Shown here: in pieces, positions 1 through 64,000 of the stretch
Position numbering within the stretch: position 1 is the stretch's first letter
How the letters are laid out: every line of letters begins with the position of its first letter
From: a virus
IMG/VR virus record: IMGVR_UViG_3300036768_001490
Location: 118,720 to 182,719 of that record
Strand: one strand, 5' to 3'
DNA: 64,000 nucleotides
Program-made: the position numbers and the translations under genes
The notes under the pieces: model-generated
The model's database searches: none
The model's input: only the letters and a program-made list of their open reading frames with translations
What the model was told of the DNA's origin: nothing

Positions 1-44
1 TCGGGATGCCTATAAAACATGGTAGCGGGACGAGTGCCAAAATC

Positions 45-80
45 AAGAGGTTCGCGCCAGAAATCCGGCGCGAACCTCTT
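45..80 (-). terminator. Rho-independent terminator after the first large gene
   Basis: A perfect 14-bp stem (45-58 with 67-80) has an 8-nt loop. Read on the minus strand it lies just after the stop of the gene ending at 133 and is followed by GATTTTGG, a short U-tract. It probably ends the transcript of the virion block. Confidence 0.75.
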
Positions 81-132
81 CTCGCCGCATGGGACAATGA
101 CTTCCTTCCGTCTGCCACGCCCGCAGCCAGCC

Positions 133-3933
<3,801 letters not shown>

Positions 3934-4005
3934 GCTTACCTTCCCGGGACAGGATGGCCAGAAGTGTCAGGAGACATCATCACTGTCGCCAGGCCAGGGA
4001 CAGCA

Positions 4006-4048
4006 GCAGGGATGGTGGGAGGGCTGGCAGCCATCCCACCATCCCTGC
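4006..4048. repeat. 15-bp perfect inverted repeat between two large genes
   Basis: Positions 4006-4020 and 4034-4048 are perfectly complementary around a 13-nt loop. It lies between the stop at 4056 and the next start at 3933. No U-tract follows on either strand, so it is more likely an RNA-processing or stability hairpin than a classical terminator. Confidence 0.6.
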
Positions 4049-4055
4049 CACGTTC

Positions 4056-6725
4056 CTAGCGACGGCCGCCACTTGCCAGCTGGGCCAGCGCCTGGGCATT
4101 GGCGGACACGCGGTCGCCGATGGAGCCTATCGCTCCGCCGAGCGTGCCGCCGGCCAGAATGCCTGGCAACAGGCGGAGCAGGGCCCCATACCTTCCTCCT
4201 AACCGACCACCGCCGACCGGCAGCCGTTGCAAGTGGCGTGGCAAGTTGCTCAGTCCCTGGGACGCCCGCAGGTAGGCGTTGCGCATGGCGGGCATGGCAG
4301 TTCTGGCAGGACTCAACAGGTGCTGGGCACCGGCACCGATCATGGAACCGATAGCGGCGCCGCCAATGCCGATGGGGCCGATGCCCTGGTCGTCAACTGC
4401 CTGGGGTTGCTGCTGCGCCGGGGCTGTCTGCGTGCCGAAGAAGAGCGCCTTCTTCGTCATCCGTTCCAGTTCCTTGGCGCCACGGCTGACAGGCCCCGTG
4501 AAGGTGCGCTGCTTCGTGTACCGCAAGCGCGGTCTCGAAGGGAGGACATCCAAATCGGAATCCTCCTCATCGGCCTTCTTGGCCCAGGCCACCGTGCTGC
4601 GCGCTATCTTGGTCGCCAGCACGCCGCGCTGCTCGCCATTCAGGTGAGGATAGGCGGACCGGATCGCCCGCGTCAGCGACTTGCCGGCTAGCAGCTCGCT
4701 CTGGAGCTTGCGCACCTGCGCCGCCTTCTCCAGCGGCAGAACCCGGCAGATGTCATCCAGGTGGCTGCACATCAAACAGGCCGCCTGCTGCCGCACCAGG
4801 TCGCTCGCCTTCTTGACGACCGCCGAGCGCATGGCGTTCAACAGCAAGTCAGAAGCCCGCTTCTGCCGCCGCCGACGCCGGAGAAGGCGACCGATGCCGT
4901 AACCCGCCGAACCACCAGCACCCAGAAGACCGCCGCCAATTATCAAGGCGCGCGCTACCGGGTCCATCGACTCCCAATTCTTCTGGGCACTGTCCAGCAA
5001 GGGTGCAACACGCTCAGCGTAAAAGGCAGGGATGTCCTTCTCCACGAGCCCCCTGGCCCTCTCCTGCATCGCCTGCCAGCCCTCCTGAAGAGGAGCGCCA
5101 AACTGATTATACAGTTTCCGCAGCCAGCCAGGCTCTTCCTCCACATTGCTTGTCGTCGCACCACTGCCTGCAGCCGCACCACTGCCTGCAGACGCATCGC
5201 TCGCTGCGGCCGCATCGCTTGCCGCCGCAGCCGCATCGCCCGCTGCCTTCACGCCTCTTCTCTTGCGCAGACGCCGGAGAAGACGGCTGAGGCCGTAACC
5301 CGACGCACCGCCAGCACCCAGAAGTCCGCCACCAACTATCAAGGCGCGCGCCAACGGGTCTAGCGACTCCCAATTCTTCTGGGCACTGTCCAGCAAGGGC
5401 GAAACACTCTCTGTGTAAAAGGCAGGGATGTCCTTTTCCACGAGCCCCCTGGCTCTGTCCTGCACCGCCTGCAAGCCCTCATTAAACCTGTTCACCAGGG
5501 GAGCGCCATGCTGCTCATACAGTTTCCGCAGCCAGCCAGGCTCTTCCTCCACGTTGCTTGTCGCCGCACCACTGCCTGCGGCCGCACCACTGCCTGCGGC
5601 CGCACCACTGCCTGCGGCCGCATCGCTTGCCGCCGCAGCTGCATCGCCCGCTTCCTTCTCGCCTCTTCTCTTGCGCCGGCGCCGGCGCTCTATCAGGCGA
5701 TCCAGGCCGAAGCCGGCCAGGCCGCCAGCTCCCAGAAGTCCGCCGCCAATCAGCAGGGCACGGGTGGTCGGGTCCAGCTTGTCCAGCCCCAGTCTGCTCC
5801 CCAGACGGGACAGCCAGTTCAGACTACCGGAGTCATCAGGCGCTGTAGGCAGAGTTAGCAAGCTCTTCAGGCGGCGGAGATGCTCATCCTTGATAGGAGA
5901 CGAAGCTAGCCCGCGATTCAGACGGTGGATAGACTCAGCAGCCGCGATAGGAGGAGAAGTTAGCCAGCGACTCAGGCTGCGAGAGAGAGGACCAATATAA
6001 CTATTATCATTGGTAGGAGGCGAAAGTAGCTGGCTCTGCAGTTGCTCAATGTTCTTCAGATTGCGGCTAAACTCATCTCCGACAGAATCCTGAGACGGAG
6101 GAGGTATCTGGCGTCGCAGGTTGCGGAAAAGCCCAAGATTATCATTATTGTTAGAAGGCGAACTATCATCCTTGGTAGGAGAAATTAGCCAGCGCTGCAG
6201 GTGCTGCAGGTTGCGGAGAGGCTCCTCCTCAGCAAGAGGCTGAGGCGGAGCTAGATATTTCCTCATGTAGCCGCTGAGAGATGAATCAATAGGCTCTCCA
6301 CGGGAAGGCGCGGCCATCTTTTGGAACCAAAGACGGCGCACCGCCGGCACGGTCGTCTCGTACAGCTCCTGGAGTCTCCTAGCCCCCAGGGAAGAACCGG
6401 AACCACCGGCCACCCCGGCCCTCTTCTCTCTTCTCCGTGCGTCCATGTCGATCCTCCGTCTGACGCCGGCGGACGTGCCGGCAGGAAACGTCTCCATGCC
6501 AGCCACTCCCCGGGCCGGCCCACCCAGCGCCGCCATGTCCGGCGCACCGTCCACGGCGCTGCACCTCTTCTCCCTCCCCTTCCCGTTCCCCTTCCCGTTC
6601 CCCTTCTTCTGGCCAACGCGCTCCGGCAAGTCCGCGTCGTCCGGGGTATGGGCCTCCCAGCGCCGCGCCATCTCCGGATCGTTGGCCCACATCCAGCGGC
6701 GCTGCGCCTCGCTACGAAAAGGCAT
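4056..6725 (-). CDS. Phage structural-type protein with duplicated glycine-zipper modules
   Basis: 889 residues. I chose the ATG at 6725 (SD GGGAGA) because the protein then begins MPFRSEAQRRWMW, an N-terminal signature I know from many phage hypothetical proteins; the longer frame would run through the next gene. The middle holds a 132-residue module in tandem: an Ala/Gly/Ser linker, a W-L-R-K-L-Y segment, an acidic helix and an L-L-G-A-G-G glycine zipper ending in an Arg/Lys cluster. A third, diverged copy lies N-terminal to them. The C-terminus is again Gly/Ala hydrophobic. This suggests several membrane-active hairpins, perhaps an internal virion or ejection protein. Function is unproven. 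Confidence 0.8.
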   Translation of the reverse strand: MPFRSEAQRRWMWANDPEMARRWEAHTPDDADLPERVGQKKGNGKGNGKGREKRCSAVDGAPDMAALGGPARGVAGMETFPAGTSAGVRRRIDMDARRREKRAGVAGGSGSSLGARRLQELYETTVPAVRRLWFQKMAAPSRGEPIDSSLSGYMRKYLAPPQPLAEEEPLRNLQHLQRWLISPTKDDSSPSNNNDNLGLFRNLRRQIPPPSQDSVGDEFSRNLKNIEQLQSQLLSPPTNDNSYIGPLSRSLSRWLTSPPIAAAESIHRLNRGLASSPIKDEHLRRLKSLLTLPTAPDDSGSLNWLSRLGSRLGLDKLDPTTRALLIGGGLLGAGGLAGFGLDRLIERRRRRKRRGEKEAGDAAAAASDAAAGSGAAAGSGAAAGSGAATSNVEEEPGWLRKLYEQHGAPLVNRFNEGLQAVQDRARGLVEKDIPAFYTESVSPLLDSAQKNWESLDPLARALIVGGGLLGAGGASGYGLSRLLRRLRKRRGVKAAGDAAAAASDAAAASDASAGSGAAAGSGATTSNVEEEPGWLRKLYNQFGAPLQEGWQAMQERARGLVEKDIPAFYAERVAPLLDSAQKNWESMDPVARALIIGGGLLGAGGSAGYGIGRLLRRRRRQKRASDLLLNAMRSAVVKKASDLVRQQAACLMCSHLDDICRVLPLEKAAQVRKLQSELLAGKSLTRAIRSAYPHLNGEQRGVLATKIARSTVAWAKKADEEDSDLDVLPSRPRLRYTKQRTFTGPVSRGAKELERMTKKALFFGTQTAPAQQQPQAVDDQGIGPIGIGGAAIGSMIGAGAQHLLSPARTAMPAMRNAYLRASQGLSNLPRHLQRLPVGGGRLGGRYGALLRLLPGILAGGTLGGAIGSIGDRVSANAQALAQLASGGRR
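4887..5678 (-). repeat. Tandem 396-bp repeat inside the glycine-zipper gene
   Basis: The blocks 4887-5282 and 5283-5678 align with a constant 396-bp offset (132 codons), shown by the shared CCGTAACCC at 4897 and 5293 and the shared CAATTCTTCTGGGCACTGTC at 4975 and 5371. A third, more diverged copy follows up to about 5800. Short 18-bp units coding Gly-Ser-Gly-Ala-Ala-Ala are iterated near 5564-5630 and vary between copies. Confidence 0.8.
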
Positions 6726-6753
6726 GACTGGTTCTCCCTTCCTGTCGGCGCAA

Positions 6754-7281
6754 CTATCCTTCACCCCTACCTGCCGCTTCCTTATCCCCGCCCTCTCCGT
6801 CCCGGAGGAAAAATCGGAGGCAGCGCTCCTCGGTGCCGGCCGGCAGGACGCCCCGGAACCGGTCCAGATAGGACAGCAAGGCCCCACGGAGAAGCTGACG
6901 GTCCACGGAAACGTGGACCTCCTGGTCCTCGTCGGTGCCCAACGTCAGACGGTAACGGCCGGTAGGGACCACTACCCCGGCAGCGGGACAGCGCAGGAAC
7001 TGCCGCGCGCACAGGATGCGGAACAGACCGCCGCGCGTGTGCAGGGCGAGCGAGTTCTCCACCCACTCCGAGGACCAGCCGTCCGGGCCAGAGGAGACCG
7101 GCGGCGCCGCGTCCGTCTCTGCCTCGGACAGGAACCCTTCCAGATAGGCCACGCCAGCAAGCACCTGGCGCAGGCCGAACGCCAGCTCGGGGTGGTCTGT
7201 CTCCCGGAGTAGACCGTCCGCAAGTAGCAGCAGGCGCCGCAGCTCGCCACGGGACGGAAAGTTGGCGGGCAACACCGGCAT
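6754..7281 (-). CDS. Conserved-looking phage protein of unknown function
   Basis: 175 residues, with a strong SD (GGAGGAAAGG) before the ATG. The N-terminal half is helical and Leu-rich, with a possible amphipathic segment at residues 12-55. The C-terminal half is mixed alpha/beta and Arg-rich. There is no signal peptide, Cys cluster or nucleotide-binding motif. It lies 28 bp upstream of the glycine-zipper gene and is probably co-transcribed with it. I do not recognise the family. Confidence 0.75.
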   Translation of the reverse strand: MPVLPANFPSRGELRRLLLLADGLLRETDHPELAFGLRQVLAGVAYLEGFLSEAETDAAPPVSSGPDGWSSEWVENSLALHTRGGLFRILCARQFLRCPAAGVVVPTGRYRLTLGTDEDQEVHVSVDRQLLRGALLSYLDRFRGVLPAGTEERCLRFFLRDGEGGDKEAAGRGEG

Positions 7282-7312
7282 GGCCTTTCCTCCATGAAAC
7301 AGCCAGCCAGCA

Positions 7313-7393
7313 TTATCTCGTTTTAACGGGTGTCACGCCAGGCGGACCTGGGGGCTCCGCCCACGATGGGATCCAACCCACATCACCCATCAT
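7313..7393 (-). CDS. Possible 26-residue peptide
   Basis: A short frame starts with two consecutive ATGs behind GAGGTGG and ends in TAA, filling the gap between two solid genes. The peptide is Trp/Pro-rich (residues 7-20 read WIPSWAEPPGPPGV). It has no relatives I recognise. It is listed because it has an SD and fills an otherwise empty gap; it may be spurious. Confidence 0.25.
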   Translation of the reverse strand: MMGDVGWIPSWAEPPGPPGVTPVKTR

Positions 7394-7398
7394 CCACC

Positions 7399-7851
7399 TC
7401 AACGGGGCGTCCACGGAAGAGAAGGAAAAGTGGAAACGTTGCCTTCCAGAGTGTCTTGTCCAGGGGCGTCGCTGCCCGTCACGGCGATGGCATGGCACTC
7501 CTGCATGGTGCCAGGGACGTGAGTACCCGGGCAGATCACCAGCGTGTCGTTGTTGGACAGCCGGACGCCGTGGTTGAAGTCCACGAAGAAGTTCTCCACG
7601 ACACGGTTCCTCTGCAAGAAGTCGCTCGCCCAGGACAGAAAAGCGCCGACCGGGGCAGAGGCCAGCTCGCGGGCCAGGTCCAGCGCCTGCGGCTGCGGTC
7701 CCTCCATCCAGCGGCGAGCCGCCGCCTCCCTGTGCTCCTCCACGTACCGGTCCCACAGGTACTGAAGCAGATGGGGCAGACTAGCCTGCCTGCGGGGGAC
7801 GCCGCCATCGCCAGCAGAAGTGATAGGATGGATCGAAGCAGATGGGAACAT
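7399..7851 (-). CDS. Unknown small phage protein
   Basis: 150 residues. The ATG at 7851 is preferred over upstream in-frame codons because it is preceded by AAAGGAAA and avoids long overlap with the oxygenase-like gene. The sequence is helical in the first half and contains a FVDFNHGVRLSNNDTL segment near residue 95 that looks like a beta-rich core. No catalytic motif is evident. It sits between two small virion-block genes and is likely in the same operon. Confidence 0.7.
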   Translation of the reverse strand: MFPSASIHPITSAGDGGVPRRQASLPHLLQYLWDRYVEEHREAAARRWMEGPQPQALDLARELASAPVGAFLSWASDFLQRNRVVENFFVDFNHGVRLSNNDTLVICPGTHVPGTMQECHAIAVTGSDAPGQDTLEGNVSTFPSLPWTPR

Positions 7852-7903
7852 AGGCCATTTCCTTTCTGAACTTCTCTGGAACTTCTCCGGGTCAGAGTGA
7901 GGG

Positions 7904-8527
7904 TCAGACCGTCTCGTCGCTGCCCTCGCAGTCGAAAAAGTACATCTGCACCAGCCGGCCATTATCGACACGGGTGCCAAAGTAGCGGTTGCCAGCATGG
8001 CACAGACGCGCGTTCCAGATGGCCAGACGGTTGTACACGTTGCCAATGACGTCCACCACCTCCCAGGCCGTAGGGTCCAGCAGCTTGTCCTCGTACATCT
8101 GCCGCTGGGCCAGCGCCAGCGGAATGCGGCGCAAGCGGGCGGACTCCTCCGGCGTGCGGCCGCCCGTCGCCCGGGAGCGGACTAGCACCGTGCCAGCCTC
8201 CGGCGGCGCCTGCGGCGTCAGATAGATCACGGCGGCGTAACTCTGCGCGTCGCTGTGGTAGACAACCTGGTCGCCGCCCAGCGACACCTGGAAGCAGCCG
8301 TTGAAGCCGTGCTCCTCCCAGCGCGTGATCTTCCGACCCAGGTAATGCTCAAAGCGCTCCTTGACGCCCGGCCACAGGAAGCGCTGCTCGGAGCGCTGCA
8401 CCTTGTACTGGGCATGGTTGCGGACGTAGCGCTGCCGCAGGGCCAGGGCTCGCACCGCGTCCGGGTCGGCCAGAAAATCGTCCACGATGACCAGGTTGGG
8501 GCGTGGCTGGTTCAGCTGCGGCGTCAT
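7904..8527 (-). CDS. 2-oxoglutarate/Fe(II) oxygenase-like protein (DUF6445-type)
   Basis: 207 residues. Its start overlaps the stop of the upstream tubulin gene as ATGA, implying translational coupling. The double-stranded beta-helix signature is present: H91-x-D93 in YHSDAQSYAAVIYLTP, and a distal H177 in the segment ending RLCHAGNRYFG. These are the expected iron ligands, followed by Arg residues that could bind 2-oxoglutarate. The pattern resembles phage-encoded DUF6445 proteins. It would hydroxylate a protein, nucleotide or sugar; the substrate is unknown. Neighbouring glycosyltransferases hint at decoration chemistry, which is an inference. Confidence 0.7.
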   Translation of the reverse strand: MTPQLNQPRPNLVIVDDFLADPDAVRALALRQRYVRNHAQYKVQRSEQRFLWPGVKERFEHYLGRKITRWEEHGFNGCFQVSLGGDQVVYHSDAQSYAAVIYLTPQAPPEAGTVLVRSRATGGRTPEESARLRRIPLALAQRQMYEDKLLDPTAWEVVDVIGNVYNRLAIWNARLCHAGNRYFGTRVDNGRLVQMYFFDCEGSDETV

Positions 8528-9801
8528 GCAACCCCCAGATGACGTGCCGGCGAAGAGACAGACAGACCCCCCGAGAGCATGCCCGCCTTGCGGGCCAGCT
8601 CCTGCAAGCGGTCGTGCGGCGGGTCAAGCTCCGAGATCATGGTGTAACACTGCAAACCATCGTCGTCGCCCGGGTAGATGCCGCGGTGGATGACGGTGGG
8701 GCGGCCGTCCCCCTCCGGGTAGGCGGAGCCGACAATGCGGTCCAGCATGGTGAAGCCGGCGGCAAAAAAGTCCTTGCTGAAGGTGTGCAGCACCTCCCGG
8801 CTCCCCACGAACACGCAGGCCGCCTTCCTGCCCGTGCGCAGGTCCACCTGGGCCAGGACGCTCTCGGCCAGCTGCTCGCGGATGGCCGTGGAGATGTCCG
8901 CCGGCCCCTGGACCCGGTCCAGGGGAATGTCCGCCGAGCCCATGACGACTACGCCGCCGTCCAGCAGCTGGGCCAGCTCGCTGCGGTCAAAGGTGATGTA
9001 CGGGCTCTTGCAGGCCGCCAGCTGGTTGAACAGGTGAAGCAGCCGGCTGACCAAGAAGTTGCTTTTGGGCAGCAGCTCGCCCATCGCCGGCTGGTACAGG
9101 GAATGCACACGGTCATTGTCAATGACAACCAGAGGGCTGACCCGGTCGGCCAGCAGCTCGCGGAAGGCCGCGACCGCGTTGCGACAGACCGTCTGGCCCT
9201 CGTCCACGGACGGCAAGGACACCAGCGCGCCGACACGCGGCGTCTGACCCTTGCTCTCCATGTACTTCCGGGCCAGCCGAACCAGTGGCAGCGCTGTCCC
9301 CGAGCCCGTGCCGCCGCCCAGGCCGACACAGATCAAGGCATAGTCCAGGTCGTTGCCCCAGGCGCGCTGGAAGAGTTCCCAGACCTCCTCGTCGCGGCCA
9401 GCGAGCGCCTGCCGCGCCCGCTGCATGTCCTTCATGGCGCCGCCGGTGCCAAGGGACAGCAGGGGCACCTTGGGGTCGATGCCGTCACTGTCCTGGTCGG
9501 TCGTGTTGAAGGTGCCAACGCGACGGTAGCCCAGCTCCCAGAAAGCGTGGGCCATGCGCCCACCCCCCTGGCCGGTGCCCACGAAGGCCAGACGGAAGGC
9601 CGTGTCGTAGGGGAAGGAGTCGTGGATGACGACCTGGCGGGCCGCCGGCCGGTGCGCGGCCGGGCTCAGGCGGGACGCCAGGTTGCCGAGGCCGACAGGC
9701 GCGGCCGCCGGCCCACTCTTCACCCCTCCTCCTCCCTTTCCTCCCTCTTTCCTCCCCGCCGCGGCGGACGGAGACTGCCGTGGTGTCCTGTCAGCAGCCA
9801 T
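8524..9801 (-). CDS. Tubulin/FtsZ-superfamily GTPase (phage tubulin, TubZ/PhuZ-like)
   Basis: 425 residues from the ATG at 9801, chosen for its AAGGAGG about 10 nt upstream. After a ~60-residue Gly/Ala/Ser-rich disordered N-terminus come GTP-binding loops: VGTGQGGG (74-81), a G-T-G-G-A loop (119-122) and the tubulin signature GGGTGSG (162-168). The C-terminal half fits the tubulin activation domain. Bacterial and phage relatives form cytoplasmic filaments that segregate plasmids or centre phage DNA; a similar role is plausible here. Placement beside portal-side genes, rather than with replication, is notable. The family is sure; the cellular job is inferred. Confidence 0.88.
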   Translation of the reverse strand: MAADRTPRQSPSAAAGRKEGGKGGGGVKSGPAAAPVGLGNLASRLSPAAHRPAARQVVIHDSFPYDTAFRLAFVGTGQGGGRMAHAFWELGYRRVGTFNTTDQDSDGIDPKVPLLSLGTGGAMKDMQRARQALAGRDEEVWELFQRAWGNDLDYALICVGLGGGTGSGTALPLVRLARKYMESKGQTPRVGALVSLPSVDEGQTVCRNAVAAFRELLADRVSPLVVIDNDRVHSLYQPAMGELLPKSNFLVSRLLHLFNQLAACKSPYITFDRSELAQLLDGGVVVMGSADIPLDRVQGPADISTAIREQLAESVLAQVDLRTGRKAACVFVGSREVLHTFSKDFFAAGFTMLDRIVGSAYPEGDGRPTVIHRGIYPGDDDGLQCYTMISELDPPHDRLQELARKAGMLSGGLSVSSPARHLGVA

Positions 9802-9866
9802 GTAGCTTGCTCCTCCTTGACTCTCTAACTTGCAACTCGCCATGCCTCCCCGCTGCCGAACTCCCG

Positions 9867-10928
9867 TCATGCCGTCCAGACGGCGGACCACAGCTCATTG
9901 AAGCGCCGCCGGTGCTCGTCCAGATGCCACGGCTGCTGCTGCAAGCGCAGCAACGTCCACTTGTCGGCCAGCACCTCCGCGCAGGACGACAGGGACTGGC
10001 CGAAGGAAGGCACTGCCACGGGCGCCTGGGACGGGCCGGTGCGGACCTCGCAGGGCACCAGCACTCCGTTGATCCCCGGGGCAATCAGCTCGCTGTACGG
10101 CTCCACGTCATAGGCGATGCACGCCGCGCCGCAGGCCAGAGCGCGTGTGACGTGGATGCCAAAGTCGCTGCGCACGCCGGCGACAAACACCCAATCGTGA
10201 CGGTGCAGCTCGCGGACCTGCTCCACCAGGTTGGCGGCCAAGCGCACGTGGCGGAAGCGGTGGCCCCAGCGGCTGGCCAGGCGCTTGATCTGCCGCCGGT
10301 CCTGCCGCGCCCAGGACTTGAGAGACAGCAGCGTGATCTCGACCTTCTGGTGCAGCCCCAACAGGTCATCGGCCAGCTGAAGGAGCAGCGGGCCGCTGAA
10401 GTCAATGGCAGCCGCATCGCACAGGAAACAGACGCGCAGGACGGCGTCCGCCACCGTGCCGTCACGCTGCACGCTCGGCAGACCAGACTCCCACTTGCAC
10501 CAGGTCAACTTGCTGCTGTCCACGTCCCTCCGGCCAGCAAAGGCCAGCGTCCGCAAACGGTCGCAACAAACCTTGCTGGGGCAGACCACATGGTCGTACA
10601 GCGCCACTGACTCCACGTCCGCCGGCCGCAACGCATGCCAGCACGGCACCAGCACCTGCCGCGCCTTCTCCGCCACCAGCTGGGTCTGCCGCCGGACCTC
10701 CGGGTCGCAGACAAAGTGGGTGACAGCCATGCACCCCCGCACTGCCCGGTACAGGCCGTCGCCCTTGCCCGACAAGACCCGCTGGTCCCAAAAGGAGTGA
10801 ATGCCGGCCTCGTGCCGTCCGACCGCCACGAGACGGACCGTGAGTCCCAGCGAGATCCCCAGGTCTGCCAACCGGATCGCTGCCGCGGTGGCCTCGCAAC
10901 GGCCATAGGGCGCGACAATCCCGATCAT
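9867..10928 (-). CDS. GT-B fold glycosyltransferase
   Basis: 353 residues starting MIGIVAPYG; the ATG overlaps the stop of the upstream glycosyltransferase (ATGA). The C-terminal half has the GT-B donor-binding pattern: an S-D-F-G-I-H-V-T-R-A-L-A-C-G helix, then a conserved Glu in EPYSELIAPGINGVLVP, as in group 1 (GT4-like) enzymes. It would transfer a nucleotide-activated sugar to an unknown acceptor. Paired with a GT2-like gene and next to the portal gene, it may decorate virion proteins or modify host or phage glycans. Confidence 0.78.
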   Translation of the reverse strand: MIGIVAPYGRCEATAAAIRLADLGISLGLTVRLVAVGRHEAGIHSFWDQRVLSGKGDGLYRAVRGCMAVTHFVCDPEVRRQTQLVAEKARQVLVPCWHALRPADVESVALYDHVVCPSKVCCDRLRTLAFAGRRDVDSSKLTWCKWESGLPSVQRDGTVADAVLRVCFLCDAAAIDFSGPLLLQLADDLLGLHQKVEITLLSLKSWARQDRRQIKRLASRWGHRFRHVRLAANLVEQVRELHRHDWVFVAGVRSDFGIHVTRALACGAACIAYDVEPYSELIAPGINGVLVPCEVRTGPSQAPVAVPSFGQSLSSCAEVLADKWTLLRLQQQPWHLDEHRRRFNELWSAVWTA

Positions 10929-11689
10929 GCCCGCCACTTCTTCCGTAACCACTGTCCACGACGGTACTTGTCCCCCCGCGTCACCGACCGGTAATGGAAC
11001 ACGAAGCTGCCAGGGCAGAAGCCGGCCCGCAGACCAGCGGCCCGCCAGCGCTGCTGCAACTCGTACTCCTGCAAGGTCATGAGTGGGGTCGGGTTCCTCT
11101 GCCCCCGCGCATTGGTGTCGTTGCGCGGCCGAAACGGCTGGCCGTCCGCGTAGCAGTGGTCCCACCAGGTCCGCGTCCTGGCCAGCAGACAGAAGCCGTT
11201 CAGGCGCCCCGCCACGCACAACAGGCCGTGCCGGGCGCGCAGGCGGGCAGCCGTCTCGGCAATGTCCTCTTCCCGGTCGGACGGGACGTAACCATCCAGC
11301 CAGCGGCGGACCTCCTGCGCCGCCTCGCTGCCCGGGGCGTTGCTGACCGGACCGGCCAGGTCCAGGTTTCCAGCAGACAGGTGGTGCAGCAGTGGCTCGC
11401 ACCAGCCCGGAGAAAACAGCACGTCGCTGTTGGTCACGCAGGTAAAGGTGCAGTCCGCCTCCCGGGCCAGACGCAATCCCGCGTTCCAGGCGGCCGTCAG
11501 GCCCGAATTACGGGACAGACGGAGGAAGACCGTGGACGGCAGGTTCGCCGGCCGCGGCTCCTCGCTGGCATCGTCCACCACCACGACCTCCGCCGGCACC
11601 GGCCGCGTGTGCCGGAGGGCAGACTGGATAGCATCCTGGGCGTAGTCCCAATGGTTGTAGACCGGGATGACAATGCCCAGCTTGTCCAC
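10925..11689 (-). CDS. GT-A (family 2-like) glycosyltransferase
   Basis: 254 residues. The best start is the GTG at 11689, 9 nt after AAGGAGG; the protein then begins V-D-K-L-G-I-V-I-P-V-Y-N. The GT2 hallmarks are clear: IPVYNH, the nucleotide-binding VVVVDDASEE, N-S-G-L-x-x-A-W-N-A-G-L, and the D-x-D-like N-S-D-V. The C-terminal part carries the acceptor-binding segment and basic residues. It is coupled by ATGA to the next glycosyltransferase, so the two probably work in succession on one glycan. Acceptor unknown. Confidence 0.85.
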   Translation of the reverse strand: MDKLGIVIPVYNHWDYAQDAIQSALRHTRPVPAEVVVVDDASEEPRPANLPSTVFLRLSRNSGLTAAWNAGLRLAREADCTFTCVTNSDVLFSPGWCEPLLHHLSAGNLDLAGPVSNAPGSEAAQEVRRWLDGYVPSDREEDIAETAARLRARHGLLCVAGRLNGFCLLARTRTWWDHCYADGQPFRPRNDTNARGQRNPTPLMTLQEYELQQRWRAAGLRAGFCPGSFVFHYRSVTRGDKYRRGQWLRKKWRA

Positions 11690-11709
11690 ACCCACGCGCC
11701 TCCTTGGTC

Positions 11710-14577
11710 CTATACCGGGACAGGAGCGCCGGCCTGCGCCTGGGCCAGGGCCGCGTTCCCTGCCGCGCGCCGCGTCTCGTTGCGCTTCTGCGCCATGCGA
11801 TCCTTGACCATCCCGTGCAAGGCCAGGTTGTACTGCTTGAGCTTGCGCAGCTCGCTGTCCTTGACCGACTCGGGCAAGGACAATAACTCGGTCGCCAGGC
11901 TGTCGGCCACGGACAGCATGTCCTCGGGCGACTGGGGCACGTTGGGCGGCACCGAGGCCAGGTAGGCCGTCACGGGGCCCTGGCCCGTCATGGCGCCCAC
12001 CATACCGCCGCCCTGAGTCGCTCCGCCCGCGTCGGGAGCCGACGCGTCCGCAGGCGCGGCACCCAGCTGACCCTTGGCCACCTGCTGGGCGAAGCCGGCC
12101 TGCTGCATCTCCTCCTGGATGCGGGACTGCATCTCGGCCTGGAAGCGGGCCTCCTCCGCGATCCGCCTCTGCTCCTTGTGCCAGTCGTAGCCCAGGTCGC
12201 GCAGCACCGTCGTGCCCGAGATCTGCTGCGACATCATGAGCTGCGCCGCCATCATCTGCTTTTCCAGGTTGTCCGCGATGGTGACACGCTTGAGCTTGGC
12301 CACAATGATCTCCCACGACATGATCTGGGAGACCTGCCGCACCAGCCATTCCAGAAAGGCGTTGGCATCATGGACCAAGTGGTGCCAGGTCGATTCGAAC
12401 AGCCGCAGCGCCACCGGCGCCGTCTGGAGCTGGAGCGAACCGTTGTACAGCTCGACCGGCGTGCCGGCGTCGTTCAATAGCACCTCGTGCCCCTGGTCCA
12501 GCAGGTCGCGCGGGGCCAGTTGATTGGCGTCGGCACCGAACACCTGAAAGTTCACCGGGAAAGGAAAGACCTGGATGGCAGCCGGGTCGCGCCGGCGGCG
12601 GCGGATCATCTGCTGCGCCATCATGCGGAAGTCATGCCCCGAGTACATCGACATGGGGTCCAGGGCCACGCCGCCCCGACTCTGACCCTGGGCCGGCGCC
12701 GGCGTGATGACGCGGAAGGGAATGACGTAGTCCAGGGCAATGGCCTCGTTGAAGCGACGCAGCACCTGCACATACCAGATCTGACGGAAGTTGGACAGGA
12801 TGCGCGGCAGGCCCCAGCCCCGCACCATGATGCCGCTCAGCGTCGGCTCCTTCATGTGAAAGATGGCGTCCGGGTTGAAGCGGTACATCTGGTTGAGGTG
12901 GACGGCCCGGATCACCTCCTTGGGAGCACGCTCCAGGTGGAACAGGTGCCCCCGGCGGACCTGCATCTTGTAATCCTCGGGGATGCGCCACAGGTAAGAA
13001 ACGTCGTCCGTGTACAGGTCGTGCAGGATCTCGATCTCGTGCGGACTCCAGACCTTGATGCGCAGCTTCTTCTCCAGGTCTTCCTGCTCGTCATGGACGA
13101 TCCAGGCCCCCGTGTAGCCGGAACCCACCTTGCAGATGGGGCAGGTGGCATGGAACTCGGGGATCTGCCAGCGGAAGGAGAAGGCCGGGTTGTTATAGAC
13201 CTCCTTGAGGACAAACGAGCTGCCGCACTTGGGGCAACGCAGGAAGCGCCGGAACGGCACCACGACGGAAGCAAAGGAGTTGCCGTAACAGTTGGACGTC
13301 AGCACGCCGTTGGCCAGGACGAAGCTGTGCGTCTCCGGCTCCACGCAACAAAAGACCTCGTCGAAGATGCCAGTACGCCGGACGGCCCGGACGCCCACAG
13401 ACATCTCGTCCGGCCGCACGGACAGGTAGCTGGTCAGGAACCTCTTCCGGTGCCTGCGCCGCAGAAAGTCCTGCGCCAGCAGGAAGGAGCGCAGGAGCGT
13501 GACGTGGTACATCCGGCCGTGGTAAGTGCCAATGCTCCCGTCCGGCCGTACGCACGGACCCACCTGGTCATGGCCATGCACGTGCCCCGCCACCATGCCG
13601 ATCCGCGGCAGCTGCTCCGCGATGGCCTCCAGCGTGGAACGCGACCGCCGCGCCAGGACCACGTGGCCGTGCTCGTCCACGGAGCCCTCCGCGGCTAGCA
13701 GGCCAGCAACGAAGCCGTACCAGTAGGAGGCGCCGCACCGCGCCGGCGGCAGCGCCTGGTAACGGGCCGGCAGGCCAGCGACCATGACCATGCCCGGGTT
13801 GCCGGGCGACTGCTGCACCACATAGCCCGCCGAGGTGAAGCGCGCCAACAGCTCGTCGTCCAGGTCCACACCGAAGCGGGCCGTGCATTGCTCGCCGTCC
13901 AGTAGCAGCAAGTAGCTGGCGCCGAAGGCCAGCCCGTGCAGCACGCCAGCGTCGAAGTCAGCGTCCTGGGGCGGCCGCGGGGCCACTGTCCGCTGGATAC
14001 GGTGGTTGCTGCTCAGCTCCGTGGTCGGCACACGGAACTCCTCTCCCACGCAGGTGTGGACGATCCACTGGTGTTCCGGCGTGGCCAGCACCACACTGCC
14101 GTCGCTAAGCTCCACCTCCAGCAGCTCCTGCTGTCCAAAGGAGTGGAAGGAGGCCGTCCGGTAGACTCCTCCCCGGGACAGCACTTCCACCGTCTGGCCC
14201 GCCAGGTCGCGCAGGCGGAAGACTCCGTCGCGCGTGACAACCTTGACGTCGCCGTGGAAGCACATGCGGTTGCGCAGCTTGTTCTGCAAGACCGTGGTGA
14301 CGTTCAGGACATCGTTGAGGAACGAGGACCACTTCTCCGTCTCCTCCTCGCTGGCGTCCGAGATGTCAATGTCGGTGAGGAAGTAGGAGATGATGCGCTC
14401 CATCGCCATGCGGTACGTGCCGAACATGGAAAAGACGTACTCGCACCAGCGCAGGGCCGAGCGCATGTTGGTCGGCACGCTCAGGCTGGCAATGTCCAGA
14501 AACGGGTCCGGGTACTGCGTGCCGCCGCCTACCCCCGAGAACTGCGAAAACTGGCTGTACAGCGCCAGCTGGCTCAT
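11710..14577 (-). CDS. Portal protein interrupted by an intein
   Basis: 955-residue precursor; after removal of the intein (residues 106-429) the spliced product is 631 residues, normal for a portal. The exteins show portal features: a helical N-terminus, a YGNSFASVVVP segment after the splice site, a wing/clip region, and a long helical C-terminus with a Gly/Ala-rich tail. Directly after the splice site lies a zinc-ribbon-like pair of C-x-x-C (Cys448/451 and Cys479/482). It would form the dodecameric DNA gate of the capsid. The start overlaps the stop of a small upstream gene (ATGA). Portal assignment rests on overall pattern and gene context rather than one diagnostic motif. Confidence 0.8.
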   Translation of the reverse strand: MSQLALYSQFSQFSGVGGGTQYPDPFLDIASLSVPTNMRSALRWCEYVFSMFGTYRMAMERIISYFLTDIDISDASEEETEKWSSFLNDVLNVTTVLQNKLRNRMCFHGDVKVVTRDGVFRLRDLAGQTVEVLSRGGVYRTASFHSFGQQELLEVELSDGSVVLATPEHQWIVHTCVGEEFRVPTTELSSNHRIQRTVAPRPPQDADFDAGVLHGLAFGASYLLLLDGEQCTARFGVDLDDELLARFTSAGYVVQQSPGNPGMVMVAGLPARYQALPPARCGASYWYGFVAGLLAAEGSVDEHGHVVLARRSRSTLEAIAEQLPRIGMVAGHVHGHDQVGPCVRPDGSIGTYHGRMYHVTLLRSFLLAQDFLRRRHRKRFLTSYLSVRPDEMSVGVRAVRRTGIFDEVFCCVEPETHSFVLANGVLTSNCYGNSFASVVVPFRRFLRCPKCGSSFVLKEVYNNPAFSFRWQIPEFHATCPICKVGSGYTGAWIVHDEQEDLEKKLRIKVWSPHEIEILHDLYTDDVSYLWRIPEDYKMQVRRGHLFHLERAPKEVIRAVHLNQMYRFNPDAIFHMKEPTLSGIMVRGWGLPRILSNFRQIWYVQVLRRFNEAIALDYVIPFRVITPAPAQGQSRGGVALDPMSMYSGHDFRMMAQQMIRRRRRDPAAIQVFPFPVNFQVFGADANQLAPRDLLDQGHEVLLNDAGTPVELYNGSLQLQTAPVALRLFESTWHHLVHDANAFLEWLVRQVSQIMSWEIIVAKLKRVTIADNLEKQMMAAQLMMSQQISGTTVLRDLGYDWHKEQRRIAEEARFQAEMQSRIQEEMQQAGFAQQVAKGQLGAAPADASAPDAGGATQGGGMVGAMTGQGPVTAYLASVPPNVPQSPEDMLSVADSLATELLSLPESVKDSELRKLKQYNLALHGMVKDRMAQKRNETRRAAGNAALAQAQAGAPVPV
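13291..14262 (-). mobile_element. Intein in the portal gene
   Basis: 324 residues with C at +1 of the intein (C-F-H-G-D-V-K-V-V), block B A-T-P-E-H-Q-W with the conserved His, block F I-F-D-E-V-F-C-C-V-E, and the block G ending V-L-T-S-N followed by extein Cys430. All splicing residues appear intact. The centre has LAGLIDADG-like segments (G-L-A-F-G-A-S-Y and V-A-G-L-L-A-A-E-G-S-V). The first lacks the expected acidic residue, so the homing endonuclease may be dead while splicing stays functional. Confidence 0.88.
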
Positions 14578-14804
14578 GCTGGACCTCCACTACCGCGGCC
14601 GGGACGCTGGCACCCGCGCCCCCGGACCACGTCCGCCATGCGGCTCACGATGTCATCGCCGCAAGCTGGCCCGCCATCTCCCCGGAGAGAACCCTTCTTT
14701 TGCTGCTGGGAACACCCCACGTCGCCGCCAGCGACGTCCGCCGGGTCCGTGTCCGGCTCCGGGACCAGGTCCAGGTCTTCCTGGGTCACGCCGCGCTTTT
14801 CCAT
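14574..14804 (-). CDS. Small acidic protein coupled to the portal gene
   Basis: 76 residues with a strong SD (AGGAGGAAAGG) and an ATGA overlap with the portal start. The N-terminal half is acidic and Pro-rich; the rest is Gly/Arg-rich and looks disordered. Coupled expression suggests a portal partner or assembly factor, but the sequence itself shows no domain. Confidence 0.7.
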   Translation of the reverse strand: MEKRGVTQEDLDLVPEPDTDPADVAGGDVGCSQQQKKGSLRGDGGPACGDDIVSRMADVVRGRGCQRPGRGSGGPA

Positions 14805-14862
14805 GCCTTTCCTCCTGTCTCTCCCCCGGCGGCAGCCGCCGGCCGTCTACCTGCCAGACGGC

Positions 14863-16185
14863 TCACCGCTCGTCGTAGTCCAGGTGTTCCGTGTCTCCCT
14901 TGACCAGGACAATATGGTCGAAGACGCCAAAGGAATAATGCAGTCCCATGCTGCCCACCGTGAACGACTTCTTGAGATGAGGGACGTGCAGCTTCAGCTG
15001 GGTCTCGCCCAGGTTCGGCGGCAGGTACTGCGTGCCGTCCTCGAAGCGGGTGTCGTAGACCAGCACGACGCAGCCGTCACTGTCAATGACGTCGTGGTAG
15101 CGCGCGCTGTGCTTGCCGGCACCTGGGATCTCGAAAAAGACCTGCCGCTTGGCCCGGTTGCCCACCGGGCCCGTGACCCAGGGCAGGTTGAGCGTCTCGA
15201 AGCCGCCAGTCGGGACTTCTTCCCCTTCCTCGACCCCCGCCGACCGAACGCCCCGCCTGGACCCGCGCCGCCCGGACGGCAAGGTATCCTCCTCGCCAGC
15301 CCGCCCATCTTCCAGGACTTCCTCGGCCTCCTGCATGGGACGGCTGCGCCGGAGACGCGGGTGAACAGGGCTGGACGTACCGTCATCACTCATGTCGCCG
15401 TGGCCAGGTGCCGGACGCTGCCCAACCCCGGCGGCTGGCACGGAAGGCAAGGGGTTCTCCGGAGAACGTTGCGCCACCAGGGCGGCAAGCTGCTGCTGCA
15501 CGCTGACCACCGCCTGCATCATGGCCATGACGTTCGGGTCCGCGGCCGCGGGCGGGACCGGCGCCAGCGGGTGATGATAGACGGCCGGCGCCAGGTAGGT
15601 GGAAGGCAGAACGGCAGGTTCCCGGGGAGGCGGTGGAACCGGCGCCGGCGCCAGATAGGGGGCCGGGCCGGCGACCGGGGTGGCGGCCGGGATGGCCGGT
15701 GCAGCAGGGGAAGGGGAGGGAGCCGGAGCGGCCGGAGAGGAAACGGCGGCCGACGCCGGCGCGCGCTCCCGACCAGAGGAAGACGAAGGGACGTCCGGCG
15801 TGGTAGAAAGGGAGCCCCGCCGTCGCTTCAGCGATGACGACGGCGTGCCCAAAGCGTAAAAAACATGGTGCGGCTGCTGCGCCTGAGCAACCGCCTGCCG
15901 CAACTTCTGCGGATCGACCGAGCAGGGGTCAAACACCACGCCGCCGTCCGGAGCGTCTGGATCAACGTGGACCGGTCCCGGATCGTTGTGGTCGAAACCG
16001 CTGCTCCTACCGTCCGGTAGCGCCGCGGGTATGGTGACAAAATTCTTGACGGGGCCATTGTCGATCTTGCTCAGCTGGTGCGAGTCCGGAGCAAGATAAC
16101 TGGTCCTGTCTGGCGTGTGGCGGACAGCCGACTCGTTCCTGCCATCCGTGCCATCCCACCAGGGAGTCGATCCATTCTCAGCCAT
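14863..16185 (-). CDS. Virion-block protein with long Pro/Ala linker and C-terminal beta domain
   Basis: 440 residues from the ATG at 16185 (SD AGGAGA). The N-terminal ~130 residues are polar. The middle (~130-270) is a Pro/Ala/Ser linker, and ~300-340 is acidic and Arg-rich. The last ~110 residues form a likely beta domain with F-F-E-I-P-G-A-G and a final V-F-D-H-I-V-L-V-K. The organisation resembles a virion decoration or adaptor protein, but I do not recognise the family. It precedes the portal operon by one small gene. Confidence 0.72.
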   Translation of the reverse strand: MAENGSTPWWDGTDGRNESAVRHTPDRTSYLAPDSHQLSKIDNGPVKNFVTIPAALPDGRSSGFDHNDPGPVHVDPDAPDGGVVFDPCSVDPQKLRQAVAQAQQPHHVFYALGTPSSSLKRRRGSLSTTPDVPSSSSGRERAPASAAVSSPAAPAPSPSPAAPAIPAATPVAGPAPYLAPAPVPPPPREPAVLPSTYLAPAVYHHPLAPVPPAAADPNVMAMMQAVVSVQQQLAALVAQRSPENPLPSVPAAGVGQRPAPGHGDMSDDGTSSPVHPRLRRSRPMQEAEEVLEDGRAGEEDTLPSGRRGSRRGVRSAGVEEGEEVPTGGFETLNLPWVTGPVGNRAKRQVFFEIPGAGKHSARYHDVIDSDGCVVLVYDTRFEDGTQYLPPNLGETQLKLHVPHLKKSFTVGSMGLHYSFGVFDHIVLVKGDTEHLDYDER

Positions 16186-16320
16186 AAGGTTTGCTTCTCC
16201 TCTTCCTCCTTCCGCCCGCCATGCCCGTCCCCCCAGCCGCCCGCTCATCCTAGCCTGATAGCTAAAGAAAAGCTAGTCTTCCCTGCCACTTCGGAGCAAA
16301 CCACAAGCGGGGGAAGACAC

Positions 16321-16355
16321 ACCGGCCAGGTCGGTAAGATACCGACCAGGCCGGT
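16321..16355. repeat. Inverted repeat after the 488-residue gene
   Basis: Two 15-nt arms (16321-16335 and 16341-16355) are complementary with one central mismatch around a 5-nt AAGAT spacer. It lies 20 bp past the stop at 16376 in the transcribed direction. No U-tract follows, so it may be a factor-dependent terminator or a protein-binding palindrome. The remaining ~130 bp of this gap up to the next start show nothing else. Confidence 0.55.
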
Positions 16356-16375
16356 GACAGACACGTCATTTACCG

Positions 16376-17842
16376 TTACCGTAGCTGGCAGGAAACCGGA
16401 CGCCCTGAAGGACGCCGACCCGCCCGCTCCGGCAAGGAAACCCTCGGATCAGCCGGGGTAAAGTCGGCCTCGACCCCCGGCAGGGCAATGCGCCAGTTGT
16501 ACCACTGGCGCTTATTGTCCGTGCCGAGTCCCAGTCGAAGAGTCGGAAAGATCCAAGCCTCCAACTCCTCCCGGTAGTACGGCATGCTTGGCTCCACGTC
16601 CCACATCATGTCGTCTACCAGCGTGGCCGAGCTGGAAGCTGCCGCGGCGACCATCACCGACGGCAGGTAGACTACCCCTGGGCGCACACGGACCACCTCA
16701 CGCATGAAGAACATGCGGAGGTAATCGTGCATCCTCCCACCCAGGGAGCGGGTGAGACGGTCCCAGCAGACACTGAGGGGCTTTCGCTCCCACCCGGGCA
16801 CGTCCGTGACGCCTCTCACCACCTCCGTGGCGAGCACCTCGCCTTCCTTGACCAGCGCGCCGTTGGACACCCGGACGTCCGCTCCGGGGCCGAACGCCAC
16901 CACGGTAGGGGGCAGGTCCCCTCCGACCCTCGTCACCATGACCTGGTAGCGCGACGCTTCCCGCCGCACGAATGCAACCCCCCTGTGGGGAGACTTGTAC
17001 GGCGAGAATCCGCGCCCCAGGAAATGGTCGCGGAAATCTTCCGTCACCACGCTACCCTCCAGCGCGCGGTCAGACAGAAGACCATCCAGCTCGCTCTCGT
17101 GTATGCCAAGGTAGCACCTTGGCATCCATACCTCCGGACCTTCCATCCGGTCCGTCAGACCAGGTCCGAAGGCGAACAGCTTCCCCCAGCTGCTCACCCC
17201 GAAACGGGCGGCGAGCTTGTCCCGCCCAGAGGTGACGTCACTCCAGGGAGAGCGGAAGGCAAAGGCCGTGGTGGTCATGGCCCAGTTCAGCCCATTCAGA
17301 ATTCGGAATATTCTGGGCTGGCCACCGGCTGCCGGAAGGACATCGGGGCCTGCCGGAAACGTGATTTCACTGCCTCCCCGCGAAACCACTACCCGGTCGT
17401 GAGGCATCACGCGGAAGTCGCACGACCGGCATCCGTCCGCATGGCACAGGTGTGGCATGCCGAACTTCACCTGGGCCCTTGCCTGGTACGTGGCCAGGTG
17501 GACCTCTCTGGTCTTCTCCTTACCAGAGTGGTCCTTCCCGAGACGGAAGTGACCGGATGGAATGTCCACCATCCAGGCCCAGCGGACTTCCCTGTCCGGG
17601 ACCAGGATGCGGTCCCCCAGGCTCACAATGCCGTCTCCCGCGTACCCGTCCGCGAGGTACGCGGCCAGGCCCACGCACCCACGGAATACCTCCCTCGCAG
17701 GGACGGTCAGCAGCACTTCCCGGTGCTTCTGCCAGTCGCTCACCTCCCCGGCGACTGAGGCGTCCGCCAGGAGACGGACGGAGCCGTCACCCACCTCTAC
17801 CTCTAAGTTACGGTGAGCAGCCGCCTTGGTGACTGACATCAT
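16376..17842 (-). CDS. Unknown 488-residue phage protein
   Basis: Starts at one of two adjacent ATGs behind GGGAAGG. The N-terminal ~150 residues include L-C-H-A-D-G-C-R-S-C-D, a possible metal-binding cluster with three Cys. The central part is beta-rich; around residues 320-350 there is V-S-N-G-A-L-V-K-E-G-E-V-L-A, which looks like a barrel or lipoyl-like hairpin. The C-terminus is Arg/Pro-rich. It is the first gene after the terminator closing MORN cluster I, so it probably has its own promoter in the short gap upstream. I do not recognise the family. Confidence 0.72.
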   Translation of the reverse strand: MMSVTKAAAHRNLEVEVGDGSVRLLADASVAGEVSDWQKHREVLLTVPAREVFRGCVGLAAYLADGYAGDGIVSLGDRILVPDREVRWAWMVDIPSGHFRLGKDHSGKEKTREVHLATYQARAQVKFGMPHLCHADGCRSCDFRVMPHDRVVVSRGGSEITFPAGPDVLPAAGGQPRIFRILNGLNWAMTTTAFAFRSPWSDVTSGRDKLAARFGVSSWGKLFAFGPGLTDRMEGPEVWMPRCYLGIHESELDGLLSDRALEGSVVTEDFRDHFLGRGFSPYKSPHRGVAFVRREASRYQVMVTRVGGDLPPTVVAFGPGADVRVSNGALVKEGEVLATEVVRGVTDVPGWERKPLSVCWDRLTRSLGGRMHDYLRMFFMREVVRVRPGVVYLPSVMVAAAASSSATLVDDMMWDVEPSMPYYREELEAWIFPTLRLGLGTDNKRQWYNWRIALPGVEADFTPADPRVSLPERAGRRPSGRPVSCQLR

Positions 17843-17906
17843 AACCTTCCCTTCCCCACCATGACTTCATCATGCACGGCACATCCGCGCATTCCTGAGC
17901 GAAAAC

Positions 17907-17940
17907 AGAAAAGGCCGGACTCCGAAGTCCGGCCTTTTCT
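17907..17940 (-). terminator. Terminator of the first MORN gene
   Basis: A perfect 15-bp stem (17907-17921 with 17926-17940) is closed by a 4-nt loop that reads UCGG on the minus strand. The transcript then enters TTCTGTTTTCG. The symmetric A/T ends make it potentially bidirectional. The same design recurs after the two other cluster I MORN genes. Confidence 0.88.
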
Positions 17941-17967
17941 GCCAGCGAAGACTACTTATCTCGCTAC

Positions 17968-19728
17968 TTACTCTCCTACAATGGGCAACTCTATCCTTAC
18001 TAGCTTGCCCATCCTATATAACTCAGACCTTCCGTCAGGGTAAACCCAGCGTCCGTGCCGCTCACCCTGACGGTAGCAGACACTCACTCCCCCTCTCGTC
18101 GTCCATCGTCCATGACGGAGGCCGTTTCGATAAGACTCCACCGGCCCTCCGGGGTACGACTCCATTCGGCCGTGGCGAAGGCCGTTGCGATAGCACTCCA
18201 CTCGCCCCGTGCAGGACACCCAACGGCCGTGGGGAAAGCCGTTGCGATAGCGCTCCACGGAGCCCCCGAAGGAAACCCAGAGGCCGTGTCTTTTGCCTCC
18301 GTTGTAGCTGCTTTGGCCCTCCGGGTCGTACCAGCGACCGTGCCACTCACCGTCGCGGTAGTGGCCGACGACGCCACGTCGGCTCCAGATCCAGCGTCCT
18401 TGCCGGAAACCGCGCCTGTAGCGGCCGTAGATTTCGCCGAAGTCTTCCACCCAGCTTCCATGCAGCTTGCCGTCGCAAACGGCGCCGAAACTTAGGCTGC
18501 AGGCCATCGCCAGGAACCTCTTCCGCTTCCTTGCCCTGCGGACCTGGCAATCCGGGTAACGACCACGGACAGCCTCAAGGAGTTCGTCCGGAGCCTCTGG
18601 CCGAAGGACGATCTCCCTGATCTCTAACTCCTCGGCTCTCAGGAAGAAATCTCCCTCTAGCCTTACCCGGCCGCTGGTCAGGCAGTGAGTGACAGCCATT
18701 TCCTGGCCGTCTTTATCACCCTCCTCTCGGGTTGGGACAGAGCTGGGGAGATACCAGCAGGCCCGCAGTCTGGGCCCGCAGTAACTCACCCCGCCTTTTT
18801 TGCTTTTTCCTGATCTTTCGGCAACCGTAACGCGGTTGCCGACGATGACGTAGTCATCGTCATAGATCGTGGGCGAAAGGGTTCCATCCCTTTGTACCAG
18901 GAACACCCTGGTACAGAGCGTCCTCCCATCTTCTCCCTTCATCCCCGGTGGGATGTTGTCACCAGAAGAGGGTGAAGGTCGTCCACTATCGAAGGACGGC
19001 GGCGGAGGGATAACATCCATCATCTCTCCGCACACGTATATCTCTGCTCTTCCGTCTGGCCACAGCCAGACGCCGTGCTCTTTCCCGTAGCGGTATTCGC
19101 CCACAAGCCCACTCGGCCACTTCCAGCGTCCGTGCCGGATGCCTTCGAAGTAGGTCTCCTGGCTCCCGTCGGGATGCCTCCAGATGCCGTGCTGCAGGCC
19201 GTAGCGGTAGCGGCCGGTGCTGCCATCGAAGAACACCCAGCGCCCATGCCGCGTAGTGCCGTTCACCACCGTGCCGTGGGTGCCATCGTCCTTGAGCACC
19301 AGCATCTTCCTCCGCTCCTGTGCCCTTCGGACCCGGCAAGCGGGGTAACGCTGCCGGACGGAATCCAGAAGCTCATCCGGAGCGTCTGGGTGCAGGACGA
19401 TCTCCTGCACCTCCATCTTCTCGGCCCGCAGACCAAGGTCTCCGACCCTGACCCGGCCCCAGGCCAGGCAGTGCATGACTGCCTCGCCTGGACCCACAGG
19501 CACCGCCCTTGGTATCCTCCAGACGGCGTGAAGCCCAGCCTCGTCCCTAACCTCTCCTCCCACGGTGAACCGGTCTGCCTCCATGCGGTGACTGATCCAC
19601 TCAGTCTTCCGCACTGGAGATACCAGGACGCCATCCCCGCGCACCCGGCAGACCCGGGTGCAACGGAGACGTCCGTCCTTGGACCTCATCCCCTCGGGGA
19701 TGATGAGAGAGTCATAGCGTTTGCTCAT
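17968..19728 (-). CDS. Double-module MORN-repeat protein (cluster I)
   Basis: 586 residues, SD GGAGGT. There are two modules in tandem. Residues ~1-150 form the family's N-terminal domain (I-P-E-G-M-R-S-K-D-G-R-L, then A-G-L-H-A-V-W, then H-C-L-A-W-G-R-V-R-V-G), followed by four ~19-residue MORN repeats of the H-G-R-W-x-x-P-D-G type. Residues ~255-420 are a diverged second copy of the domain (with R-A-C-W in place of L-H-A-V-W), followed by about eight repeats ending R-M-G-K-L-V-R. MORN_2 repeats fold as beta-hairpin strips that bind proteins or membranes; some bacterial relatives (YwqK-like) are antitoxins. The role here is unknown. Confidence 0.88.
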   Translation of the reverse strand: MSKRYDSLIIPEGMRSKDGRLRCTRVCRVRGDGVLVSPVRKTEWISHRMEADRFTVGGEVRDEAGLHAVWRIPRAVPVGPGEAVMHCLAWGRVRVGDLGLRAEKMEVQEIVLHPDAPDELLDSVRQRYPACRVRRAQERRKMLVLKDDGTHGTVVNGTTRHGRWVFFDGSTGRYRYGLQHGIWRHPDGSQETYFEGIRHGRWKWPSGLVGEYRYGKEHGVWLWPDGRAEIYVCGEMMDVIPPPPSFDSGRPSPSSGDNIPPGMKGEDGRTLCTRVFLVQRDGTLSPTIYDDDYVIVGNRVTVAERSGKSKKGGVSYCGPRLRACWYLPSSVPTREEGDKDGQEMAVTHCLTSGRVRLEGDFFLRAEELEIREIVLRPEAPDELLEAVRGRYPDCQVRRARKRKRFLAMACSLSFGAVCDGKLHGSWVEDFGEIYGRYRRGFRQGRWIWSRRGVVGHYRDGEWHGRWYDPEGQSSYNGGKRHGLWVSFGGSVERYRNGFPHGRWVSCTGRVECYRNGLRHGRMESYPGGPVESYRNGLRHGRWTTRGGVSVCYRQGERHGRWVYPDGRSELYRMGKLVRIELPIVGE

Positions 19729-19737
19729 ATCCTACCT

Positions 19738-19917
19738 CCGCTGGAGAAGCAGCTGGCTTGATAGAATTGACCAGCTTGCTTCTCCCATCACTCGTCCCAG
19801 CTGGACCATCTCCATGCTACCAGCCAGGACCATGAGAACAACCACGGCTCCGCCGTGGTGCCATAAAAACACCACCAGGAAGACCAGCTCTACCACGAGC
19901 GGATCTTCCTGGTGGTA
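19738..19917 (-). repeat. MORN leader repeat, copy 1
   Basis: A ~180-bp segment upstream of the MORN start, repeated almost unchanged upstream of two other MORN genes. It contains a 13-bp stem (19871-19883 with 19904-19916) followed on the minus strand by TTTTT, a second short hairpin (19841-19859), and, next to the start codon, a stretch whose translation, KLVNSIKPAASPAE, matches the C-terminus of cluster II MORN proteins. It is therefore a duplicated intergenic leader that includes the decayed tail of a former MORN gene. Confidence 0.8.
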
Positions 19918-19973
19918 CGCGCACGGCACAACACACATCCTCTCATTCTGAAAGAGGAAAAAAAAAAAACAGA

Positions 19974-20001
19974 AGAGGCAGGACTCCGAAGTCCTGCCTC
20001 T
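19974..20001 (-). terminator. Terminator of the second MORN gene
   Basis: A perfect 12-bp stem (19974-19985 with 19990-20001) with a UCGG loop on the minus strand is followed by CTG and a run of eleven T. It is a strong intrinsic terminator directly after the stop at 20011. Confidence 0.9.
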
Positions 20002-20010
20002 ATATGGCGT

Positions 20011-20685
20011 TTATTCCAGAACGGGCAAACCTATCCTTATAAGTTTGCCCATTTTGTAAACTTCTACCCGGCCGTCCGGGTAGGTCCATTGTCCGTGCGG
20101 TAGGTCGTAGTGGTAGCACTCAGTTCGGCCGTCGGGGTAGATCCAACGGCCATGCGGCATGTCACGACGGTAGTGTCCTACTGTACCGTCGTCACGGACC
20201 CAGCGGCCATGAAACTTGCCGTTCACCACGGTCCCGTGGCTGCCGATCTCCGTCAGGACCAGCATCCTCTTCCGCTTCCTTGCCTTGCGGACACGGCAAG
20301 CAGGGTAGCGCCGCCTGACAGCCTCCAGGATCCCGTCCAGCTCATCGTGGTGCAGGACGATCTCCTGCACCTCCATCACTTCGGCCCGAAGGCCGAAGTT
20401 CCCCACTCTGACTCGGCCCCAGGCGAGGCAGTGAAGGACCGCCATGTACGGGATCTCAGGCACTGCCCGGGGGAGCCACCAGACAGCATGCAACCCCGCC
20501 TCACCGCGCAGGCCGCCGCTGTCGTCGAAGCGGTCAGCTCTCATGCGGTTGCTGGTCCACTCCGTTCTACGGAACGGAGAGACCAGGGTGCCATCCTGGA
20601 TAACACAGCAGACCCGGCTGCAGAGGAGTCTCCCATCGCCTGACCTCATCCCGGGAGGGATGAGAATTGAATCATGGTTGTTCAT
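20011..20685 (-). CDS. Single-module MORN-repeat protein (cluster I)
   Basis: 224 residues from the ATG at 20685 (GAGGT 9 nt upstream), beginning MNNHDSILIPPGM like the cluster II members. The N-terminal domain carries A-G-L-H-A-V-W and H-C-L-A-W-G-R-V-R-V-G. It is followed by only three MORN repeats and the conserved tail M-G-K-L-I-R-I. It has its own leader copy upstream and its own terminator, so it looks like an autonomous transcription unit. It is the shortest complete member of the family in this window. Confidence 0.87.
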   Translation of the reverse strand: MNNHDSILIPPGMRSGDGRLLCSRVCCVIQDGTLVSPFRRTEWTSNRMRADRFDDSGGLRGEAGLHAVWWLPRAVPEIPYMAVLHCLAWGRVRVGNFGLRAEVMEVQEIVLHHDELDGILEAVRRRYPACRVRKARKRKRMLVLTEIGSHGTVVNGKFHGRWVRDDGTVGHYRRDMPHGRWIYPDGRTECYHYDLPHGQWTYPDGRVEVYKMGKLIRIGLPVLE

Positions 20686-20705
20686 GGGATTTACCTCGTT
20701 AGGAG

Positions 20706-20879
20706 GCATAAGCAGCTGGCTTGATAGAATTGACCAGCTGATTCTCCCATTGCTCGTCCCAGCTGGACCATCTCCATGCTACCAGCCATGACCATGAGAA
20801 CAACCACGGCTCCGCCGTGGTGCCATAAAAACACCACCAGGAAGACCAGCTCTACCACGAGCGGATCTTCCTGGTGGTG
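20706..20879 (-). repeat. MORN leader repeat, copy 2
   Basis: Nearly the same sequence as the copies at 19738 and 23190: a 14-bp stem at 20832-20845 with 20866-20879, then on the minus strand TTTTATGG, the second hairpin at 20803-20821, and the relic of a MORN C-terminus next to the SD of the gene starting at 20685. The stem plus U-run could act as a terminator or attenuator read before the MORN gene. Confidence 0.8.
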
Positions 20880-20907
20880 CATGGTTGAACGGTAAAAAAA
20901 GATAGCG

Positions 20908-20950
20908 CTCTCTGCATCCAGGGAATCGTGCGATCCCTGGATACAGAGAG
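20908..20950 (-). terminator. Long-stem terminator in the MORN cluster
   Basis: A 17-bp stem with one mismatch (20908-20924 with 20934-20950) is followed on the minus strand by CGCTATCTTTTTTTACC. It is homologous to the terminator at 23399-23433, including the flanking GATAGC and GGTTGAACG. Together with the next hairpin it ends the small gene starting at 21164. Confidence 0.8.
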
Positions 20951-20957
20951 TGTTAGC

Positions 20958-21004
20958 GATCACCACCCACCTCTGGTCATGAATGGCCAGGGTGGGTGGT
21001 GATC
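20958..21004 (-). terminator. Second hairpin directly after the small lysine-rich gene
   Basis: A perfect 14-bp stem (20958-20971 with 20991-21004) lies 2 bp after the TAA of the gene at 21006-21164. It has no U-tract of its own but is followed within 10 bp by the long-stem terminator. It appears to have arrived with the inserted gene, since the homologous region at 23.4 kb lacks it. Confidence 0.6.
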
Positions 21005-21005
21005 G

Positions 21006-21164
21006 TTAGGAGGCGACAACGGTCTTGTACTTCCTGTACTTATTCTCCCTCTTTTTCATCCTCTTCCCTCTCCCCTCATTCCACAGATTCTTCTTCCTCT
21101 TCTTCTTCTTCTCATCATGGAGGACAACGATCTCGTCCTCCCAGAACCGGCTACTGATCTTCAT
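21006..21164 (-). CDS. Small lysine-rich basic protein
   Basis: 52 residues with an excellent SD (AAGGAGG) at 21164. After MKISSRFWEDEIVV the chain becomes extremely basic, with K-K-K-K-R-K-K-N and several further Lys/Arg runs. This suits a nucleic-acid-binding or membrane-active peptide. Base composition is visibly richer in A/T than the neighbours. It has its own hairpin terminator and interrupts a region otherwise homologous to 23.4 kb, so it is probably a recent insertion of an independent cassette (a moron in the phage sense). No homologue is recognised. Confidence 0.7.
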   Translation of the reverse strand: MKISSRFWEDEIVVLHDEKKKKRKKNLWNEGRGKRMKKRENKYRKYKTVVAS

Positions 21165-21321
21165 GGATCTTCCCTCCTTAAGGAACACTTGCTCACCGCC
21201 GTACCGCACGGCGGACTGAGCCAACACCCCGCACGAGCCCCCAAGGCCGGCAGGGTAGATAGCCAAAACTGATAGGGGATCCGACCCCAGCATATCTTAT
21301 GACGCGAAACAGAGTAGTTAT

Positions 21322-21423
21322 TTAGTCAGACGTGACGCCGTCCGGATCGCCGTCTTCCTCACCCTCCTCGTCTGTATCTCCTCCCTCGTCTTCTCCGACC
21401 GCCAGGCCAGCGCGCGACTTCAT
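21322..21423 (-). pseudogene. Remnant of the 3' end of the gene at 23450-24142
   Basis: A 33-codon frame whose residues 10-25 (GEDEGGDTDEEGEEDG) closely match the acidic C-terminus of the protein at 23450-24142 (GDDEGGDTDEEGEEGG), both followed by D-P-D, then T-S-D and the stop; the flanking GTAGTTATT is also shared. The start has no SD. It is a scar of the duplication that produced cluster I, although a short acidic peptide could still be made. The rest of the 21165-21460 gap shows nothing else I can support. Confidence 0.75.
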
Positions 21424-21460
21424 CACGCGCTGAGCATCCGCTCGTTCTCTAACGAAAAAC

Positions 21461-21494
21461 AGAAAATGCCGGACTTCGGAGTCCGGCATTTTCT
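21461..21494 (-). terminator. Terminator of the third MORN gene
   Basis: A perfect 15-bp stem (21461-21475 with 21480-21494) with a UCGG-type loop is followed on the minus strand by GTTTTTCG. Sequence and flanks are homologous to the terminator at 17907-17940. Confidence 0.88.
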
Positions 21495-21515
21495 GACAGA
21501 GAAGACTACTACTAT

Positions 21516-21582
21516 CTACCTCGGATCTCCTTCTGCGGTAGGCAGAGTTCTGACAAGTTTGCCCATCTTGTAGAACTCTACC
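21516..21582 (-). pseudogene. Frameshifted C-terminal tail of the third MORN gene
   Basis: Directly after the premature stop at 21583, another frame reads DNDGRVEFYKMGKLVRTL and ends in TAG at 21516. This is the normal MORN C-terminus of the family. A small deletion within the last repeat has shifted the frame, so the encoded protein ends R-N-G-T-E-V-G-Q-R-R instead. Confidence 0.8.
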
Positions 21583-23175
21583 CTACCGTCGTTGTCCAAC
21601 TTCAGTTCCGTTTCGGTATGTCCTCACCTTCCCAGTGCATGATACCCACCTTCCGTGGGGGAGTCCGTCGATGTAGCGCTCAACAGAGCCTCCGGGCGAC
21701 ACCCAGAGTCCATGCATCTTTCCCATCCTGTAGCACTTCTGCTCTTCAGGGTATGACCACCGTCCGTGCCACTCACCGTCGCGGTAGTGGCCGACGACGC
21801 CACGTCCCCATATCCAGCGTCCGTGCCGGAGGCCGCTTCTGTAGCGGCCAAAACTGTCCCCGAAGTTCTTCATCCAGCTTCCATGCCGCTTGCCGCCGCA
21901 AACGGCACCGAAGCTGAAGCTGGCGGCCACCGCAAGGAACCTCTTCCGCTTCCGTGCCTTGCGGACCTGGCAATCCGGGTAACGACCACGGACAGCCTCA
22001 AGGAGTTCGTCCGGAGACTCTGGCCGAAGGACGATTTCCCGGATCTCCAACTCCTCTGCGCTAAGGCAGAACTTTCCTTCTATCCTGACCCGGCCGCTGG
22101 TCAGGCAGTGAGCAACTACTATTTCCTGTCCCCCCTTGTCCAACTCCTCCCTGAAAGGGACTGCGCTGGGAAGATACCAGCAGGACCGCAATAATCTGGA
22201 CCTGAAGTAATTCTTCACTCCGCCGTTAACGGAGTCGGAGTGGCTCTTGGCAACCACGCGGTTGCCAGTGGTAGTAGTTATCGTTACATCATCATCGTCA
22301 TATATCGTGGGCGAAAGGGTTCCATCCCTTTCAACCAGGAAGATCCGGGTGCAACGTATCCTCCCACCGCTTTCCTCCATCCCAGGGGGGATAATAGTGT
22401 CATCATGAGAAGATCTACCACTACCGCCTGAAGGCGGCGGAGGGATAACATCCATCATCTCTCCGCACACGTATATCTCAGACCTGCCGTCTGGCCATAG
22501 CCAGACACCATGTTCCTTACCATAACGGTAGTGGCCGACAAGGCCACTCGGCCACTTCCAGCGTCCGTGACGGATGCCTTCGAAGTAGGTCTCCTGGCTC
22601 CCGTCAGGATGTTTCCAGCGTCCGTGCATCAGGCCGTAGCGGTAGTAGCCGATGCTGCCCTCGGAGAACACCCAGCGCCCATGCCGCGTAGTGCCGCCAT
22701 TCACTGTCATCCCGTAGGTGCCATTGTCCATGAGCACCATCATCCGATTACGCTCCATTGCCCTGCGGACCCGACAAGCCGGGTACCGCAGCCGTACAGC
22801 CTCCAGGAGTTCGTCCGTCACGTCGGGGTGAAGGACTATCTTCCTCACCTCCATCACCTCGGCCCGCAGACCAAGGTCTCCGACCCTGACCCGGCCCCAG
22901 GCCAGGCAGTGCATGACGGCATGGACTGGGTTCTCGGGCACCGCCTTGGGAAGGTACCAGACAGCATGAAACCCTGCCTCATCTCGCAATTCACCTCCGT
23001 CAGAGAACCGTTCTGTCACCATTCGGTGACTATCCCAACTGGTCCCCTGGTGTGGAGAGACCAGAGTTCCGTCCCAGCTCACCCGGCAAACGCGAGTGCA
23101 GCGAAGACGGCCATCCTTGGACCTCATTCCATCAGGGATTACAAGAGAGTCATAGTTGTTGTCCTTCTTGGCCAT
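21583..23175 (-). CDS. Double-module MORN-repeat protein with truncated C-terminus (cluster I)
   Basis: 530 residues from the ATG at 23175 (GGAGG upstream; earlier in-frame codons lie in the repeated leader). The architecture copies the gene at 17968: N-terminal domain, four MORN repeats, the diverged second domain (beginning I-P-P-G-M-E-E-S-G-G-R-I) and about four to five repeats. Sequence identity to the other double-module gene is high throughout, so they are recent duplicates. The last repeats are missing because of a frameshift near 21610. It may still be functional. Confidence 0.85.
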   Translation of the reverse strand: MAKKDNNYDSLVIPDGMRSKDGRLRCTRVCRVSWDGTLVSPHQGTSWDSHRMVTERFSDGGELRDEAGFHAVWYLPKAVPENPVHAVMHCLAWGRVRVGDLGLRAEVMEVRKIVLHPDVTDELLEAVRLRYPACRVRRAMERNRMMVLMDNGTYGMTVNGGTTRHGRWVFSEGSIGYYRYGLMHGRWKHPDGSQETYFEGIRHGRWKWPSGLVGHYRYGKEHGVWLWPDGRSEIYVCGEMMDVIPPPPSGGSGRSSHDDTIIPPGMEESGGRIRCTRIFLVERDGTLSPTIYDDDDVTITTTTGNRVVAKSHSDSVNGGVKNYFRSRLLRSCWYLPSAVPFREELDKGGQEIVVAHCLTSGRVRIEGKFCLSAEELEIREIVLRPESPDELLEAVRGRYPDCQVRKARKRKRFLAVAASFSFGAVCGGKRHGSWMKNFGDSFGRYRSGLRHGRWIWGRGVVGHYRDGEWHGRWSYPEEQKCYRMGKMHGLWVSPGGSVERYIDGLPHGRWVSCTGKVRTYRNGTEVGQRR

Positions 23176-23189
23176 AGTCCACCCACCTC

Positions 23190-23370
23190 CGCCGGGAAAG
23201 CAGCTGGCTTGATAGAATTTTGACCGGATTGCTACCACCACTCGTCCCAGCTGGACCATCTCCATGCTACCAGCCAGGAGCATGATAACAACCACGGCTC
23301 CGCCGTGGTGCCTGCCATAAAAACACCACCAGGAAGATCAGCCCTACCACGAGTGGATCTTCCTGGTGGC
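23190..23370 (-). repeat. MORN leader repeat, copy 3
   Basis: The third copy of the intergenic leader: stem 23326-23339 with 23356-23369, U-run, second hairpin 23291-23309, and the relic GGTCAAAATTCTATCAAGCC next to the start. One extra T relative to copy 1 destroys the relic reading frame, which supports its being non-coding. Confidence 0.8.
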
Positions 23371-23398
23371 GGTTGAACGATAAAAAGATAGCACTTCT

Positions 23399-23433
23399 CT
23401 GCGTCCAGGGATCGTACGATTCCCTGGACGCAG
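23399..23433 (-). terminator. Terminator after the gene ending at 23450
   Basis: A perfect 13-bp stem (23399-23411 with 23421-23433) is followed on the minus strand by GTGCTATCTTTTTA. It separates the accessory block from MORN cluster I. Confidence 0.88.
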
Positions 23434-23449
23434 ATGTTGTTAAGCGTAG

Positions 23450-24142
23450 TTATTGGTCAGACGTGTCGATGTCCGGGTCGCCGCCTTCCTCACCCTCCTC
23501 GTCTGTATCGCCTCCCTCGTCGTCCCCGACCAGGGTGACGCCGCCCGGCGAGGGAACAGGAGGCGTCCCCTGCCCCTCCAGACGAGAAGTGACGATCCTC
23601 GTGTCCGACAACTCCGGCGGACCCAGGAAGCCGTCTTCCTGCACGCCCAGCGTGTCCAGCACGTCCTGCAAGGGCACGGCCCGGATCGGACCGCCCTCGT
23701 ACAGGGGGACCGTGATGGCCCTGACACCGTCTGGCAAGGCCAGGTAACGCTGGGGCCCCCGCGTGAAGGGCAAAGGGATGCCAAAGAAGGCCCAGGCAAC
23801 CACGTCCTCCCCCTCCAGCTGGCCCAGGCGACGGACCAGGTCTTCCAGAGAGTGGAACTGGCGCAGCAACGGCCAGTCGCCGTCCGGTGCCTCCACCAGG
23901 CAGGGGCGGGCCAGCCGCGCGTCCGCCTGCTGGTAAGAGGGCGGCGAGGCAGCCATCCCGTCCAGGGCCTCCCGCGCGGCGCGCGTCAGACCCGCGCGCA
24001 GGGAAAGGAACTCCGCCTCATGCGCGTCCTGGACCGGGGCCGGAACAGGCAGCCGGGAAGTCGGCTCCAGGGCCTTCCGCGCCGCCCGGCTCAGACCACT
24101 CGCCCATTCCGACCATGCCGGCGGCGGAACTTCCTTCCTCAT
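23450..24142 (-). CDS. Unknown protein with acidic C-terminal tail
   Basis: 230 residues, SD GGAGGAGG. The N-terminus has an internal repeat (S-G-L-S-R-A-A-R-K-A-L-E and A-G-L-T-R-A-A-R-E-A-L-D). The middle is a mixed domain with V-V-A-W-A-F-F-G-I-P-L-P. The last 30 residues are Asp/Glu/Gly-rich. Its first 125 bp overlap, in another frame, the end of the gene at 24018-24449. A decayed copy of its 3' end lies at 21322-21423. I do not recognise a function. Confidence 0.75.
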   Translation of the reverse strand: MRKEVPPPAWSEWASGLSRAARKALEPTSRLPVPAPVQDAHEAEFLSLRAGLTRAAREALDGMAASPPSYQQADARLARPCLVEAPDGDWPLLRQFHSLEDLVRRLGQLEGEDVVAWAFFGIPLPFTRGPQRYLALPDGVRAITVPLYEGGPIRAVPLQDVLDTLGVQEDGFLGPPELSDTRIVTSRLEGQGTPPVPSPGGVTLVGDDEGGDTDEEGEEGGDPDIDTSDQ

Positions 24143-24449
24143 CGTCCTCCTCCTCTTCGTCCTCCCCTTCGTCTGCTGCCGCTGCTGCTGCTGCTGCCAC
24201 CCTCGGAGCGACGGCGCTTGCCTGAACCTTTCTCTTCCTTACCCGGCCCGTAGCGGGCGACAGCACCAGGGTGAACAGGTCCGTGGTGGCGCCACTCTCG
24301 TCCGTCACGCAGCCGTAGGCCAGCACCGGCCAGGAGGCACGGTCAGCAAACAGGGGCACCAGCTCGATGCCGCTGACATGGCCCTCACTGTCCGTTGCCA
24401 GGTGGAACTCCGCCGTCGGACTGATCTCTAGCCGGAGCCTCACGTCCAT
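24018..24449 (-). CDS. Unknown protein with Ala-rich and acidic tail, overlapping both neighbours
   Basis: 143 residues. An AAGGAGG abuts the ATG at 24449; the GTG six bases further in may be the true start. The N-terminal ~80 residues look like a beta-rich domain (L-R-L-E-I-S-P-T-A-E-F, then F-T-L-V-L-S-P). They are followed by a run of Ala, an Asp/Glu run and a Gly/Pro tail. It overlaps the upstream gene by about 65 bp and the downstream gene by 125 bp, unusual for this compact but tidy genome. The tail may be partly fortuitous reading. Confidence 0.6.
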   Translation of the reverse strand: MDVRLRLEISPTAEFHLATDSEGHVSGIELVPLFADRASWPVLAYGCVTDESGATTDLFTLVLSPATGRVRKRKVQASAVAPRVAAAAAAAADEGEDEEEEDDEEGSSAAGMVGMGEWSEPGGAEGPGADFPAACSGPGPGRA

Positions 24450-25128
24450 CCTCCTTCTGCCGCGCCAGCCGGTAGTCGCGCCGCGCAATGCACGGATTGT
24501 CGCCGGCGAACAGGGCCCGCGCCGACGCCCGGATCTCGCCGTCCGCCTCCAACCGGACCAGCCGGGGCAGTTCCGCCGGCGACCGGCCCGTCTGGCGGAA
24601 TGCGACGCGGCCAGCGCTACCGTTGATACCAAAAGCGTATATGTCCAACCAGGGTAAACCGTCGTGGTAGACGCCCTTCCTCTCCAGGGCCAGAGGATCG
24701 ACCACGGACAGCTTCTGCTCGCCGTAGCACAGGATGACCCGGTTCCGCGACAGGGCCAGCGTCAACGAAATCAGGAACGTGCTAAGTGGCTCGTAGTCGG
24801 CGGGACGGCAGGCCCACAGAACATGGTTCCAGTCAGCGTCCCCGTCCGGCAGCTCCAGGCCGCGAAAGATGGGATGGGCGAAGCGGCGGTGGTACAGCGG
24901 CACTTCCCGGCCCAGCTCCCGCATCAGGTCGATGAGGATTGCGTCGGCGAAGCAGCCGTAAAGATAAAGCACGGCCGGCGTGAAGAAAGTATACTCCGCC
25001 GTCATGGCCAGCAGGGACTCGGCCTGGCCAACCTGCAGCGGCAGCTTGCGGACGATGCCGCGCGCGTCCACGACTGGGCCCGTCCTGTGTCCTGTCCCCG
25101 CCGGCGGGGGACCGTCCCATCCAGACAT
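24385..25128 (-). CDS. Unknown 247-residue phage protein
   Basis: The ATG is 15 bp after the upstream stop, with a weak AGAGG. The core (residues ~35-215) is a mixed alpha/beta domain with hydrophobic segments such as T-F-F-T-P-A-V-L-Y-L-Y-G and L-S-T-F-L-I-S-L-T-L-A-L. There are no recognisable catalytic motifs. It belongs to a run of overlapping genes (24.0-26.9 kb) that are probably one operon. Confidence 0.72.
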   Translation of the reverse strand: MSGWDGPPPAGTGHRTGPVVDARGIVRKLPLQVGQAESLLAMTAEYTFFTPAVLYLYGCFADAILIDLMRELGREVPLYHRRFAHPIFRGLELPDGDADWNHVLWACRPADYEPLSTFLISLTLALSRNRVILCYGEQKLSVVDPLALERKGVYHDGLPWLDIYAFGINGSAGRVAFRQTGRSPAELPRLVRLEADGEIRASARALFAGDNPCIARRDYRLARQKEDGREAPARDQSDGGVPPGNGQ

Positions 25129-25143
25129 ACCCGGCTCGACCTC

Positions 25144-25812
25144 TTACTCACTCAGGAACCCCAGCTGGGCCGCCAACTCCAGGGACAGCCTGGCGTCCCG
25201 TTCGGGCTGGACGTGCGGCCCATGCCAGCCGTCCAACAGAGCGTCCCACTTGGCCGCGTCCTCCGGGTCCAAGGGACGGCGGCACTTGAGAACGACCGGC
25301 AAGGTCAAGCTCTTCTCAAAGTCCCTGGGCAGGACCGCCTCCAGGATGTCCCGGTGGTCGCTGTTACCATACCACATCCTCGGCGGGCACGGCTTGCCGA
25401 CACGGGGCAAGCTGCACTCGATGCCCAGCATCTTGAGGAACAGCCGAGGGTTGAACCCGATGAAAACAACGGTCGGCCGCCGGACGTCGTGCGTGTCCCA
25501 GGTCCAGGCATCCGGATAGGCGCTCAGCAGGTAGTCCCGCACCCGCACGCTCACCGGGGGCTTGCTGCCGTCCGCCGCGTGCAGGTACTGGAGCGGCCGC
25601 CGGTTCTTCCCGTCGATCAGGAACACCTCGTCGAAGGTGCCCGTGTAGGGCTGGTCCCTGGCCACGGCGGCAAAGTGGGCCTGCTTCTTCTCCAGGTCAG
25701 CCCGTATCAGTTCCGGGTCGCGCAGGTTCCTCGACGGCTCGAACGCGGGCGTCAGTTCCTGCAGATTGTCCACGGGGCGAGTACGGAACCCGACAAAGAC
25801 CTTCAGCGTCAT
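25144..25812 (-). CDS. Unknown phage protein coupled to an ATPase-like gene
   Basis: 222 residues. The ATG at 25812 overlaps the upstream stop (ATGA) and follows GGGAAGG. It contains F-D-E-V-F-L-I-D-G, a T-V-V-F-I-G-F-N-P-R-L-F-L-K segment and P-P-R-M-W-Y-G-N-S-D-H-R. These are coherent alpha/beta blocks, but I cannot name the family. Coupled translation suggests that it works with the 368-residue protein upstream. Confidence 0.72.
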   Translation of the reverse strand: MTLKVFVGFRTRPVDNLQELTPAFEPSRNLRDPELIRADLEKKQAHFAAVARDQPYTGTFDEVFLIDGKNRRPLQYLHAADGSKPPVSVRVRDYLLSAYPDAWTWDTHDVRRPTVVFIGFNPRLFLKMLGIECSLPRVGKPCPPRMWYGNSDHRDILEAVLPRDFEKSLTLPVVLKCRRPLDPEDAAKWDALLDGWHGPHVQPERDARLSLELAAQLGFLSE

Positions 25813-26915
25813 TCCACCTTCCCTCCCGGCAGGATGACCTTCCTGCCGTACGAGCGCAAGGACTCCTCGTCCACGTCCAGGGTGGCCGAGTTTCCTACCA
25901 GCACGCGACACTGGCCCTTCTCCGGGCGGAGCACATGCACGGGCCGCAGATAAGTGAAGGTGCGCAGCTGCTCATATTCCGGCGCAGTGATGTCTACCGG
26001 GCCGTCGTCTTCCAGCAAGACCCCTCCCACCAGGGCAGCGCCCACCTCGTCGCACCAGCGGCGCACGTGGCGGTGGGCATCGCCCGCGCGCGCCGGGCCG
26101 GGCCGGCCAACAAAGCCCGTGGTGTTGGCCCAGGCCAGGTCGTCCACAACCACCAGGTCCGGCGGCGACGTCAGCTGGTCCTCCAGGTGCTCGGCCAGGG
26201 ACCGCTCCAACTGACGCCAGGAATTGGCAAATCCGTGCCAGGCCGTGCCGCCAACCCGCACCAGCCGGTCCCGCGCTCCGTCCCGCCCCGGCGCCGTAGT
26301 CAGAAAGCGGACCACCCAGCACGGCGGCCCATGGGTCGCGGACAGCACATGGTTGCACAGGCGGTCCAGCAGCCACAGGACCGCAGGGCGGTAGCCTACC
26401 AGCACCAGGCTGCGCTCCCGCGCCAGCGTGGGACCGTCCGCGCCCAGCGAGTGGGAAAAGCCGATGTCCAGCGGCCGGGCCCGCCTCTCCTTCTCCTGCC
26501 GCTGCTGCTCCGCCCGCGCCTCTTCCTCCTCGGCCGCAGCGTGCTGGTCGATGACGTCCGCCAGCCACGGCAGGACAGAGCGGAACATGGATTGCCACCA
26601 GTCATGCTCCGTGAACGGCTTGCTGGCCTCCCACATGGCGTACTGGATCAGGAAGTCCTCGACCAGGGGCATGGGCTCGCCCCGTTCCTCGTAGCCGGAA
26701 CGCAGCCCGTCGCACAGCCGTTGTAGCTCCCGGTAAGCGATGGCATATCCCTGTCTCATGCTGACCAGGGCTGCCGTCAGGGAACGCCATTCGGGCCGTT
26801 GCATCAGTTCCGCCGCCAGCCGGCCAGCGGCCTGGATGGACCGCTGGTCCGGACTCAGACCAGAGGAAGAATCCGTGCCGGACGCTTCCGCCTGCTCCGT
26901 GACTGCCTCGTCCAT
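25809..26915 (-). CDS. RecA/KaiC-fold-like protein lacking a P-loop
   Basis: 368 residues from the ATG at 26915 (GGGGAGG). An N-terminal helical region with an Ala/Glu/Arg coiled-coil stretch (~125-150) is followed by an alpha/beta domain. S-L-V-L-V-G-Y-R-P-A-V-L-W-L-L occupies the place of a Walker A strand-helix but lacks G-K-T. P-D-L-V-V-V-D-D-L-A-W looks like Walker B. This suggests a degenerate RecA-type ATPase fold, possibly a regulatory partner. The fold assignment is tentative. A conserved 17-bp A/T box lies just upstream. Confidence 0.6.
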   Translation of the reverse strand: MDEAVTEQAEASGTDSSSGLSPDQRSIQAAGRLAAELMQRPEWRSLTAALVSMRQGYAIAYRELQRLCDGLRSGYEERGEPMPLVEDFLIQYAMWEASKPFTEHDWWQSMFRSVLPWLADVIDQHAAAEEEEARAEQQRQEKERRARPLDIGFSHSLGADGPTLARERSLVLVGYRPAVLWLLDRLCNHVLSATHGPPCWVVRFLTTAPGRDGARDRLVRVGGTAWHGFANSWRQLERSLAEHLEDQLTSPPDLVVVDDLAWANTTGFVGRPGPARAGDAHRHVRRWCDEVGAALVGGVLLEDDGPVDITAPEYEQLRTFTYLRPVHVLRPEKGQCRVLVGNSATLDVDEESLRSYGRKVILPGGKVE

Positions 26916-26933
26916 GTCGTCCTCCCCGGAAAC

Positions 26934-26950
26934 CAAAATCCGTTTTTTAG
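26934..26950 (-). promoter_or_regulatory. Recurrent A/T-rich 17-bp box upstream of a start
   Basis: CAAAATCCGTTTTTTAG (plus strand) ends 20 bp upstream of the ATG at 26915. Three other copies with the pattern Y-AAAA-NN-CG-TTTTTT occur in the window, two of them also just upstream of minus-strand starts. In such a GC-rich genome it stands out as a candidate promoter or operator. Confidence 0.45.
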
Positions 26951-27005
26951 GTCCAGCAGCACCCCAACCGCTGGAACAGCACGTTCCGGCACTTTCTTTT
27001 AGCTA

Positions 27006-27644
27006 TCAGCAGCTACGCTTCTCGCGCTGGCGGCGGACGTACTCCGCCAGCAGCAGGGCCTCGGCCCGACCGTGGTCCTTCTTGCGCATAAGGCCCGCGC
27101 TGGGAAAGAGGGACATGGCCTTGAGCCGGCTCGCCTCCTTGTCCTTGCCCAGCAGGCCCAGGCTGCGCTTCCACACGTTCGGCCGCACGTCCTCGACGGC
27201 GTAACCCTTGGCGTACAAAAACAGGGGCCACAGGCCCCAGGAGCGGTTCAGCACCGCCTCGGCATAGCGCCGACCGGGGCCCAGACTGCGCGGCACCTCC
27301 TCCAGCCCCACCGCCACGACCCTGGAGCGGGCCGGCTCCAGGGCCTGGAAAATGTCGCAAATGAGGCCGAAGTTGTACATGGTCGTCGAGCCATGGACCG
27401 TCCGCGTCTTGTGGCCCGTCTCCGCCTGCTCCTGGGCGCTGACGGCCCGGGAGCGCCGGACAGAAACCACGATGACAGGGATGTCCACCACGGCGCAGCT
27501 GTTCCCGCACAGGAAGCCGATGGCCCCCTGGGCGCCCGGGTCGATGCCGATGTAGACGCCGGCGCCGTCCGTCCTGGCCTGCACCTCCTCCACGAAATGT
27601 CGGACCACTTCCTCCGGCCCCGCCGCTACCTTACCGTCCGTCAT
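27006..27644 (-). CDS. RuvC-like Holliday junction resolvase
   Basis: 212 residues, SD GGAGGAGAAAGG. It has an RNase H-fold nuclease pattern: V-Y-I-G-I-D-P-G-A-Q-G-A-I-G (D35), V-A-V-G-L-E-E-V-P (second acidic strand), and C-terminal K-K-D-H-G-R-A-E-A-L-L-L-A-E-Y with the His/Asp and Glu expected of RuvC-type enzymes. It would cut four-way junctions formed during phage recombination and before packaging. It precedes the exonuclease gene in coordinate order and probably shares its transcript. Confidence 0.85.
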   Translation of the reverse strand: MTDGKVAAGPEEVVRHFVEEVQARTDGAGVYIGIDPGAQGAIGFLCGNSCAVVDIPVIVVSVRRSRAVSAQEQAETGHKTRTVHGSTTMYNFGLICDIFQALEPARSRVVAVGLEEVPRSLGPGRRYAEAVLNRSWGLWPLFLYAKGYAVEDVRPNVWKRSLGLLGKDKEASRLKAMSLFPSAGLMRKKDHGRAEALLLAEYVRRQREKRSC

Positions 27645-27712
27645 GTCCTTTCTCCTCCACCTAGACCAGGCACACTGCTAGAGACGATACCTACCCAGAA
27701 AGACAGGCACGG

Positions 27713-28639
27713 CTAGCTGTTCCGCTGTCCACGCAACCGGGACGGGAGCCCTCCGGCCACCGGGGGAGAGTCCGCGCCGGGTTCCTCTCCCTCCATGCCG
27801 CCGTCCAGGGATTCCGGCAGTGGTCCCGCCACGGCCGTTGCCGGCAAGGGCAAGGGGGCGCCAGGCAGAAGGAGCGCCCGGTACTCTTCCATCAGCAGCC
27901 GGCAGCACAGCGCGTCGGTCAGGGCACTGTGCATCTCCTGCCGCGCGATGCCATGCTTCTCCCCGAAGCGGTACTTCTGGTAGCAGTGCCGGTCCAGGTT
28001 GGAACGCACGCCAGGCGAGCGCGCCTGCTGCACCCTCTGGAAGTAACTCCGCAGCGTGTCCCCCGGCAACGGATGCACCCTCCTGTCACCAACCAGCTGG
28101 TTCGCCTTCTCGATGGCCGCCGTGTCGAAGAAGCCGTTGTCGTCATAGCGGAAGCCGTCCGCGATGCAGAAGCCGGCAAAATTGCCGTCCAGCATCTGCT
28201 CGTCGAAGGACGCATGGTGCGCTACGAAGGGAATGCCGGCTTCCCGCACGCGGGCGAGCACGTCCCGGATAAAGGACAGGGCCTCCTCGGGACGGCGTCC
28301 CTCCGCCTGCATCCGCTCGTACGACATGGAGAAGGTTCCGCCCGCCAGCTCTATCTGCCGCTGCGCCGTCTTCAGCCTGCCGCGCAGCCAGTCATCCGGG
28401 ACGGTCTTGTGCCGGGTCCAGTCCAGGACCAGCGTGACCTGCTCCTGGACCTCGCCGTCGCGCACCAGGCAATGGCCCCATTCCGTGATGACGTCCAGGC
28501 CCGGGTCGAGGCCGGTCGTCTCCACGTCAATGGCGCAGTAATCCACCGGCCAGCTGCCGCCGTACAGGGCGCGGAACCACTCCGGCCAGTAGTTGACGAT
28601 GCAGTCAGGCAGGCCCGTGACGCCGTCAGGTGTCTTCAT
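27713..28639 (-). CDS. DEDDh 3'-5' exonuclease (DnaQ-like)
   Basis: 308 residues. The start at 28639 lies within the end of the previous gene and has no clear SD, suggesting coupled translation. All motifs are present: Exo I A-I-D-V-E-T-T-G-L-D (D38, E40), Exo II V-A-H-H-A-S-F-D-E-Q, and Exo III H-S-A-L-T-D-A with His and Asp. It would degrade or proofread 3' ends. Since the polymerase in this genome has its own exonuclease domain, this protein probably works in recombination, repair or host DNA degradation. The C-terminal tail is Pro/Gly-rich. Confidence 0.87.
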   Translation of the reverse strand: MKTPDGVTGLPDCIVNYWPEWFRALYGGSWPVDYCAIDVETTGLDPGLDVITEWGHCLVRDGEVQEQVTLVLDWTRHKTVPDDWLRGRLKTAQRQIELAGGTFSMSYERMQAEGRRPEEALSFIRDVLARVREAGIPFVAHHASFDEQMLDGNFAGFCIADGFRYDDNGFFDTAAIEKANQLVGDRRVHPLPGDTLRSYFQRVQQARSPGVRSNLDRHCYQKYRFGEKHGIARQEMHSALTDALCCRLLMEEYRALLLPGAPLPLPATAVAGPLPESLDGGMEGEEPGADSPPVAGGLPSRLRGQRNS

Positions 28640-29261
28640 AGGAGTTGCTGTCCCACAGGGCCCGCCAGGCAAGACGGCAACGGCGCCAGAAATGGTAAAG
28701 ACGCCGGCGCCAGCGCGGCAGGACCATCAGCTTGGCACAGCGCATGCCGTACCAGCGCAGGCGACGGTAATGCAGGGCCGGTCCCTTGCCATTGATAGTG
28801 GCCTCGCGTACGCCTGCCCAGTGGTAGCCGAGCACCACCGTGCCCAGATAGGCAGCGACCACGACCCGGGCATACGGGTCCGCGTCCAGAAAGCCGCAGC
28901 GGGCCATGCCTCCTGCCATCGACTCCTTGGGGTCGTCCGCCTGGGTGGCGATGAAGCGGCACAGGCTCTGGCAGCAACGCCCCACCTCCTCGTCGCTCAC
29001 CTTCTTCTCCCGCAGCAGTTCCTGGAGCGTGTCCCACGTCCCGTCCTCGCACCGCCGGGCGACCTCCTGGATCACCTGGCCGAAGTTGTGCGCCACGTCC
29101 CGGCTGACGTTGTACAGGCGGGGGTCGTGCGGGCTCATCCTGGCGTTGAGCGTCAAGGTCCACTCCTCCTGGTCTTCCAGACCATGCCGGCACAGGCAGA
29201 AGAGGACACGGGCCTGGCCGGCGCAGGCGGCATGGTACACCTTCCCGCGGCGCCTGTCCAC
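28626..29261 (-). CDS. Unknown protein with Cys/Trp/Arg-rich C-terminus
   Basis: 211 residues if it starts at the GTG at 29261; no good SD is seen, so the start is uncertain (another GTG follows 7 codons later). The central region is helical (F-G-Q-V-I-Q-E-V-A-R-R-C-E-D). The last 50 residues are dominated by Arg, Trp and Tyr, giving a basic hydrophobic tail that could contact membrane or nucleic acid. It follows a terminator hairpin and so may begin a new transcript with the exonuclease. Confidence 0.62.
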   Translation of the reverse strand: MDRRRGKVYHAACAGQARVLFCLCRHGLEDQEEWTLTLNARMSPHDPRLYNVSRDVAHNFGQVIQEVARRCEDGTWDTLQELLREKKVSDEEVGRCCQSLCRFIATQADDPKESMAGGMARCGFLDADPYARVVVAAYLGTVVLGYHWAGVREATINGKGPALHYRRLRWYGMRCAKLMVLPRWRRRLYHFWRRCRLAWRALWDSNSYEDT

Positions 29262-29301
29262 AGAGGAAGCGCACCCGCTATCCGCAGTCAGGACAACGAA
29301 A

Positions 29302-29330
29302 GGCCCCTGGCCATGTTCCGGCCAGGGGCC
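29302..29330 (-). terminator. GC-rich hairpin after the gene ending at 29350
   Basis: A perfect 11-bp stem (29302-29312 with 29320-29330) with a 7-nt loop is followed on the minus strand by TTTCGTTGTCC. It is a likely terminator for the operon that contains ThyX. Confidence 0.7.
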
Positions 29331-29349
29331 CGCGCCGCTCCCGCGCGCC

Positions 29350-30249
29350 TCAAGGAGCAGCTACTTCGTCTTCGGGCGCGCTGCACCCTTCCGTCCCCCC
29401 GACTTGCCCTTCCCCGTTCCTGCAGCCGCGGCAGGGCCGGTCTTCTTCGACTGGCCGACTACCTCCCCGGCCGCATCCTTCACTACACGTGCCCGTGCTG
29501 ACATTATCTTCCTCCTTGGCCAGTTCATGCCTGGCCTGCAAGAGCCGGTCCAGCTCCGCCTGCAAGTCATCTGGTTGCTGCAGGTCCACAGGCCGTAGAC
29601 TCGGCTCAAACCTGCGCTGGGAGTGGCCGGGCAAGTTGCTCCGTTCCAGCACCAAGCGCTCTCGGAACCCGAAGGGGAACCGTTCCCCCCGGGGAATGAC
29701 CCAGAGGTAGAACTGGTTGGCAGTGTCCACCAACCGGTCCTCCGCCGGGTACAGCTCACATGCCTCGTAGTCAGGGCCAACCAACTCGTTCTTGATCCTT
29801 TGCAAGTCCCTCCAGTCGTGCCGGGCGCTGTTGTCCATGTCCCGGATGGAAAGACGGACACACTCCATCGTCTCCTTCCCGCCGTCCCGGCCTACCACGG
29901 GCACATCGAAGCGACCCACCTGCACCAGGTAGCGCGCGTTCTGGTAGAAGCGCACGTCCTTCCATTCGCCCCCGTAGGCCAGGTACAGCAGAGCGTTCCG
30001 CGAACCGTCCGTGTTGCCCAGCCGCCGGGCCAGAGGGCTCGATACCTTGCCGGTCACTTCCACCCACGGCGTCCACTCCGGCCGGGAGTCGTCCAGGATC
30101 TGCTGGACGTGCGACCGCAGGTCTGGAGCGCACCGCAGAGCGCGGGACAGCTCCAGCTCCAGCTTCTTCCACTCCTGCGCCGGCTGCTTCTTCCGGTTCC
30201 TCTCCCGGTGGTATCTTTGCCGGTCCCTCCGCCGCTTGCTGACACCCAT
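29350..30249 (-). CDS. Unknown basic-N-terminus phage protein
   Basis: 299 residues from the ATG at 30249 (GGAGGAGGG). The first 25 residues are strongly basic (K-R-R-R-D-R-Q-R-Y-H-R-E-R-N-R-K-K). The body is alpha/beta with W-T-P-W-V-E-V-T-G-K-V and F-Y-L-W-V-I-P-R-G-E-R-F-P-F. The C-terminal 50 residues, Cys/Gly-rich, are read across a nested gene in another frame (29361-29504) and may not be under strong selection. Function unknown. Confidence 0.7.
   Translation of the reverse strand: MGVSKRRRDRQRYHRERNRKKQPAQEWKKLELELSRALRCAPDLRSHVQQILDDSRPEWTPWVEVTGKVSSPLARRLGNTDGSRNALLYLAYGGEWKDVRFYQNARYLVQVGRFDVPVVGRDGGKETMECVRLSIRDMDNSARHDWRDLQRIKNELVGPDYEACELYPAEDRLVDTANQFYLWVIPRGERFPFGFRERLVLERSNLPGHSQRRFEPSLRPVDLQQPDDLQAELDRLLQARHELAKEEDNVSTGTCSEGCGRGGSRPVEEDRPCRGCRNGEGQVGGTEGCSAPEDEVAAP
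29361..29504 (-). CDS. Nested 47-residue Lys/Ala/Gly-rich protein
   Basis: It lies entirely inside the 3' end of the gene at 29350-30249, in a different frame, with a textbook SD (AAGGAGGAAGATA). The C-terminal half, G-K-G-K-S-G-G-R-K-G-A-A-R-P-K-T-K, looks like a histone H1-type or HU-tail basic peptide. It may bind DNA or be packaged with it. The SD and composition argue for a real gene; no homologue is recognised. Confidence 0.6.
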   Translation of the reverse strand: MSARARVVKDAAGEVVGQSKKTGPAAAAGTGKGKSGGRKGAARPKTK

Positions 30250-30342
30250 CGGACCACCCTCCTCCACCCCCACGGGACAGACCCAGCGCAGACAGTGCCG
30301 CGCCGCTACCAGGCCCCAGCAGGCCAGGCAACCCGCTCCGGC

Positions 30343-32466
30343 CTACCCTCTACCTCTCCGCCCAGGGCGCCGCGCGTCCGCGGCAGCGTTCTCCTCGTAG
30401 CGCCGGTCCAGCTCCTCCGCCAGCTGGTCCGAGGTATAAAAGCGCAGCGCCTCGGGATGGCCCGCATCCAGCTCGTAAGGCTGGTGCTTCATGCCAGCGA
30501 CCTCCAGTAAACCATCATACATGAACTCCCTCGCGTCAGCGACCATACCTGGATACTTTTTCTTGACGATCTCGTACACCTGGCCGAAGATGACGCGCAT
30601 CTCCCACTCGCTGGACCGGTGCGTCCGCAAGGCGATGACGTGCCGCAGGGCGCGGATGTTACAGGACATCCCCATCTCATTGGCCAGTCCGCAAGGCAGG
30701 TAGCGCCGCAGGGCAGAAGTGATCTTCTTCCGAAGACCCGGCGGCAGCTCCAGCTCGCCGTCGCGCCCCGGGACCATGCCCAGATGCTCCGCCTCCCAAC
30801 GAGCAATGTCCAGGCCGACCTCCTCGACCCCTGCCAGGACCGCCAGGGCGGCACGCAGACGGGCGAAACCGTTCAGACCCATCCGGTCGCACCACAGACG
30901 GTAACTTGCCTCCAGCCCCTCCGCGTGGCTGTCCAGCAGGTGCTGGATCGGCTCCAGGACCGGGTCCGCAACCAGGCGAAGTTCGGCGCCACGGCAGTAC
31001 CGCCCGGACGTCTGGCTGTAGGCCCAGCCCGCCCGGTGCCGGACCTGCTCGTGCGTGTTGCCGCACCAGAACGGCCGACCCGAGCCGCGGACGTAGACCA
31101 GACCGTCCTGCGTGCGCGGACAGTATACCTCGCCCCGGTAGGACAGGGTGAACTGCTGCTGCGGCAGCACCTGGAAGCCAGCGGCGGACGGGCGCAGCGG
31201 GCCCACCCGGTAGCACGTCTCCACCGCCGATCCACCCGTGCCACCGTCCGGGTGCTCCACGCCAAAGACACAGGCATGGGGGCAGACAGAAACCGGCGCG
31301 TCCAGTCCCAGCCTGGCCGCCAGGTACTGCCACTGGCCCGCGACGGCCGGGTTGGCGCAAAACAGCCAGTGTCTGCCCGCGCGGCCATGACCGGAGGCGA
31401 TGCCCGGGCTGCCGACCACGGCGGCGGCCAGAAAGCGCCGCAACAGCCGTGCCTCCGCGTCCAGCAGCCAGCGGCTGAAGCGGCGCAGGGAAGGACCCGC
31501 GCCCACGTGCTGCTGCACGAAGCGGGCCAGCTCCGGGTCGTCCACCGTGAAGCAGAACTTCTGCTGCACAGGGCACGGTCCGCTCCGCTGCCACCTGCCC
31601 GGGAACAGACCGGACAGCAGGGAATGCAGTGAAGTCAGCACGGGCGAGGACACGCCGGCGTGCAGGAACACCCGGTCCGGACAGGACTGCGGGACCACGC
31701 CGTCTGCCGCCACGAACCCTAGCCAGGAAAAGAACGGTCCCGCCGGGTAACAACGCTCCCCCACGCGCACCGTGTCGCCATGCCAGTCATCGTCCTTGAC
31801 AATGCGGTGCTGCAGGACAAAGGCTTTCCCCGCCACCTGGGAGACAGGCAGCTTGCGCGCCTGCCGCACGGCAAGGTCCGACGTCAGGCAGGCGGACTCC
31901 TCCGGACAAGGAGCCGCCCAGAGGAGATGGTCCGGTGTCAGCAGAGGCGACACGCACTGGTGGGTGGCCCAGCCGTGCAAGCTGCCCTCGTACGGAAAGA
32001 CATGCATCGACAGGACCGGACGCCAGTGGGCCAGGCGCGTGTCCGGGTCCAGGGTCAGCACCACGTCCCCCGCCCGCAGCTGGGAGACCCGGCGCCAGCC
32101 GTCCTCGGCCATGACCTCCGCGTCCGGGTGGTAGCAGTAGACCCGCGAGCAGTCTGTCACGACAAAGTTCAGGGAGAAGTGCTCGAACACGGAGCCGTGT
32201 CCCTGAAGCAAGGTGGCCCGGACATTACGGGCAATGTCGCGCACCTCCTGGACGTTGTCGTTGCGACCGGGAACCAGAGTCTGGTAACAGAGCTTGGCGT
32301 AAAACGACGACAGGATGTCTCCGTCGTTCAGTCCCAGGGACCGCGCCTCCTGCACGGCACGCAGGAAATCTTCCTGTCCCGTGTACGCGAGGTACTCCTT
32401 CAACCCCTCCATGTCGATGCCAGAGTACCCGACCAGAAATACCTTCGGCTGCACCCGTTTCGCCAC
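30343..32466 (-). CDS. thyX: Flavin-dependent thymidylate synthase ThyX, interrupted by an intein
   Basis: 707-residue precursor from the GTG at 32466 (GGGAGGG 7 nt upstream). Without the intein (residues 111-470) the enzyme is 347 residues. Motifs: a substrate-binding H-G-S-V-F-E-H-F-S-L-N-F, and the ThyX signature as R-H-R-A-G-W-A-Y-S-Q-T-S-G-R-Y directly after the splice site. This is a variant with one extra residue and Ala where the classic motif has Ser. It converts dUMP to dTMP with methylene-tetrahydrofolate, FAD and NADPH, supplying phage DNA synthesis. It is 31 bp downstream of the ligase-like gene. Confidence 0.9.
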   Translation of the reverse strand: MAKRVQPKVFLVGYSGIDMEGLKEYLAYTGQEDFLRAVQEARSLGLNDGDILSSFYAKLCYQTLVPGRNDNVQEVRDIARNVRATLLQGHGSVFEHFSLNFVVTDCSRVYCYHPDAEVMAEDGWRRVSQLRAGDVVLTLDPDTRLAHWRPVLSMHVFPYEGSLHGWATHQCVSPLLTPDHLLWAAPCPEESACLTSDLAVRQARKLPVSQVAGKAFVLQHRIVKDDDWHGDTVRVGERCYPAGPFFSWLGFVAADGVVPQSCPDRVFLHAGVSSPVLTSLHSLLSGLFPGRWQRSGPCPVQQKFCFTVDDPELARFVQQHVGAGPSLRRFSRWLLDAEARLLRRFLAAAVVGSPGIASGHGRAGRHWLFCANPAVAGQWQYLAARLGLDAPVSVCPHACVFGVEHPDGGTGGSAVETCYRVGPLRPSAAGFQVLPQQQFTLSYRGEVYCPRTQDGLVYVRGSGRPFWCGNTHEQVRHRAGWAYSQTSGRYCRGAELRLVADPVLEPIQHLLDSHAEGLEASYRLWCDRMGLNGFARLRAALAVLAGVEEVGLDIARWEAEHLGMVPGRDGELELPPGLRKKITSALRRYLPCGLANEMGMSCNIRALRHVIALRTHRSSEWEMRVIFGQVYEIVKKKYPGMVADAREFMYDGLLEVAGMKHQPYELDAGHPEALRFYTSDQLAEELDRRYEENAAADARRPGRRGRG
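31057..32136 (-). mobile_element. Intein in thyX, inserted next to the active-site motif
   Basis: 360 residues. It begins C-Y-H-P-D-A-E-V-M with block A followed by L-R-A-G-D-V-V-L. Block B is L-L-T-P-D-H-L-L-W, block F G-E-V-Y-C-P-R-T-Q-D-G-L-V-Y-V-R, and it ends W-C-G-N before extein Thr. Splicing residues look intact. The middle has only weak LAGLIDADG-like segments (W-L-G-F-V-A-A-D-G-V-V and R-F-L-A-A-A-V-V-G-S), so the endonuclease is probably degenerate. Confidence 0.87.
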
Positions 32467-32497
32467 CGCTTTCCCTCCCCCGCGCCAGCGGCGCGTC

Positions 32498-33613
32498 TCA
32501 GGAGACAAAACCCACGCTGACAGGCTGGAACGGCACGGTGCCGTCCGCCGTGTCCACGTACTCCGAGAACCGCACCCGCAGGGAACGTCCCACGTAACCT
32601 GCTGCCTGCTCCGCAAAGGCCATCTTCTCTTCCAGACTGCGCCCGGGGGCCAGCACGTCGAAGTAGTTCCCCTCGTCCGTGGCGCAGACAAAGACCGGCA
32701 CGCCGGCGTGCCGGCCACGGCCCAGCTTGTAGTCCTCGACCGGAAAGGCGCGGTCATGCACCGGCACCAGCTGGAGCAGGTACGGACTGCGCCGTCCGCC
32801 CTCGTAACCCGCCGCGCCGTGCCGCAGCATGGCCCCCGTGTGGCCAGCGGCCAGAAAATAGGACTGGGCCACCAGCAGTTCCTGGTGCGAGCGCACCTTC
32901 ACCAGCTCAGCCAGGCGGACACAGCGGGACGCCCCCGGGCAGCGCGACCCCAGCAGTCTGCGCAGGTCGGCATGCCGGGCCAGGAACCCCTTGGGGGACA
33001 CGAAGTCACAGGCGTGGTAACACACCCGCTCCATCTCTCCCGGCAACGGATGCCGCTGAGGACCCGATACCAGGTTGGCAAGGGCGGCCACATCCAGGTC
33101 GGGATGGCACAGCACGCCGTCCAGCGCCAGCACGCCCTCCTTGCAGCCGGCCGGACCCAGGGCTTCCGTGACATGGGGCACGCACAGGACGCGGCCGTCC
33201 GCAGAAAAGGCCAGCGCCCTGCCTTCCACGAAACGCACCAGACAACGGACGCCGGCCAGCCTCGGCTGGGCGACCGCTGTGGACCAGTCAATCCGCCGCA
33301 TCTCCTTGTGGTAAGGGACCGCTAGCATCGGCTCCTCGGCCCGGGTCGAAGTGACACCGCGTAGACACTTACCGTAGCCCAAAGCGCACTGGCGCTCCCA
33401 ACGGGCCAGCGCCCGAGCACACGCGGACGCATAGGGGGACATGCCCCTTTGCCACGCCACGACCTCCTCGCGGACCGTGTGCTTCTTGCCTGCCAACGGA
33501 CCGTAGCGTGTCAGGACAGTGGCCCCGGCAGCGGAAGCCTCCACCCATATCTTCCACTCCAGGATGCTGCCGTCCGCAGCAACCTTGTACAGGCGAGGAA
33601 ATGACCTTCTCAT
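32498..33613 (-). CDS. DNA-ligase-family protein with a destroyed active site
   Basis: 371 residues, ATGA-coupled to the upstream gene. The fold pattern of phage ATP-dependent DNA ligases is readable end to end: an N-terminal L-Y-K-V-A-A-D-G-S-I-L-E-W-K domain, the nucleotidyltransferase domain and the OB part (V-F-V-C near residue 307). The catalytic residues, however, are replaced. Motif I K-x-D-G-x-R reads R-L-A-G-V-R (118-123), motif III L-D-G-E reads L-D-G-V, motif IV E-G-x-M-L-R reads T-G-A-M-L-R, and motif V lacks its lysines (L-L-Q-L). It cannot form the lysyl-AMP intermediate by the usual chemistry. A DNA-end-binding or regulatory role is likely. Confidence 0.75.
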   Translation of the reverse strand: MRRSFPRLYKVAADGSILEWKIWVEASAAGATVLTRYGPLAGKKHTVREEVVAWQRGMSPYASACARALARWERQCALGYGKCLRGVTSTRAEEPMLAVPYHKEMRRIDWSTAVAQPRLAGVRCLVRFVEGRALAFSADGRVLCVPHVTEALGPAGCKEGVLALDGVLCHPDLDVAALANLVSGPQRHPLPGEMERVCYHACDFVSPKGFLARHADLRRLLGSRCPGASRCVRLAELVKVRSHQELLVAQSYFLAAGHTGAMLRHGAAGYEGGRRSPYLLQLVPVHDRAFPVEDYKLGRGRHAGVPVFVCATDEGNYFDVLAPGRSLEEKMAFAEQAAGYVGRSLRVRFSEYVDTADGTVPFQPVSVGFVS

Positions 33614-34590
33614 TCCTTGCTGTTTCGGTAAGCGTCCCGGTTAAAACAATCCACGCAAACGTCCGACGGCAGCTCCTCGTCAAACCAGGAGTCGGCCCGC
33701 TGGCACCGCTGGCAAAACCCGCTCGTCCAGTTGTGCTTGTGCTTGCCCGCCTCACACTCCAGGTATCCGACCGGACAGAAATGGCACGGAAAGCTGGGAG
33801 GGTGTCCCTGCGGACAGGTGAAGCCCGGGTCCACCCGGAACGTCCGTCGCAGCTGCAACCTGTTCCACGCACGCACGCCAGAAGGAAAGACGCGCTGCTC
33901 CAGTCGGACACGGCCAGTTCCATCCACGGCCAGCGGAAAGGTAAATCCAGGGTCGCGGCCGCACAGCGCTGGATCGACCAGGCCGTACAGGCGGAAGCCG
34001 ACCAACTGCTGGGGGGCCTGGTACGGGTAGCGCACCTCGCGGAGGTGACGGCGGACCTCGAAGCCAGCGCCGCAGGCCAGCAGGCGGCACATCCCCTGCG
34101 ACAGCCATTTCCGCACGCGCCGCGGGCAGGGAGAGCCGGCCAGCACACGGAAAGTGTACGTGGACCCCAGGGACTGCCGTACCTTCCTCCGCCAGCAGGC
34201 CGTGACCGCCAGCGGCACCCACTCCCGGATGCGCTGGACCTGCCACGGCGGCACCGGCCTGTACTTGAGGCGCGGAACGTTCCCGGCAATGCGCCAGGCC
34301 GTGTCGTCCGCCAGCTCCGGCGTCATGCGCCGGCCAGCCAGATGACGCAAGGAGTCCTCCACGAAGGACCGCCTGGACTCGTCCCGTGTAAACTCCTTCG
34401 GCAAAAAGGCCAACACCGTCTGCACCAGACGAGTGAACTCCTCGCCGCGCGGCGTGCAGTGGTTAAAGCCAGTGACCAGGGCCAGACGCAGCTCCGCCCT
34501 GGTCTTCAGTATCCTCTCAATGTTGTAGTTGTGAAAGAAAGCCGGCGGACCATCCCCTGGCCGCCCCAGAGACCGGCCATCGGTCGTCAC
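33610..34590 (-). CDS. Unknown protein with C-terminal zinc-binding clusters
   Basis: 326 residues; I prefer the GTG at 34590 (GGGAAGG 11 nt upstream), with in-frame ATGs further upstream possible. The N-terminal two-thirds are basic and mixed alpha/beta. The last 80 residues hold several metal-binding pairs (C-P-Q-G-H, C-H-F-C, C-Q-R-C and C-V-D-C), typical of tandem zinc ribbons. A nucleic-acid-binding role is likely; it is coupled to the ligase-like gene. Family not recognised. Confidence 0.68.
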   Translation of the reverse strand: MTTDGRSLGRPGDGPPAFFHNYNIERILKTRAELRLALVTGFNHCTPRGEEFTRLVQTVLAFLPKEFTRDESRRSFVEDSLRHLAGRRMTPELADDTAWRIAGNVPRLKYRPVPPWQVQRIREWVPLAVTACWRRKVRQSLGSTYTFRVLAGSPCPRRVRKWLSQGMCRLLACGAGFEVRRHLREVRYPYQAPQQLVGFRLYGLVDPALCGRDPGFTFPLAVDGTGRVRLEQRVFPSGVRAWNRLQLRRTFRVDPGFTCPQGHPPSFPCHFCPVGYLECEAGKHKHNWTSGFCQRCQRADSWFDEELPSDVCVDCFNRDAYRNSKE

Positions 34591-34695
34591 TGTGCCACAT
34601 GCCTTCCCTTCTCGTTCTCCACCACCAGGGCCGGACTGCCTGCAAGCAGGGACCATGCAGGCTACCATCTCCCCGGCTGATCCCATCCTGCCCAA

Positions 34696-35160
34696 TCACG
34701 GCAGGCCCTTACCGTCGGACTGCTGGGGATCCAGACCGGCCATGCGATGGACAGCAGGCCGGACCACCCGGAAGCGCTCGTACAGCTCCTCGACTGCCTC
34801 TACCATGTCCATTGCCTGGCTGTGGATCAGAGGGTTCAGGACATGCTGGACATGCTGCGGGTCCACCTTCTTCAGGTCTGCCACGCACTCAATGGATTCC
34901 CGACCATTCAGCGAGGCCGGGAACTTGAAGAGGGGCAGCCACCGGCGCCGCTCAACCTCCGCCGGCTGGCCGCTCAGGGACATCAGGGAACCATGCAAGC
35001 TCCGGTAGCCGGCGCCAGCGCGCCTCAAGGCCACCAGCCACGCATACATCTCCTCGATCAGATCGAACACGTCTGGCTGTCCCGCCTCCATCTTCCGGCA
35101 GGAAGCGGCTGCAGACGGCAACGGCGCGCTGCCCGCAGGCGAGGAAGGAGACTGTGACAT
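34696..35160 (-). CDS. Unknown helical protein
   Basis: 154 residues with a near-perfect SD (AAGGAGGTG). After a Ser/Pro-rich N-terminus of ~20 residues, the sequence is mostly helical, with V-F-D-L-I-E-E-M-Y-A-W-L-V-A-L and a C-terminal M-V-E-A-V-E-E-L-Y-E-R-F. No catalytic motif. The strong ribosome site suggests abundant expression. Confidence 0.75.
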   Translation of the reverse strand: MSQSPSSPAGSAPLPSAAASCRKMEAGQPDVFDLIEEMYAWLVALRRAGAGYRSLHGSLMSLSGQPAEVERRRWLPLFKFPASLNGRESIECVADLKKVDPQHVQHVLNPLIHSQAMDMVEAVEELYERFRVVRPAVHRMAGLDPQQSDGKGLP

Positions 35161-35217
35161 GGGAGCACCTCCTTACAACTCGGGACTCACCGGAAGACAA
35201 GCAAGTCGTCTCCAGCT

Positions 35218-35652
35218 CTATCGGACCTGGAAGGCCATGCCCGCGTAACAGCGGAACGCATCGTCCGCCGGGGCCAGGTCCGTGCATTCGTGCCCCAACA
35301 CGAGCGTCACCGACTTCGGCATACCCAGGCCGCGCCGGACCAGGTCTCCCAGAGCAACCATGCCCACCTGCAAGCCAAGCCCCCAGACAGCGGCCAGCGC
35401 TCGCTGTTTCGTACGGTAGGCATGGACAGGGACGCGGACCATGTCGCCCGACCGGGTCACGCCCCACTCGAACCCATCCAGCACGGGCCCCTGGGGCACC
35501 CAGAACTCGCCCAGGCGGGCCACGTCCGCGGCGACGAAGCCGTAAGTTCTCCGGTCTGTGCCGTGGTCCGGGCGCTGGAGGAGAAAGACCGGCTGCTGCC
35601 CGGAACGCAGGTAAGGGCCAACGTCAATCCAGTGGACCACAAACTCGGTCAT
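35218..35652 (-). CDS. Unknown protein coupled to a glycosyltransferase
   Basis: 144 residues, start overlapping the upstream stop (ATGA). It reads as a compact alpha/beta protein with F-V-V-H-W-I-D-V-G-P-Y and S-V-T-L-V-L-G-H-E-C-T-D-L. There are no known motifs. Coupling to the glycosyltransferase at 35649 suggests a shared pathway. Confidence 0.72.
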   Translation of the reverse strand: MTEFVVHWIDVGPYLRSGQQPVFLLQRPDHGTDRRTYGFVAADVARLGEFWVPQGPVLDGFEWGVTRSGDMVRVPVHAYRTKQRALAAVWGLGLQVGMVALGDLVRRGLGMPKSVTLVLGHECTDLAPADDAFRCYAGMAFQVR

Positions 35653-36440
35653 TGCCCGCCCATGCCCCCTGCGGCACCCAGGACGGAAACCGTGACCTGG
35701 AAGTCATGCTGCTGGCCAGCAACAGGACCACTACCTTCCTCCCAAGGCCAGGGGGTCGTCACCCCTCGGCGGACAGCCCGCGACTCCCCACCCCGGGCCG
35801 CATCATAGTTGATGGCCACACCGTCGCGGAAGTGGTGCTGGCGGTAGCCCTGCTGCCGGCACAGCTCGCCTAGCAGCCAGTCCCCGCCGTTATGGTCCAG
35901 AGCGCGGACCGGCCAGTCCCACCTTTGCAGGATGGCAGCGCGGACCACCCACCAGCCGCCGGTGCAGAACACCGGCCGGTGGTCCGGCGGCAGAGGCTTG
36001 CCACCGTACCAGGGCTGGGACATGATGGCCTGGCGCACCGACGCAGGCAGGCTCCGCGCCAGACGGTAGACCGACCCAAGAAGGTCGCACTGCTCCGCCC
36101 GCTGCGCCACCTGGGACCACCAGCCGGGTCCGCCCGTGACGTAGCTGTCGTCGTCAAACCACATGACATGGCTGGTGCGCAACGGCGTGTCATGGAACAG
36201 ACGGCGCATGAGCGGGTACTTGTGCGCATTGGCGTTGCCGCACGGCTGCATGACAAGGCAGGGCACCGGCACGTCCCGGCAACGCTCCTGGACGTAGGAC
36301 AGCGTGGCGTCGGCAACAGCGTTCAGTCCCAGGCGCAGCTCCCGCACCAGTCCCCAGTCCGCCGTGTCCAGGATGGAGCCCAGGCACCGCCGCGCCAGCT
36401 CCGGGTAGTCACCGTAGAAGAGAGCGCAGACTGTGAGCAC
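35649..36440 (-). CDS. GT-A fold glycosyltransferase
   Basis: 263 residues from the GTG at 36440, preceded by GGAGAGGGG. The N-terminus L-T-V-C-A-L-F-Y-G-D-Y-P-E-L-A starts a GT2-like Rossmann domain. The D-x-D motif is V-M-W-F-D-D-D-S-Y-V, and the acceptor-side acid is D-H-N-G-G-D-W-L-L-G. The C-terminus (Gly/Ala-rich) is probably flexible. This is the third glycosyltransferase in the window and lies far from the portal-side pair. Acceptor unknown. Confidence 0.8.
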   Translation of the reverse strand: MLTVCALFYGDYPELARRCLGSILDTADWGLVRELRLGLNAVADATLSYVQERCRDVPVPCLVMQPCGNANAHKYPLMRRLFHDTPLRTSHVMWFDDDSYVTGGPGWWSQVAQRAEQCDLLGSVYRLARSLPASVRQAIMSQPWYGGKPLPPDHRPVFCTGGWWVVRAAILQRWDWPVRALDHNGGDWLLGELCRQQGYRQHHFRDGVAINYDAARGGESRAVRRGVTTPWPWEEGSGPVAGQQHDFQVTVSVLGAAGGMGGQ

Positions 36441-36468
36441 ACCACCCCTCTCCAACAGGACAGAAAAA

Positions 36469-36511
36469 GGCCCCGGGGGCCAGCAGGAACCGGAACGCCG
36501 GCCCCGGGGCG
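36469..36511 (-). terminator. Terminator of the 310-residue gene
   Basis: A GC-rich stem (arms around 36470-36481 and 36500-36510) is followed on the minus strand by CCTTTTTCTG. It lies 24 bp after the stop at 36535 and just before the glycosyltransferase start. Confidence 0.8.
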
Positions 36512-36534
36512 CGTACAGGGTCCACGACCCGACA

Positions 36535-37467
36535 CTAGACGACGGCCTCCTTCCGCGTCAGCTTCTTTTTCTTCTTCCTGTCCAGGCTGCCGTTCTTCTC
36601 CACCTGGCAGTTGCCTGGCGCTGCCTTGCCACTGGTAGCTACTACCCCCAGGCCATTATCGGCGTGGCGGGAAGAGTTCCCTTCCCGCGCGCGCAGCACG
36701 CCGCGCACGCGGCCCGCGCTCTCGTCGATAAGGGACACCATCCTCTTGGCCCTGTCCAGCATCTCCTGGACCTCCTCCCGGACCTGCTGCAACTTCTCCA
36801 GCAGCCCTTCCGTGATCCGGTCCGGCTCCAGCTCCTTGATGGTGCCGAAAACGGCTTCCTCCGCCGCCGCCTCGTAGTTGTTGAATCTCTGCGCCAGGTC
36901 GAATGCCTTTTGCAGGCCGACTACCGGGTTGGTCGGCACCGTAGGCAGACGACCGCCATGCCGCGCGTTCTTGGTCTTGCCCGCCTCCCCGCTACGGACC
37001 TCCCGTTCCAGCTCCTTGGCACTCAGGGAATGCTTGATGACCCGCTCCAGCATCTTCTCCTGTGCCGCGCGGTCGCGCAGCTTCATGATCTCGAACCAGT
37101 GCGACACCTCCATGTGCCTGCCATTCGCCATCGGCCGCGACGTCCACTCGTCCACGAACTCGATGGTGAACTCCTGGGCGAAGTTACGTAGCTTGTAAAG
37201 CGTGGTCGCGCCACCCGGGATATTGTGGTACTCGGCCAGCTGCTTGACAGCGCCCGAGCCGTACTTGGCCTCGTCGGCCAGGATCTGGGGTATCTCGGAC
37301 CCTATCATGTAGTGGACGCGCACCATGACGCCGGCGCCCTTGCTGAGCAGTCCACCCCAGCGCCGGGCCACCTCCTGGGTAGCCGGCGTCATCTCCCGGA
37401 ACACCTTGAGGCGCTCCCGCCCCACCACAGTACCGCCCCCCGCTGCTGTTGCTGTTTTCTCGGACAT
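36535..37467 (-). CDS. Putative DNA-binding protein, unknown family
   Basis: 310 residues, GAGG upstream of the ATG. The N-terminal half is alpha-helical with L-A-E-Y-H-N-I-P-G-G-A-T-T-L-Y-K-L-R, which could be a helix-turn-helix, and V-I-K-H-S-L-S-A-K-E-L-E-R-E-V, a pattern seen in ParB-like or DUF1016-like helical domains. The C-terminus is a coiled coil followed by a Lys-rich tail (K-K-K-K-K-L). It is a single-gene unit with its own terminator and an 11-bp palindrome upstream, consistent with autoregulation. Assignment is tentative. Confidence 0.65.
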   Translation of the reverse strand: MSEKTATAAGGGTVVGRERLKVFREMTPATQEVARRWGGLLSKGAGVMVRVHYMIGSEIPQILADEAKYGSGAVKQLAEYHNIPGGATTLYKLRNFAQEFTIEFVDEWTSRPMANGRHMEVSHWFEIMKLRDRAAQEKMLERVIKHSLSAKELEREVRSGEAGKTKNARHGGRLPTVPTNPVVGLQKAFDLAQRFNNYEAAAEEAVFGTIKELEPDRITEGLLEKLQQVREEVQEMLDRAKRMVSLIDESAGRVRGVLRAREGNSSRHADNGLGVVATSGKAAPGNCQVEKNGSLDRKKKKKLTRKEAVV

Positions 37468-37498
37468 GGTTCATCCTCAGTGAGTAAAACAAAGTCAT

Positions 37499-37509
37499 GG
37501 TCAGTGACC
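37499..37509. promoter_or_regulatory. 11-bp palindrome upstream of the putative DNA-binding gene
   Basis: GGTCAGTGACC is a palindrome with an odd centre, 32 bp upstream of the ATG at 37467, in a short gap that also holds CTCACTGAG. It could be an operator for the gene product. No clear -35/-10 pair is seen. Confidence 0.3.
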
Positions 37510-37558
37510 GTGCCCATACAGTCAATGTACAGAACGCCGTCACCAAAAACCATGCCTT

Positions 37559-38137
37559 TCAGTCTTCCGCGCGCCAGCCCGCCTGGTAGATGCCCTCCAC
37601 GACGTTCTGGAAGAGACGGACATAGAGACGGCTGCCCGTGCCAGGGTCGCTGTGAACCAGGGACAGCCCCCGGTAGGGGACCGCGGCCAGCTCATCGTCC
37701 GTGACCAGCAGGCCATGCCGCACCCCCCGGCGCGGAAACACCAGCCCGACTGCCCGCGCCCCCAGCTCGTCAACCTCCAGGGACGCACGGAACCGCTCGT
37801 ATGCCTGCACGAACGGCGCGTCCCGGAACCGGCGGAACAGCGCCGGCAGCATGGCCCTCGGGTCCAGATGCAACCTGACGCAAGGCAGCTCATCCGCCCC
37901 CAGAAGGATGGGAAAGGATGGATACAGGTCGTTGAAGGCGCGCAGGGTCAGCCACGGCCGGCCGCTGCGACGCTCCTCCTCCTGCCGCAGCTGCCGCACC
38001 GCCGCGGGCGTCAGGCGCAGGGCCCTGACCAGGAAGCGGACCCTTCCCTCCTCGTACTGGGCGGCACGAAACTCCTCCTCTCGACCCGACCGAGCGCCCA
38101 GCAGGCGGCGAAACGGATGGTTGGTATCTTTCTTCAT
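37559..38137 (-). CDS. Unknown protein coupled to the RecA-like gene
   Basis: 192 residues, ATGA overlap with the recombinase stop. Basic N-terminus (M-K-K-D-T-N-H-P-F-R-R-L-L), helical and Arg-rich throughout, with E-L-G-A-R-A-V-G-L-V-F-P-R-R-G near residue 125. The tight coupling suggests a recombination accessory or mediator protein. No family is recognised. Confidence 0.72.
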   Translation of the reverse strand: MKKDTNHPFRRLLGARSGREEEFRAAQYEEGRVRFLVRALRLTPAAVRQLRQEEERRSGRPWLTLRAFNDLYPSFPILLGADELPCVRLHLDPRAMLPALFRRFRDAPFVQAYERFRASLEVDELGARAVGLVFPRRGVRHGLLVTDDELAAVPYRGLSLVHSDPGTGSRLYVRLFQNVVEGIYQAGWRAED

Positions 38138-39801
38138 GGCATGTCCCTGGCCAGCTGGCCCAGCTGCTCCAGATAGTCACCCGCCAGGACTGGACGGCGG
38201 TTGATGCGCAGGGCACAGCGCAGACGGTCCAGCAGCTCCCGGTCCTCGCGGATCAGGGCGCCGACGTCAGACCAGGGCATGGCGTCCTCCCGCTTCATGC
38301 CCAGCGACCTGGACCAGGCCAGGTTCTCCACCTCGGCCGTCTTCGGACATTCGAGGTGGAAGTCGATGTCCTTGAGGGCCTGACGGAAACGGGGGTTGGC
38401 CCGCTCCCCGTGCATGAGCGTGTACAGCAGGTGGACCGTGGACCAGTCCCAGTCCCAGGCGGTGCGCTGCTCCCACTCGCCATCTTCGTTCTTCTCGTCC
38501 CACCACAGCAGGCGGGTCTGGATGCGACGGTGGGTCGGACCAAAGCTGTTCTTCTCGCAGCTGATCTCCACGGGAAAGCCCTCGAAGTTGGCGCACGTGA
38601 TGACCTTCTTGTGCCCGCCAACCTTCTTCAGCTCCAACTCGAACGACTCCTGGAAATTGACCTGCTCGCCCCCCGCCTTGGAGCGCTCCACGTTGCCCGC
38701 ATCGTCCGTCTTGATGCGCAGATGGTTGACCAGCACCAGGCTGAACGGCCACTCGTCCAGCTCCCCCGGAATGGTCCGCATGTAGCGGGTAATCTTGAGA
38801 GCCTCGATGGGGAAGCCGCGAGAGGCAGCACCGTCCCCCGTCGTGCCTCGCTGACCCGTCCGCCGGTCCAGCTTGCCCAGGATCGCCTCCTGCGTCTCCT
38901 CGCTCGACTTGCCCATGATCGAGTCCACGCCGTACAGCACCGGGATGGTACGCCCGGGGCCGGGAGACTCCTTGCTCCCCTCCATCCCGGCCTTGGTGCT
39001 CTGGATACTGAAGCTGAGCTTCCGCTGCCAGTCCTCGACCGACTTGCAGCGGGCCAACGGCATCATGTCGAAAAACTCCTTACCCAGGATCGACCTGTAC
39101 CAGTTCGGATTGAACTTCGACTCGGCCTCGTTCAGGTACATGCCACCCCCGGCCAGGAAGAACCAGCGGCCGAACTCTGCCAGCAGGCCCGACTTGCCGA
39201 CGCCGTGGCGGGCCACCAGCTGGAACACCAGACCCAGCGGGAAGCCGTCCTGCGCCAGCACGAACTCCATCGGCAGACAGCCAGGATACCTGGCAGCAGC
39301 CTCGCCGTGGCCAGCGTACATGGGGATGCAGATGATGAGAGCGTCCGCCTCGCTGCCAACATAGACGCTCTTGTGGCCAAACTTCTTCCGTGCCAGCTCT
39401 GCCTGACCACGGAAGAAGGCGTCCAGGGCCTTGCCCCGGTTCCGCCCCTTCCAGTCCGCCAGGCGCGCCTCGTCCTTCCGGCTGAGCTTGCGCTGGTCCA
39501 GGGAAATGACCCGCCGCCGGACAACGTTTCCGCCTCCAGCGCCCTTCCCCGAGGATCTGCCAAGGTCGTCAGACCCAGGAGGAGCAGCCCACTTGCCCAG
39601 GTCCAGAAGGTCGTCGCCCAGCTGCTGGCCGGCAGGAGCAGAAGGCAGTGCCTTCCCTGACTCCTCCGCGCCAACATCCTGGCCGTTCAGCACCTTCCCA
39701 TCCGCGTCCGATCCCTTTCGGACCTTCCCCTTACTGCTGGCCCGCCGGCGTCCGCCCAAGACAGATGGTCTTCCGGTGGGGTCACGCTTCTTACCTGCCA
39801 T
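38134..39801 (-). CDS. RecA/UvsX-like recombinase
   Basis: 555 residues from the ATG at 39801 (GTGAGGG). The first ~110 residues are Lys/Gly/Asp-rich and disordered. The RecA core has Walker A R-H-G-V-G-K-S-G-L-L (GVGKS at 200-204), a conserved A-E-S-K-F-N after it, and Walker B-like I-P-V-L-Y-G-V-D-S-I-M. The next strand reads F-S-L-V-L-V-N-H-L-R, as in RecA-family proteins. It would polymerise on ssDNA and drive strand exchange. It sits beside the acidic-tailed protein that may be its ssDNA-binding partner. Longer than most UvsX proteins because of both termini. Confidence 0.85.
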   Translation of the reverse strand: MAGKKRDPTGRPSVLGGRRRASSKGKVRKGSDADGKVLNGQDVGAEESGKALPSAPAGQQLGDDLLDLGKWAAPPGSDDLGRSSGKGAGGGNVVRRRVISLDQRKLSRKDEARLADWKGRNRGKALDAFFRGQAELARKKFGHKSVYVGSEADALIICIPMYAGHGEAAARYPGCLPMEFVLAQDGFPLGLVFQLVARHGVGKSGLLAEFGRWFFLAGGGMYLNEAESKFNPNWYRSILGKEFFDMMPLARCKSVEDWQRKLSFSIQSTKAGMEGSKESPGPGRTIPVLYGVDSIMGKSSEETQEAILGKLDRRTGQRGTTGDGAASRGFPIEALKITRYMRTIPGELDEWPFSLVLVNHLRIKTDDAGNVERSKAGGEQVNFQESFELELKKVGGHKKVITCANFEGFPVEISCEKNSFGPTHRRIQTRLLWWDEKNEDGEWEQRTAWDWDWSTVHLLYTLMHGERANPRFRQALKDIDFHLECPKTAEVENLAWSRSLGMKREDAMPWSDVGALIREDRELLDRLRCALRINRRPVLAGDYLEQLGQLARDMP

Positions 39802-39867
39802 TGCCCTCACCCCCGTGGGGCCAAGCGGAGCAACAGTGTCGCTCCGCTCGGCCCAGGTCAAAAGATC

Positions 39868-41724
39868 CTACTTCTCCCTTCGCTTCGAAACCCCTCCAGC
39901 CGGCGGCCGCGGCGGAGCCTTCTCCGGCATGCTCCTTTTCGCCGACCTGGACGCAGCTTCCTCCACGGAAGGAGCGCCCGTCTTACCGAACTTCGGAGCA
40001 GGGTGCTTCTTCTTGCCCGCACCCTTGCTGGTGGACAGATCCTCGTCAGCATCCATGAAGTCGAGCAGGCCCTTCTTCGACCTGGAAGCGGCCGGTCTGC
40101 CCTCGTCCTCGTCCTCCTCGTCCTCGTCTTCTTCCTCCTCGTCTTCGTCCTCGTCTTCGTCTTCGTCCTTGTCTTCCTCCTCGTCCTCGTCTTCTTCCTC
40201 CTCGTCTTCGTCCTTGTCTTCCTCCTCGTCGTCTTCCTCCTCGTCCTTGTCTTCTTCTTCTTCTTCTTCTTCGTCCTCGTCCTCTTCCCTGTTTTCGGCC
40301 CCGTCCTCGTCCTCGTCTTCTTCCTCCTCTTCCTCGTCGTCATCTCTCAGCGAGGTGGCGCTGCCACGGCGGACGTTGGCCAGGGAGCCGCTGGCACGGC
40401 CGAACTCGTCCACCTCGTCCTCGTCCTCATCCTCATCATCCTTCACGACCGAACGGGAGCTGCTGCCGCGCAGGACCGGGTCTTTGCGGACAGGCAGGCG
40501 GCGCGAAGCGTCCCGCTCTTCCTCGTCGTCATCACCATCCTCGTCGTCGTCATCCTCACGATTCCCGGCGTAGCCCTTCTCCGGGACCACCATGACAACC
40601 CTCTGCTGGAAGATGCCACGGACCTCGTCCGTGAGCAACTCGTCGTGGTCGCCAAGCGCCCAGATGATGAGCTTGGGAACGGACCGGAACGCCTGGGCGA
40701 TCCACAGCATCTGCTGCTCCGGCGGACCAATATGGAGCAGCCCCGGCACGCGGTTGCCGTTGATGTCCTCGCCCGGGAACCAGAACTGAAGGTGGTCGAA
40801 CAGGAAGTCCACGTCCTCGCTGTCCAGATCTGGCTGGTAGACACGGCCGTCCAGCCGGAACTCCCGGTGGATCGCCGCCTCGTATCCCTGTGTCTCCGCG
40901 ATCTCGCCGCTCCAGGACGAATGGTGGCCAACGATCCGGGTCTTGTAAGGGTTGAAGATCTGGACGAAGCTCCCTCCCTTGACAACACGCTTCTTGGGCA
41001 AGAACGTGCCGACCGGGTCGCCGAAGACGAAGCCGCAGTTGACGTCCTCGGACTCGTCACCCTCGAACTCGTCCTTGCGCAGGTTGAACATGTCCATCAT
41101 GGCGTCACCAGCAGACTTCTTCAGCTGGATGACGCACAGGTCGTCCTTGCCCAGGCCGAACGGCTTGTCCCGCCGCTCCATGTAGTTCTTGTCCCCGTTG
41201 ACAAGAACGCATCCCTGTACGAAGCGGACAGCGGACGGCGGCGAGATGGAGGGGCCTTTCCCCTTGCCGCCCCGCATGAGCTTGTTCCACTCGCTGTCCC
41301 ACTTCCTGCCGTTACCGAACTTCCCCTGGTCATGCGCCTGCTTGCAGGCGTTGTAGATGATGTTCCAGGGGCTGGTTGCCCTGGCCGCCCGGTCCTGGGC
41401 CAGCCAGCAGATGAAGGTCTGCCGCGGGCAGTCCGGCATACCGATGCCGAGGGCGGCCCAGACCTTGACCACCCACTCGGTATAGGAGTCCTCCTCGGCC
41501 GACTTCCTCCCCGGCAACAGCATGTTCTCGGGGTCTTCATACGACCGCGCCGGGAACGGACGGAAGACCAGCGGACCCTCCTCCCACTTCGGCCGGATAA
41601 GGTTCACCGTGGTCAATCCATCGTTCAGCGTGTGGTCCCCGGCAGGGATGTAACTTTCCCTGCCGCCATCCCGCTTGCTGTCGTAGTCGGACGGCTTGCG
41701 GGGTGCCATTGGTTTGCGCGCCAT
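39868..41724 (-). CDS. Putative ssDNA-binding/replication protein with a giant acidic tail
   Basis: 618 residues, strong SD (AAGGAGGAACG) at 41724. The N-terminal ~390 residues form a globular domain with C-P-R-Q-T-F-I-C-W, many aromatic residues and a G-S-F-V-Q-I-F-N-P-Y-K-T segment. Then comes an extraordinary Asp/Glu region: about 100 residues near the C-terminus are almost only E, D and a few K. A final basic tail follows. Phage SSBs carry acidic C-terminal tails that recruit partners, and the gene neighbours recA-like and kinase genes, so a gp32-type role is plausible. The core does not show an OB signature I can verify. Confidence 0.6.
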   Translation of the reverse strand: MARKPMAPRKPSDYDSKRDGGRESYIPAGDHTLNDGLTTVNLIRPKWEEGPLVFRPFPARSYEDPENMLLPGRKSAEEDSYTEWVVKVWAALGIGMPDCPRQTFICWLAQDRAARATSPWNIIYNACKQAHDQGKFGNGRKWDSEWNKLMRGGKGKGPSISPPSAVRFVQGCVLVNGDKNYMERRDKPFGLGKDDLCVIQLKKSAGDAMMDMFNLRKDEFEGDESEDVNCGFVFGDPVGTFLPKKRVVKGGSFVQIFNPYKTRIVGHHSSWSGEIAETQGYEAAIHREFRLDGRVYQPDLDSEDVDFLFDHLQFWFPGEDINGNRVPGLLHIGPPEQQMLWIAQAFRSVPKLIIWALGDHDELLTDEVRGIFQQRVVMVVPEKGYAGNREDDDDEDGDDDEEERDASRRLPVRKDPVLRGSSSRSVVKDDEDEDEDEVDEFGRASGSLANVRRGSATSLRDDDEEEEEEDEDEDGAENREEDEDEEEEEEEDKDEEEDDEEEDKDEDEEEEDEDEEEDKDEDEDEDEDEEEEDEDEEDEDEGRPAASRSKKGLLDFMDADEDLSTSKGAGKKKHPAPKFGKTGAPSVEEAASRSAKRSMPEKAPPRPPAGGVSKRREK

Positions 41725-41755
41725 ACGTTCCTCCTTCCTCCATCGGACTCGGTCA

Positions 41756-42379
41756 TCAACGTACCTGAGTAAACGCCCCGCCATGCAGCAGGCGCAACAG
41801 CTTATGCAGGCGGGCATACAGTTCCAACCGCGACCCGTGGTTGGGAACCACCAGGTCGCAGTCCTCCGGACCGTACTCCACCGTATGGTCCACCGGCACG
41901 CGCGGGTTGTCGATCCAGAGCGTCAGGCCGACAACGCCGGAGCGCACCGCCTCGTCCAGTTCCAGCCGGCCCCGGATGCCGACCGCAATGTCGCCGGCGC
42001 CGAGGCACATGCGGACCAGAAGGTCGTACTCCTTGCCGCGGATAGCGTGGCAGGCGTTGATCCAGAAGGACCGGTGCTGGTGCCGCTCGGCCCAGGCACG
42101 CTCGACAGCCACCCCGGCCATGTGGGCCACCAGGGGCAGGGCCATCCAGGAAGCCGAGCGCGGGTACACCATCTCTGTGTGCCCGCACAGGAACTCGGCA
42201 GCGGTGTCCTTGCCGGCACGCCCCATGCCGCAAATCCCCAGCGGGATGATGCGCCGCTCCTGCCGCCAGCGGCAGCGTTCCACATACCGGGCAGCCAGCC
42301 CCTCCAGGTAGTCCCGGTGGGCAGCACGGGCCGCAGCCGCACGCCCCTCCAAGTCGTCCAGGGAGTAATTGGCCTCCAC
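41756..42379 (-). CDS. P-loop nucleotide kinase (deoxynucleoside monophosphate kinase-like)
   Basis: 207 residues from a GTG at 42379, with GGAGGT 9 nt upstream. Walker A is L-G-I-C-G-M-G-R-A-G-K-D-T-A (48-60), with GKD as in phage dNMP kinases. The C-terminus has D-C-D-L-V-V-P-N-H-G-S-R-L-E-L-Y, the pattern of the adenine-contact region in that family. It would phosphorylate dNMPs for DNA synthesis, complementing ThyX. A copy of the 17-bp A/T box lies just upstream. Confidence 0.82.
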   Translation of the reverse strand: MEANYSLDDLEGRAAAARAAHRDYLEGLAARYVERCRWRQERRIIPLGICGMGRAGKDTAAEFLCGHTEMVYPRSASWMALPLVAHMAGVAVERAWAERHQHRSFWINACHAIRGKEYDLLVRMCLGAGDIAVGIRGRLELDEAVRSGVVGLTLWIDNPRVPVDHTVEYGPEDCDLVVPNHGSRLELYARLHKLLRLLHGGAFTQVR

Positions 42380-42401
42380 CTCTCTTCTACCTCCGCCAAC
42401 C

Positions 42402-42418
42402 TAAAATCCGTTTTTTGA
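42402..42418 (-). promoter_or_regulatory. Recurrent A/T-rich 17-bp box upstream of the kinase
   Basis: TAAAATCCGTTTTTTGA on the plus strand, 22 bp upstream of the GTG at 42379 and ahead of its SD. It shares 13 of 17 positions or more with the boxes at 26934 and 59546. The 42380-42486 gap holds nothing else. Confidence 0.45.
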
Positions 42419-42486
42419 AGCCATGACCGACAGGTATCCTCCCCCATTTTATGCGCCAGCCGCGCCACGGCAGCCGGCAACGCCTC

Positions 42487-45400
42487 TCACTCCTCCTCCG
42501 TGGGAATGCCCAGGCGGGCATACTCGCCCGGAGGGATCTCTTCGCCCCAGTGGTTCTCCACGGAAAAACTCAGCCCCAGGTGGTAGGGACCGTCGCCCCG
42601 GGGCCTCCCGTCCAGGTACGTCGGCCAGATCTCGACCATGTCCACCATCGCCCAGTGAATCAGCTTCTTCGCGTAAGGGACCAGGGCGTAACGCGCCTCG
42701 ACCAGGCCGGCATCGTGCATTTGCAGCAGCAGGCGGATGTCGTTCTTCAGCCCCTGGCGCTCGATGGCATCCACCAGGAAGGCCAGGCCCCGGTCCACGG
42801 CGGAAGCGATCATGCCCTGCATGGGAAAGTTCATCGCCTGCCGCTCGATCTCTCCCACCATCTTGTCATCCACGGCGGTGGAGAAGCGGCGGTAGCGGCC
42901 GAAGCAGTGGCACAGCCAGCGCTCCTCCACCGCCCGGCGACGGACCTCGGCGTAGAAGGTGCTCAGCTCGGGGTACATGCGCTGCATGATGGTGTCAATG
43001 ACCATCTGGGCCTGCTCCGGCGTGGCCGGAATGCCCTGTTCCCGTGCCTGCAAGGCAATCGACTTGGCACCGCCGCCGTAGGCGATGCCGAAGATCACGC
43101 TCTTGGCCAGCTTGCGAAAATGGCCCTTGCCAGCCAACTCCAGGCCGAACTTCGACGGGTGGCAGTCCAGCTGGAATGCCATCTTGGCCACATGGCTGTG
43201 GATGTCGTAGTAGTCCGGGTGCGGGTAGCCACAGCGCGGGCACGAGCCAGGGTTGTCCGGGCAGCACCCCTTCGCCTTGCGGCCACGGACATCGTAGCCC
43301 CGTTCCGGATAGGTGTTGGCCCGGACGCAGTGCTCCTGCAACATCCGGGAGCCGGACATCAGGGCCATGCCATACAGCTCCGCCCCCTTGTAGTCGAACT
43401 CGATGAGGGCAAAGCCAGGCGAGGCACGGAGGACACTCCGCAGCTTGTGCCGGTAGTTCTCCTTTCCCAGCAAACGGGCATAGTCCGGGTCGCGCCCCTT
43501 GCTGATGTTCTGCAAGTTCGGCCGCCGAGACTTCCAGCGCCCCGTCTCCGCCGTGGCGTACAGGTGAGTGCGCACCCTGCCGTCGCTGTCCAGCGAGGCG
43601 GCCAGCCCGGAGTCGTATTCCAGGAAGCCGTCCTCGTCCTCTACCCAGTGGTCGTCCTCGTCCGTCCGCGGCGGACGCAGGACGCTCTTGAGCACCTGGT
43701 CCAGAAAACGGTAGTCCCGCAGCAGGTTGATCGGCTCGGCCAGATCCAGGTTCTCCTGGGCCAGGACGCCCAGGACCATCTTGCCCGTGGCCGGAGTGGC
43801 GTCCCGGTCCAGCCCGAGCTGCCGCAACGTCTTCCACTGCCGCGGCGGCTTGCTGGTGTCCAGCAACGGCTCGACGTACAGCGAGCGCGCTCCCGGCGGC
43901 CGCAGGCGCACGGGCCGGCCGTCCGCGTCCCGCTTGCCGTTCAGCCTCTCGCCGAACAGGAACTCGCGCACCTGGTAGGTGCTGCGGACGTTGAATTCGG
44001 GCCAGCGGGCCCACTCCTGCAACTTCTGCTCCTGCGCTGCCCTGGCCGTGAGAAAGTTCCGCGTCAGCAGGTCCACGCGCTGGCGGTCCACCAGGATGCC
44101 ATTCTGGTGGATGGTCAGGATGGCCTTCTGCGCCACCATCGACTCCCAGAACGGCTCCCAGACGCAGTGGCCCTCGTAGTCCCTGTCCAGCAGCGGCATC
44201 ATGGCCCGCGCGCTGCGCAAGGGGACGTCCGCGTCGTAGTTGGCATACGGTACGATGATCTCGTCCGGCAGCTCGCCGAACCCTTCCAGAGACTCGCGCG
44301 AGATGCCGCGCTCCTTGCAATACTCCCGCAAGGCGTCCTCCAGGGCGATGTCATAGCGCGGCGCCGTCGTGTAGCGCATGGCAAGCATCTCCAGCCCCAG
44401 CGGCGCCGTCTCCTCGATGGCGTGGTGCATGTAAGCCGTGTCCAGCCAGCCCTCGCCGTCACGCAGACGCTGCCAGGCGGTCCGGCCGTCCGGGGAAGCA
44501 TACAGAGGAACCGGACAGGAGCGGACCGGATCGAAGCCGTAATAGGTCAGCCACTCCAAGTCGCTGACGAAGAAGTGGCCGACCGCGCGCTTGCCGCGCA
44601 TGAACCGCTGCAGCAGGCGCAGGAGCCGCCGCACGGCGGGACGGCCCTTGCGGTCCAAAAAGGCGCAGCGTCCGTCCGACGTGGTGATGACGAAGCAGGC
44701 GCTCTTCTTCTCCGCCCAGCTGAGCTGCACGGTGCGCAGCCGGCTGCCCGGGTTCATGGGGTGCCGGCCATGCCACTCCGCGTCGATGCCGACCAGACGC
44801 TCCCGCGGCGGAAGTTTGGACAGGAAGGCATCCGCCTCGCGCGCCCACTCCTCCGCCTCCTCCAGACGATAGTAGGCGCGGTGGTCGATTCCGTGTTCCG
44901 CCCGCGTGAAGTCATGCCCCTGCAGCAGCAAGGAGAAACGGGACAGGTTGCTCTGGAGGATGCGGGACTTCTCCGGCGAGCGGCTGACCTCCGCCGGATG
45001 CAGCACGGCCATGACCTGGGCCGTGTGAAACTCCGGCGGCTCGTCCGCCGAGCGGTTGACGCGGAAGGTGTACGGCACCACCCGGCCAGCCATGTAGGAG
45101 ATGTTGAAGCGCTCCCCCAGCAGCCACTTGCTGGCGTCCGAGCCCAGGCACAGGATGTAGCGCGGACGCACCAGGCGCAGCTCCTGGGCCAGCAGCGGCA
45201 GACAGTCGCGGACCCAGCTGGCCCGCAGACTGGCGCCCGCGTCCTCGGGGGGCATGAACTTGCACAGGTTGGTGACATACCAGCGGTCGGCACCGCGGAC
45301 GCGCAGTTCCCGCAGGAGTCCCACCAGGACTTCACCCGAGGCGCCGACCAGGTTCCTTCCCTCGCGCGTCTCTTCCCGCCAGGGCATCTTGCCCAGGATC

Positions 45401-45753
45401 AGCACGTCCGCCGGCCGCGGTCCGTCCACCCGCGGCGCCTCGTAGGTCGGGTCCGCCAACGAACGCGCCCACTCCTCGGCGTGCTGCCCCCAGATGTGCC
45501 CCGGCACGAACGTCACCGGGGCCAGCCTCCCCTGCCGGACCTCCACGTCCAGGGTGAAGCCGACCTCGCGCAGCGCCCGCCGGTACAGCCCCTGCAAGAT
45601 AGCACCGGGAACGTAGGTGCCCTCCCGCTTCCCGTTCCTGTCCAGCACCGTGTCGTCGCCCAGGTCCATCGCCTGCCGCAGGAAGTCTGGCCCCGGCGGC
45701 GGCATCCCCGGCGCGTTCCACGGCCAGAGGTCCACAGTCCGGTCCTTCCCCAT
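42487..45753 (-). CDS. Family A DNA polymerase with N-terminal uracil-DNA-glycosylase domain
   Basis: 1088 residues, SD GGAGGG. Residues ~113-260 are a UDG-superfamily domain (L-I-L-G-K-M-P-W-R-E-E, then N-L-V-G-A-S-G-E, Y-V-T-N-L-C-K and V-L-H-P-A). The 3'-5' exonuclease follows, with G-I-D-A-E-W (D324, E326). The polymerase domain has motif A F-D-Y-K-G-A-E-L (D787), fingers K-S-V-I-F-G-I-A-Y-G (K884) and motif C M-H-D-A (1012-1015), where the usual H-D-E reads H-D-A. A Cys-rich insert (C-C-P-D-N-P-G-S-C-P-R-C) lies between motifs A and B. SPO1-type phage polymerases share the UDG fusion. It is the main replicase. Confidence 0.93.
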   Translation of the reverse strand: MGKDRTVDLWPWNAPGMPPPGPDFLRQAMDLGDDTVLDRNGKREGTYVPGAILQGLYRRALREVGFTLDVEVRQGRLAPVTFVPGHIWGQHAEEWARSLADPTYEAPRVDGPRPADVLILGKMPWREETREGRNLVGASGEVLVGLLRELRVRGADRWYVTNLCKFMPPEDAGASLRASWVRDCLPLLAQELRLVRPRYILCLGSDASKWLLGERFNISYMAGRVVPYTFRVNRSADEPPEFHTAQVMAVLHPAEVSRSPEKSRILQSNLSRFSLLLQGHDFTRAEHGIDHRAYYRLEEAEEWAREADAFLSKLPPRERLVGIDAEWHGRHPMNPGSRLRTVQLSWAEKKSACFVITTSDGRCAFLDRKGRPAVRRLLRLLQRFMRGKRAVGHFFVSDLEWLTYYGFDPVRSCPVPLYASPDGRTAWQRLRDGEGWLDTAYMHHAIEETAPLGLEMLAMRYTTAPRYDIALEDALREYCKERGISRESLEGFGELPDEIIVPYANYDADVPLRSARAMMPLLDRDYEGHCVWEPFWESMVAQKAILTIHQNGILVDRQRVDLLTRNFLTARAAQEQKLQEWARWPEFNVRSTYQVREFLFGERLNGKRDADGRPVRLRPPGARSLYVEPLLDTSKPPRQWKTLRQLGLDRDATPATGKMVLGVLAQENLDLAEPINLLRDYRFLDQVLKSVLRPPRTDEDDHWVEDEDGFLEYDSGLAASLDSDGRVRTHLYATAETGRWKSRRPNLQNISKGRDPDYARLLGKENYRHKLRSVLRASPGFALIEFDYKGAELYGMALMSGSRMLQEHCVRANTYPERGYDVRGRKAKGCCPDNPGSCPRCGYPHPDYYDIHSHVAKMAFQLDCHPSKFGLELAGKGHFRKLAKSVIFGIAYGGGAKSIALQAREQGIPATPEQAQMVIDTIMQRMYPELSTFYAEVRRRAVEERWLCHCFGRYRRFSTAVDDKMVGEIERQAMNFPMQGMIASAVDRGLAFLVDAIERQGLKNDIRLLLQMHDAGLVEARYALVPYAKKLIHWAMVDMVEIWPTYLDGRPRGDGPYHLGLSFSVENHWGEEIPPGEYARLGIPTEEE

Positions 45754-45779
45754 CTGTCTTCCCTCCGGTCCAGCGTTGC

Positions 45780-46859
45780 CTACGTCCGCTCCTTGCAGTA
45801 GCGCACACGCACGCCCTGTGCCGCTGCCTCGGCACGCACGTACTCCCGCAGGAACTCCCGCTCTAGGGAGCCCGGGTCGGTCCCTTCCGGCAACCGCACC
45901 GCGCAGAATCGCCCCGGCATCTCGTTGTCAAACCACTGCACCAGCTGCCGCGTGCTGCGGCTGTGGAACTCCTCCGGGTCCAGCAGCAGCACCAGGGAGC
46001 GCCGGCGGAACACGCGCAGCAGGCGGGAGCGCTGCACATCGGTCATCGTGTTGCCAAAGATGCAGCCCGCCATGCTGCCGAAACGCCAGACGTCCGTGGG
46101 CCCCTCGCACACGACGCCGGTATACCACTCCTTCATCCGGTCCCAGTTGTAGATGCAACGGGACCGGAACTGACTGTTGGGGCAGCTGAAATACTTGACC
46201 GGCAGGTCACGCTTCCGCGCCGGGTCTTTCCAGGGCAGCTCGCCCACGTAGCGCGCCTGCCAGCCCTTCAGCTCTTCCCCCTCGAAGACCGGGATGATGA
46301 GACGGTGCCGGGCCAGAAAGTAGGGACTGTCCGTGCAGTAGCACACCCGGAACCTGCGCGCGACCTCGTCCGGGTCGAAACCGCGGTCCGCCAGATAGGC
46401 ACGAGCGGGATGGCCGTCGTGCAGCTGGTCAAGGGGCAAGCACGCCCCCGGCCACTGGACCACGCGGGCCCCCTCTGGCAGCCGCAGGCCAGAACGCACG
46501 TCGGCACGGTCCAGAGGCGTGCCGGCGGACTCCAGCCTCTCGATGAAGTCCTGCCAGTTCTCCGGCCTGCCCAGGCAGCCCTCGTTGAAGCAGATGGCCA
46601 GAAAGCGCATGCGCCGGCCCCAGCCGTCCCTCTGACCAAACATGTGGTTGACGAACAGCCGCTGCCGGTTGTCGCCGCAGTAGGGGCAGTTGACCCGGTA
46701 ATACTCGCCATCCTGGACAAAGTGCAGGCGGGGCTCGTCCCCGTGGCCGCGCACAGGACGCGCCACCAGGGACTGCCCTTCGTTCGACACCTTGACGGGC
46801 CCGAAATGGCGCCGCAGCCGGTCGTACAGGAAAGGGTTCAGCGGATGGACGCTGCTCAT
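45780..46859 (-). CDS. DnaG-type primase
   Basis: 359 residues, ATGA-coupled to the helicase gene. Zinc-binding region C-P-Y-C-G-D (58-63) with C90 and C95; TOPRIM core V-V-C-E-G-P-T-D-V (E252) and V-L-L-L-D-P-E-E (D294). It is shorter than cellular DnaG (about 580 residues) and lacks a separate helicase-binding domain, as is common in phage. It would synthesise RNA primers for the polymerase encoded next to it; coupling with the helicase implies a primosome. Confidence 0.88.
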   Translation of the reverse strand: MSSVHPLNPFLYDRLRRHFGPVKVSNEGQSLVARPVRGHGDEPRLHFVQDGEYYRVNCPYCGDNRQRLFVNHMFGQRDGWGRRMRFLAICFNEGCLGRPENWQDFIERLESAGTPLDRADVRSGLRLPEGARVVQWPGACLPLDQLHDGHPARAYLADRGFDPDEVARRFRVCYCTDSPYFLARHRLIIPVFEGEELKGWQARYVGELPWKDPARKRDLPVKYFSCPNSQFRSRCIYNWDRMKEWYTGVVCEGPTDVWRFGSMAGCIFGNTMTDVQRSRLLRVFRRRSLVLLLDPEEFHSRSTRQLVQWFDNEMPGRFCAVRLPEGTDPGSLEREFLREYVRAEAAAQGVRVRYCKERT

Positions 46860-48592
46860 GACACGTCCCCCACCCTGGTCTGGGCCGCGACCGAACCGTA
46901 GCGCACGGTCCCTCCAGAAGAAGACACCATACCTCCCAGCGTCCGGCTGTCCAGCGGCACATAACCCCCCGACACCGGGTCATATCCCAGGTTGTGCCGC
47001 CGCACCAGACGGTTGAACTGGCCCACGACCTGGACCGTGATCCAGTGCTGGGGCGGCTCCCTGCGGTGCTTCGTACACTCGAACCGGCTGATGCCCGAGC
47101 TATCAGTCGGCGTCGCGCAGATTGCGAAATCGACATACTTGCCGACCGACTTGGATCCCTCCGCCTGGGCGTGGTGGAAACGGGCAGCGATGCTCTTCTC
47201 ATTCTGGGCACCGCTGAACTGATGGGTCATCAGCATGGGAGCGGCAAACGGCTTGGTAATCCGGTCCACTGCCTGCAAGGGGATGCGCTTGATGACCGAC
47301 TGGAGCTTGCGGTCCACGTCGTCACCACCCGCCTCGGCCATCCGGTCCGCCAGGGCCGACACGTGGTCGAGCCAGAAGGCGACCGGGTAGACGTCCTCGT
47401 GCCGGCGGAAGTAGGAGCGCAGCACGCCGGCAATCTCGGGGATGCCGCCGCTGCCGGCCGCGCACGGGCTGTCCTCCGAGTCGGTGCAGTCGAGCAGGAC
47501 CAGGTGCTGGTTGGCAATGGGGACCACGCGCTCGACCCGCTGCCTTTCCGTCCGGAACTTGCCGCTGGCAATCTCCTCGCGGAACTCTTCCAGCTCGTAG
47601 GACGTCCCGGGGACGTTCGGGTTGTGCCTGTCCTTGACCGCCCCCGGCGGCTTGTCCGACAGGTCTTCCAGGTCACGCATGACGGCCAGCCTCTTCCACG
47701 GCACCCGGGCCATGTAGGACAGCAGGCGGATGCGGTAGTCGTCCTTGGTCCCCTCCGTGAATATCAGCACCACCACCGGCCTCTTCGGCTTCGGCGCACG
47801 GTGGCCGCCGGCGGCCCACTCCCTGACCGCCGCACGGTAGTCCGCGTGGCAGTCCAGGATGGTCTGGCCGACCCCGTGGCAGGTCAACACGGTCTTGCAC
47901 GACCCCGTGACCGCCAGGAACAGGACGACCTCCGGCTTCTTCCAGCCGCCACCGATCAGGTCGTCGATGGCGGCGACCCCGGTGCTGCGCAGCATGGATC
48001 CTTCCCGCCGGTGCCAGTTATCCGGGAAGGGCAGGTCCACGTCCACGCCCGTCAGCGACGTGATCTGGTCCACCTCGCGCCGCGTCGCTTCCAACTCGGC
48101 CGAAAGGTCCACGGGCACCGTGTCGTCCTGCAAGAGCAAGGCGCGGGTATCCAGGGCCGCGCACTCCAGGAGGAACTCCTGGCACGTTTCGATGGCCGTC
48201 TGGACATGGACGTCGCTGGTGGACAGGTCCGCGCCGTGGTCCTCGTCGTCCCAGGCCCAGGCCAGGAACTCGTCCGCGGTCTGCCGCTCCTCGTCGCTGA
48301 GTAGCGACGGGGTTTCCGCCAGGGCCTGGTGCAGGTTCGCCGTCAGGGTGCCTCGCGGCGGCAGCACCTTGCGGCGGGCATAGAAGGCACGGACCTGCTT
48401 CCAGATCTGCGCATGGGCCTCGCCGATGCGCCGCACCGCCCGCACGGTGAGCTTGTGCTCCACTGCCTCGTAGGCCCGCTGGTTTCGGATCAGCACCGCC
48501 AGCATCTCCTCCTTGCGGGCCTCGTCCAGCATGACGCGCCTACCGGAAGAGGACGCACCCTCACCGGTCCTACCATTCCGTGACATGGACAT
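46856..48592 (-). CDS. DnaB-like replicative helicase with an altered P-loop
   Basis: 578 residues from the ATG at 48592 (GGGAGG 8 nt upstream; a GTG lies 6 codons earlier). An N-terminal helical domain is followed by a RecA-type core: S-T-G-V-A-A-I-D-D-L-I-G-G-G before the P-loop, then F-L-A-V-T-G-S-C-K-T-V (Walker A 227-234). The glycine before the catalytic Lys is Cys. Walker B-like V-A-F-W-L-D-H-V and an M-L-M-T-H-Q-F sensor strand follow. Together with the coupled primase this is the replication helicase. The Cys substitution is unusual but the Lys-Thr pair is kept. Confidence 0.82.
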   Translation of the reverse strand: MSMSRNGRTGEGASSSGRRVMLDEARKEEMLAVLIRNQRAYEAVEHKLTVRAVRRIGEAHAQIWKQVRAFYARRKVLPPRGTLTANLHQALAETPSLLSDEERQTADEFLAWAWDDEDHGADLSTSDVHVQTAIETCQEFLLECAALDTRALLLQDDTVPVDLSAELEATRREVDQITSLTGVDVDLPFPDNWHRREGSMLRSTGVAAIDDLIGGGWKKPEVVLFLAVTGSCKTVLTCHGVGQTILDCHADYRAAVREWAAGGHRAPKPKRPVVVLIFTEGTKDDYRIRLLSYMARVPWKRLAVMRDLEDLSDKPPGAVKDRHNPNVPGTSYELEEFREEIASGKFRTERQRVERVVPIANQHLVLLDCTDSEDSPCAAGSGGIPEIAGVLRSYFRRHEDVYPVAFWLDHVSALADRMAEAGGDDVDRKLQSVIKRIPLQAVDRITKPFAAPMLMTHQFSGAQNEKSIAARFHHAQAEGSKSVGKYVDFAICATPTDSSGISRFECTKHRREPPQHWITVQVVGQFNRLVRRHNLGYDPVSGGYVPLDSRTLGGMVSSSGGTVRYGSVAAQTRVGDVS

Positions 48593-48610
48593 GACACACA
48601 CCTCCCTCAC

Positions 48611-49399
48611 TCACTTAATGGCGATCAGACCAGCGAACGCCTGCCTGGCCCTGGCGGCAAATCCCTTCGGCAAAAAGGACTTCCAATGCCGCAGGTAGTA
48701 GCGCCGGTAGCGCTCGAACTGGACGACCGCCAGACCTTCCCACCGGAGAGCGACCTGGCGAAAGCGCTCCCCTGCCATCTCCACTGCCAGGCGAGAAGCC
48801 AGACAGTACCGAAACAGAGGAGACAGCTCCAGATGGCTTGTCGCCAGGACCGTGGCCCAGCACTCGACCGGCGTTTCGCCGTCCGCCTCCGCCAGGCGGT
48901 ACGCATTGTCGGCAATGCGTTTCTGCGCGGCCAGCTCCAGGGCGACCCGCTGGTGGATCCTGGGCTCGTACTTCCGCCAGCGGTCCAGGTACTTGTCCCC
49001 CCGCAACTGCCACGGCTCCGGAGGATAACGAACCTCCGGTCCCAGCAGGTCGAACTGTAACGCCAGATAGGGCTCGACCGGGACACGGTGCTCTTCCAGC
49101 CAGTTAAACAGCCTCTGCCACTCGTTGCGCGTGGCTGGCACGACCACCGCCTTCCCGTCCCCCTCCTCGCCGTCCACCGTGCGCGCCGGTAGACCGTCGT
49201 AGGAACGCGGCGGCCGGTAACACACCACCTGGCCCCGGCGGGCAGACTCCCAGTTGGAACGCTCCGCCACGTAGGCCAGCTTGACGCGCAACGCCTCCGG
49301 CGTCAGCGCAGCGTCGTCGCTGTCATCCCGTCCAACCGGGGGGCAGGGACGCCTCTCCCGGTTGGACGCTCCAAAAATGCTGCTGCGCGGCCTGCGCAC
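48611..49399 (-). CDS. Unknown protein between two helicase genes
   Basis: 262 residues from the GTG at 49399, with AGGAGG 6 nt upstream. Mostly helical, rich in Arg, Tyr and Trp, with W-R-K-Y-E-P-R-I-H-Q-R-V-A-L-E-L and a C-terminal R-Y-R-R-Y-Y-L-R-H-W-K-S-F. Location between the replicative helicase and the UvsW-like helicase suggests a loader or accessory factor for replication, but no motif proves it. Confidence 0.68.
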   Translation of the reverse strand: MRRPRSSIFGASNRERRPCPPVGRDDSDDAALTPEALRVKLAYVAERSNWESARRGQVVCYRPPRSYDGLPARTVDGEEGDGKAVVVPATRNEWQRLFNWLEEHRVPVEPYLALQFDLLGPEVRYPPEPWQLRGDKYLDRWRKYEPRIHQRVALELAAQKRIADNAYRLAEADGETPVECWATVLATSHLELSPLFRYCLASRLAVEMAGERFRQVALRWEGLAVVQFERYRRYYLRHWKSFLPKGFAARARQAFAGLIAIK

Positions 49400-49409
49400 C
49401 TCCCACCTC

Positions 49410-50963
49410 CTACTCCTCCCCGTCCGCCGCGGAATGGCAGGAACCAGACAGCCGGCGCGGATAGTGCTGCGTCCACTGGTTCTCCGCATAGCGCCGCGAC
49501 CTTCCCCGTGCCTTCGCCCGGAAACCCGCGTCGAACTGGTCCAGGTAGTCATGTACGATGCCACACCGTTTGCGGCCCGCCTCGTCCCGCCGCGCCGCCC
49601 GGCCGGGTATCTGCGTGTCGTTGATGGGCGAGCCGCCCGCGTCCGCACGGATCAGAACCTGCAACTGCTTGAAGTCCACGCCCACGTTCCACACCGGCGT
49701 GGCAATCACCTTCTTGAGACGCCCCTGCTCAAAGCGGCGCGTGATCCTGGCCTTGCGCTCGTCCGACATGGGCTCCCAGTCCGGCGGCACCAGGCCCTTC
49801 CGCCGGAAACGGGCAATGTCCCACGGCCGCAGACCCTGGCCGGAATAGACCAGGGTGAACTCCGGCAGCAGCTTCTTCAGGTGCAGGGCGTGCTCGATAG
49901 TTTCGACCGTGATAAGCACCTGCGTGTCAGCATCATAACGCCGCGCGTCGGCGGCAATGACCTCGTTCCGGTAGGTGTTCGTCCAGATGCCATAGCGCTT
50001 CTTGCGCACGCCATCCGCACCCGCGCACGGGTTGACGTCCATGATGACGTCGTTCCACACCACCTCGATGGGGACCACCATGCCGTGCTCCACCGCCTCG
50101 TGGTACTGCACCTTGAGACGGATAGGGCCCGCCATCGCCTCGGCCCGCATGTCCTTGTTGTCCAGGCGCATATCCCAGGTAGCGGAGAACATCCAGATGC
50201 GGGCATGGCCGAAGATGCGGCCGACGTTCTCCGCGAACCTGTCCGCGCACGCCTGGTGCCCCTCGTCGATGAAGACGAAATCCTCCTCGCCCGTCGCATG
50301 GTGGAGCGAGTCGGCCGTGTAACACATGACCCGGCGGTTCAGCACCTTCCGGCCGCCGCCGACAATGCCGACGCTCGGCAGGTTCATGGCCAGCTCAGGG
50401 TACAGACGCTGGTGCAGGACAGGAACGTTCTTGGTGACAACGGCGATCTTGGCCTTAGGGAACAGCATGCACGCCAGGACAATGATGGTCCCCTTGCCCC
50501 AGGCCGGCGGGCAGGACACGCGGCCGCACTCGTGCCGGGCGATCAGCTCCAGGCAGTGGCGCTGCTGGTAACGGAACTGAAACCCCTCCCGCTCGAACTG
50601 CTCGATGCGGTCCCAGCGCGGACAGTAGACGGTGCGAGCGCGCTCCTCGGCCAGCTCATGATCGGCCGCCGTCGCCCAGCGCAGCTGCACCCGGTAGCCT
50701 GCCTCCTTCAGGAGCGCCAGCACACGCTCGGTCAGGCCAAAGGGGAAGGCGATCCGCCCCTTGTGGTCCTCACCGAAAAGCTCCCAGACGACTTCCTCGA
50801 ACGCGGGCAGACCGGCACGGCGAGCCTCAGCCAGCTCCCTGCCGTGGAAGAAGCGCTTCTCCACATACGACAGCTCCGGCGCCAGCAGGTTCAGGACGTG
50901 GCGCGTGGTCGGATCAACCACTACCTGGTTCGCAGAACGCAATAGCACAACCTCGGCGCGCAT
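49410..50963 (-). CDS. SF2 DNA helicase (UvsW-like)
   Basis: 517 residues. The start at 50963 lacks a good SD. Motifs in order: Q-x-R-H-C-L region (134-138), motif I C-P-P-A-W-G-K-G-T (151-159) with Gly instead of Thr/Ser after the Lys, motif II D-E-G-H (233-236), motif III S-A-T-W (260-263), motif VI Q-I-P-G-R-A-A-R. The C-terminus is basic. UvsW-type enzymes unwind branched DNA and R-loops and promote annealing, supporting recombination-dependent replication. Confidence 0.85.
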   Translation of the reverse strand: MRAEVVLLRSANQVVVDPTTRHVLNLLAPELSYVEKRFFHGRELAEARRAGLPAFEEVVWELFGEDHKGRIAFPFGLTERVLALLKEAGYRVQLRWATAADHELAEERARTVYCPRWDRIEQFEREGFQFRYQQRHCLELIARHECGRVSCPPAWGKGTIIVLACMLFPKAKIAVVTKNVPVLHQRLYPELAMNLPSVGIVGGGRKVLNRRVMCYTADSLHHATGEEDFVFIDEGHQACADRFAENVGRIFGHARIWMFSATWDMRLDNKDMRAEAMAGPIRLKVQYHEAVEHGMVVPIEVVWNDVIMDVNPCAGADGVRKKRYGIWTNTYRNEVIAADARRYDADTQVLITVETIEHALHLKKLLPEFTLVYSGQGLRPWDIARFRRKGLVPPDWEPMSDERKARITRRFEQGRLKKVIATPVWNVGVDFKQLQVLIRADAGGSPINDTQIPGRAARRDEAGRKRCGIVHDYLDQFDAGFRAKARGRSRRYAENQWTQHYPRRLSGSCHSAADGEE

Positions 50964-50992
50964 GGGTACGCCCAGAATCGTCGAAAAATGTA

Positions 50993-51021
50993 TTGCGACC
51001 GAAGTGGAGAAATGCTATAGT
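50993..51021 (+). promoter_or_regulatory. Sigma70-type promoter on the plus strand
   Basis: TTGCGA (50993-50998) and TATAGT (51016-51021) are separated by exactly 17 bp, and TGC precedes the -10 as an extended -10 element. This is the best promoter match I see in the window and the only one pointing plus. The expected start site is near 51028. Confidence 0.7.
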
Positions 51022-51027
51022 GAAAGG

Positions 51028-51125
51028 ACGCTTGATCGTCGGGAGCAACTCACACCTGACACAAGCCCCTCACCGCAGCAGGGTGGCCTGGTCCGCTGGC
51101 AACGGGCCAGGCCCCCTTTGTTTTT
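51028..51125 (+). ncRNA. Putative ~98-nt small RNA, antisense to the 3' end of the next gene
   Basis: The transcript predicted from the promoter would begin with a 4-bp hairpin (51027-51030 with 51037-51040) and end in an intrinsic terminator (stem 51085-51095 with 51103-51113, then CCCTTTGTTTTT). No convincing reading frame exists. Its 3' half is complementary to the end of the coding sequence at 51070-51633, so it could act as an antisense or trans-acting regulator. Existence is inferred from promoter plus terminator only. Confidence 0.55.
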
Positions 51126-51633
51126 CCACCTCGCTACTGTTACCGTCCGGCGGCACGTCCAGTGGCAGGTGCCGCGTCCGAATGCTCTCCACGTCAAAAA
51201 ACCCGTATTCCCCTGGCTGCCATGGGCTCAACCCCCGGTAACGCCCCGCCAAGGACATAAGGCGCCACAGGTCTTCGTCCGTGACGACGGCAGGTACCAC
51301 GCAGTGAATGCCAACCACCTGGCCGGGCAGGAGCGCCTCATGCACCGCGTAGCGCCAGCGGTTGCCAGCGCCACTGGGATAGTAGCGGCGGAACCAGCCG
51401 CCTGGCCGCCCCGTGCAGCCGTCCACGGCGATGTCCCAGAGAATCTTGCCCACCTCGTCCTGGTGCCTACCCAGCAGGCGAGAGGCGAAACGCATGTTCG
51501 CACGGTGCCAGCTGGAGAGGAAAATCACCTGACCGTGCGGATTCCGCGGCAGAAGGAAACGTCCGCGGAACCGCTCCTTGGCATTGCCCAGACAGTGCTT
51601 CGTGAACCGTATCCTTACGGTCAACTCACGCAT
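51070..51633 (-). CDS. Unknown protein, beta-rich N-terminus
   Basis: 187 residues; I prefer the ATG at 51633 (AGGGGG 9 nt upstream) to the ATG three codons before. It starts MRELTVRIRFTKHCLGN, then R-N-P-H-G-Q-V-I-F-L-S-S-W-H-R, V-A-V-D-G-like strands and W-R-Y-A-V-H-E-A. The pattern is that of a compact beta-rich phage protein, but I cannot name the family. Its 3' end carries the plus-strand terminator hairpin. Confidence 0.75.
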   Translation of the reverse strand: MRELTVRIRFTKHCLGNAKERFRGRFLLPRNPHGQVIFLSSWHRANMRFASRLLGRHQDEVGKILWDIAVDGCTGRPGGWFRRYYPSGAGNRWRYAVHEALLPGQVVGIHCVVPAVVTDEDLWRLMSLAGRYRGLSPWQPGEYGFFDVESIRTRHLPLDVPPDGNSSEVEKQRGPGPLPADQATLLR

Positions 51634-51690
51634 AGCAGCCATGCCCCCTGGCAACTGCAACGACCATTCTACACGATCCCAGCGCAAACA

Positions 51691-52647
51691 TCAAATACGT
51701 TTCTGCGCCCGATAGTGAGACAAGAAGCGGTCCGCTTCCTCCCGGTCGCCAAAGAAGCGCAAGGGGTCAAAGTGTGCCTCCGGGTGACGCGGCTGGACCT
51801 CCAGCAGCCAGACAATGGCCACCAGGTCCGCCAGACGACGGCAGCCACGCAACAGCCCATCCGGGCAGACGTCCTGTCCGCACCTCCCTGCGGCAAGGGC
51901 GCGCCCCAGGAAGCCTGTGGGGCTGCTACCCTGCCCGCCGTACCAGGTCTGCACCACCCGCACGGCACGGTCGAAATGCCTACCCGGCGGACCGTCCCCT
52001 AGGTAGGCGCGCATGTTGGCCGGGACCAGTCCCAGGTGCGCGTGCAAGCGCCCCAAGCGACCAGGATGGGTCGGGTGCTTGTACCAGCGTGGATCCACAA
52101 TGTCGCACAGCAAGCGGCAGCCCGCGTCCACGTCCAACCCAGGGACGAAGCTGAGTGCCGGCCAGGCCGGGTGGTAGACCACGATGCGGCGCACGATCTC
52201 GGGAACGCTGACCGAGCCAGCCAGCTGCTGGATCATGGCGTAGGTGCAAAAGTCCAAGTTGCTCATGTCGTGCCACATGCCCGGACAGCGGCTCGAGTAG
52301 GTCGGCTGCCACAGGTGCTGCAATACCGCCACCGGGTCGTCACGCAGCGCCGCCGTGGGCACCAGAGCAGGCGCCGCCAGCTGCACGCGCTGCTGCCGGT
52401 ACATCTCCGGCTGACTGGCGCGCAGCTGCTGGACATGGACGACCAGAGGCGCGTTGGCCCAAGTCCCCAGCAGCCTGATGCAAGCAGCCGAGGACAAGGG
52501 GAAGCCAAGAACGTCCGAACGAAGAAAGTCCTGGGCCGGCAGAAAACTGTTCACTGCCAGCTGGCCGTCGTCCCCATACCAGACCAGGCCGTCCGCGTCC
52601 GTGTGCAGCCGCAGGACTGCCACCCGTCCGGGCGCCCCAGCGGACAT
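51691..52647 (-). CDS. Unknown 318-residue phage protein
   Basis: SD GGGAGGG. Alternating helices and strands, with several conserved-looking His/Asp residues (D-P-R-W-Y-K-H-P-T-H-P-G) and C-R-L-L-C-D-I-V-D. The C-terminus is H-Y-R-A-Q-K-R-I. It starts 5 bp after the SbcC-like stop, so it is expressed with the recombination genes. A nuclease or regulator is possible, but no motif supports either. Confidence 0.72.
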   Translation of the reverse strand: MSAGAPGRVAVLRLHTDADGLVWYGDDGQLAVNSFLPAQDFLRSDVLGFPLSSAACIRLLGTWANAPLVVHVQQLRASQPEMYRQQRVQLAAPALVPTAALRDDPVAVLQHLWQPTYSSRCPGMWHDMSNLDFCTYAMIQQLAGSVSVPEIVRRIVVYHPAWPALSFVPGLDVDAGCRLLCDIVDPRWYKHPTHPGRLGRLHAHLGLVPANMRAYLGDGPPGRHFDRAVRVVQTWYGGQGSSPTGFLGRALAAGRCGQDVCPDGLLRGCRRLADLVAIVWLLEVQPRHPEAHFDPLRFFGDREEADRFLSHYRAQKRI

Positions 52648-52652
52648 GGCAC

Positions 52653-54788
52653 CTACCCTCCCAGCTCGATGACCTGGTCGAAAGAACTGCGCAGGTCCGG
52701 GTCGTGCGTGACCATGATGATCTGCCGGCGCCCGCGCACCCGGGAACTCATGGCGCCCAGCGCCTGCGCCAGATACCTGCGGTTCTCCGCGTCCAGGTGG
52801 GCCGTTGGCTCGTCCAAGGCGAGCATACCCAGGTCATGCTGCCAAAGCGAGGCCACCGCGGTCCAGAACGCCAGGGCAAGGACGACCCGCTGGCCCGTGG
52901 ACAGCCTTCCGGCCGGGAGCGGTGGCAGTCCCGGACGGTGGGCGCGGAAAGACAGGTCGTCCTCCACCTCGACCCAGAACGGACTGCCAAAATGGGCCAG
53001 CCCATCGTTGATGTCCCCCACCAGGCGCGCCAGGTTGGCCAGGGCCACGCGGCGGGGCAGACGGTCCCGATGCAGGACGTCCCGAGCCGCCTCGGCCACG
53101 CGGGCCATGCTCCGGGCGCGACGCTGGCGCCGCAGACGGACACGCAGCCGGCGCAGCTCATCCTCCAGGGACTCGATCCGAGCCAACAGGCCGCGCCTCT
53201 CCCCCTGGAGACGGGCAACCTCCTCCCGCGCCTCCGCATGCTCCGCCAACCGCCGCCGCGCCCGCTCCACCAGCTCCTCCGGTTCCTCGTTCGCCGCCAG
53301 ACGTTCCTCCAGCTTCGCCAGCTGATCGTCCAGGGCGGCCACGTCGGCCTCCGCCCGCTGGTAGGCGTCCACCGCCTGCCGCCAGGACGCCTGCGCCTCG
53401 TCCAGGTCCGCCAGCCTCCGCCGCTGCGCTGCCACCACAGCCTTCAGCTGCTCCCGGTCGCCGTCCGGCGCGGTCATGTCCGGCAGAGACTCCAACGCCT
53501 CCCGGTTGGCACGCACGCGGGCGGCGAAGCCAGCCTGCCACTTCTCGTACCGCCGCAGGGCGCGCTCGTACTCGGCCAGGGCAGTAGCCTCGCCGCGACG
53601 CTCCTGAATGACAGCGGGATGGTCCCGCGCGATCCGCCGCTGCCTCTCCAGGTGATCGTGCAGCTGATCGACCGGCGTGCCGCAGACCGGACAGGCCACG
53701 CGGCCGCTCTCGTCAAAAATGGCAACGGTCCTGCGAGCCTGCTCCAGCTCCTGCTCCAGCCGCGCCAGGCACCGTTGCAACTCCGTCGCGTCCGTCCAGC
53801 GGAACGCGGGGGGCGAAGGCGGAGACATCATGGCCTCCTCACGCTTCAGCGACTCCGCCTCCAGCTTCAGGTCGCGGCGGCGCTGGCGGTGCTTCTCGTA
53901 GGCGTCCCAGGCGCGCAGGGCCGCTGCCGCCTCCTCCGCCTCCTGCCGCGCCGCCGCGCACTCCCGCTGCAAGCGCTCGGTCGCGGAACCACGCTCGTCC
54001 GCCTGCCGCCGGAGGGCGTCCCGTTGCCGGACCAGCTCCTCCCGGCGCCCACGCGCCATCTCCCACTGCTCCCGCAACTCAGAGCGCAGCAGCTGCCTCT
54101 GCAAGATGGCGCGGGCAGACGCCTCGCTTCTGGCGTTGAGCAGCCGTCCGGCCGCGGCTGCCGCGGCAGCGTCCAGCTCGGCGACCTGGCCGCGCAGTTG
54201 GTCCAGCTGCCGGGCCAGCTCGTCCGAGTTGTCCTCGACGACGGCATGGACATCGGCATCCTCGCCGAGGGCACGCCCCAGGGCGTCCCAGATGGCCTCG
54301 CAGCGCTCCGTGCGGCAAAGCACAGCAAACGACCTGGCCCGTTCCGCCTGGGCAGCGGACAGGAAGTCGTAAATCCGGTCCTGGGACTTGAAGACGTACA
54401 ACTTGAGCAGGTTGCCGTCCACTCCCAGCACGCGCTCGATCTCGGCCTGGCCCTTGGGAACATCCGTGATGGGCTTGCCGCCGTCCACGCGCACCTCACA
54501 CAGCGGCCGACCACGGAGACGCCGCGTGATGCTCAGCCGGCAACCGTTGTGCTCCAGCTCACCGCTGATGAAGCTCTCTTCCTTCTCGCCCGCCGTGGCG
54601 CGGATACAGTCCAGCTTCACCCCATCGAAGCGGGTAAAGTCATTGGTGAGCAGGGCGTACATGAAGTTCAACAGGGAACTCTTGCCGGCCCCATTGGGTC
54701 CGAAGATGCCAACCGATCCTCGCTCCAGACGCCAGCTGGCATCCGTGAAAGGGCCAACATTGCGCAGCCGGACCCAGGTGTAATACAT
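52653..54788 (-). CDS. sbcC: SbcC/Rad50-like ATPase subunit
   Basis: 711 residues from the ATG at 54788. Walker A F-G-P-N-G-A-G-K-S-S (about 29-38). Two long coiled-coil arms rich in Arg/Glu/Ala flank a zinc-hook C-P-V-C near residue 360. The C-terminal lobe has the ABC signature L-S-T-G-Q-R-V-V-L-A-L and Walker B L-A-L-D-E-P-T-A-H-L-D, with a D-loop. With SbcD it forms an ATP-dependent DNA end-processing nuclease that trims hairpins and breaks. Shorter than E. coli SbcC (1048 residues), as usual for phage gp46-type proteins. Confidence 0.92.
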   Translation of the reverse strand: MYYTWVRLRNVGPFTDASWRLERGSVGIFGPNGAGKSSLLNFMYALLTNDFTRFDGVKLDCIRATAGEKEESFISGELEHNGCRLSITRRLRGRPLCEVRVDGGKPITDVPKGQAEIERVLGVDGNLLKLYVFKSQDRIYDFLSAAQAERARSFAVLCRTERCEAIWDALGRALGEDADVHAVVEDNSDELARQLDQLRGQVAELDAAAAAAAGRLLNARSEASARAILQRQLLRSELREQWEMARGRREELVRQRDALRRQADERGSATERLQRECAAARQEAEEAAAALRAWDAYEKHRQRRRDLKLEAESLKREEAMMSPPSPPAFRWTDATELQRCLARLEQELEQARRTVAIFDESGRVACPVCGTPVDQLHDHLERQRRIARDHPAVIQERRGEATALAEYERALRRYEKWQAGFAARVRANREALESLPDMTAPDGDREQLKAVVAAQRRRLADLDEAQASWRQAVDAYQRAEADVAALDDQLAKLEERLAANEEPEELVERARRRLAEHAEAREEVARLQGERRGLLARIESLEDELRRLRVRLRRQRRARSMARVAEAARDVLHRDRLPRRVALANLARLVGDINDGLAHFGSPFWVEVEDDLSFRAHRPGLPPLPAGRLSTGQRVVLALAFWTAVASLWQHDLGMLALDEPTAHLDAENRRYLAQALGAMSSRVRGRRQIIMVTHDPDLRSSFDQVIELGG

Positions 54789-54809
54789 GCCTCCACCCCC
54801 GGAGAACAA

Positions 54810-55928
54810 TCACTTTCCCCGCGCCAGGTACTCGTCACGCCAGCGGGCAAACTCGTCCATCGGTTCTTCCGCCCGCAGCAAGCGGGCTACCAGGTCAAAG
54901 ACCTCTGGTTCCTTCTCCCTGTCCACCTCCAAGGGCAGCAGTCCCAACGGCGTGGCAGCCTCCTCGCCCCCGCCGCCCAGAGGCACGTCAACCACGGACA
55001 CCGGCGCAGAAGCACCGCGCTCCGAGGGCGATAGCTCGTGGAAATAGAGGATGGCTCTGCCAGCGGCCACCTTCTCCACCCGGCGCACCGTCTCGGGCAA
55101 ACGGTAGCTGTAGGACACGCGCAGGTAAGGTCGGCGGACATCGTCCGGGTAGCCTTCCTCCTCCGCGCATTGCTCCGCCCGCTCCAGCTCGCCCGGCAAC
55201 GTTCCCAGGAGGCGCTCCAGGTCTTCCGTGCTGGCCACCAGCCCGCCGTCAATCAGGACGCGGCTCTTGAGGCGCTCCCGCCGCCAACTACCATCCCGGT
55301 CCAGAAGGACGTAGAAATGCTCGTGCGGCTCGTCCATCCTCTGGGCGCACGTGGCCCCCGGCGAGCAGACTAACACCGGAGCACCCGCAGCGTTCCGCCG
55401 ACGCTCCAGCCGGAACTGGTGCAAGTCGCCAGTGAGGACATGGTCCACATGCCCGGGCAGCTGAGCAAACTCTCCCTGAGGGACGGCAATGGAGCCCATC
55501 CACTCCCCCCACGCCTGGTGAGCCACCAGCAGGTTGCACTCCGCCGGCACGTCGCGCAGGAACTGCTGGAGCTGGCCGTGCGTCTGAAAGTCGAGGCCGT
55601 AGCAGACGTGCGGCCCCAGGGGCACCACCCGACAGTGCAGGTGCTGGGCGTGCCGGTGGACGGACGGCCAGGGCGGGTCGTCCGTGTCGTGCTGTCCCTG
55701 GATGAAGTAGAAGCCGATGCCGGCCTCCTCCAGGGAGTCGATGAAGCGGGACATGGCATGGATCGCCCGGCTCCGGTTGGACTGCCTGTCGATGCCGTCG
55801 CCGGCCAGCACGACCTGCCGGACCCGGTGCTTCCGGGCAGCCTGGGCAATCTGGGAAAGGGCAAAGAACTCGTCGCCCCGCCGGTCGCGCAGATGCGCGT
55901 CGGCGAAAAACAGGGTGTCGTAGGGCAC
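54810..55928 (-). CDS. sbcD: SbcD/Mre11-like nuclease subunit
   Basis: 372 residues from a GTG at 55928 (AAAGGA about 13 nt upstream). Metallophosphatase motifs in order: F-A-D-A-H-L, L-A-G-D-G-I-D, I-Q-G-Q-H-D, L-L-V-A-H-Q and T-G-D-L-H-Q. The first motif reads D-A-H instead of D-x-H with Ser or Thr, which is within family variation; Q-H-D replaces the usual N-H-D. The C-terminal part would bind the ATPase. It is 21 bp upstream of sbcC in the same operon, the standard order. Confidence 0.9.
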   Translation of the reverse strand: MPYDTLFFADAHLRDRRGDEFFALSQIAQAARKHRVRQVVLAGDGIDRQSNRSRAIHAMSRFIDSLEEAGIGFYFIQGQHDTDDPPWPSVHRHAQHLHCRVVPLGPHVCYGLDFQTHGQLQQFLRDVPAECNLLVAHQAWGEWMGSIAVPQGEFAQLPGHVDHVLTGDLHQFRLERRRNAAGAPVLVCSPGATCAQRMDEPHEHFYVLLDRDGSWRRERLKSRVLIDGGLVASTEDLERLLGTLPGELERAEQCAEEEGYPDDVRRPYLRVSYSYRLPETVRRVEKVAAGRAILYFHELSPSERGASAPVSVVDVPLGGGGEEAATPLGLLPLEVDREKEPEVFDLVARLLRAEEPMDEFARWRDEYLARGK

Positions 55929-55994
55929 GGCCCGGTGCCGTCCTTTCTCTAGTCACCTCCCCGGTGCCAGGAACACTCCAGGCAGACGGGGACA

Positions 55995-56180
55995 TCAATA
56001 ATCCCAGTGGTCGGAGGCGGAGGGTCGCTCGGACAAGACGCGCAGCGTCCTCGGCTGGTAAAACACCTCCTGCTTCTGCTTGCAGTCCTGACAGCGCCGG
56101 ACCCGCTCCGGGTCTGGACTGACGAAGAGCCAGCCGCACTTCATGCACGGACGGACTCCCGCTTCCGGTTGTTCACTCAT
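55995..56180 (-). CDS. Small zinc-ribbon protein
   Basis: 61 residues from the ATG at 56180 (GGGAGG 9 nt upstream). Two C-x-x-C pairs, C-M-K-C-G-W and C-Q-D-C, spaced 17 residues apart, make a typical zinc ribbon. The acidic/aromatic C-terminus ends H-W-D-Y. It may be a transcription or DNA-binding cofactor. Confidence 0.75.
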   Translation of the reverse strand: MSEQPEAGVRPCMKCGWLFVSPDPERVRRCQDCKQKQEVFYQPRTLRVLSERPSASDHWDY

Positions 56181-56323
56181 CTTCTGACACCTCCCTGTGC
56201 CAGGAGCATGTGCTACCACGGCGGACGGTATACCCGGCAGGTGCCTGCCAGAGCATACCGTACCGCGCCAGCCGGCCACAGCCGGCCAGACCGTCTCCTA
56301 TCCCTGGTAACGGTCACGAGTCA

Positions 56324-56428
56324 TCAAGTGCAATAGCCGCCAGCGAAGCCACGCTCCGGGTCGCCGTAGGTGCTACCCAGGCCCAGGACCAACACGCCCA
56401 CACGGACAGCCAGGGATGTAGTCGTCAT
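56324..56428 (-). CDS. Small hydrophobic peptide
   Basis: 34 residues with a strong SD (GAGGAGGGAAGTCC). The N-terminal 20 residues (V-R-V-G-V-L-V-L-G-L-G-S) could form a short transmembrane or signal-like helix, then a Gly-rich end with one Cys. Too short for homology, but the ribosome site and the otherwise empty gap support it. Confidence 0.5.
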   Translation of the reverse strand: MTTTSLAVRVGVLVLGLGSTYGDPERGFAGGYCT

Positions 56429-56512
56429 GGACTTCCCTCCTCAACGGGTACTTGCCGTCCTATGACGGCGTGCAAGAAATCTCCGCCGCCTTCTTCCTGG
56501 TAGCCATCGGTA

Positions 56513-56959
56513 TCACTCCTGGTTCAGCTCCCTCGTGGCCACCAGACGCACACCAGCCTTGACCATCTCGCGGCACAGCAGCTCTTCCGGCGGACAGCTG
56601 CGCAGGAACTCCTCCGCCTCGGCAACCGGAACCTGCCGGTGGTGGGCAATCAGCTCCGCCGGCGTGGCAAACACAGTCAATGAGTCGGGCGGGCAACGGA
56701 GCAGCCCTTCCGGCAACAGCATGTCCCGCCCCACGTTGGCCCGGAAGATGGCAGCTCCGGCGCACTGCAACAGCGCCGGGTCACGGCGATCCGAGGCATA
56801 ACGCGGGTCCATGTGGCACGGAAGCAGGAACGGCCCCCATGCCTGACCGACGTAGACGGCAGGGTCTGCCCCGCCCGTGGTGCCAGGCGAAGTGGAACGG
56901 GAAAACGGGCACTCCGCGCAAGGCTTGCGCCCACTACGACGTTGCGCTGGGACAGCCAT
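56513..56959 (-). CDS. Cys-rich phage protein (C-x-x-C-P-F type)
   Basis: 148 residues from the ATG at 56959 (GGAAGGAGAGG). It has C-A-E-C-P-F-S-R near the N-terminus, then L-P-C-H-M-D, then L-Q-C-A-G-A-A, the order of conserved Cys/His positions known from the phage and actinobacterial DUF6283-type proteins. A metal site is likely. The last 60 residues are helical. Function unknown. Confidence 0.7.
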   Translation of the reverse strand: MAVPAQRRSGRKPCAECPFSRSTSPGTTGGADPAVYVGQAWGPFLLPCHMDPRYASDRRDPALLQCAGAAIFRANVGRDMLLPEGLLRCPPDSLTVFATPAELIAHHRQVPVAEAEEFLRSCPPEELLCREMVKAGVRLVATRELNQE

Positions 56960-57000
56960 AACCTCTCCTTCCCCGAAAAGTAAAGTACCATGTCCCGCCG

Positions 57001-58308
57001 TCACCTCTGAGGTTGAGGCAACTGGCTGGATGCATCTCCACTTACCTCCTCTCCATCTTCTCCTCCCACCTCAGCGCCGTCTGAGCCAACGCTGCCATCT
57101 TCCAGACCTGGCAGCAGACGGAGGCTGCGCCTCCTGGGAGACGTACCCGGACAGGACAGGCTCACCCCCACCAGCTCATCCAGCCCCGACATCAAGGTCA
57201 CGAACCACTCGGGCACCACGCGCTCTCCCTCTGGCCACATGCCCAGCATGGCCGCGACCCGCTCGACTTCCTGTCGCCGGAGGAAATACCGGGCGCGGCA
57301 GCCGATGTCCAGGTACACGTCACCTCTGGCCGTGACCCGGTGGACAAAGAAGCGGCCAAACCGCGGCCGGCTCACGTTCGGCGACCTCTTGCCATCCACG
57401 CGGGTATAGATCCCCCACTTGCGCTCCACACCCGCGCGCACCAGCGGCAGCAGGCCAGCGAAATCACTCACTGCCACCTGCAGGCCACACGATGTCTGCA
57501 CTTCTCCGTTCCAGGGGCGAATGGAGAGAGGCAAGGTGACAGGGGCACCGTCCATCGGCGGAGGATGCGGCAGATCGACGACCTCGCCAATATGCCAGCG
57601 TCGGAGTGCGTGGTTGTAGCGCTGGAGATATTCCTCCACTTCTTCCCGATGGTACGAGTAACGGCGCAAAAACCTCCACCTCTCTATCGCGTCAAAGTAA
57701 TCCGCCAGCACCAGCTGCTCCCTCCGGTCGTACTCCGGGACGCGGAAGCTGTGCTGGATGTTGAAGAAGCGGCAGTAGTCCTCCGCCGATTTCTGGACAT
57801 CCTCCAGATGGTCAAGACGGAATCTCCTGCTGCTCAGGGAGCGCATCATGCGCTCAAACGCCTCGTCGATGCACCGCTGGAAATAGCTCAAGTTGTCCCG
57901 GTGCATCTGGCGGATGGAATCGACCTTGTACCACGACTCATCTTCCAGGGATAGTCTCTCGCCGTTGTTCGCCTGCCTGACATCCTCTGACGAGAAAAGA
58001 AGAGATGGGTAAATTTTCGGCACCTTCCACTTCCAGCGGAAATTGTCGCTGATCCGCCCCCGCACCAGGGACATGTGGCATGCCGTGGTCACACTGTACG
58101 GCCGATAGTCGGTGAAAAGGACGCCACGGTGACAACCATCCGGCATGGCAGAAGGCGCAGGTATGAAGCGGGCAATCGGGAAGTGAGGTCCGTAGCTGTA
58201 AATCGTCTGGCCACGAAAGTACAAACTGCCGCTCCTGTTACGCGCGTGTGGCTGATTCTGCTCCATCCATAACGACACCACGTCGTAGTTGCTCACAACG
58301 GTGCGCAT
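57001..58308 (-). CDS. Unknown 435-residue phage protein
   Basis: SD GGAGGGG. The N-terminus (S-N-Y-D-V-V-S-L-W, then G-S-L-Y-F-R-G-Q-T-I-Y-S-Y-G-P-H-F-P-I-A-R) has a beta-rich pattern I have met in other phage hypothetical proteins. A long helical middle with Arg/Tyr-rich segments and a beta C-terminal domain follow, then an acidic Gly/Ser tail. No catalytic residues can be assigned. Confidence 0.75.
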   Translation of the reverse strand: MRTVVSNYDVVSLWMEQNQPHARNRSGSLYFRGQTIYSYGPHFPIARFIPAPSAMPDGCHRGVLFTDYRPYSVTTACHMSLVRGRISDNFRWKWKVPKIYPSLLFSSEDVRQANNGERLSLEDESWYKVDSIRQMHRDNLSYFQRCIDEAFERMMRSLSSRRFRLDHLEDVQKSAEDYCRFFNIQHSFRVPEYDRREQLVLADYFDAIERWRFLRRYSYHREEVEEYLQRYNHALRRWHIGEVVDLPHPPPMDGAPVTLPLSIRPWNGEVQTSCGLQVAVSDFAGLLPLVRAGVERKWGIYTRVDGKRSPNVSRPRFGRFFVHRVTARGDVYLDIGCRARYFLRRQEVERVAAMLGMWPEGERVVPEWFVTLMSGLDELVGVSLSCPGTSPRRRSLRLLPGLEDGSVGSDGAEVGGEDGEEVSGDASSQLPQPQR

Positions 58309-58329
58309 CCATCCCCTCCTGCCTGCTAG

Positions 58330-58878
58330 TCATCTCAACCGGGAACGACCCGGCCGTGCCGGCTCGTTCCCCTCCGCAGGCGGCGTGCGCCGCGCCGGCG
58401 GCACGTCATAACCCAGGCGGTACATGGCCTCATTCCAGGCAGCCGCCTGCCAGCCAAGAGACGGCGACCGGCCCCGGTAGCTCCGCTCCAGGAAATCCCA
58501 CAGGTCCACCTCCTTCTCCCCAAGGCGCTCCGCCAGCACGGCGCACAGCGCCTTCCGGGCAGAACGGAACAACTCGTCTGTGCCGGTAGCGCCGTCCGCC
58601 GGGTCAAAGACCAAGTGCAGCCACTCCAGCAGGTCATGGCGCCGCTCCCCCACAGAGTAGTTCCAGCACAGCTCGGCGGCAGACAGCAGCGGCACCTGGG
58701 CCGGCCAGCCGCGGTCCGACTTCCGCCGGCAGGCCAGGGACGTGTCTGCCGGTCCCACCGGCGCGGCGTAAGCGCTCAGGTCGAAGATGTCGTCGATGGT
58801 CTCAGGCGCCGGGCTGGACGCCGCCGGCCGGTGGCTGGTCGCCGCCCTCCCCGTCCTGCTTGTCCTGTTCGTCGCCAC
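58330..58878 (-). CDS. Unknown protein overlapping its neighbour
   Basis: 182 residues from the GTG at 58878, with GAGGAGG 6 nt upstream. It overlaps the end of the gene at 58802-59512 by 77 bp in another frame. A basic disordered N-terminus is followed by E-T-I-D-D-I-F-D-L-S-A-Y-A and a helical domain ending in a basic tail. Family unknown. Confidence 0.65.
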   Translation of the reverse strand: MATNRTSRTGRAATSHRPAASSPAPETIDDIFDLSAYAAPVGPADTSLACRRKSDRGWPAQVPLLSAAELCWNYSVGERRHDLLEWLHLVFDPADGATGTDELFRSARKALCAVLAERLGEKEVDLWDFLERSYRGRSPSLGWQAAAWNEAMYRLGYDVPPARRTPPAEGNEPARPGRSRLR

Positions 58879-59512
58879 CTTCCACCTCCTCGGCAATGAG
58901 CCAGACGAATTCGTCCTGGCCGCCCTGGTCCCCACCCGTGCGGCCCAGGGATTTCTCCATCTCCCACTGCACCATCGCCTCGCGGACCTCGTAGGGCACA
59001 AAGGCAGAGCGCAGGACCAGAGCGGCATGGCGCACCAGGGCAGCCCGCCAGCGCAAGCATTCCTGGCAGTCCCATGCCCCCGCGTACATGGAAGTCAGCT
59101 GGTCCCACTGCTGCCGCAGCGATGCCATGTAGCACAGGTGGGCATACTGCATCCGCACGGGCTGCGTCAGGTACGCCTGCCGATGCGGCAGGTCATCGAC
59201 TTCCGGTATGCAAGGGCCGAGGTGCGGCTCCAGCTCGCCGCGCTGGACGTTGATCCAGTCACGCAGTTGCCCCAGCCGGACGAACAGCAACTGAGGAGAT
59301 GCCTCGCCAGGCCAAGGTGGCGGGGCCATGCCGTTATCTTTCCGAGCGTCCATGTCCATTCCTCCTGTGAATGTCCCTGTCCACTTGCGCGCCAGCAAAC
59401 ATGTGCTGTTCAGCGCGCCCCACCGACACTGGCTGAAGCGCCAGTTCCGCCGGATCGTCCTGGCAATAGCCTGGCCCGCGCCCTGGACACGGGCAGACTT
59501 CTTGTTTGCCAT
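58802..59512 (-). CDS. Unknown helical protein with two possible starts
   Basis: 236 residues from the ATG at 59512 (GGGAGG 11 nt upstream), giving a basic N-terminus M-A-N-K-K-S-A-R. A second in-frame ATG at 59353 has an ideal AGGAGG 7 nt upstream and would give 183 residues. Both forms may be made. The core is helical and Trp-rich (residues ~95-200, with W-D-C-Q-E-C-L-R-W); the C-terminus is acidic. A 17-bp A/T box lies 34 bp upstream of the first start. Confidence 0.68.
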   Translation of the reverse strand: MANKKSARVQGAGQAIARTIRRNWRFSQCRWGALNSTCLLARKWTGTFTGGMDMDARKDNGMAPPPWPGEASPQLLFVRLGQLRDWINVQRGELEPHLGPCIPEVDDLPHRQAYLTQPVRMQYAHLCYMASLRQQWDQLTSMYAGAWDCQECLRWRAALVRHAALVLRSAFVPYEVREAMVQWEMEKSLGRTGGDQGGQDEFVWLIAEEVEGGDEQDKQDGEGGDQPPAGGVQPGA

Positions 59513-59544
59513 GCTCGCTTCCACCTCCCGGGCAAGGAAGAGAC

Positions 59545-60456
59545 TCAAAATACGTTTTTTAGAACACCGTACCGGCTCAGCAGACGCTTGCGCCCACTCC
59601 TGCCAGAACTGCGCAGGCTGCGCAGAAACACGTACAGGTACTCAGGCGGCAAACCAGTCAGCAAGTCGCGCGGATAGGCCAGGGCGTTGCCCACGGTGAC
59701 GGCTACGACCTTCCGCACCGAGCGGTGCTTGTCCAGCTGGTGGCAGGCAAACCAGCCATCCGCCGTGGCAATCTCGCGCGGCAGCACGGGCCGGCGCGCC
59801 AGCAGGACGCCTCCCCGGATGGCCGTCAGACCGTCCGTCCGCGGCACGACACGGAGCAGCACGGCGCCGCCCTCCGCCCGCGCCCGGTCGTACTCGATGC
59901 GGCGAAAGGAACGGTTGGCGTCGTACCACAGATCCAGGTTCCGTTGCAGCCGGACCAGCGGGCGCTCATCCGGCACGATCTCGCCCTCGTCCTGGTAGAA
60001 CTCGTTGCGGTAGCCGACCAGATACCAGCCCTTCTCGGGACGGCGCAGCCTGCCGTCCTCGGACCGGTACGGGCCGTCGCCATACAAGGCGCGCTCGACC
60101 GCGTTGTACACCAGGATCACCTGCCTGCCGTAGCAGAAAGGGCACAGCTGCCGCAGTCGGCAGCAGCGGACGCGGCACTTCCCCATGTCACAGTCCACGC
60201 CAAACGGCGGGCAGTTCCGCAGCTGTGGTAACGACCTGGCCGCGTCCCAGCCGACCCACAGCAAGCCGCGCAGGGCCAGGTGCCACAGGGAACGTACCCT
60301 GCGCAAGGCGTCCACCACGCCGGCGGCACCGCGCCGCGCCCATGTCGCCCCCACCAGCGGGGTCAGGACGGCAATGCGGGCGGCATGGTAGCGGCCGGCG
60401 TGACGGACGCGCGAGACCACAAAGTCGATGTTACCGTCCAGATGATGGTCGTCCAT
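59545..60456 (-). CDS. Zinc-cluster protein, replication-protein-like
   Basis: 303 residues from the ATG at 60456, which lacks an SD. Residues ~90-112 hold a Cys-rich cluster (C-D-M-G-K-C-R-V-R-C-C, then L-C-P-F-C-Y-G-R), likely binding one or two zinc ions. The rest is basic alpha/beta with G-W-Y-L-V-G-Y-R-N-E-F-Y and G-W-F-A-C-H-Q-L-D-K-H. It recalls phage proteins with a C-P-x-C-Y start to a Rep-like domain, but no HUH motif is clear. Confidence 0.68.
   Translation of the reverse strand: MDDHHLDGNIDFVVSRVRHAGRYHAARIAVLTPLVGATWARRGAAGVVDALRRVRSLWHLALRGLLWVGWDAARSLPQLRNCPPFGVDCDMGKCRVRCCRLRQLCPFCYGRQVILVYNAVERALYGDGPYRSEDGRLRRPEKGWYLVGYRNEFYQDEGEIVPDERPLVRLQRNLDLWYDANRSFRRIEYDRARAEGGAVLLRVVPRTDGLTAIRGGVLLARRPVLPREIATADGWFACHQLDKHRSVRKVVAVTVGNALAYPRDLLTGLPPEYLYVFLRSLRSSGRSGRKRLLSRYGVLKNVF
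59546..59562 (-). promoter_or_regulatory. Recurrent A/T-rich 17-bp box, copy at a gene boundary
   Basis: CAAAATACGTTTTTTAG on the plus strand covers the last codons and stop of the gene at 59545 (L-K-N-V-F) and lies 34 bp upstream of the ATG at 59512. It matches the boxes at 26934 and 42402 except in the central dinucleotide. Confidence 0.4.
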
Positions 60457-60601
60457 CGCAGCACACGCACATGGGCACGCACACGTTCCCTACCCAAAGG
60501 AAAGGAGCGCTCCTTCCCGGTGAACCCACGCAACGCACGGTCTCTCCCCTCCCAGCCTCGCCAGCCGGAAGAAGCCCACGCGGACACGGAAAAGCTCCAG
60601 G

Positions 60602-60871
60602 TCAGAAAGGGAAGAGATGGTAGCGGCGGGAGATGACAGGACAGCTCACACGGGCAAAAAGGCGTCCTTGACCAAGCGCACCGAGCGGCAACGCCAGTAG
60701 CTCCCTGGGTGTCCAGGGCTCCGGACGGCCCCACACCAACCGCGTTCCCTCCTCCGCACCGCCGGTCAGAAGATGGTCCCCTCCAGCCAGACCACCCAAC
60801 CGGCTGCAGACCTTATTGTAAGCGCCAGGGATGGTCCAGGCCAGGGACGGGACATCGGGGAGGAAAACAGG
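60602..60871 (-). pseudogene. N-terminally truncated gene remnant
   Basis: An open frame of 89 codons with strongly protein-like content (T-I-P-G-A-Y-N-K-V-C-S-R-L, then G-T-R-L-V-W-G-R-P-E-P-W-T, then R-E-L-L-A-L-P-L-G-A-L-G) has no usable ATG or GTG; only a TTG at 60799 without good SD. A stop lies directly upstream at 60872. It looks like the 3' part of a gene whose 5' end was lost when MORN cluster II was inserted or rearranged. Flanking stretches (60457-60601 and 60872-60957) show only a 14-bp palindrome at 60502-60515. Confidence 0.5.
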
Positions 60872-60957
60872 TCAGACGGCAGACAGACGTCCACGGCGGC
60901 ACGTCATCACCCAACACACACACACGGGAGCCCAGTGCGGAAGACAACCACCGGCGG

Positions 60958-60999
60958 TCATGGTGACATGAGAGCAAAATCCAGCAGCGGAATGGTCAT
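60958..60999 (-). pseudogene. Relic of a MORN gene start
   Basis: An ATG overlapping the stop of the 424-residue MORN gene (ATGA) opens a 13-codon frame whose first bases, ATGACCATTC, equal the start of cluster II MORN genes, then diverge into a stop. It suggests that a further MORN gene once followed and was deleted. Confidence 0.5.
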
Positions 61000-62270
61000 G
61001 GAGTGTAGCTAGCTTGCTCAGGAAGGAACGACACAGGTGCAATGGTCTTGACCAGCTTGCCCGTGTCGTAGATCTCGATGCGGCCGTCCGGATAGGTCCA
61101 TTGGCCGTGCGGCAGGCCATTGCGGTAGTGACCGACGAGGCCATCCGGCCAGATACAGCGACCGTGCCTCCAACCGTTGCGGTAGTGCTCGATGCGGCCG
61201 TCCGGATAGGTCCAGAGGCCGTGCGGCCAACCGTCGCGGTAGTGCTCGACACGACCGTCCGGCCAGGTCCAGCGGCCGTGACGCTTGCCGTCGCGGAAGT
61301 GGCCGACGAGGCCGTCCGGCCAGGTCCAGCGGCCGTGCCTCCAACCGTTGCGGTAGTGCTCGACGCGGCCGTCCGGATAGGTCCATTGTCCGTGCGGCAG
61401 GCCATTGCGGTAGTGCTCGACACGGCCGTCCGGATAGGTCCAGCGGCCATGCTGCAGACCGTCGCGGTAGTGGCCGACACGGCCGTCCGGCCAGGTCCAG
61501 CGGCCGTACGGCTTGTTGCAGCGGTAGTGCTCGACACGACCACTCGGGTAAACCCAGCTGCCGTGCCACTTGCCGTCGCGGTAGTGGAAGACGCGGCCGT
61601 CCGGCCAGGTCCAGCGGCCGTGACGCTTATCGTCGCGGTAGTGGCCGATGCTGCCGTCCGGCCAGACCCAGCGGCCGTGACGCTTATCGTCACGGTAGCG
61701 CTCGACTCGGCCGTCTGGGTAGGTCCAACGGCCGTGAAGCAAACCGTCGCGGAAGTGGCAGACTGCGCCGTCTGAGCAGACCCAGCGCCCGTGCCTCCTA
61801 CCATTCAATGTCATCCCATAGCTGCCATCATCATACATCACCAGCACCCGTTCCCGCTTCCTTGCCTTGCGGACCCGGCACTCCGGGTAGCGCCGCCGGA
61901 CAGACTCCAGGACAGCTTCTGATACGTCTGGATGCAGAACGATCTCCTGCACCTCCATCACCTCGGACCGCAGGCCGAGGTTGCCGACCCGGACCCTGCC
62001 GGAGGCAAGGCAGTGCATGACTGCCATATATGGATCTCCAGGCACTGCCCTGGGAAGCCTCCAGACCGCATGCAACCCTGCCTCATTGCGCAGTTCCCCA
62101 CCATCCGAGAACCGGTTAGCCGTCATGCGATGACTGGTCCATTCAGTGTACCGGTGGGGAGAGATCAGGGTGCCATCCTCAAGCACCCGGCAGACACGGC
62201 TACAGAGAAGGCGGCCATCGTCAGACCTCATCCCGGGAGGAATGAGGATGGAATCCGAATGGATGGTCAT
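60996..62270 (-). CDS. MORN protein with 13 repeats (cluster II)
   Basis: 424 residues. The ATG at 62270 lies 4 bp after the upstream MORN stop, implying coupling. The N-terminal domain (I-L-I-P-P-G-M-R-S-D-D-G-R-L, then A-G-L-H-A-V-W-R-L-P-R-A-V, then H-C-L-A-S-G-R-V-R-V-G) spans ~1-150. Thirteen MORN repeats of exactly 19 residues follow, most reading H-G-R-W-T-Y-P-D-G-R-V-E-H-Y-R-N-G with two variable residues. The 57-bp DNA units are almost identical, a sign of recent expansion. It ends in a short hydrophobic tail. Likely a protein- or membrane-binding scaffold; function unknown. Confidence 0.9.
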   Translation of the reverse strand: MTIHSDSILIPPGMRSDDGRLLCSRVCRVLEDGTLISPHRYTEWTSHRMTANRFSDGGELRNEAGLHAVWRLPRAVPGDPYMAVMHCLASGRVRVGNLGLRSEVMEVQEIVLHPDVSEAVLESVRRRYPECRVRKARKRERVLVMYDDGSYGMTLNGRRHGRWVCSDGAVCHFRDGLLHGRWTYPDGRVERYRDDKRHGRWVWPDGSIGHYRDDKRHGRWTWPDGRVFHYRDGKWHGSWVYPSGRVEHYRCNKPYGRWTWPDGRVGHYRDGLQHGRWTYPDGRVEHYRNGLPHGQWTYPDGRVEHYRNGWRHGRWTWPDGLVGHFRDGKRHGRWTWPDGRVEHYRDGWPHGLWTYPDGRIEHYRNGWRHGRCIWPDGLVGHYRNGLPHGQWTYPDGRIEIYDTGKLVKTIAPVSFLPEQASYTP

Positions 62271-62274
62271 GGTA

Positions 62275-63066
62275 TCACTCAGCTGGGGAAACAGCTGGCA
62301 CGATAGACTTGACCAGCTTGTCCGTGTCGTAAACTTCGATGCGGCCGTCCGGGTAAACCCAGTGCCCGTGCTTCTTGCCGTAACGGTAGCGCTCGATGCG
62401 GCCGTCCGGATAGGTCCAACGGCCGTGAGGCAAGTCGTCACGGTAGCACTCGATGCTGCCGTCCGGCCAGGTCCAGCGCCCGTGTTTCTTGCCGTAGCGG
62501 TAATGGCCGATGCAGCCGTTCGGCCAGGTCCAGCGGCCGTGTTTCTTGCCGTCGCGGTAATGGCCGACTGCGCCGTCTGAGCAGACCCATCGTCCATGCC
62601 GAGCGCCATTCACTGTCATCCCATAGCTGCCACTATCCGCCAGAACCAGCATCCGCTTCCTTGACTTGCGGACCCGACACTCCGGGTAGCGCCGCCGGAC
62701 AGACTCCAGGACTCCGTCTAATACGTCTGGGTGCAGGACAATCTCCCGCACTTCCATCACCTCGGACCGCAGGCCGAGGTCTCCGACCCGGACCCTGCCG
62801 GAGGCCAGGCAGTGAAGGACGGCCTCGTTCGCCGCACTGGGCACAGCGCGAGGCAAGTGCCAGACCGCATGCAACCCTGCCTCATTGCGCAGCTCCACAC
62901 CATCGGTGAACCGGTCAGCCGTCATGCGATGACTGGTCCACTCAGTTCCACGGTAGGGAGAGATCAGGGCACCATCCTCGCGCACCCGGCATACACGGCT
63001 GCAGAGAAGGCGGCCATCGTCAGATCTCATCCCCGGAGGGATGAGGATGGAATCATGGTTGTTCAT
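62275..63066 (-). CDS. MORN protein with 5 repeats (cluster II)
   Basis: 263 residues. ATG 4 bp after the upstream MORN stop (TGATACCATG). Same N-terminal domain as the neighbours, more than 80 % identical by eye, then five 19-residue repeats and the tail V-K-S-I-V-P-A-V-S-P-A-E. The tail is shared with the next gene and recognisable in the cluster I leader relics. Part of a polycistronic run of MORN genes without terminators between them. Confidence 0.9.
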   Translation of the reverse strand: MNNHDSILIPPGMRSDDGRLLCSRVCRVREDGALISPYRGTEWTSHRMTADRFTDGVELRNEAGLHAVWHLPRAVPSAANEAVLHCLASGRVRVGDLGLRSEVMEVREIVLHPDVLDGVLESVRRRYPECRVRKSRKRMLVLADSGSYGMTVNGARHGRWVCSDGAVGHYRDGKKHGRWTWPNGCIGHYRYGKKHGRWTWPDGSIECYRDDLPHGRWTYPDGRIERYRYGKKHGHWVYPDGRIEVYDTDKLVKSIVPAVSPAE

Positions 63067-63070
63067 GGTA

Positions 63071-63871
63071 TCACTCAGCTGGGGAAACAGCTGGCACGAT
63101 AGACTTGACCATCTTGTCCGTGTCGTAAACTTCGATGCGGCCGTCCGGGTAAACCCAGCGCCCGTGCTTCTTGCCGTAACGGTAGCGCTCGACGCGGCCG
63201 TTCGGCCAGACCCAGCGGCCGTGCAGCAGGCCGTAGCGGTAGTGGCCGATGCGTCCGTCAGGCCAGGTCCAGCGGCCGTGCAGCAAGCCGTTGCGGTAGC
63301 GCTCGATGCGACCGTCCGGATAGGTCCATCGGCCGTGCGACTTGTTGCAGCGGTAATGGCGGACTGTGCCGTCTGAGCAGAACCAGCGCCCGTGCAAAAG
63401 GCCATTCACTGTCATCCCATAGCTGCCAACATCCGTCAGCATCAGCATCCTCTTCCTCTTCAGTTCCCTGCGGACCTGACACTCCGGGTAGCGCCTCCTA
63501 ACAGACTCCAGGACCACTTCTGATACGTCTGGGTGCAGGACAATCTCCCGCACTTCCATCACCTCGGCACGCAGGCCGAGGTTGCCGACCCGGACCTGTC
63601 CCGAGGCAAGGCAGTGCATGACTGCCATATGTGGATTTTCAGGTGTAGCACCTGGGATCCTCCAGACCGCATGCAACCCTGCCTCATTGCGCAGCTCACC
63701 ATCAACGGTGAACCGGTTAGCCGTCATACGGTGACTGGTCCACTCAGTTCCACGGTAGGGAGAGATCAGGGTGCCATCCTTGCGCACCCGGCAGACCCGG
63801 CTACAGAGAAGGCAACCATCGTCGGACCTCATCCCGGGAGGGATGAGGATGGAATCCGAATGGATGGTCAT
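63071..63871 (-). CDS. MORN protein with 5 repeats (cluster II)
   Basis: 266 residues, GAGGT 8 nt upstream of the ATG at 63871. N-terminal domain as in its neighbours with a few substitutions (R-R-E-L-K-R-K-R-M before the array), then five repeats and the same C-terminal tail as the gene at 62275. Its start overlaps the out-of-frame end of the next, partial MORN gene. Confidence 0.9.
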   Translation of the reverse strand: MTIHSDSILIPPGMRSDDGCLLCSRVCRVRKDGTLISPYRGTEWTSHRMTANRFTVDGELRNEAGLHAVWRIPGATPENPHMAVMHCLASGQVRVGNLGLRAEVMEVREIVLHPDVSEVVLESVRRRYPECQVRRELKRKRMLMLTDVGSYGMTVNGLLHGRWFCSDGTVRHYRCNKSHGRWTYPDGRIERYRNGLLHGRWTWPDGRIGHYRYGLLHGRWVWPNGRVERYRYGKKHGRWVYPDGRIEVYDTDKMVKSIVPAVSPAE

Positions 63872-64000
63872 GAGCTGTAACCTCGTTAGAAGAAACAGCT
63901 GGCTCGATAGACTTGACCAGCTTGCCCATGTCGTAGATCTCGATACGGCCGTCCGGATAGGTCCAGCGGCCGTGTTTATTGCCGTCGCGGTAGTGGCCTA
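63801..64000 (-). CDS. C-terminal end of a further MORN gene (partial)
   Basis: The frame entering from the right edge reads G-H-Y-R-D-G-N-K-H-G-R-W-T-Y-P-D-G-R-I-E, the last MORN repeat, then M-G-K-L-V-K-S-I-E-P-A-V-S. Unlike its neighbours it has lost the usual stop and reads about 25 codons into the next gene before TAG at 63801. It shows that cluster II continues beyond the window. Confidence 0.8.
   Translation of the reverse strand, partial: GHYRDGNKHGRWTYPDGRIEIYDMGKLVKSIEPAVSSNEVTAHDHPFGFHPHPSRDEVRRWLPSL

Follow-up and report, generated by a model that had tools for sequence, protein, structure and literature searches.

A large uncultured phage encodes a family of proteins in which a virus GxHA-type domain is followed by MORN-like repeats, a variant of an already known architecture. 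Judged by its sequences, this is a genuine phage gene family with a narrow distribution. The window, which is the whole stretch of 64 kb that was analysed, runs from base 118720 to base 182719 of a virus record of 182,719 b. It forms the final part of the phage's contig, and its right edge is the contig end. The contig contains seven genes of the family (13 matching stretches) with eight complete N-terminal domains (N-domains). Members F, E, and G make up cluster 1 (17.9-23.2 kb), and members A-D form an array at the contig end. The first-pass annotation had described a tandem family of three complete genes and one partial gene, with three more at 17.9-23.2 kb, and all of these were found. The total coding length is about 7 kb, somewhat less than the roughly 8 kb that had been allotted to the family. 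The members are as follows.

17968..19728, minus strand: member F, 586 aa; N-domain, ~4 repeats, divergent second N-domain, ~8 repeats
20011..20685, minus strand: member E, 224 aa; N-domain and 3 repeats
21583..23175, minus strand: member G, 530 aa; N-domain, ~4 repeats, divergent second N-domain, ~5 repeats
60996..62270, minus strand: member A, 424 aa; one N-domain and 13 repeats of 19 residues
62275..63066, minus strand: member B, 263 aa; N-domain and ~5 repeats
63071..63871, minus strand: member C, 266 aa; N-domain and ~5 repeats
63801..63998, minus strand: member D, incomplete at the contig end; a fourth array gene of which only the final repeats and the tail are present

The open frame of member D overlaps the start of member C, with 72% identity over the last 36 residues. 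The mechanically listed ORF of member A (60996-62609) begins about 340 nt ahead of the family start at 62270, and the ATG at 23175 is the likely start of member G. The B-A and C-B junctions read ...GCTGAGTGATACCATGA..., a form from which array genes C, B, and A are probably cotranscribed. Member-versus-member E-values within the contig reach 1e-138, and the domains are about 46-81% identical to the reference domain over ~150 residues, which excludes chance resemblance. Among the motifs by which the domain had originally been marked, I-P-x-G-M and H-C-L-[AT]-x-G-[RQ]-V-R hardly vary, and 26 positions are invariant across all 11 aligned domains. The GLHAVW-type motif is retained in first-type N-domains but is missing from the second domains. 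A, B, C, and E have one N-domain each, whereas F and G carry it twice. Their second copies are about 45-48% identical to the reference, lack GLHA, and form a separate, well-supported branch in the tree.

By sequence comparison, the large phage has no close sequenced kin, since its polymerase shares only about 21-24% identity with known phages among the matches listed. The GC content is 65%, and the minus strand carries nearly all genes. The record encodes a fusion of UDG with a family-A DNA polymerase, thymidylate synthase, a UvsX-like protein, RNA polymerase beta-like proteins, a class II-like ribonucleotide reductase, a Ro60/TROVE protein, and, among the contig's other repeat proteins, a collagen-repeat protein (L011:8719-11508). 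tRNA genes were not found in the record. The two neighbouring RNA polymerase beta-like proteins (L015:4382-11222; 584 and 1684 aa) represent a phage-encoded multisubunit RNA polymerase, and their nearest matches are in Salmonella phage Arash and Vibrio phages D69, D181, and D148. The Ro60/TROVE protein (L017:2660-4345) is 36% identical over its full length to its counterpart in Myxococcus phage Mx1. Kinship between the two phages was rejected, as this gene alone is in common at a detectable level. A 955-aa protein at window positions 11710-14577 has weak LAGLIDADG and intein-splicing matches (residues ~148-427) and is possibly an intein-bearing phage protein. The recognisable genes of the window serve mostly DNA metabolism. 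The genes adjoining the family members are uncharacterised, so the large-phage context tells little about the role of the family.

The repeat unit has 19 residues, HGxWxxPDGxxxxYRxGxx, and forms a tandem array with a period of 57 nt at the DNA level. In single-domain genes, the units occur 3-13 in a row, in agreement with the first-pass annotation. Its assignment of these units to the MORN type needs qualification, because the best MORN (PF02493) score is 10.9 against a cut-off of 22.5 bits. The G-box profile Tcp10_C (PF07202) scores 38.6 in member A against a gathering score of 36 bits, and the other members fall below. MORN_2 (PF07661) has no match in the record or in Pfam scans of single members, with control genomes equally silent. 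Structure prediction of a complete member, which had been suggested at the outset, gave a confident AlphaFold model for member B (pLDDT 86, pTM 0.74). The predicted repeats form an antiparallel ladder of two-stranded beta-hairpins as in solved MORN proteins. With the full model, Foldseek retrieved ciliary MORN proteins and the CPAP G-box (5e-6, 1.3e-4), SET7/9, and giant-virus MORN proteins (down to 7.6e-10). The family repeats are a compact MORN/G-box-like unit, a shortened form of MORN and probably not MORN_2.

The N-domain was assigned to no family by Pfam, NCBIfam, PHROGs, or PADLOC searches, and in this respect it is unnamed, as initially claimed. It is probably not an entirely new domain but one distantly related, at the level of the fold, to virus domains of the DUF7666/RIIB-C type. 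The N-domain was modelled with AlphaFold (pLDDT 82, pTM 0.81). Foldseek searches with this domain alone retrieved an uncharacterised Caudovirales protein (4.2e-6), Streptomyces phage BRock gp216 (8.2e-4, TMq 0.59; named gp216 here by its length of 237 aa), DUF7666 proteins (2.7e-3 and 1.3e-2, probability about 1, TMq 0.36-0.46), and a pentapeptide-repeat phage protein (9.3e-3). Several RIIB proteins matched weakly (0.05-0.9), and giant-virus ankyrin and DUF4116 proteins were also matched.

Profile-profile scores, which were judged against column shuffles, link these domains stepwise through gp216. The DUF7666 members were verified by Pfam, and the gp216 family was recovered. The N-domain scores 26.2 against gp216 (shuffle maximum 20.7, n=150), or 29.1 with more sequences (shuffle maximum 25.2, n=100), and gp216 scores 27.5 against DUF7666 (shuffle maximum 24.5, n=100). 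DUF7666 scores 20.5 against T4 RIIB-C, which is equalled by 1/100 shuffles. The direct score between the N-domain and DUF7666 is 18.8, also equalled by 1/100 shuffles, and that between the N-domain and RIIB is nil. HHalign probabilities across these comparisons are low, 3-33%. The kinship is therefore a chain of weak but consistent links, short of a proven family assignment, and the RIIB C-terminal part may be a distant cousin of the N-domain. Membership of DUF7666 by direct sequence was rejected, as PF24703 has no match in any member and the direct profile comparison is poor (probability 2.8). DUF5758 (PF19062), which was considered for its GxH motif, has no match in the record. A hand-written actinobacterial 'CGIYA' consensus found nothing in plasmids and phages. 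Another viral contig encodes a divergent gp216-type protein (L043:1501-1827; CICGFYGYYTPR...GTKGFRAEKLRLVAL) that is intermediate for the GxHA/GIYA domain. A literature search on DUF7666 returned no paper.

A search of 2.9 million viral contigs yielded only four that are related. A 177-kb contig from another dataset is 100% identical over the 16 kb compared, cluster 1 included, and is apparently the same virus. It holds the only other copy of cluster 1 and, by its coordinates, stops just before the array. The contig analysed here ends within this repeat-rich array, where there is probably an assembly break and where further copies may be present. The other three relatives, from the same two metagenome datasets, are two contigs of ~17-20 kb (99.98% identical) and one 18-kb relative. 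Except for the family genes, these small-phage contigs (GC 57-58%) have no blastn-detectable DNA in common with the window. They carry PDDEXK, AAA_24, DUF669, and DnaN genes, and their AAA protein is 49% identical to Synechococcus-phage proteins. In two small phages, the family gene is located between the PDDEXK/AAA_24/DUF669 genes and DnaN, that is, in a replication/recombination module. L024 has one member ahead of DnaN, and L018 has the orthologue and a second member in between. In the tree, this second L018 copy groups with the large-phage copies and not with its own neighbour, although its exact position is unresolved, and it shares 74% DNA identity with member A. This clustering and identity are most simply explained by movement of the family gene from one phage to an unrelated one. 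In the small phage, the recombination genes adjoin a long region of low complexity (L024:1362-3773), in which more than one phase is open (AWLGLAG..., HAKPRPA...).

No relatives were found by tblastn in characterised phages. In a scan of cellular genomes from 84,980 species, none of the 53 N-domain pattern hits and none of the 97 repeat pattern hits was confirmed; these scans rely on conserved short peptides, which distant cellular relatives could escape.

The cluster-1 genes E, F, and G have a common structured 5' leader of ~170 nt, which the first-pass annotation had not reported. Terminator-like hairpins are located downstream of the same genes.

19729..19916, minus strand: 5' leader of F; 15-bp hairpin with T-run and two more hairpins; 97% identical to the E leader
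20686..20878, minus strand: 5' leader of E; same element as the F leader
23176..23372, minus strand: 5' leader of G; same element, 88% identical
19974..20001, minus strand: terminator-like hairpin with T-run, downstream of E
21460..21495, minus strand: 16-bp terminator-like hairpin with T-run, downstream of G; copy downstream of F at 17906-17941

In the leader, a 15-bp hairpin (ACCACCAGGAAGATC...GATCTTCCTGGTGGT, or GGTCTTCC...) is followed by GTTTTTAT, CACCACGGCGGAGCCGTGG, and a third hairpin. It folds more stably than shuffled sequences, with energies lower by ~7 standard deviations (z about -7). Between E and F, the leader is 97% identical, whereas the first 450 coding bases are 71% identical. 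For G against E/F, the respective values are 88% and 71-77%. The 3' arm GGTGGTG is also able to pair with CACCAC downstream, and does so in one of the folds predicted for the G leader. Because this arm has an alternative partner, the leader is possibly an attenuator with a terminator/anti-terminator switch. Recent gene conversion is a possible alternative explanation for the leader identity. Towards its end, the leader is similar to the 3' ends of array genes, which suggests that cluster 1 was derived from a tandem array. The 33-base core of the leader was found in no viral contig besides that of the identical phage, and Rfam gave only sub-threshold matches in the leader region. Sigma-70-type promoters were not found near the family genes. 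The downstream hairpins are only suggestive as terminators, since the total of such sites is near the shuffled mean.

The N-domains are under purifying selection. Pairwise dN/dS is mostly 0.2-0.4, with a maximum of 0.61, in simple Nei-Gojobori counts that are saturated for distant pairs. With these values, the set, which the first-pass annotation had called diversifying, is constrained and not visibly so, and diversifying selection was rejected. No reverse transcriptase (RVT_1) was found in the 182,719-b record, which may be incomplete, and this argues against a diversity-generating retroelement. In codon adaptation, the members rank around or under the bottom decile of the phage's genes, to which repeat composition may contribute.

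We tentatively favour the reading that the family members are phage-specific, intracellular, non-virion early adaptors for host takeover or counter-defence, in which we infer the early expression, the binding role, and the host or defence targets. The N-terminal beta domain of ~150 residues, of the broad DUF7666/gp216/RIIB-C type, would be the constant part. The elongated ladder of 19-residue hairpins would provide a surface for protein-protein interaction. Several copies with different arm lengths would be kept because their partners, from the host or a competitor, would differ from copy to copy, and binding would most plausibly block a defence or redirect a host complex. The early, non-virion role is suggested by the placement in the replication module of the small phages, and the adaptor layout by the variable-length ladder on a constant N-domain. 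Two further points argue for this reading. In other viruses, domains of related fold are joined to repeats of the collagen, pentapeptide, ankyrin, or MORN type, and divergent rII/RIIB homologues counter RexAB exclusion (PMC11879866). However, the lack of diversifying selection counts against fast-evolving partners, which would predict it. PADLOC and NCBIfam gave nothing on the members. A stronger version, which we regard as unlikely, is an undescribed multi-copy system of counter-defence or host takeover, in which each adaptor would neutralise another host factor and the mutually exclusive hairpins of the cluster-1 leader RNA may switch expression.

MORN proteins were once thought to be membrane scaffolds, and RIIA/RIIB are thought to be such. 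The MORN-type ladder and the faint fold link of the N-domain to RIIB leave a small chance that the family members are membrane- or lipid-associated scaffolds organising the infected cell, for example its replication compartment, envelope integrity, or lysis timing. However, RIIB (phrog_609) has no match in the record, and no transmembrane-like stretch was seen by eye in the members. Furthermore, MORN repeats are protein-protein modules and not membrane modules, and TbMORN1 showed no binding to vesicles or membranes, either in vitro or in vivo (PMC7725318).

The low codon adaptation, the apparent transfer between phages, and the variable repeat number would also fit a selfish or drifting passenger family, whose repeat-rich genes duplicate and spread by recombination with little selected function otherwise. 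This is quite unlikely, as purifying selection on the N-domains and the strong conservation of the leader indicate that something is selected, and no mobile-element gene was identified beside the members. The N-domain might also have belonged to a characterised family with a housekeeping virion role, a possibility raised in the first-pass annotation, but no such family was found. Virion components (fibre, capsid decoration, or injected proteins) would have a parallel in the other repeat proteins of the contig, such as the collagen-repeat protein. They are nonetheless a distinctly improbable explanation, because the small-phage gene sits in the replication/recombination module next to DnaN and the recognisable genes of the large-phage window serve mainly DNA metabolism. 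YwqK-type antitoxins that neutralise host toxins, to which the MORN-like repeats bear only a loose resemblance, are highly improbable, because the kinship first proposed through MORN_2 found no PF07661 match (the controls being silent too) and no PADLOC match, the repeat length of 19 differs, an extra N-domain is present, and no toxin gene was recognised alongside.

In tailed phages as in giant viruses, fusions of DUF7666-like domains with repeats occur repeatedly, and no function has been assigned to them. To our knowledge, the rII genes are mechanistically still not understood decades after their discovery. A phage with at least seven such genes, one apparently exchanged and three behind a common leader, is a natural test bed for what this architecture binds.

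The gp216 family (BRock, GiJojo, LuckySocke, and pSt2308; unannotated) has the predicted N-domain fold in common with the family, and its motifs follow the same order, with ILIP near the start, GIYA/GLHA, and then SG[RK][VI]xxGxxG[FL]R[AS]E. However, gp216 lacks MORN repeats, has another C-terminal tail, and is ~22% identical in the profile alignment. The DUF7666 proteins (PF24703) of phages and giant viruses are matched in fold searches and have an N-terminal GFHA-type domain, which is followed by collagen repeats in some phages. Among the matches to the complete model with its repeats was a DUF7666 protein of Hyperionvirus, but DUF7666 proteins differ in their C-terminal parts, and the direct PF24703 match is lacking. 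The C-terminal part of T4-type RIIB (GLHVC motif) has weak fold matches to the N-domain, whereas RIIB has N-terminal helix-turn-helix matches and no MORN ladder. By the crystal-based definition, the MORN unit has 23 residues with GxG and YEGEW motifs (PMC7725318). The family unit shares with MORN and the G-box the beta-hairpin ladder, the conserved first glycine, and aromatic residues, but has 19 residues, GxW in which W replaces the second glycine, and a two-residue turn. Most distinctive of the family are this compact 19-residue repeat, the double-domain paralogues, the apparent exchange between phages, and a leader that is more conserved than its genes.
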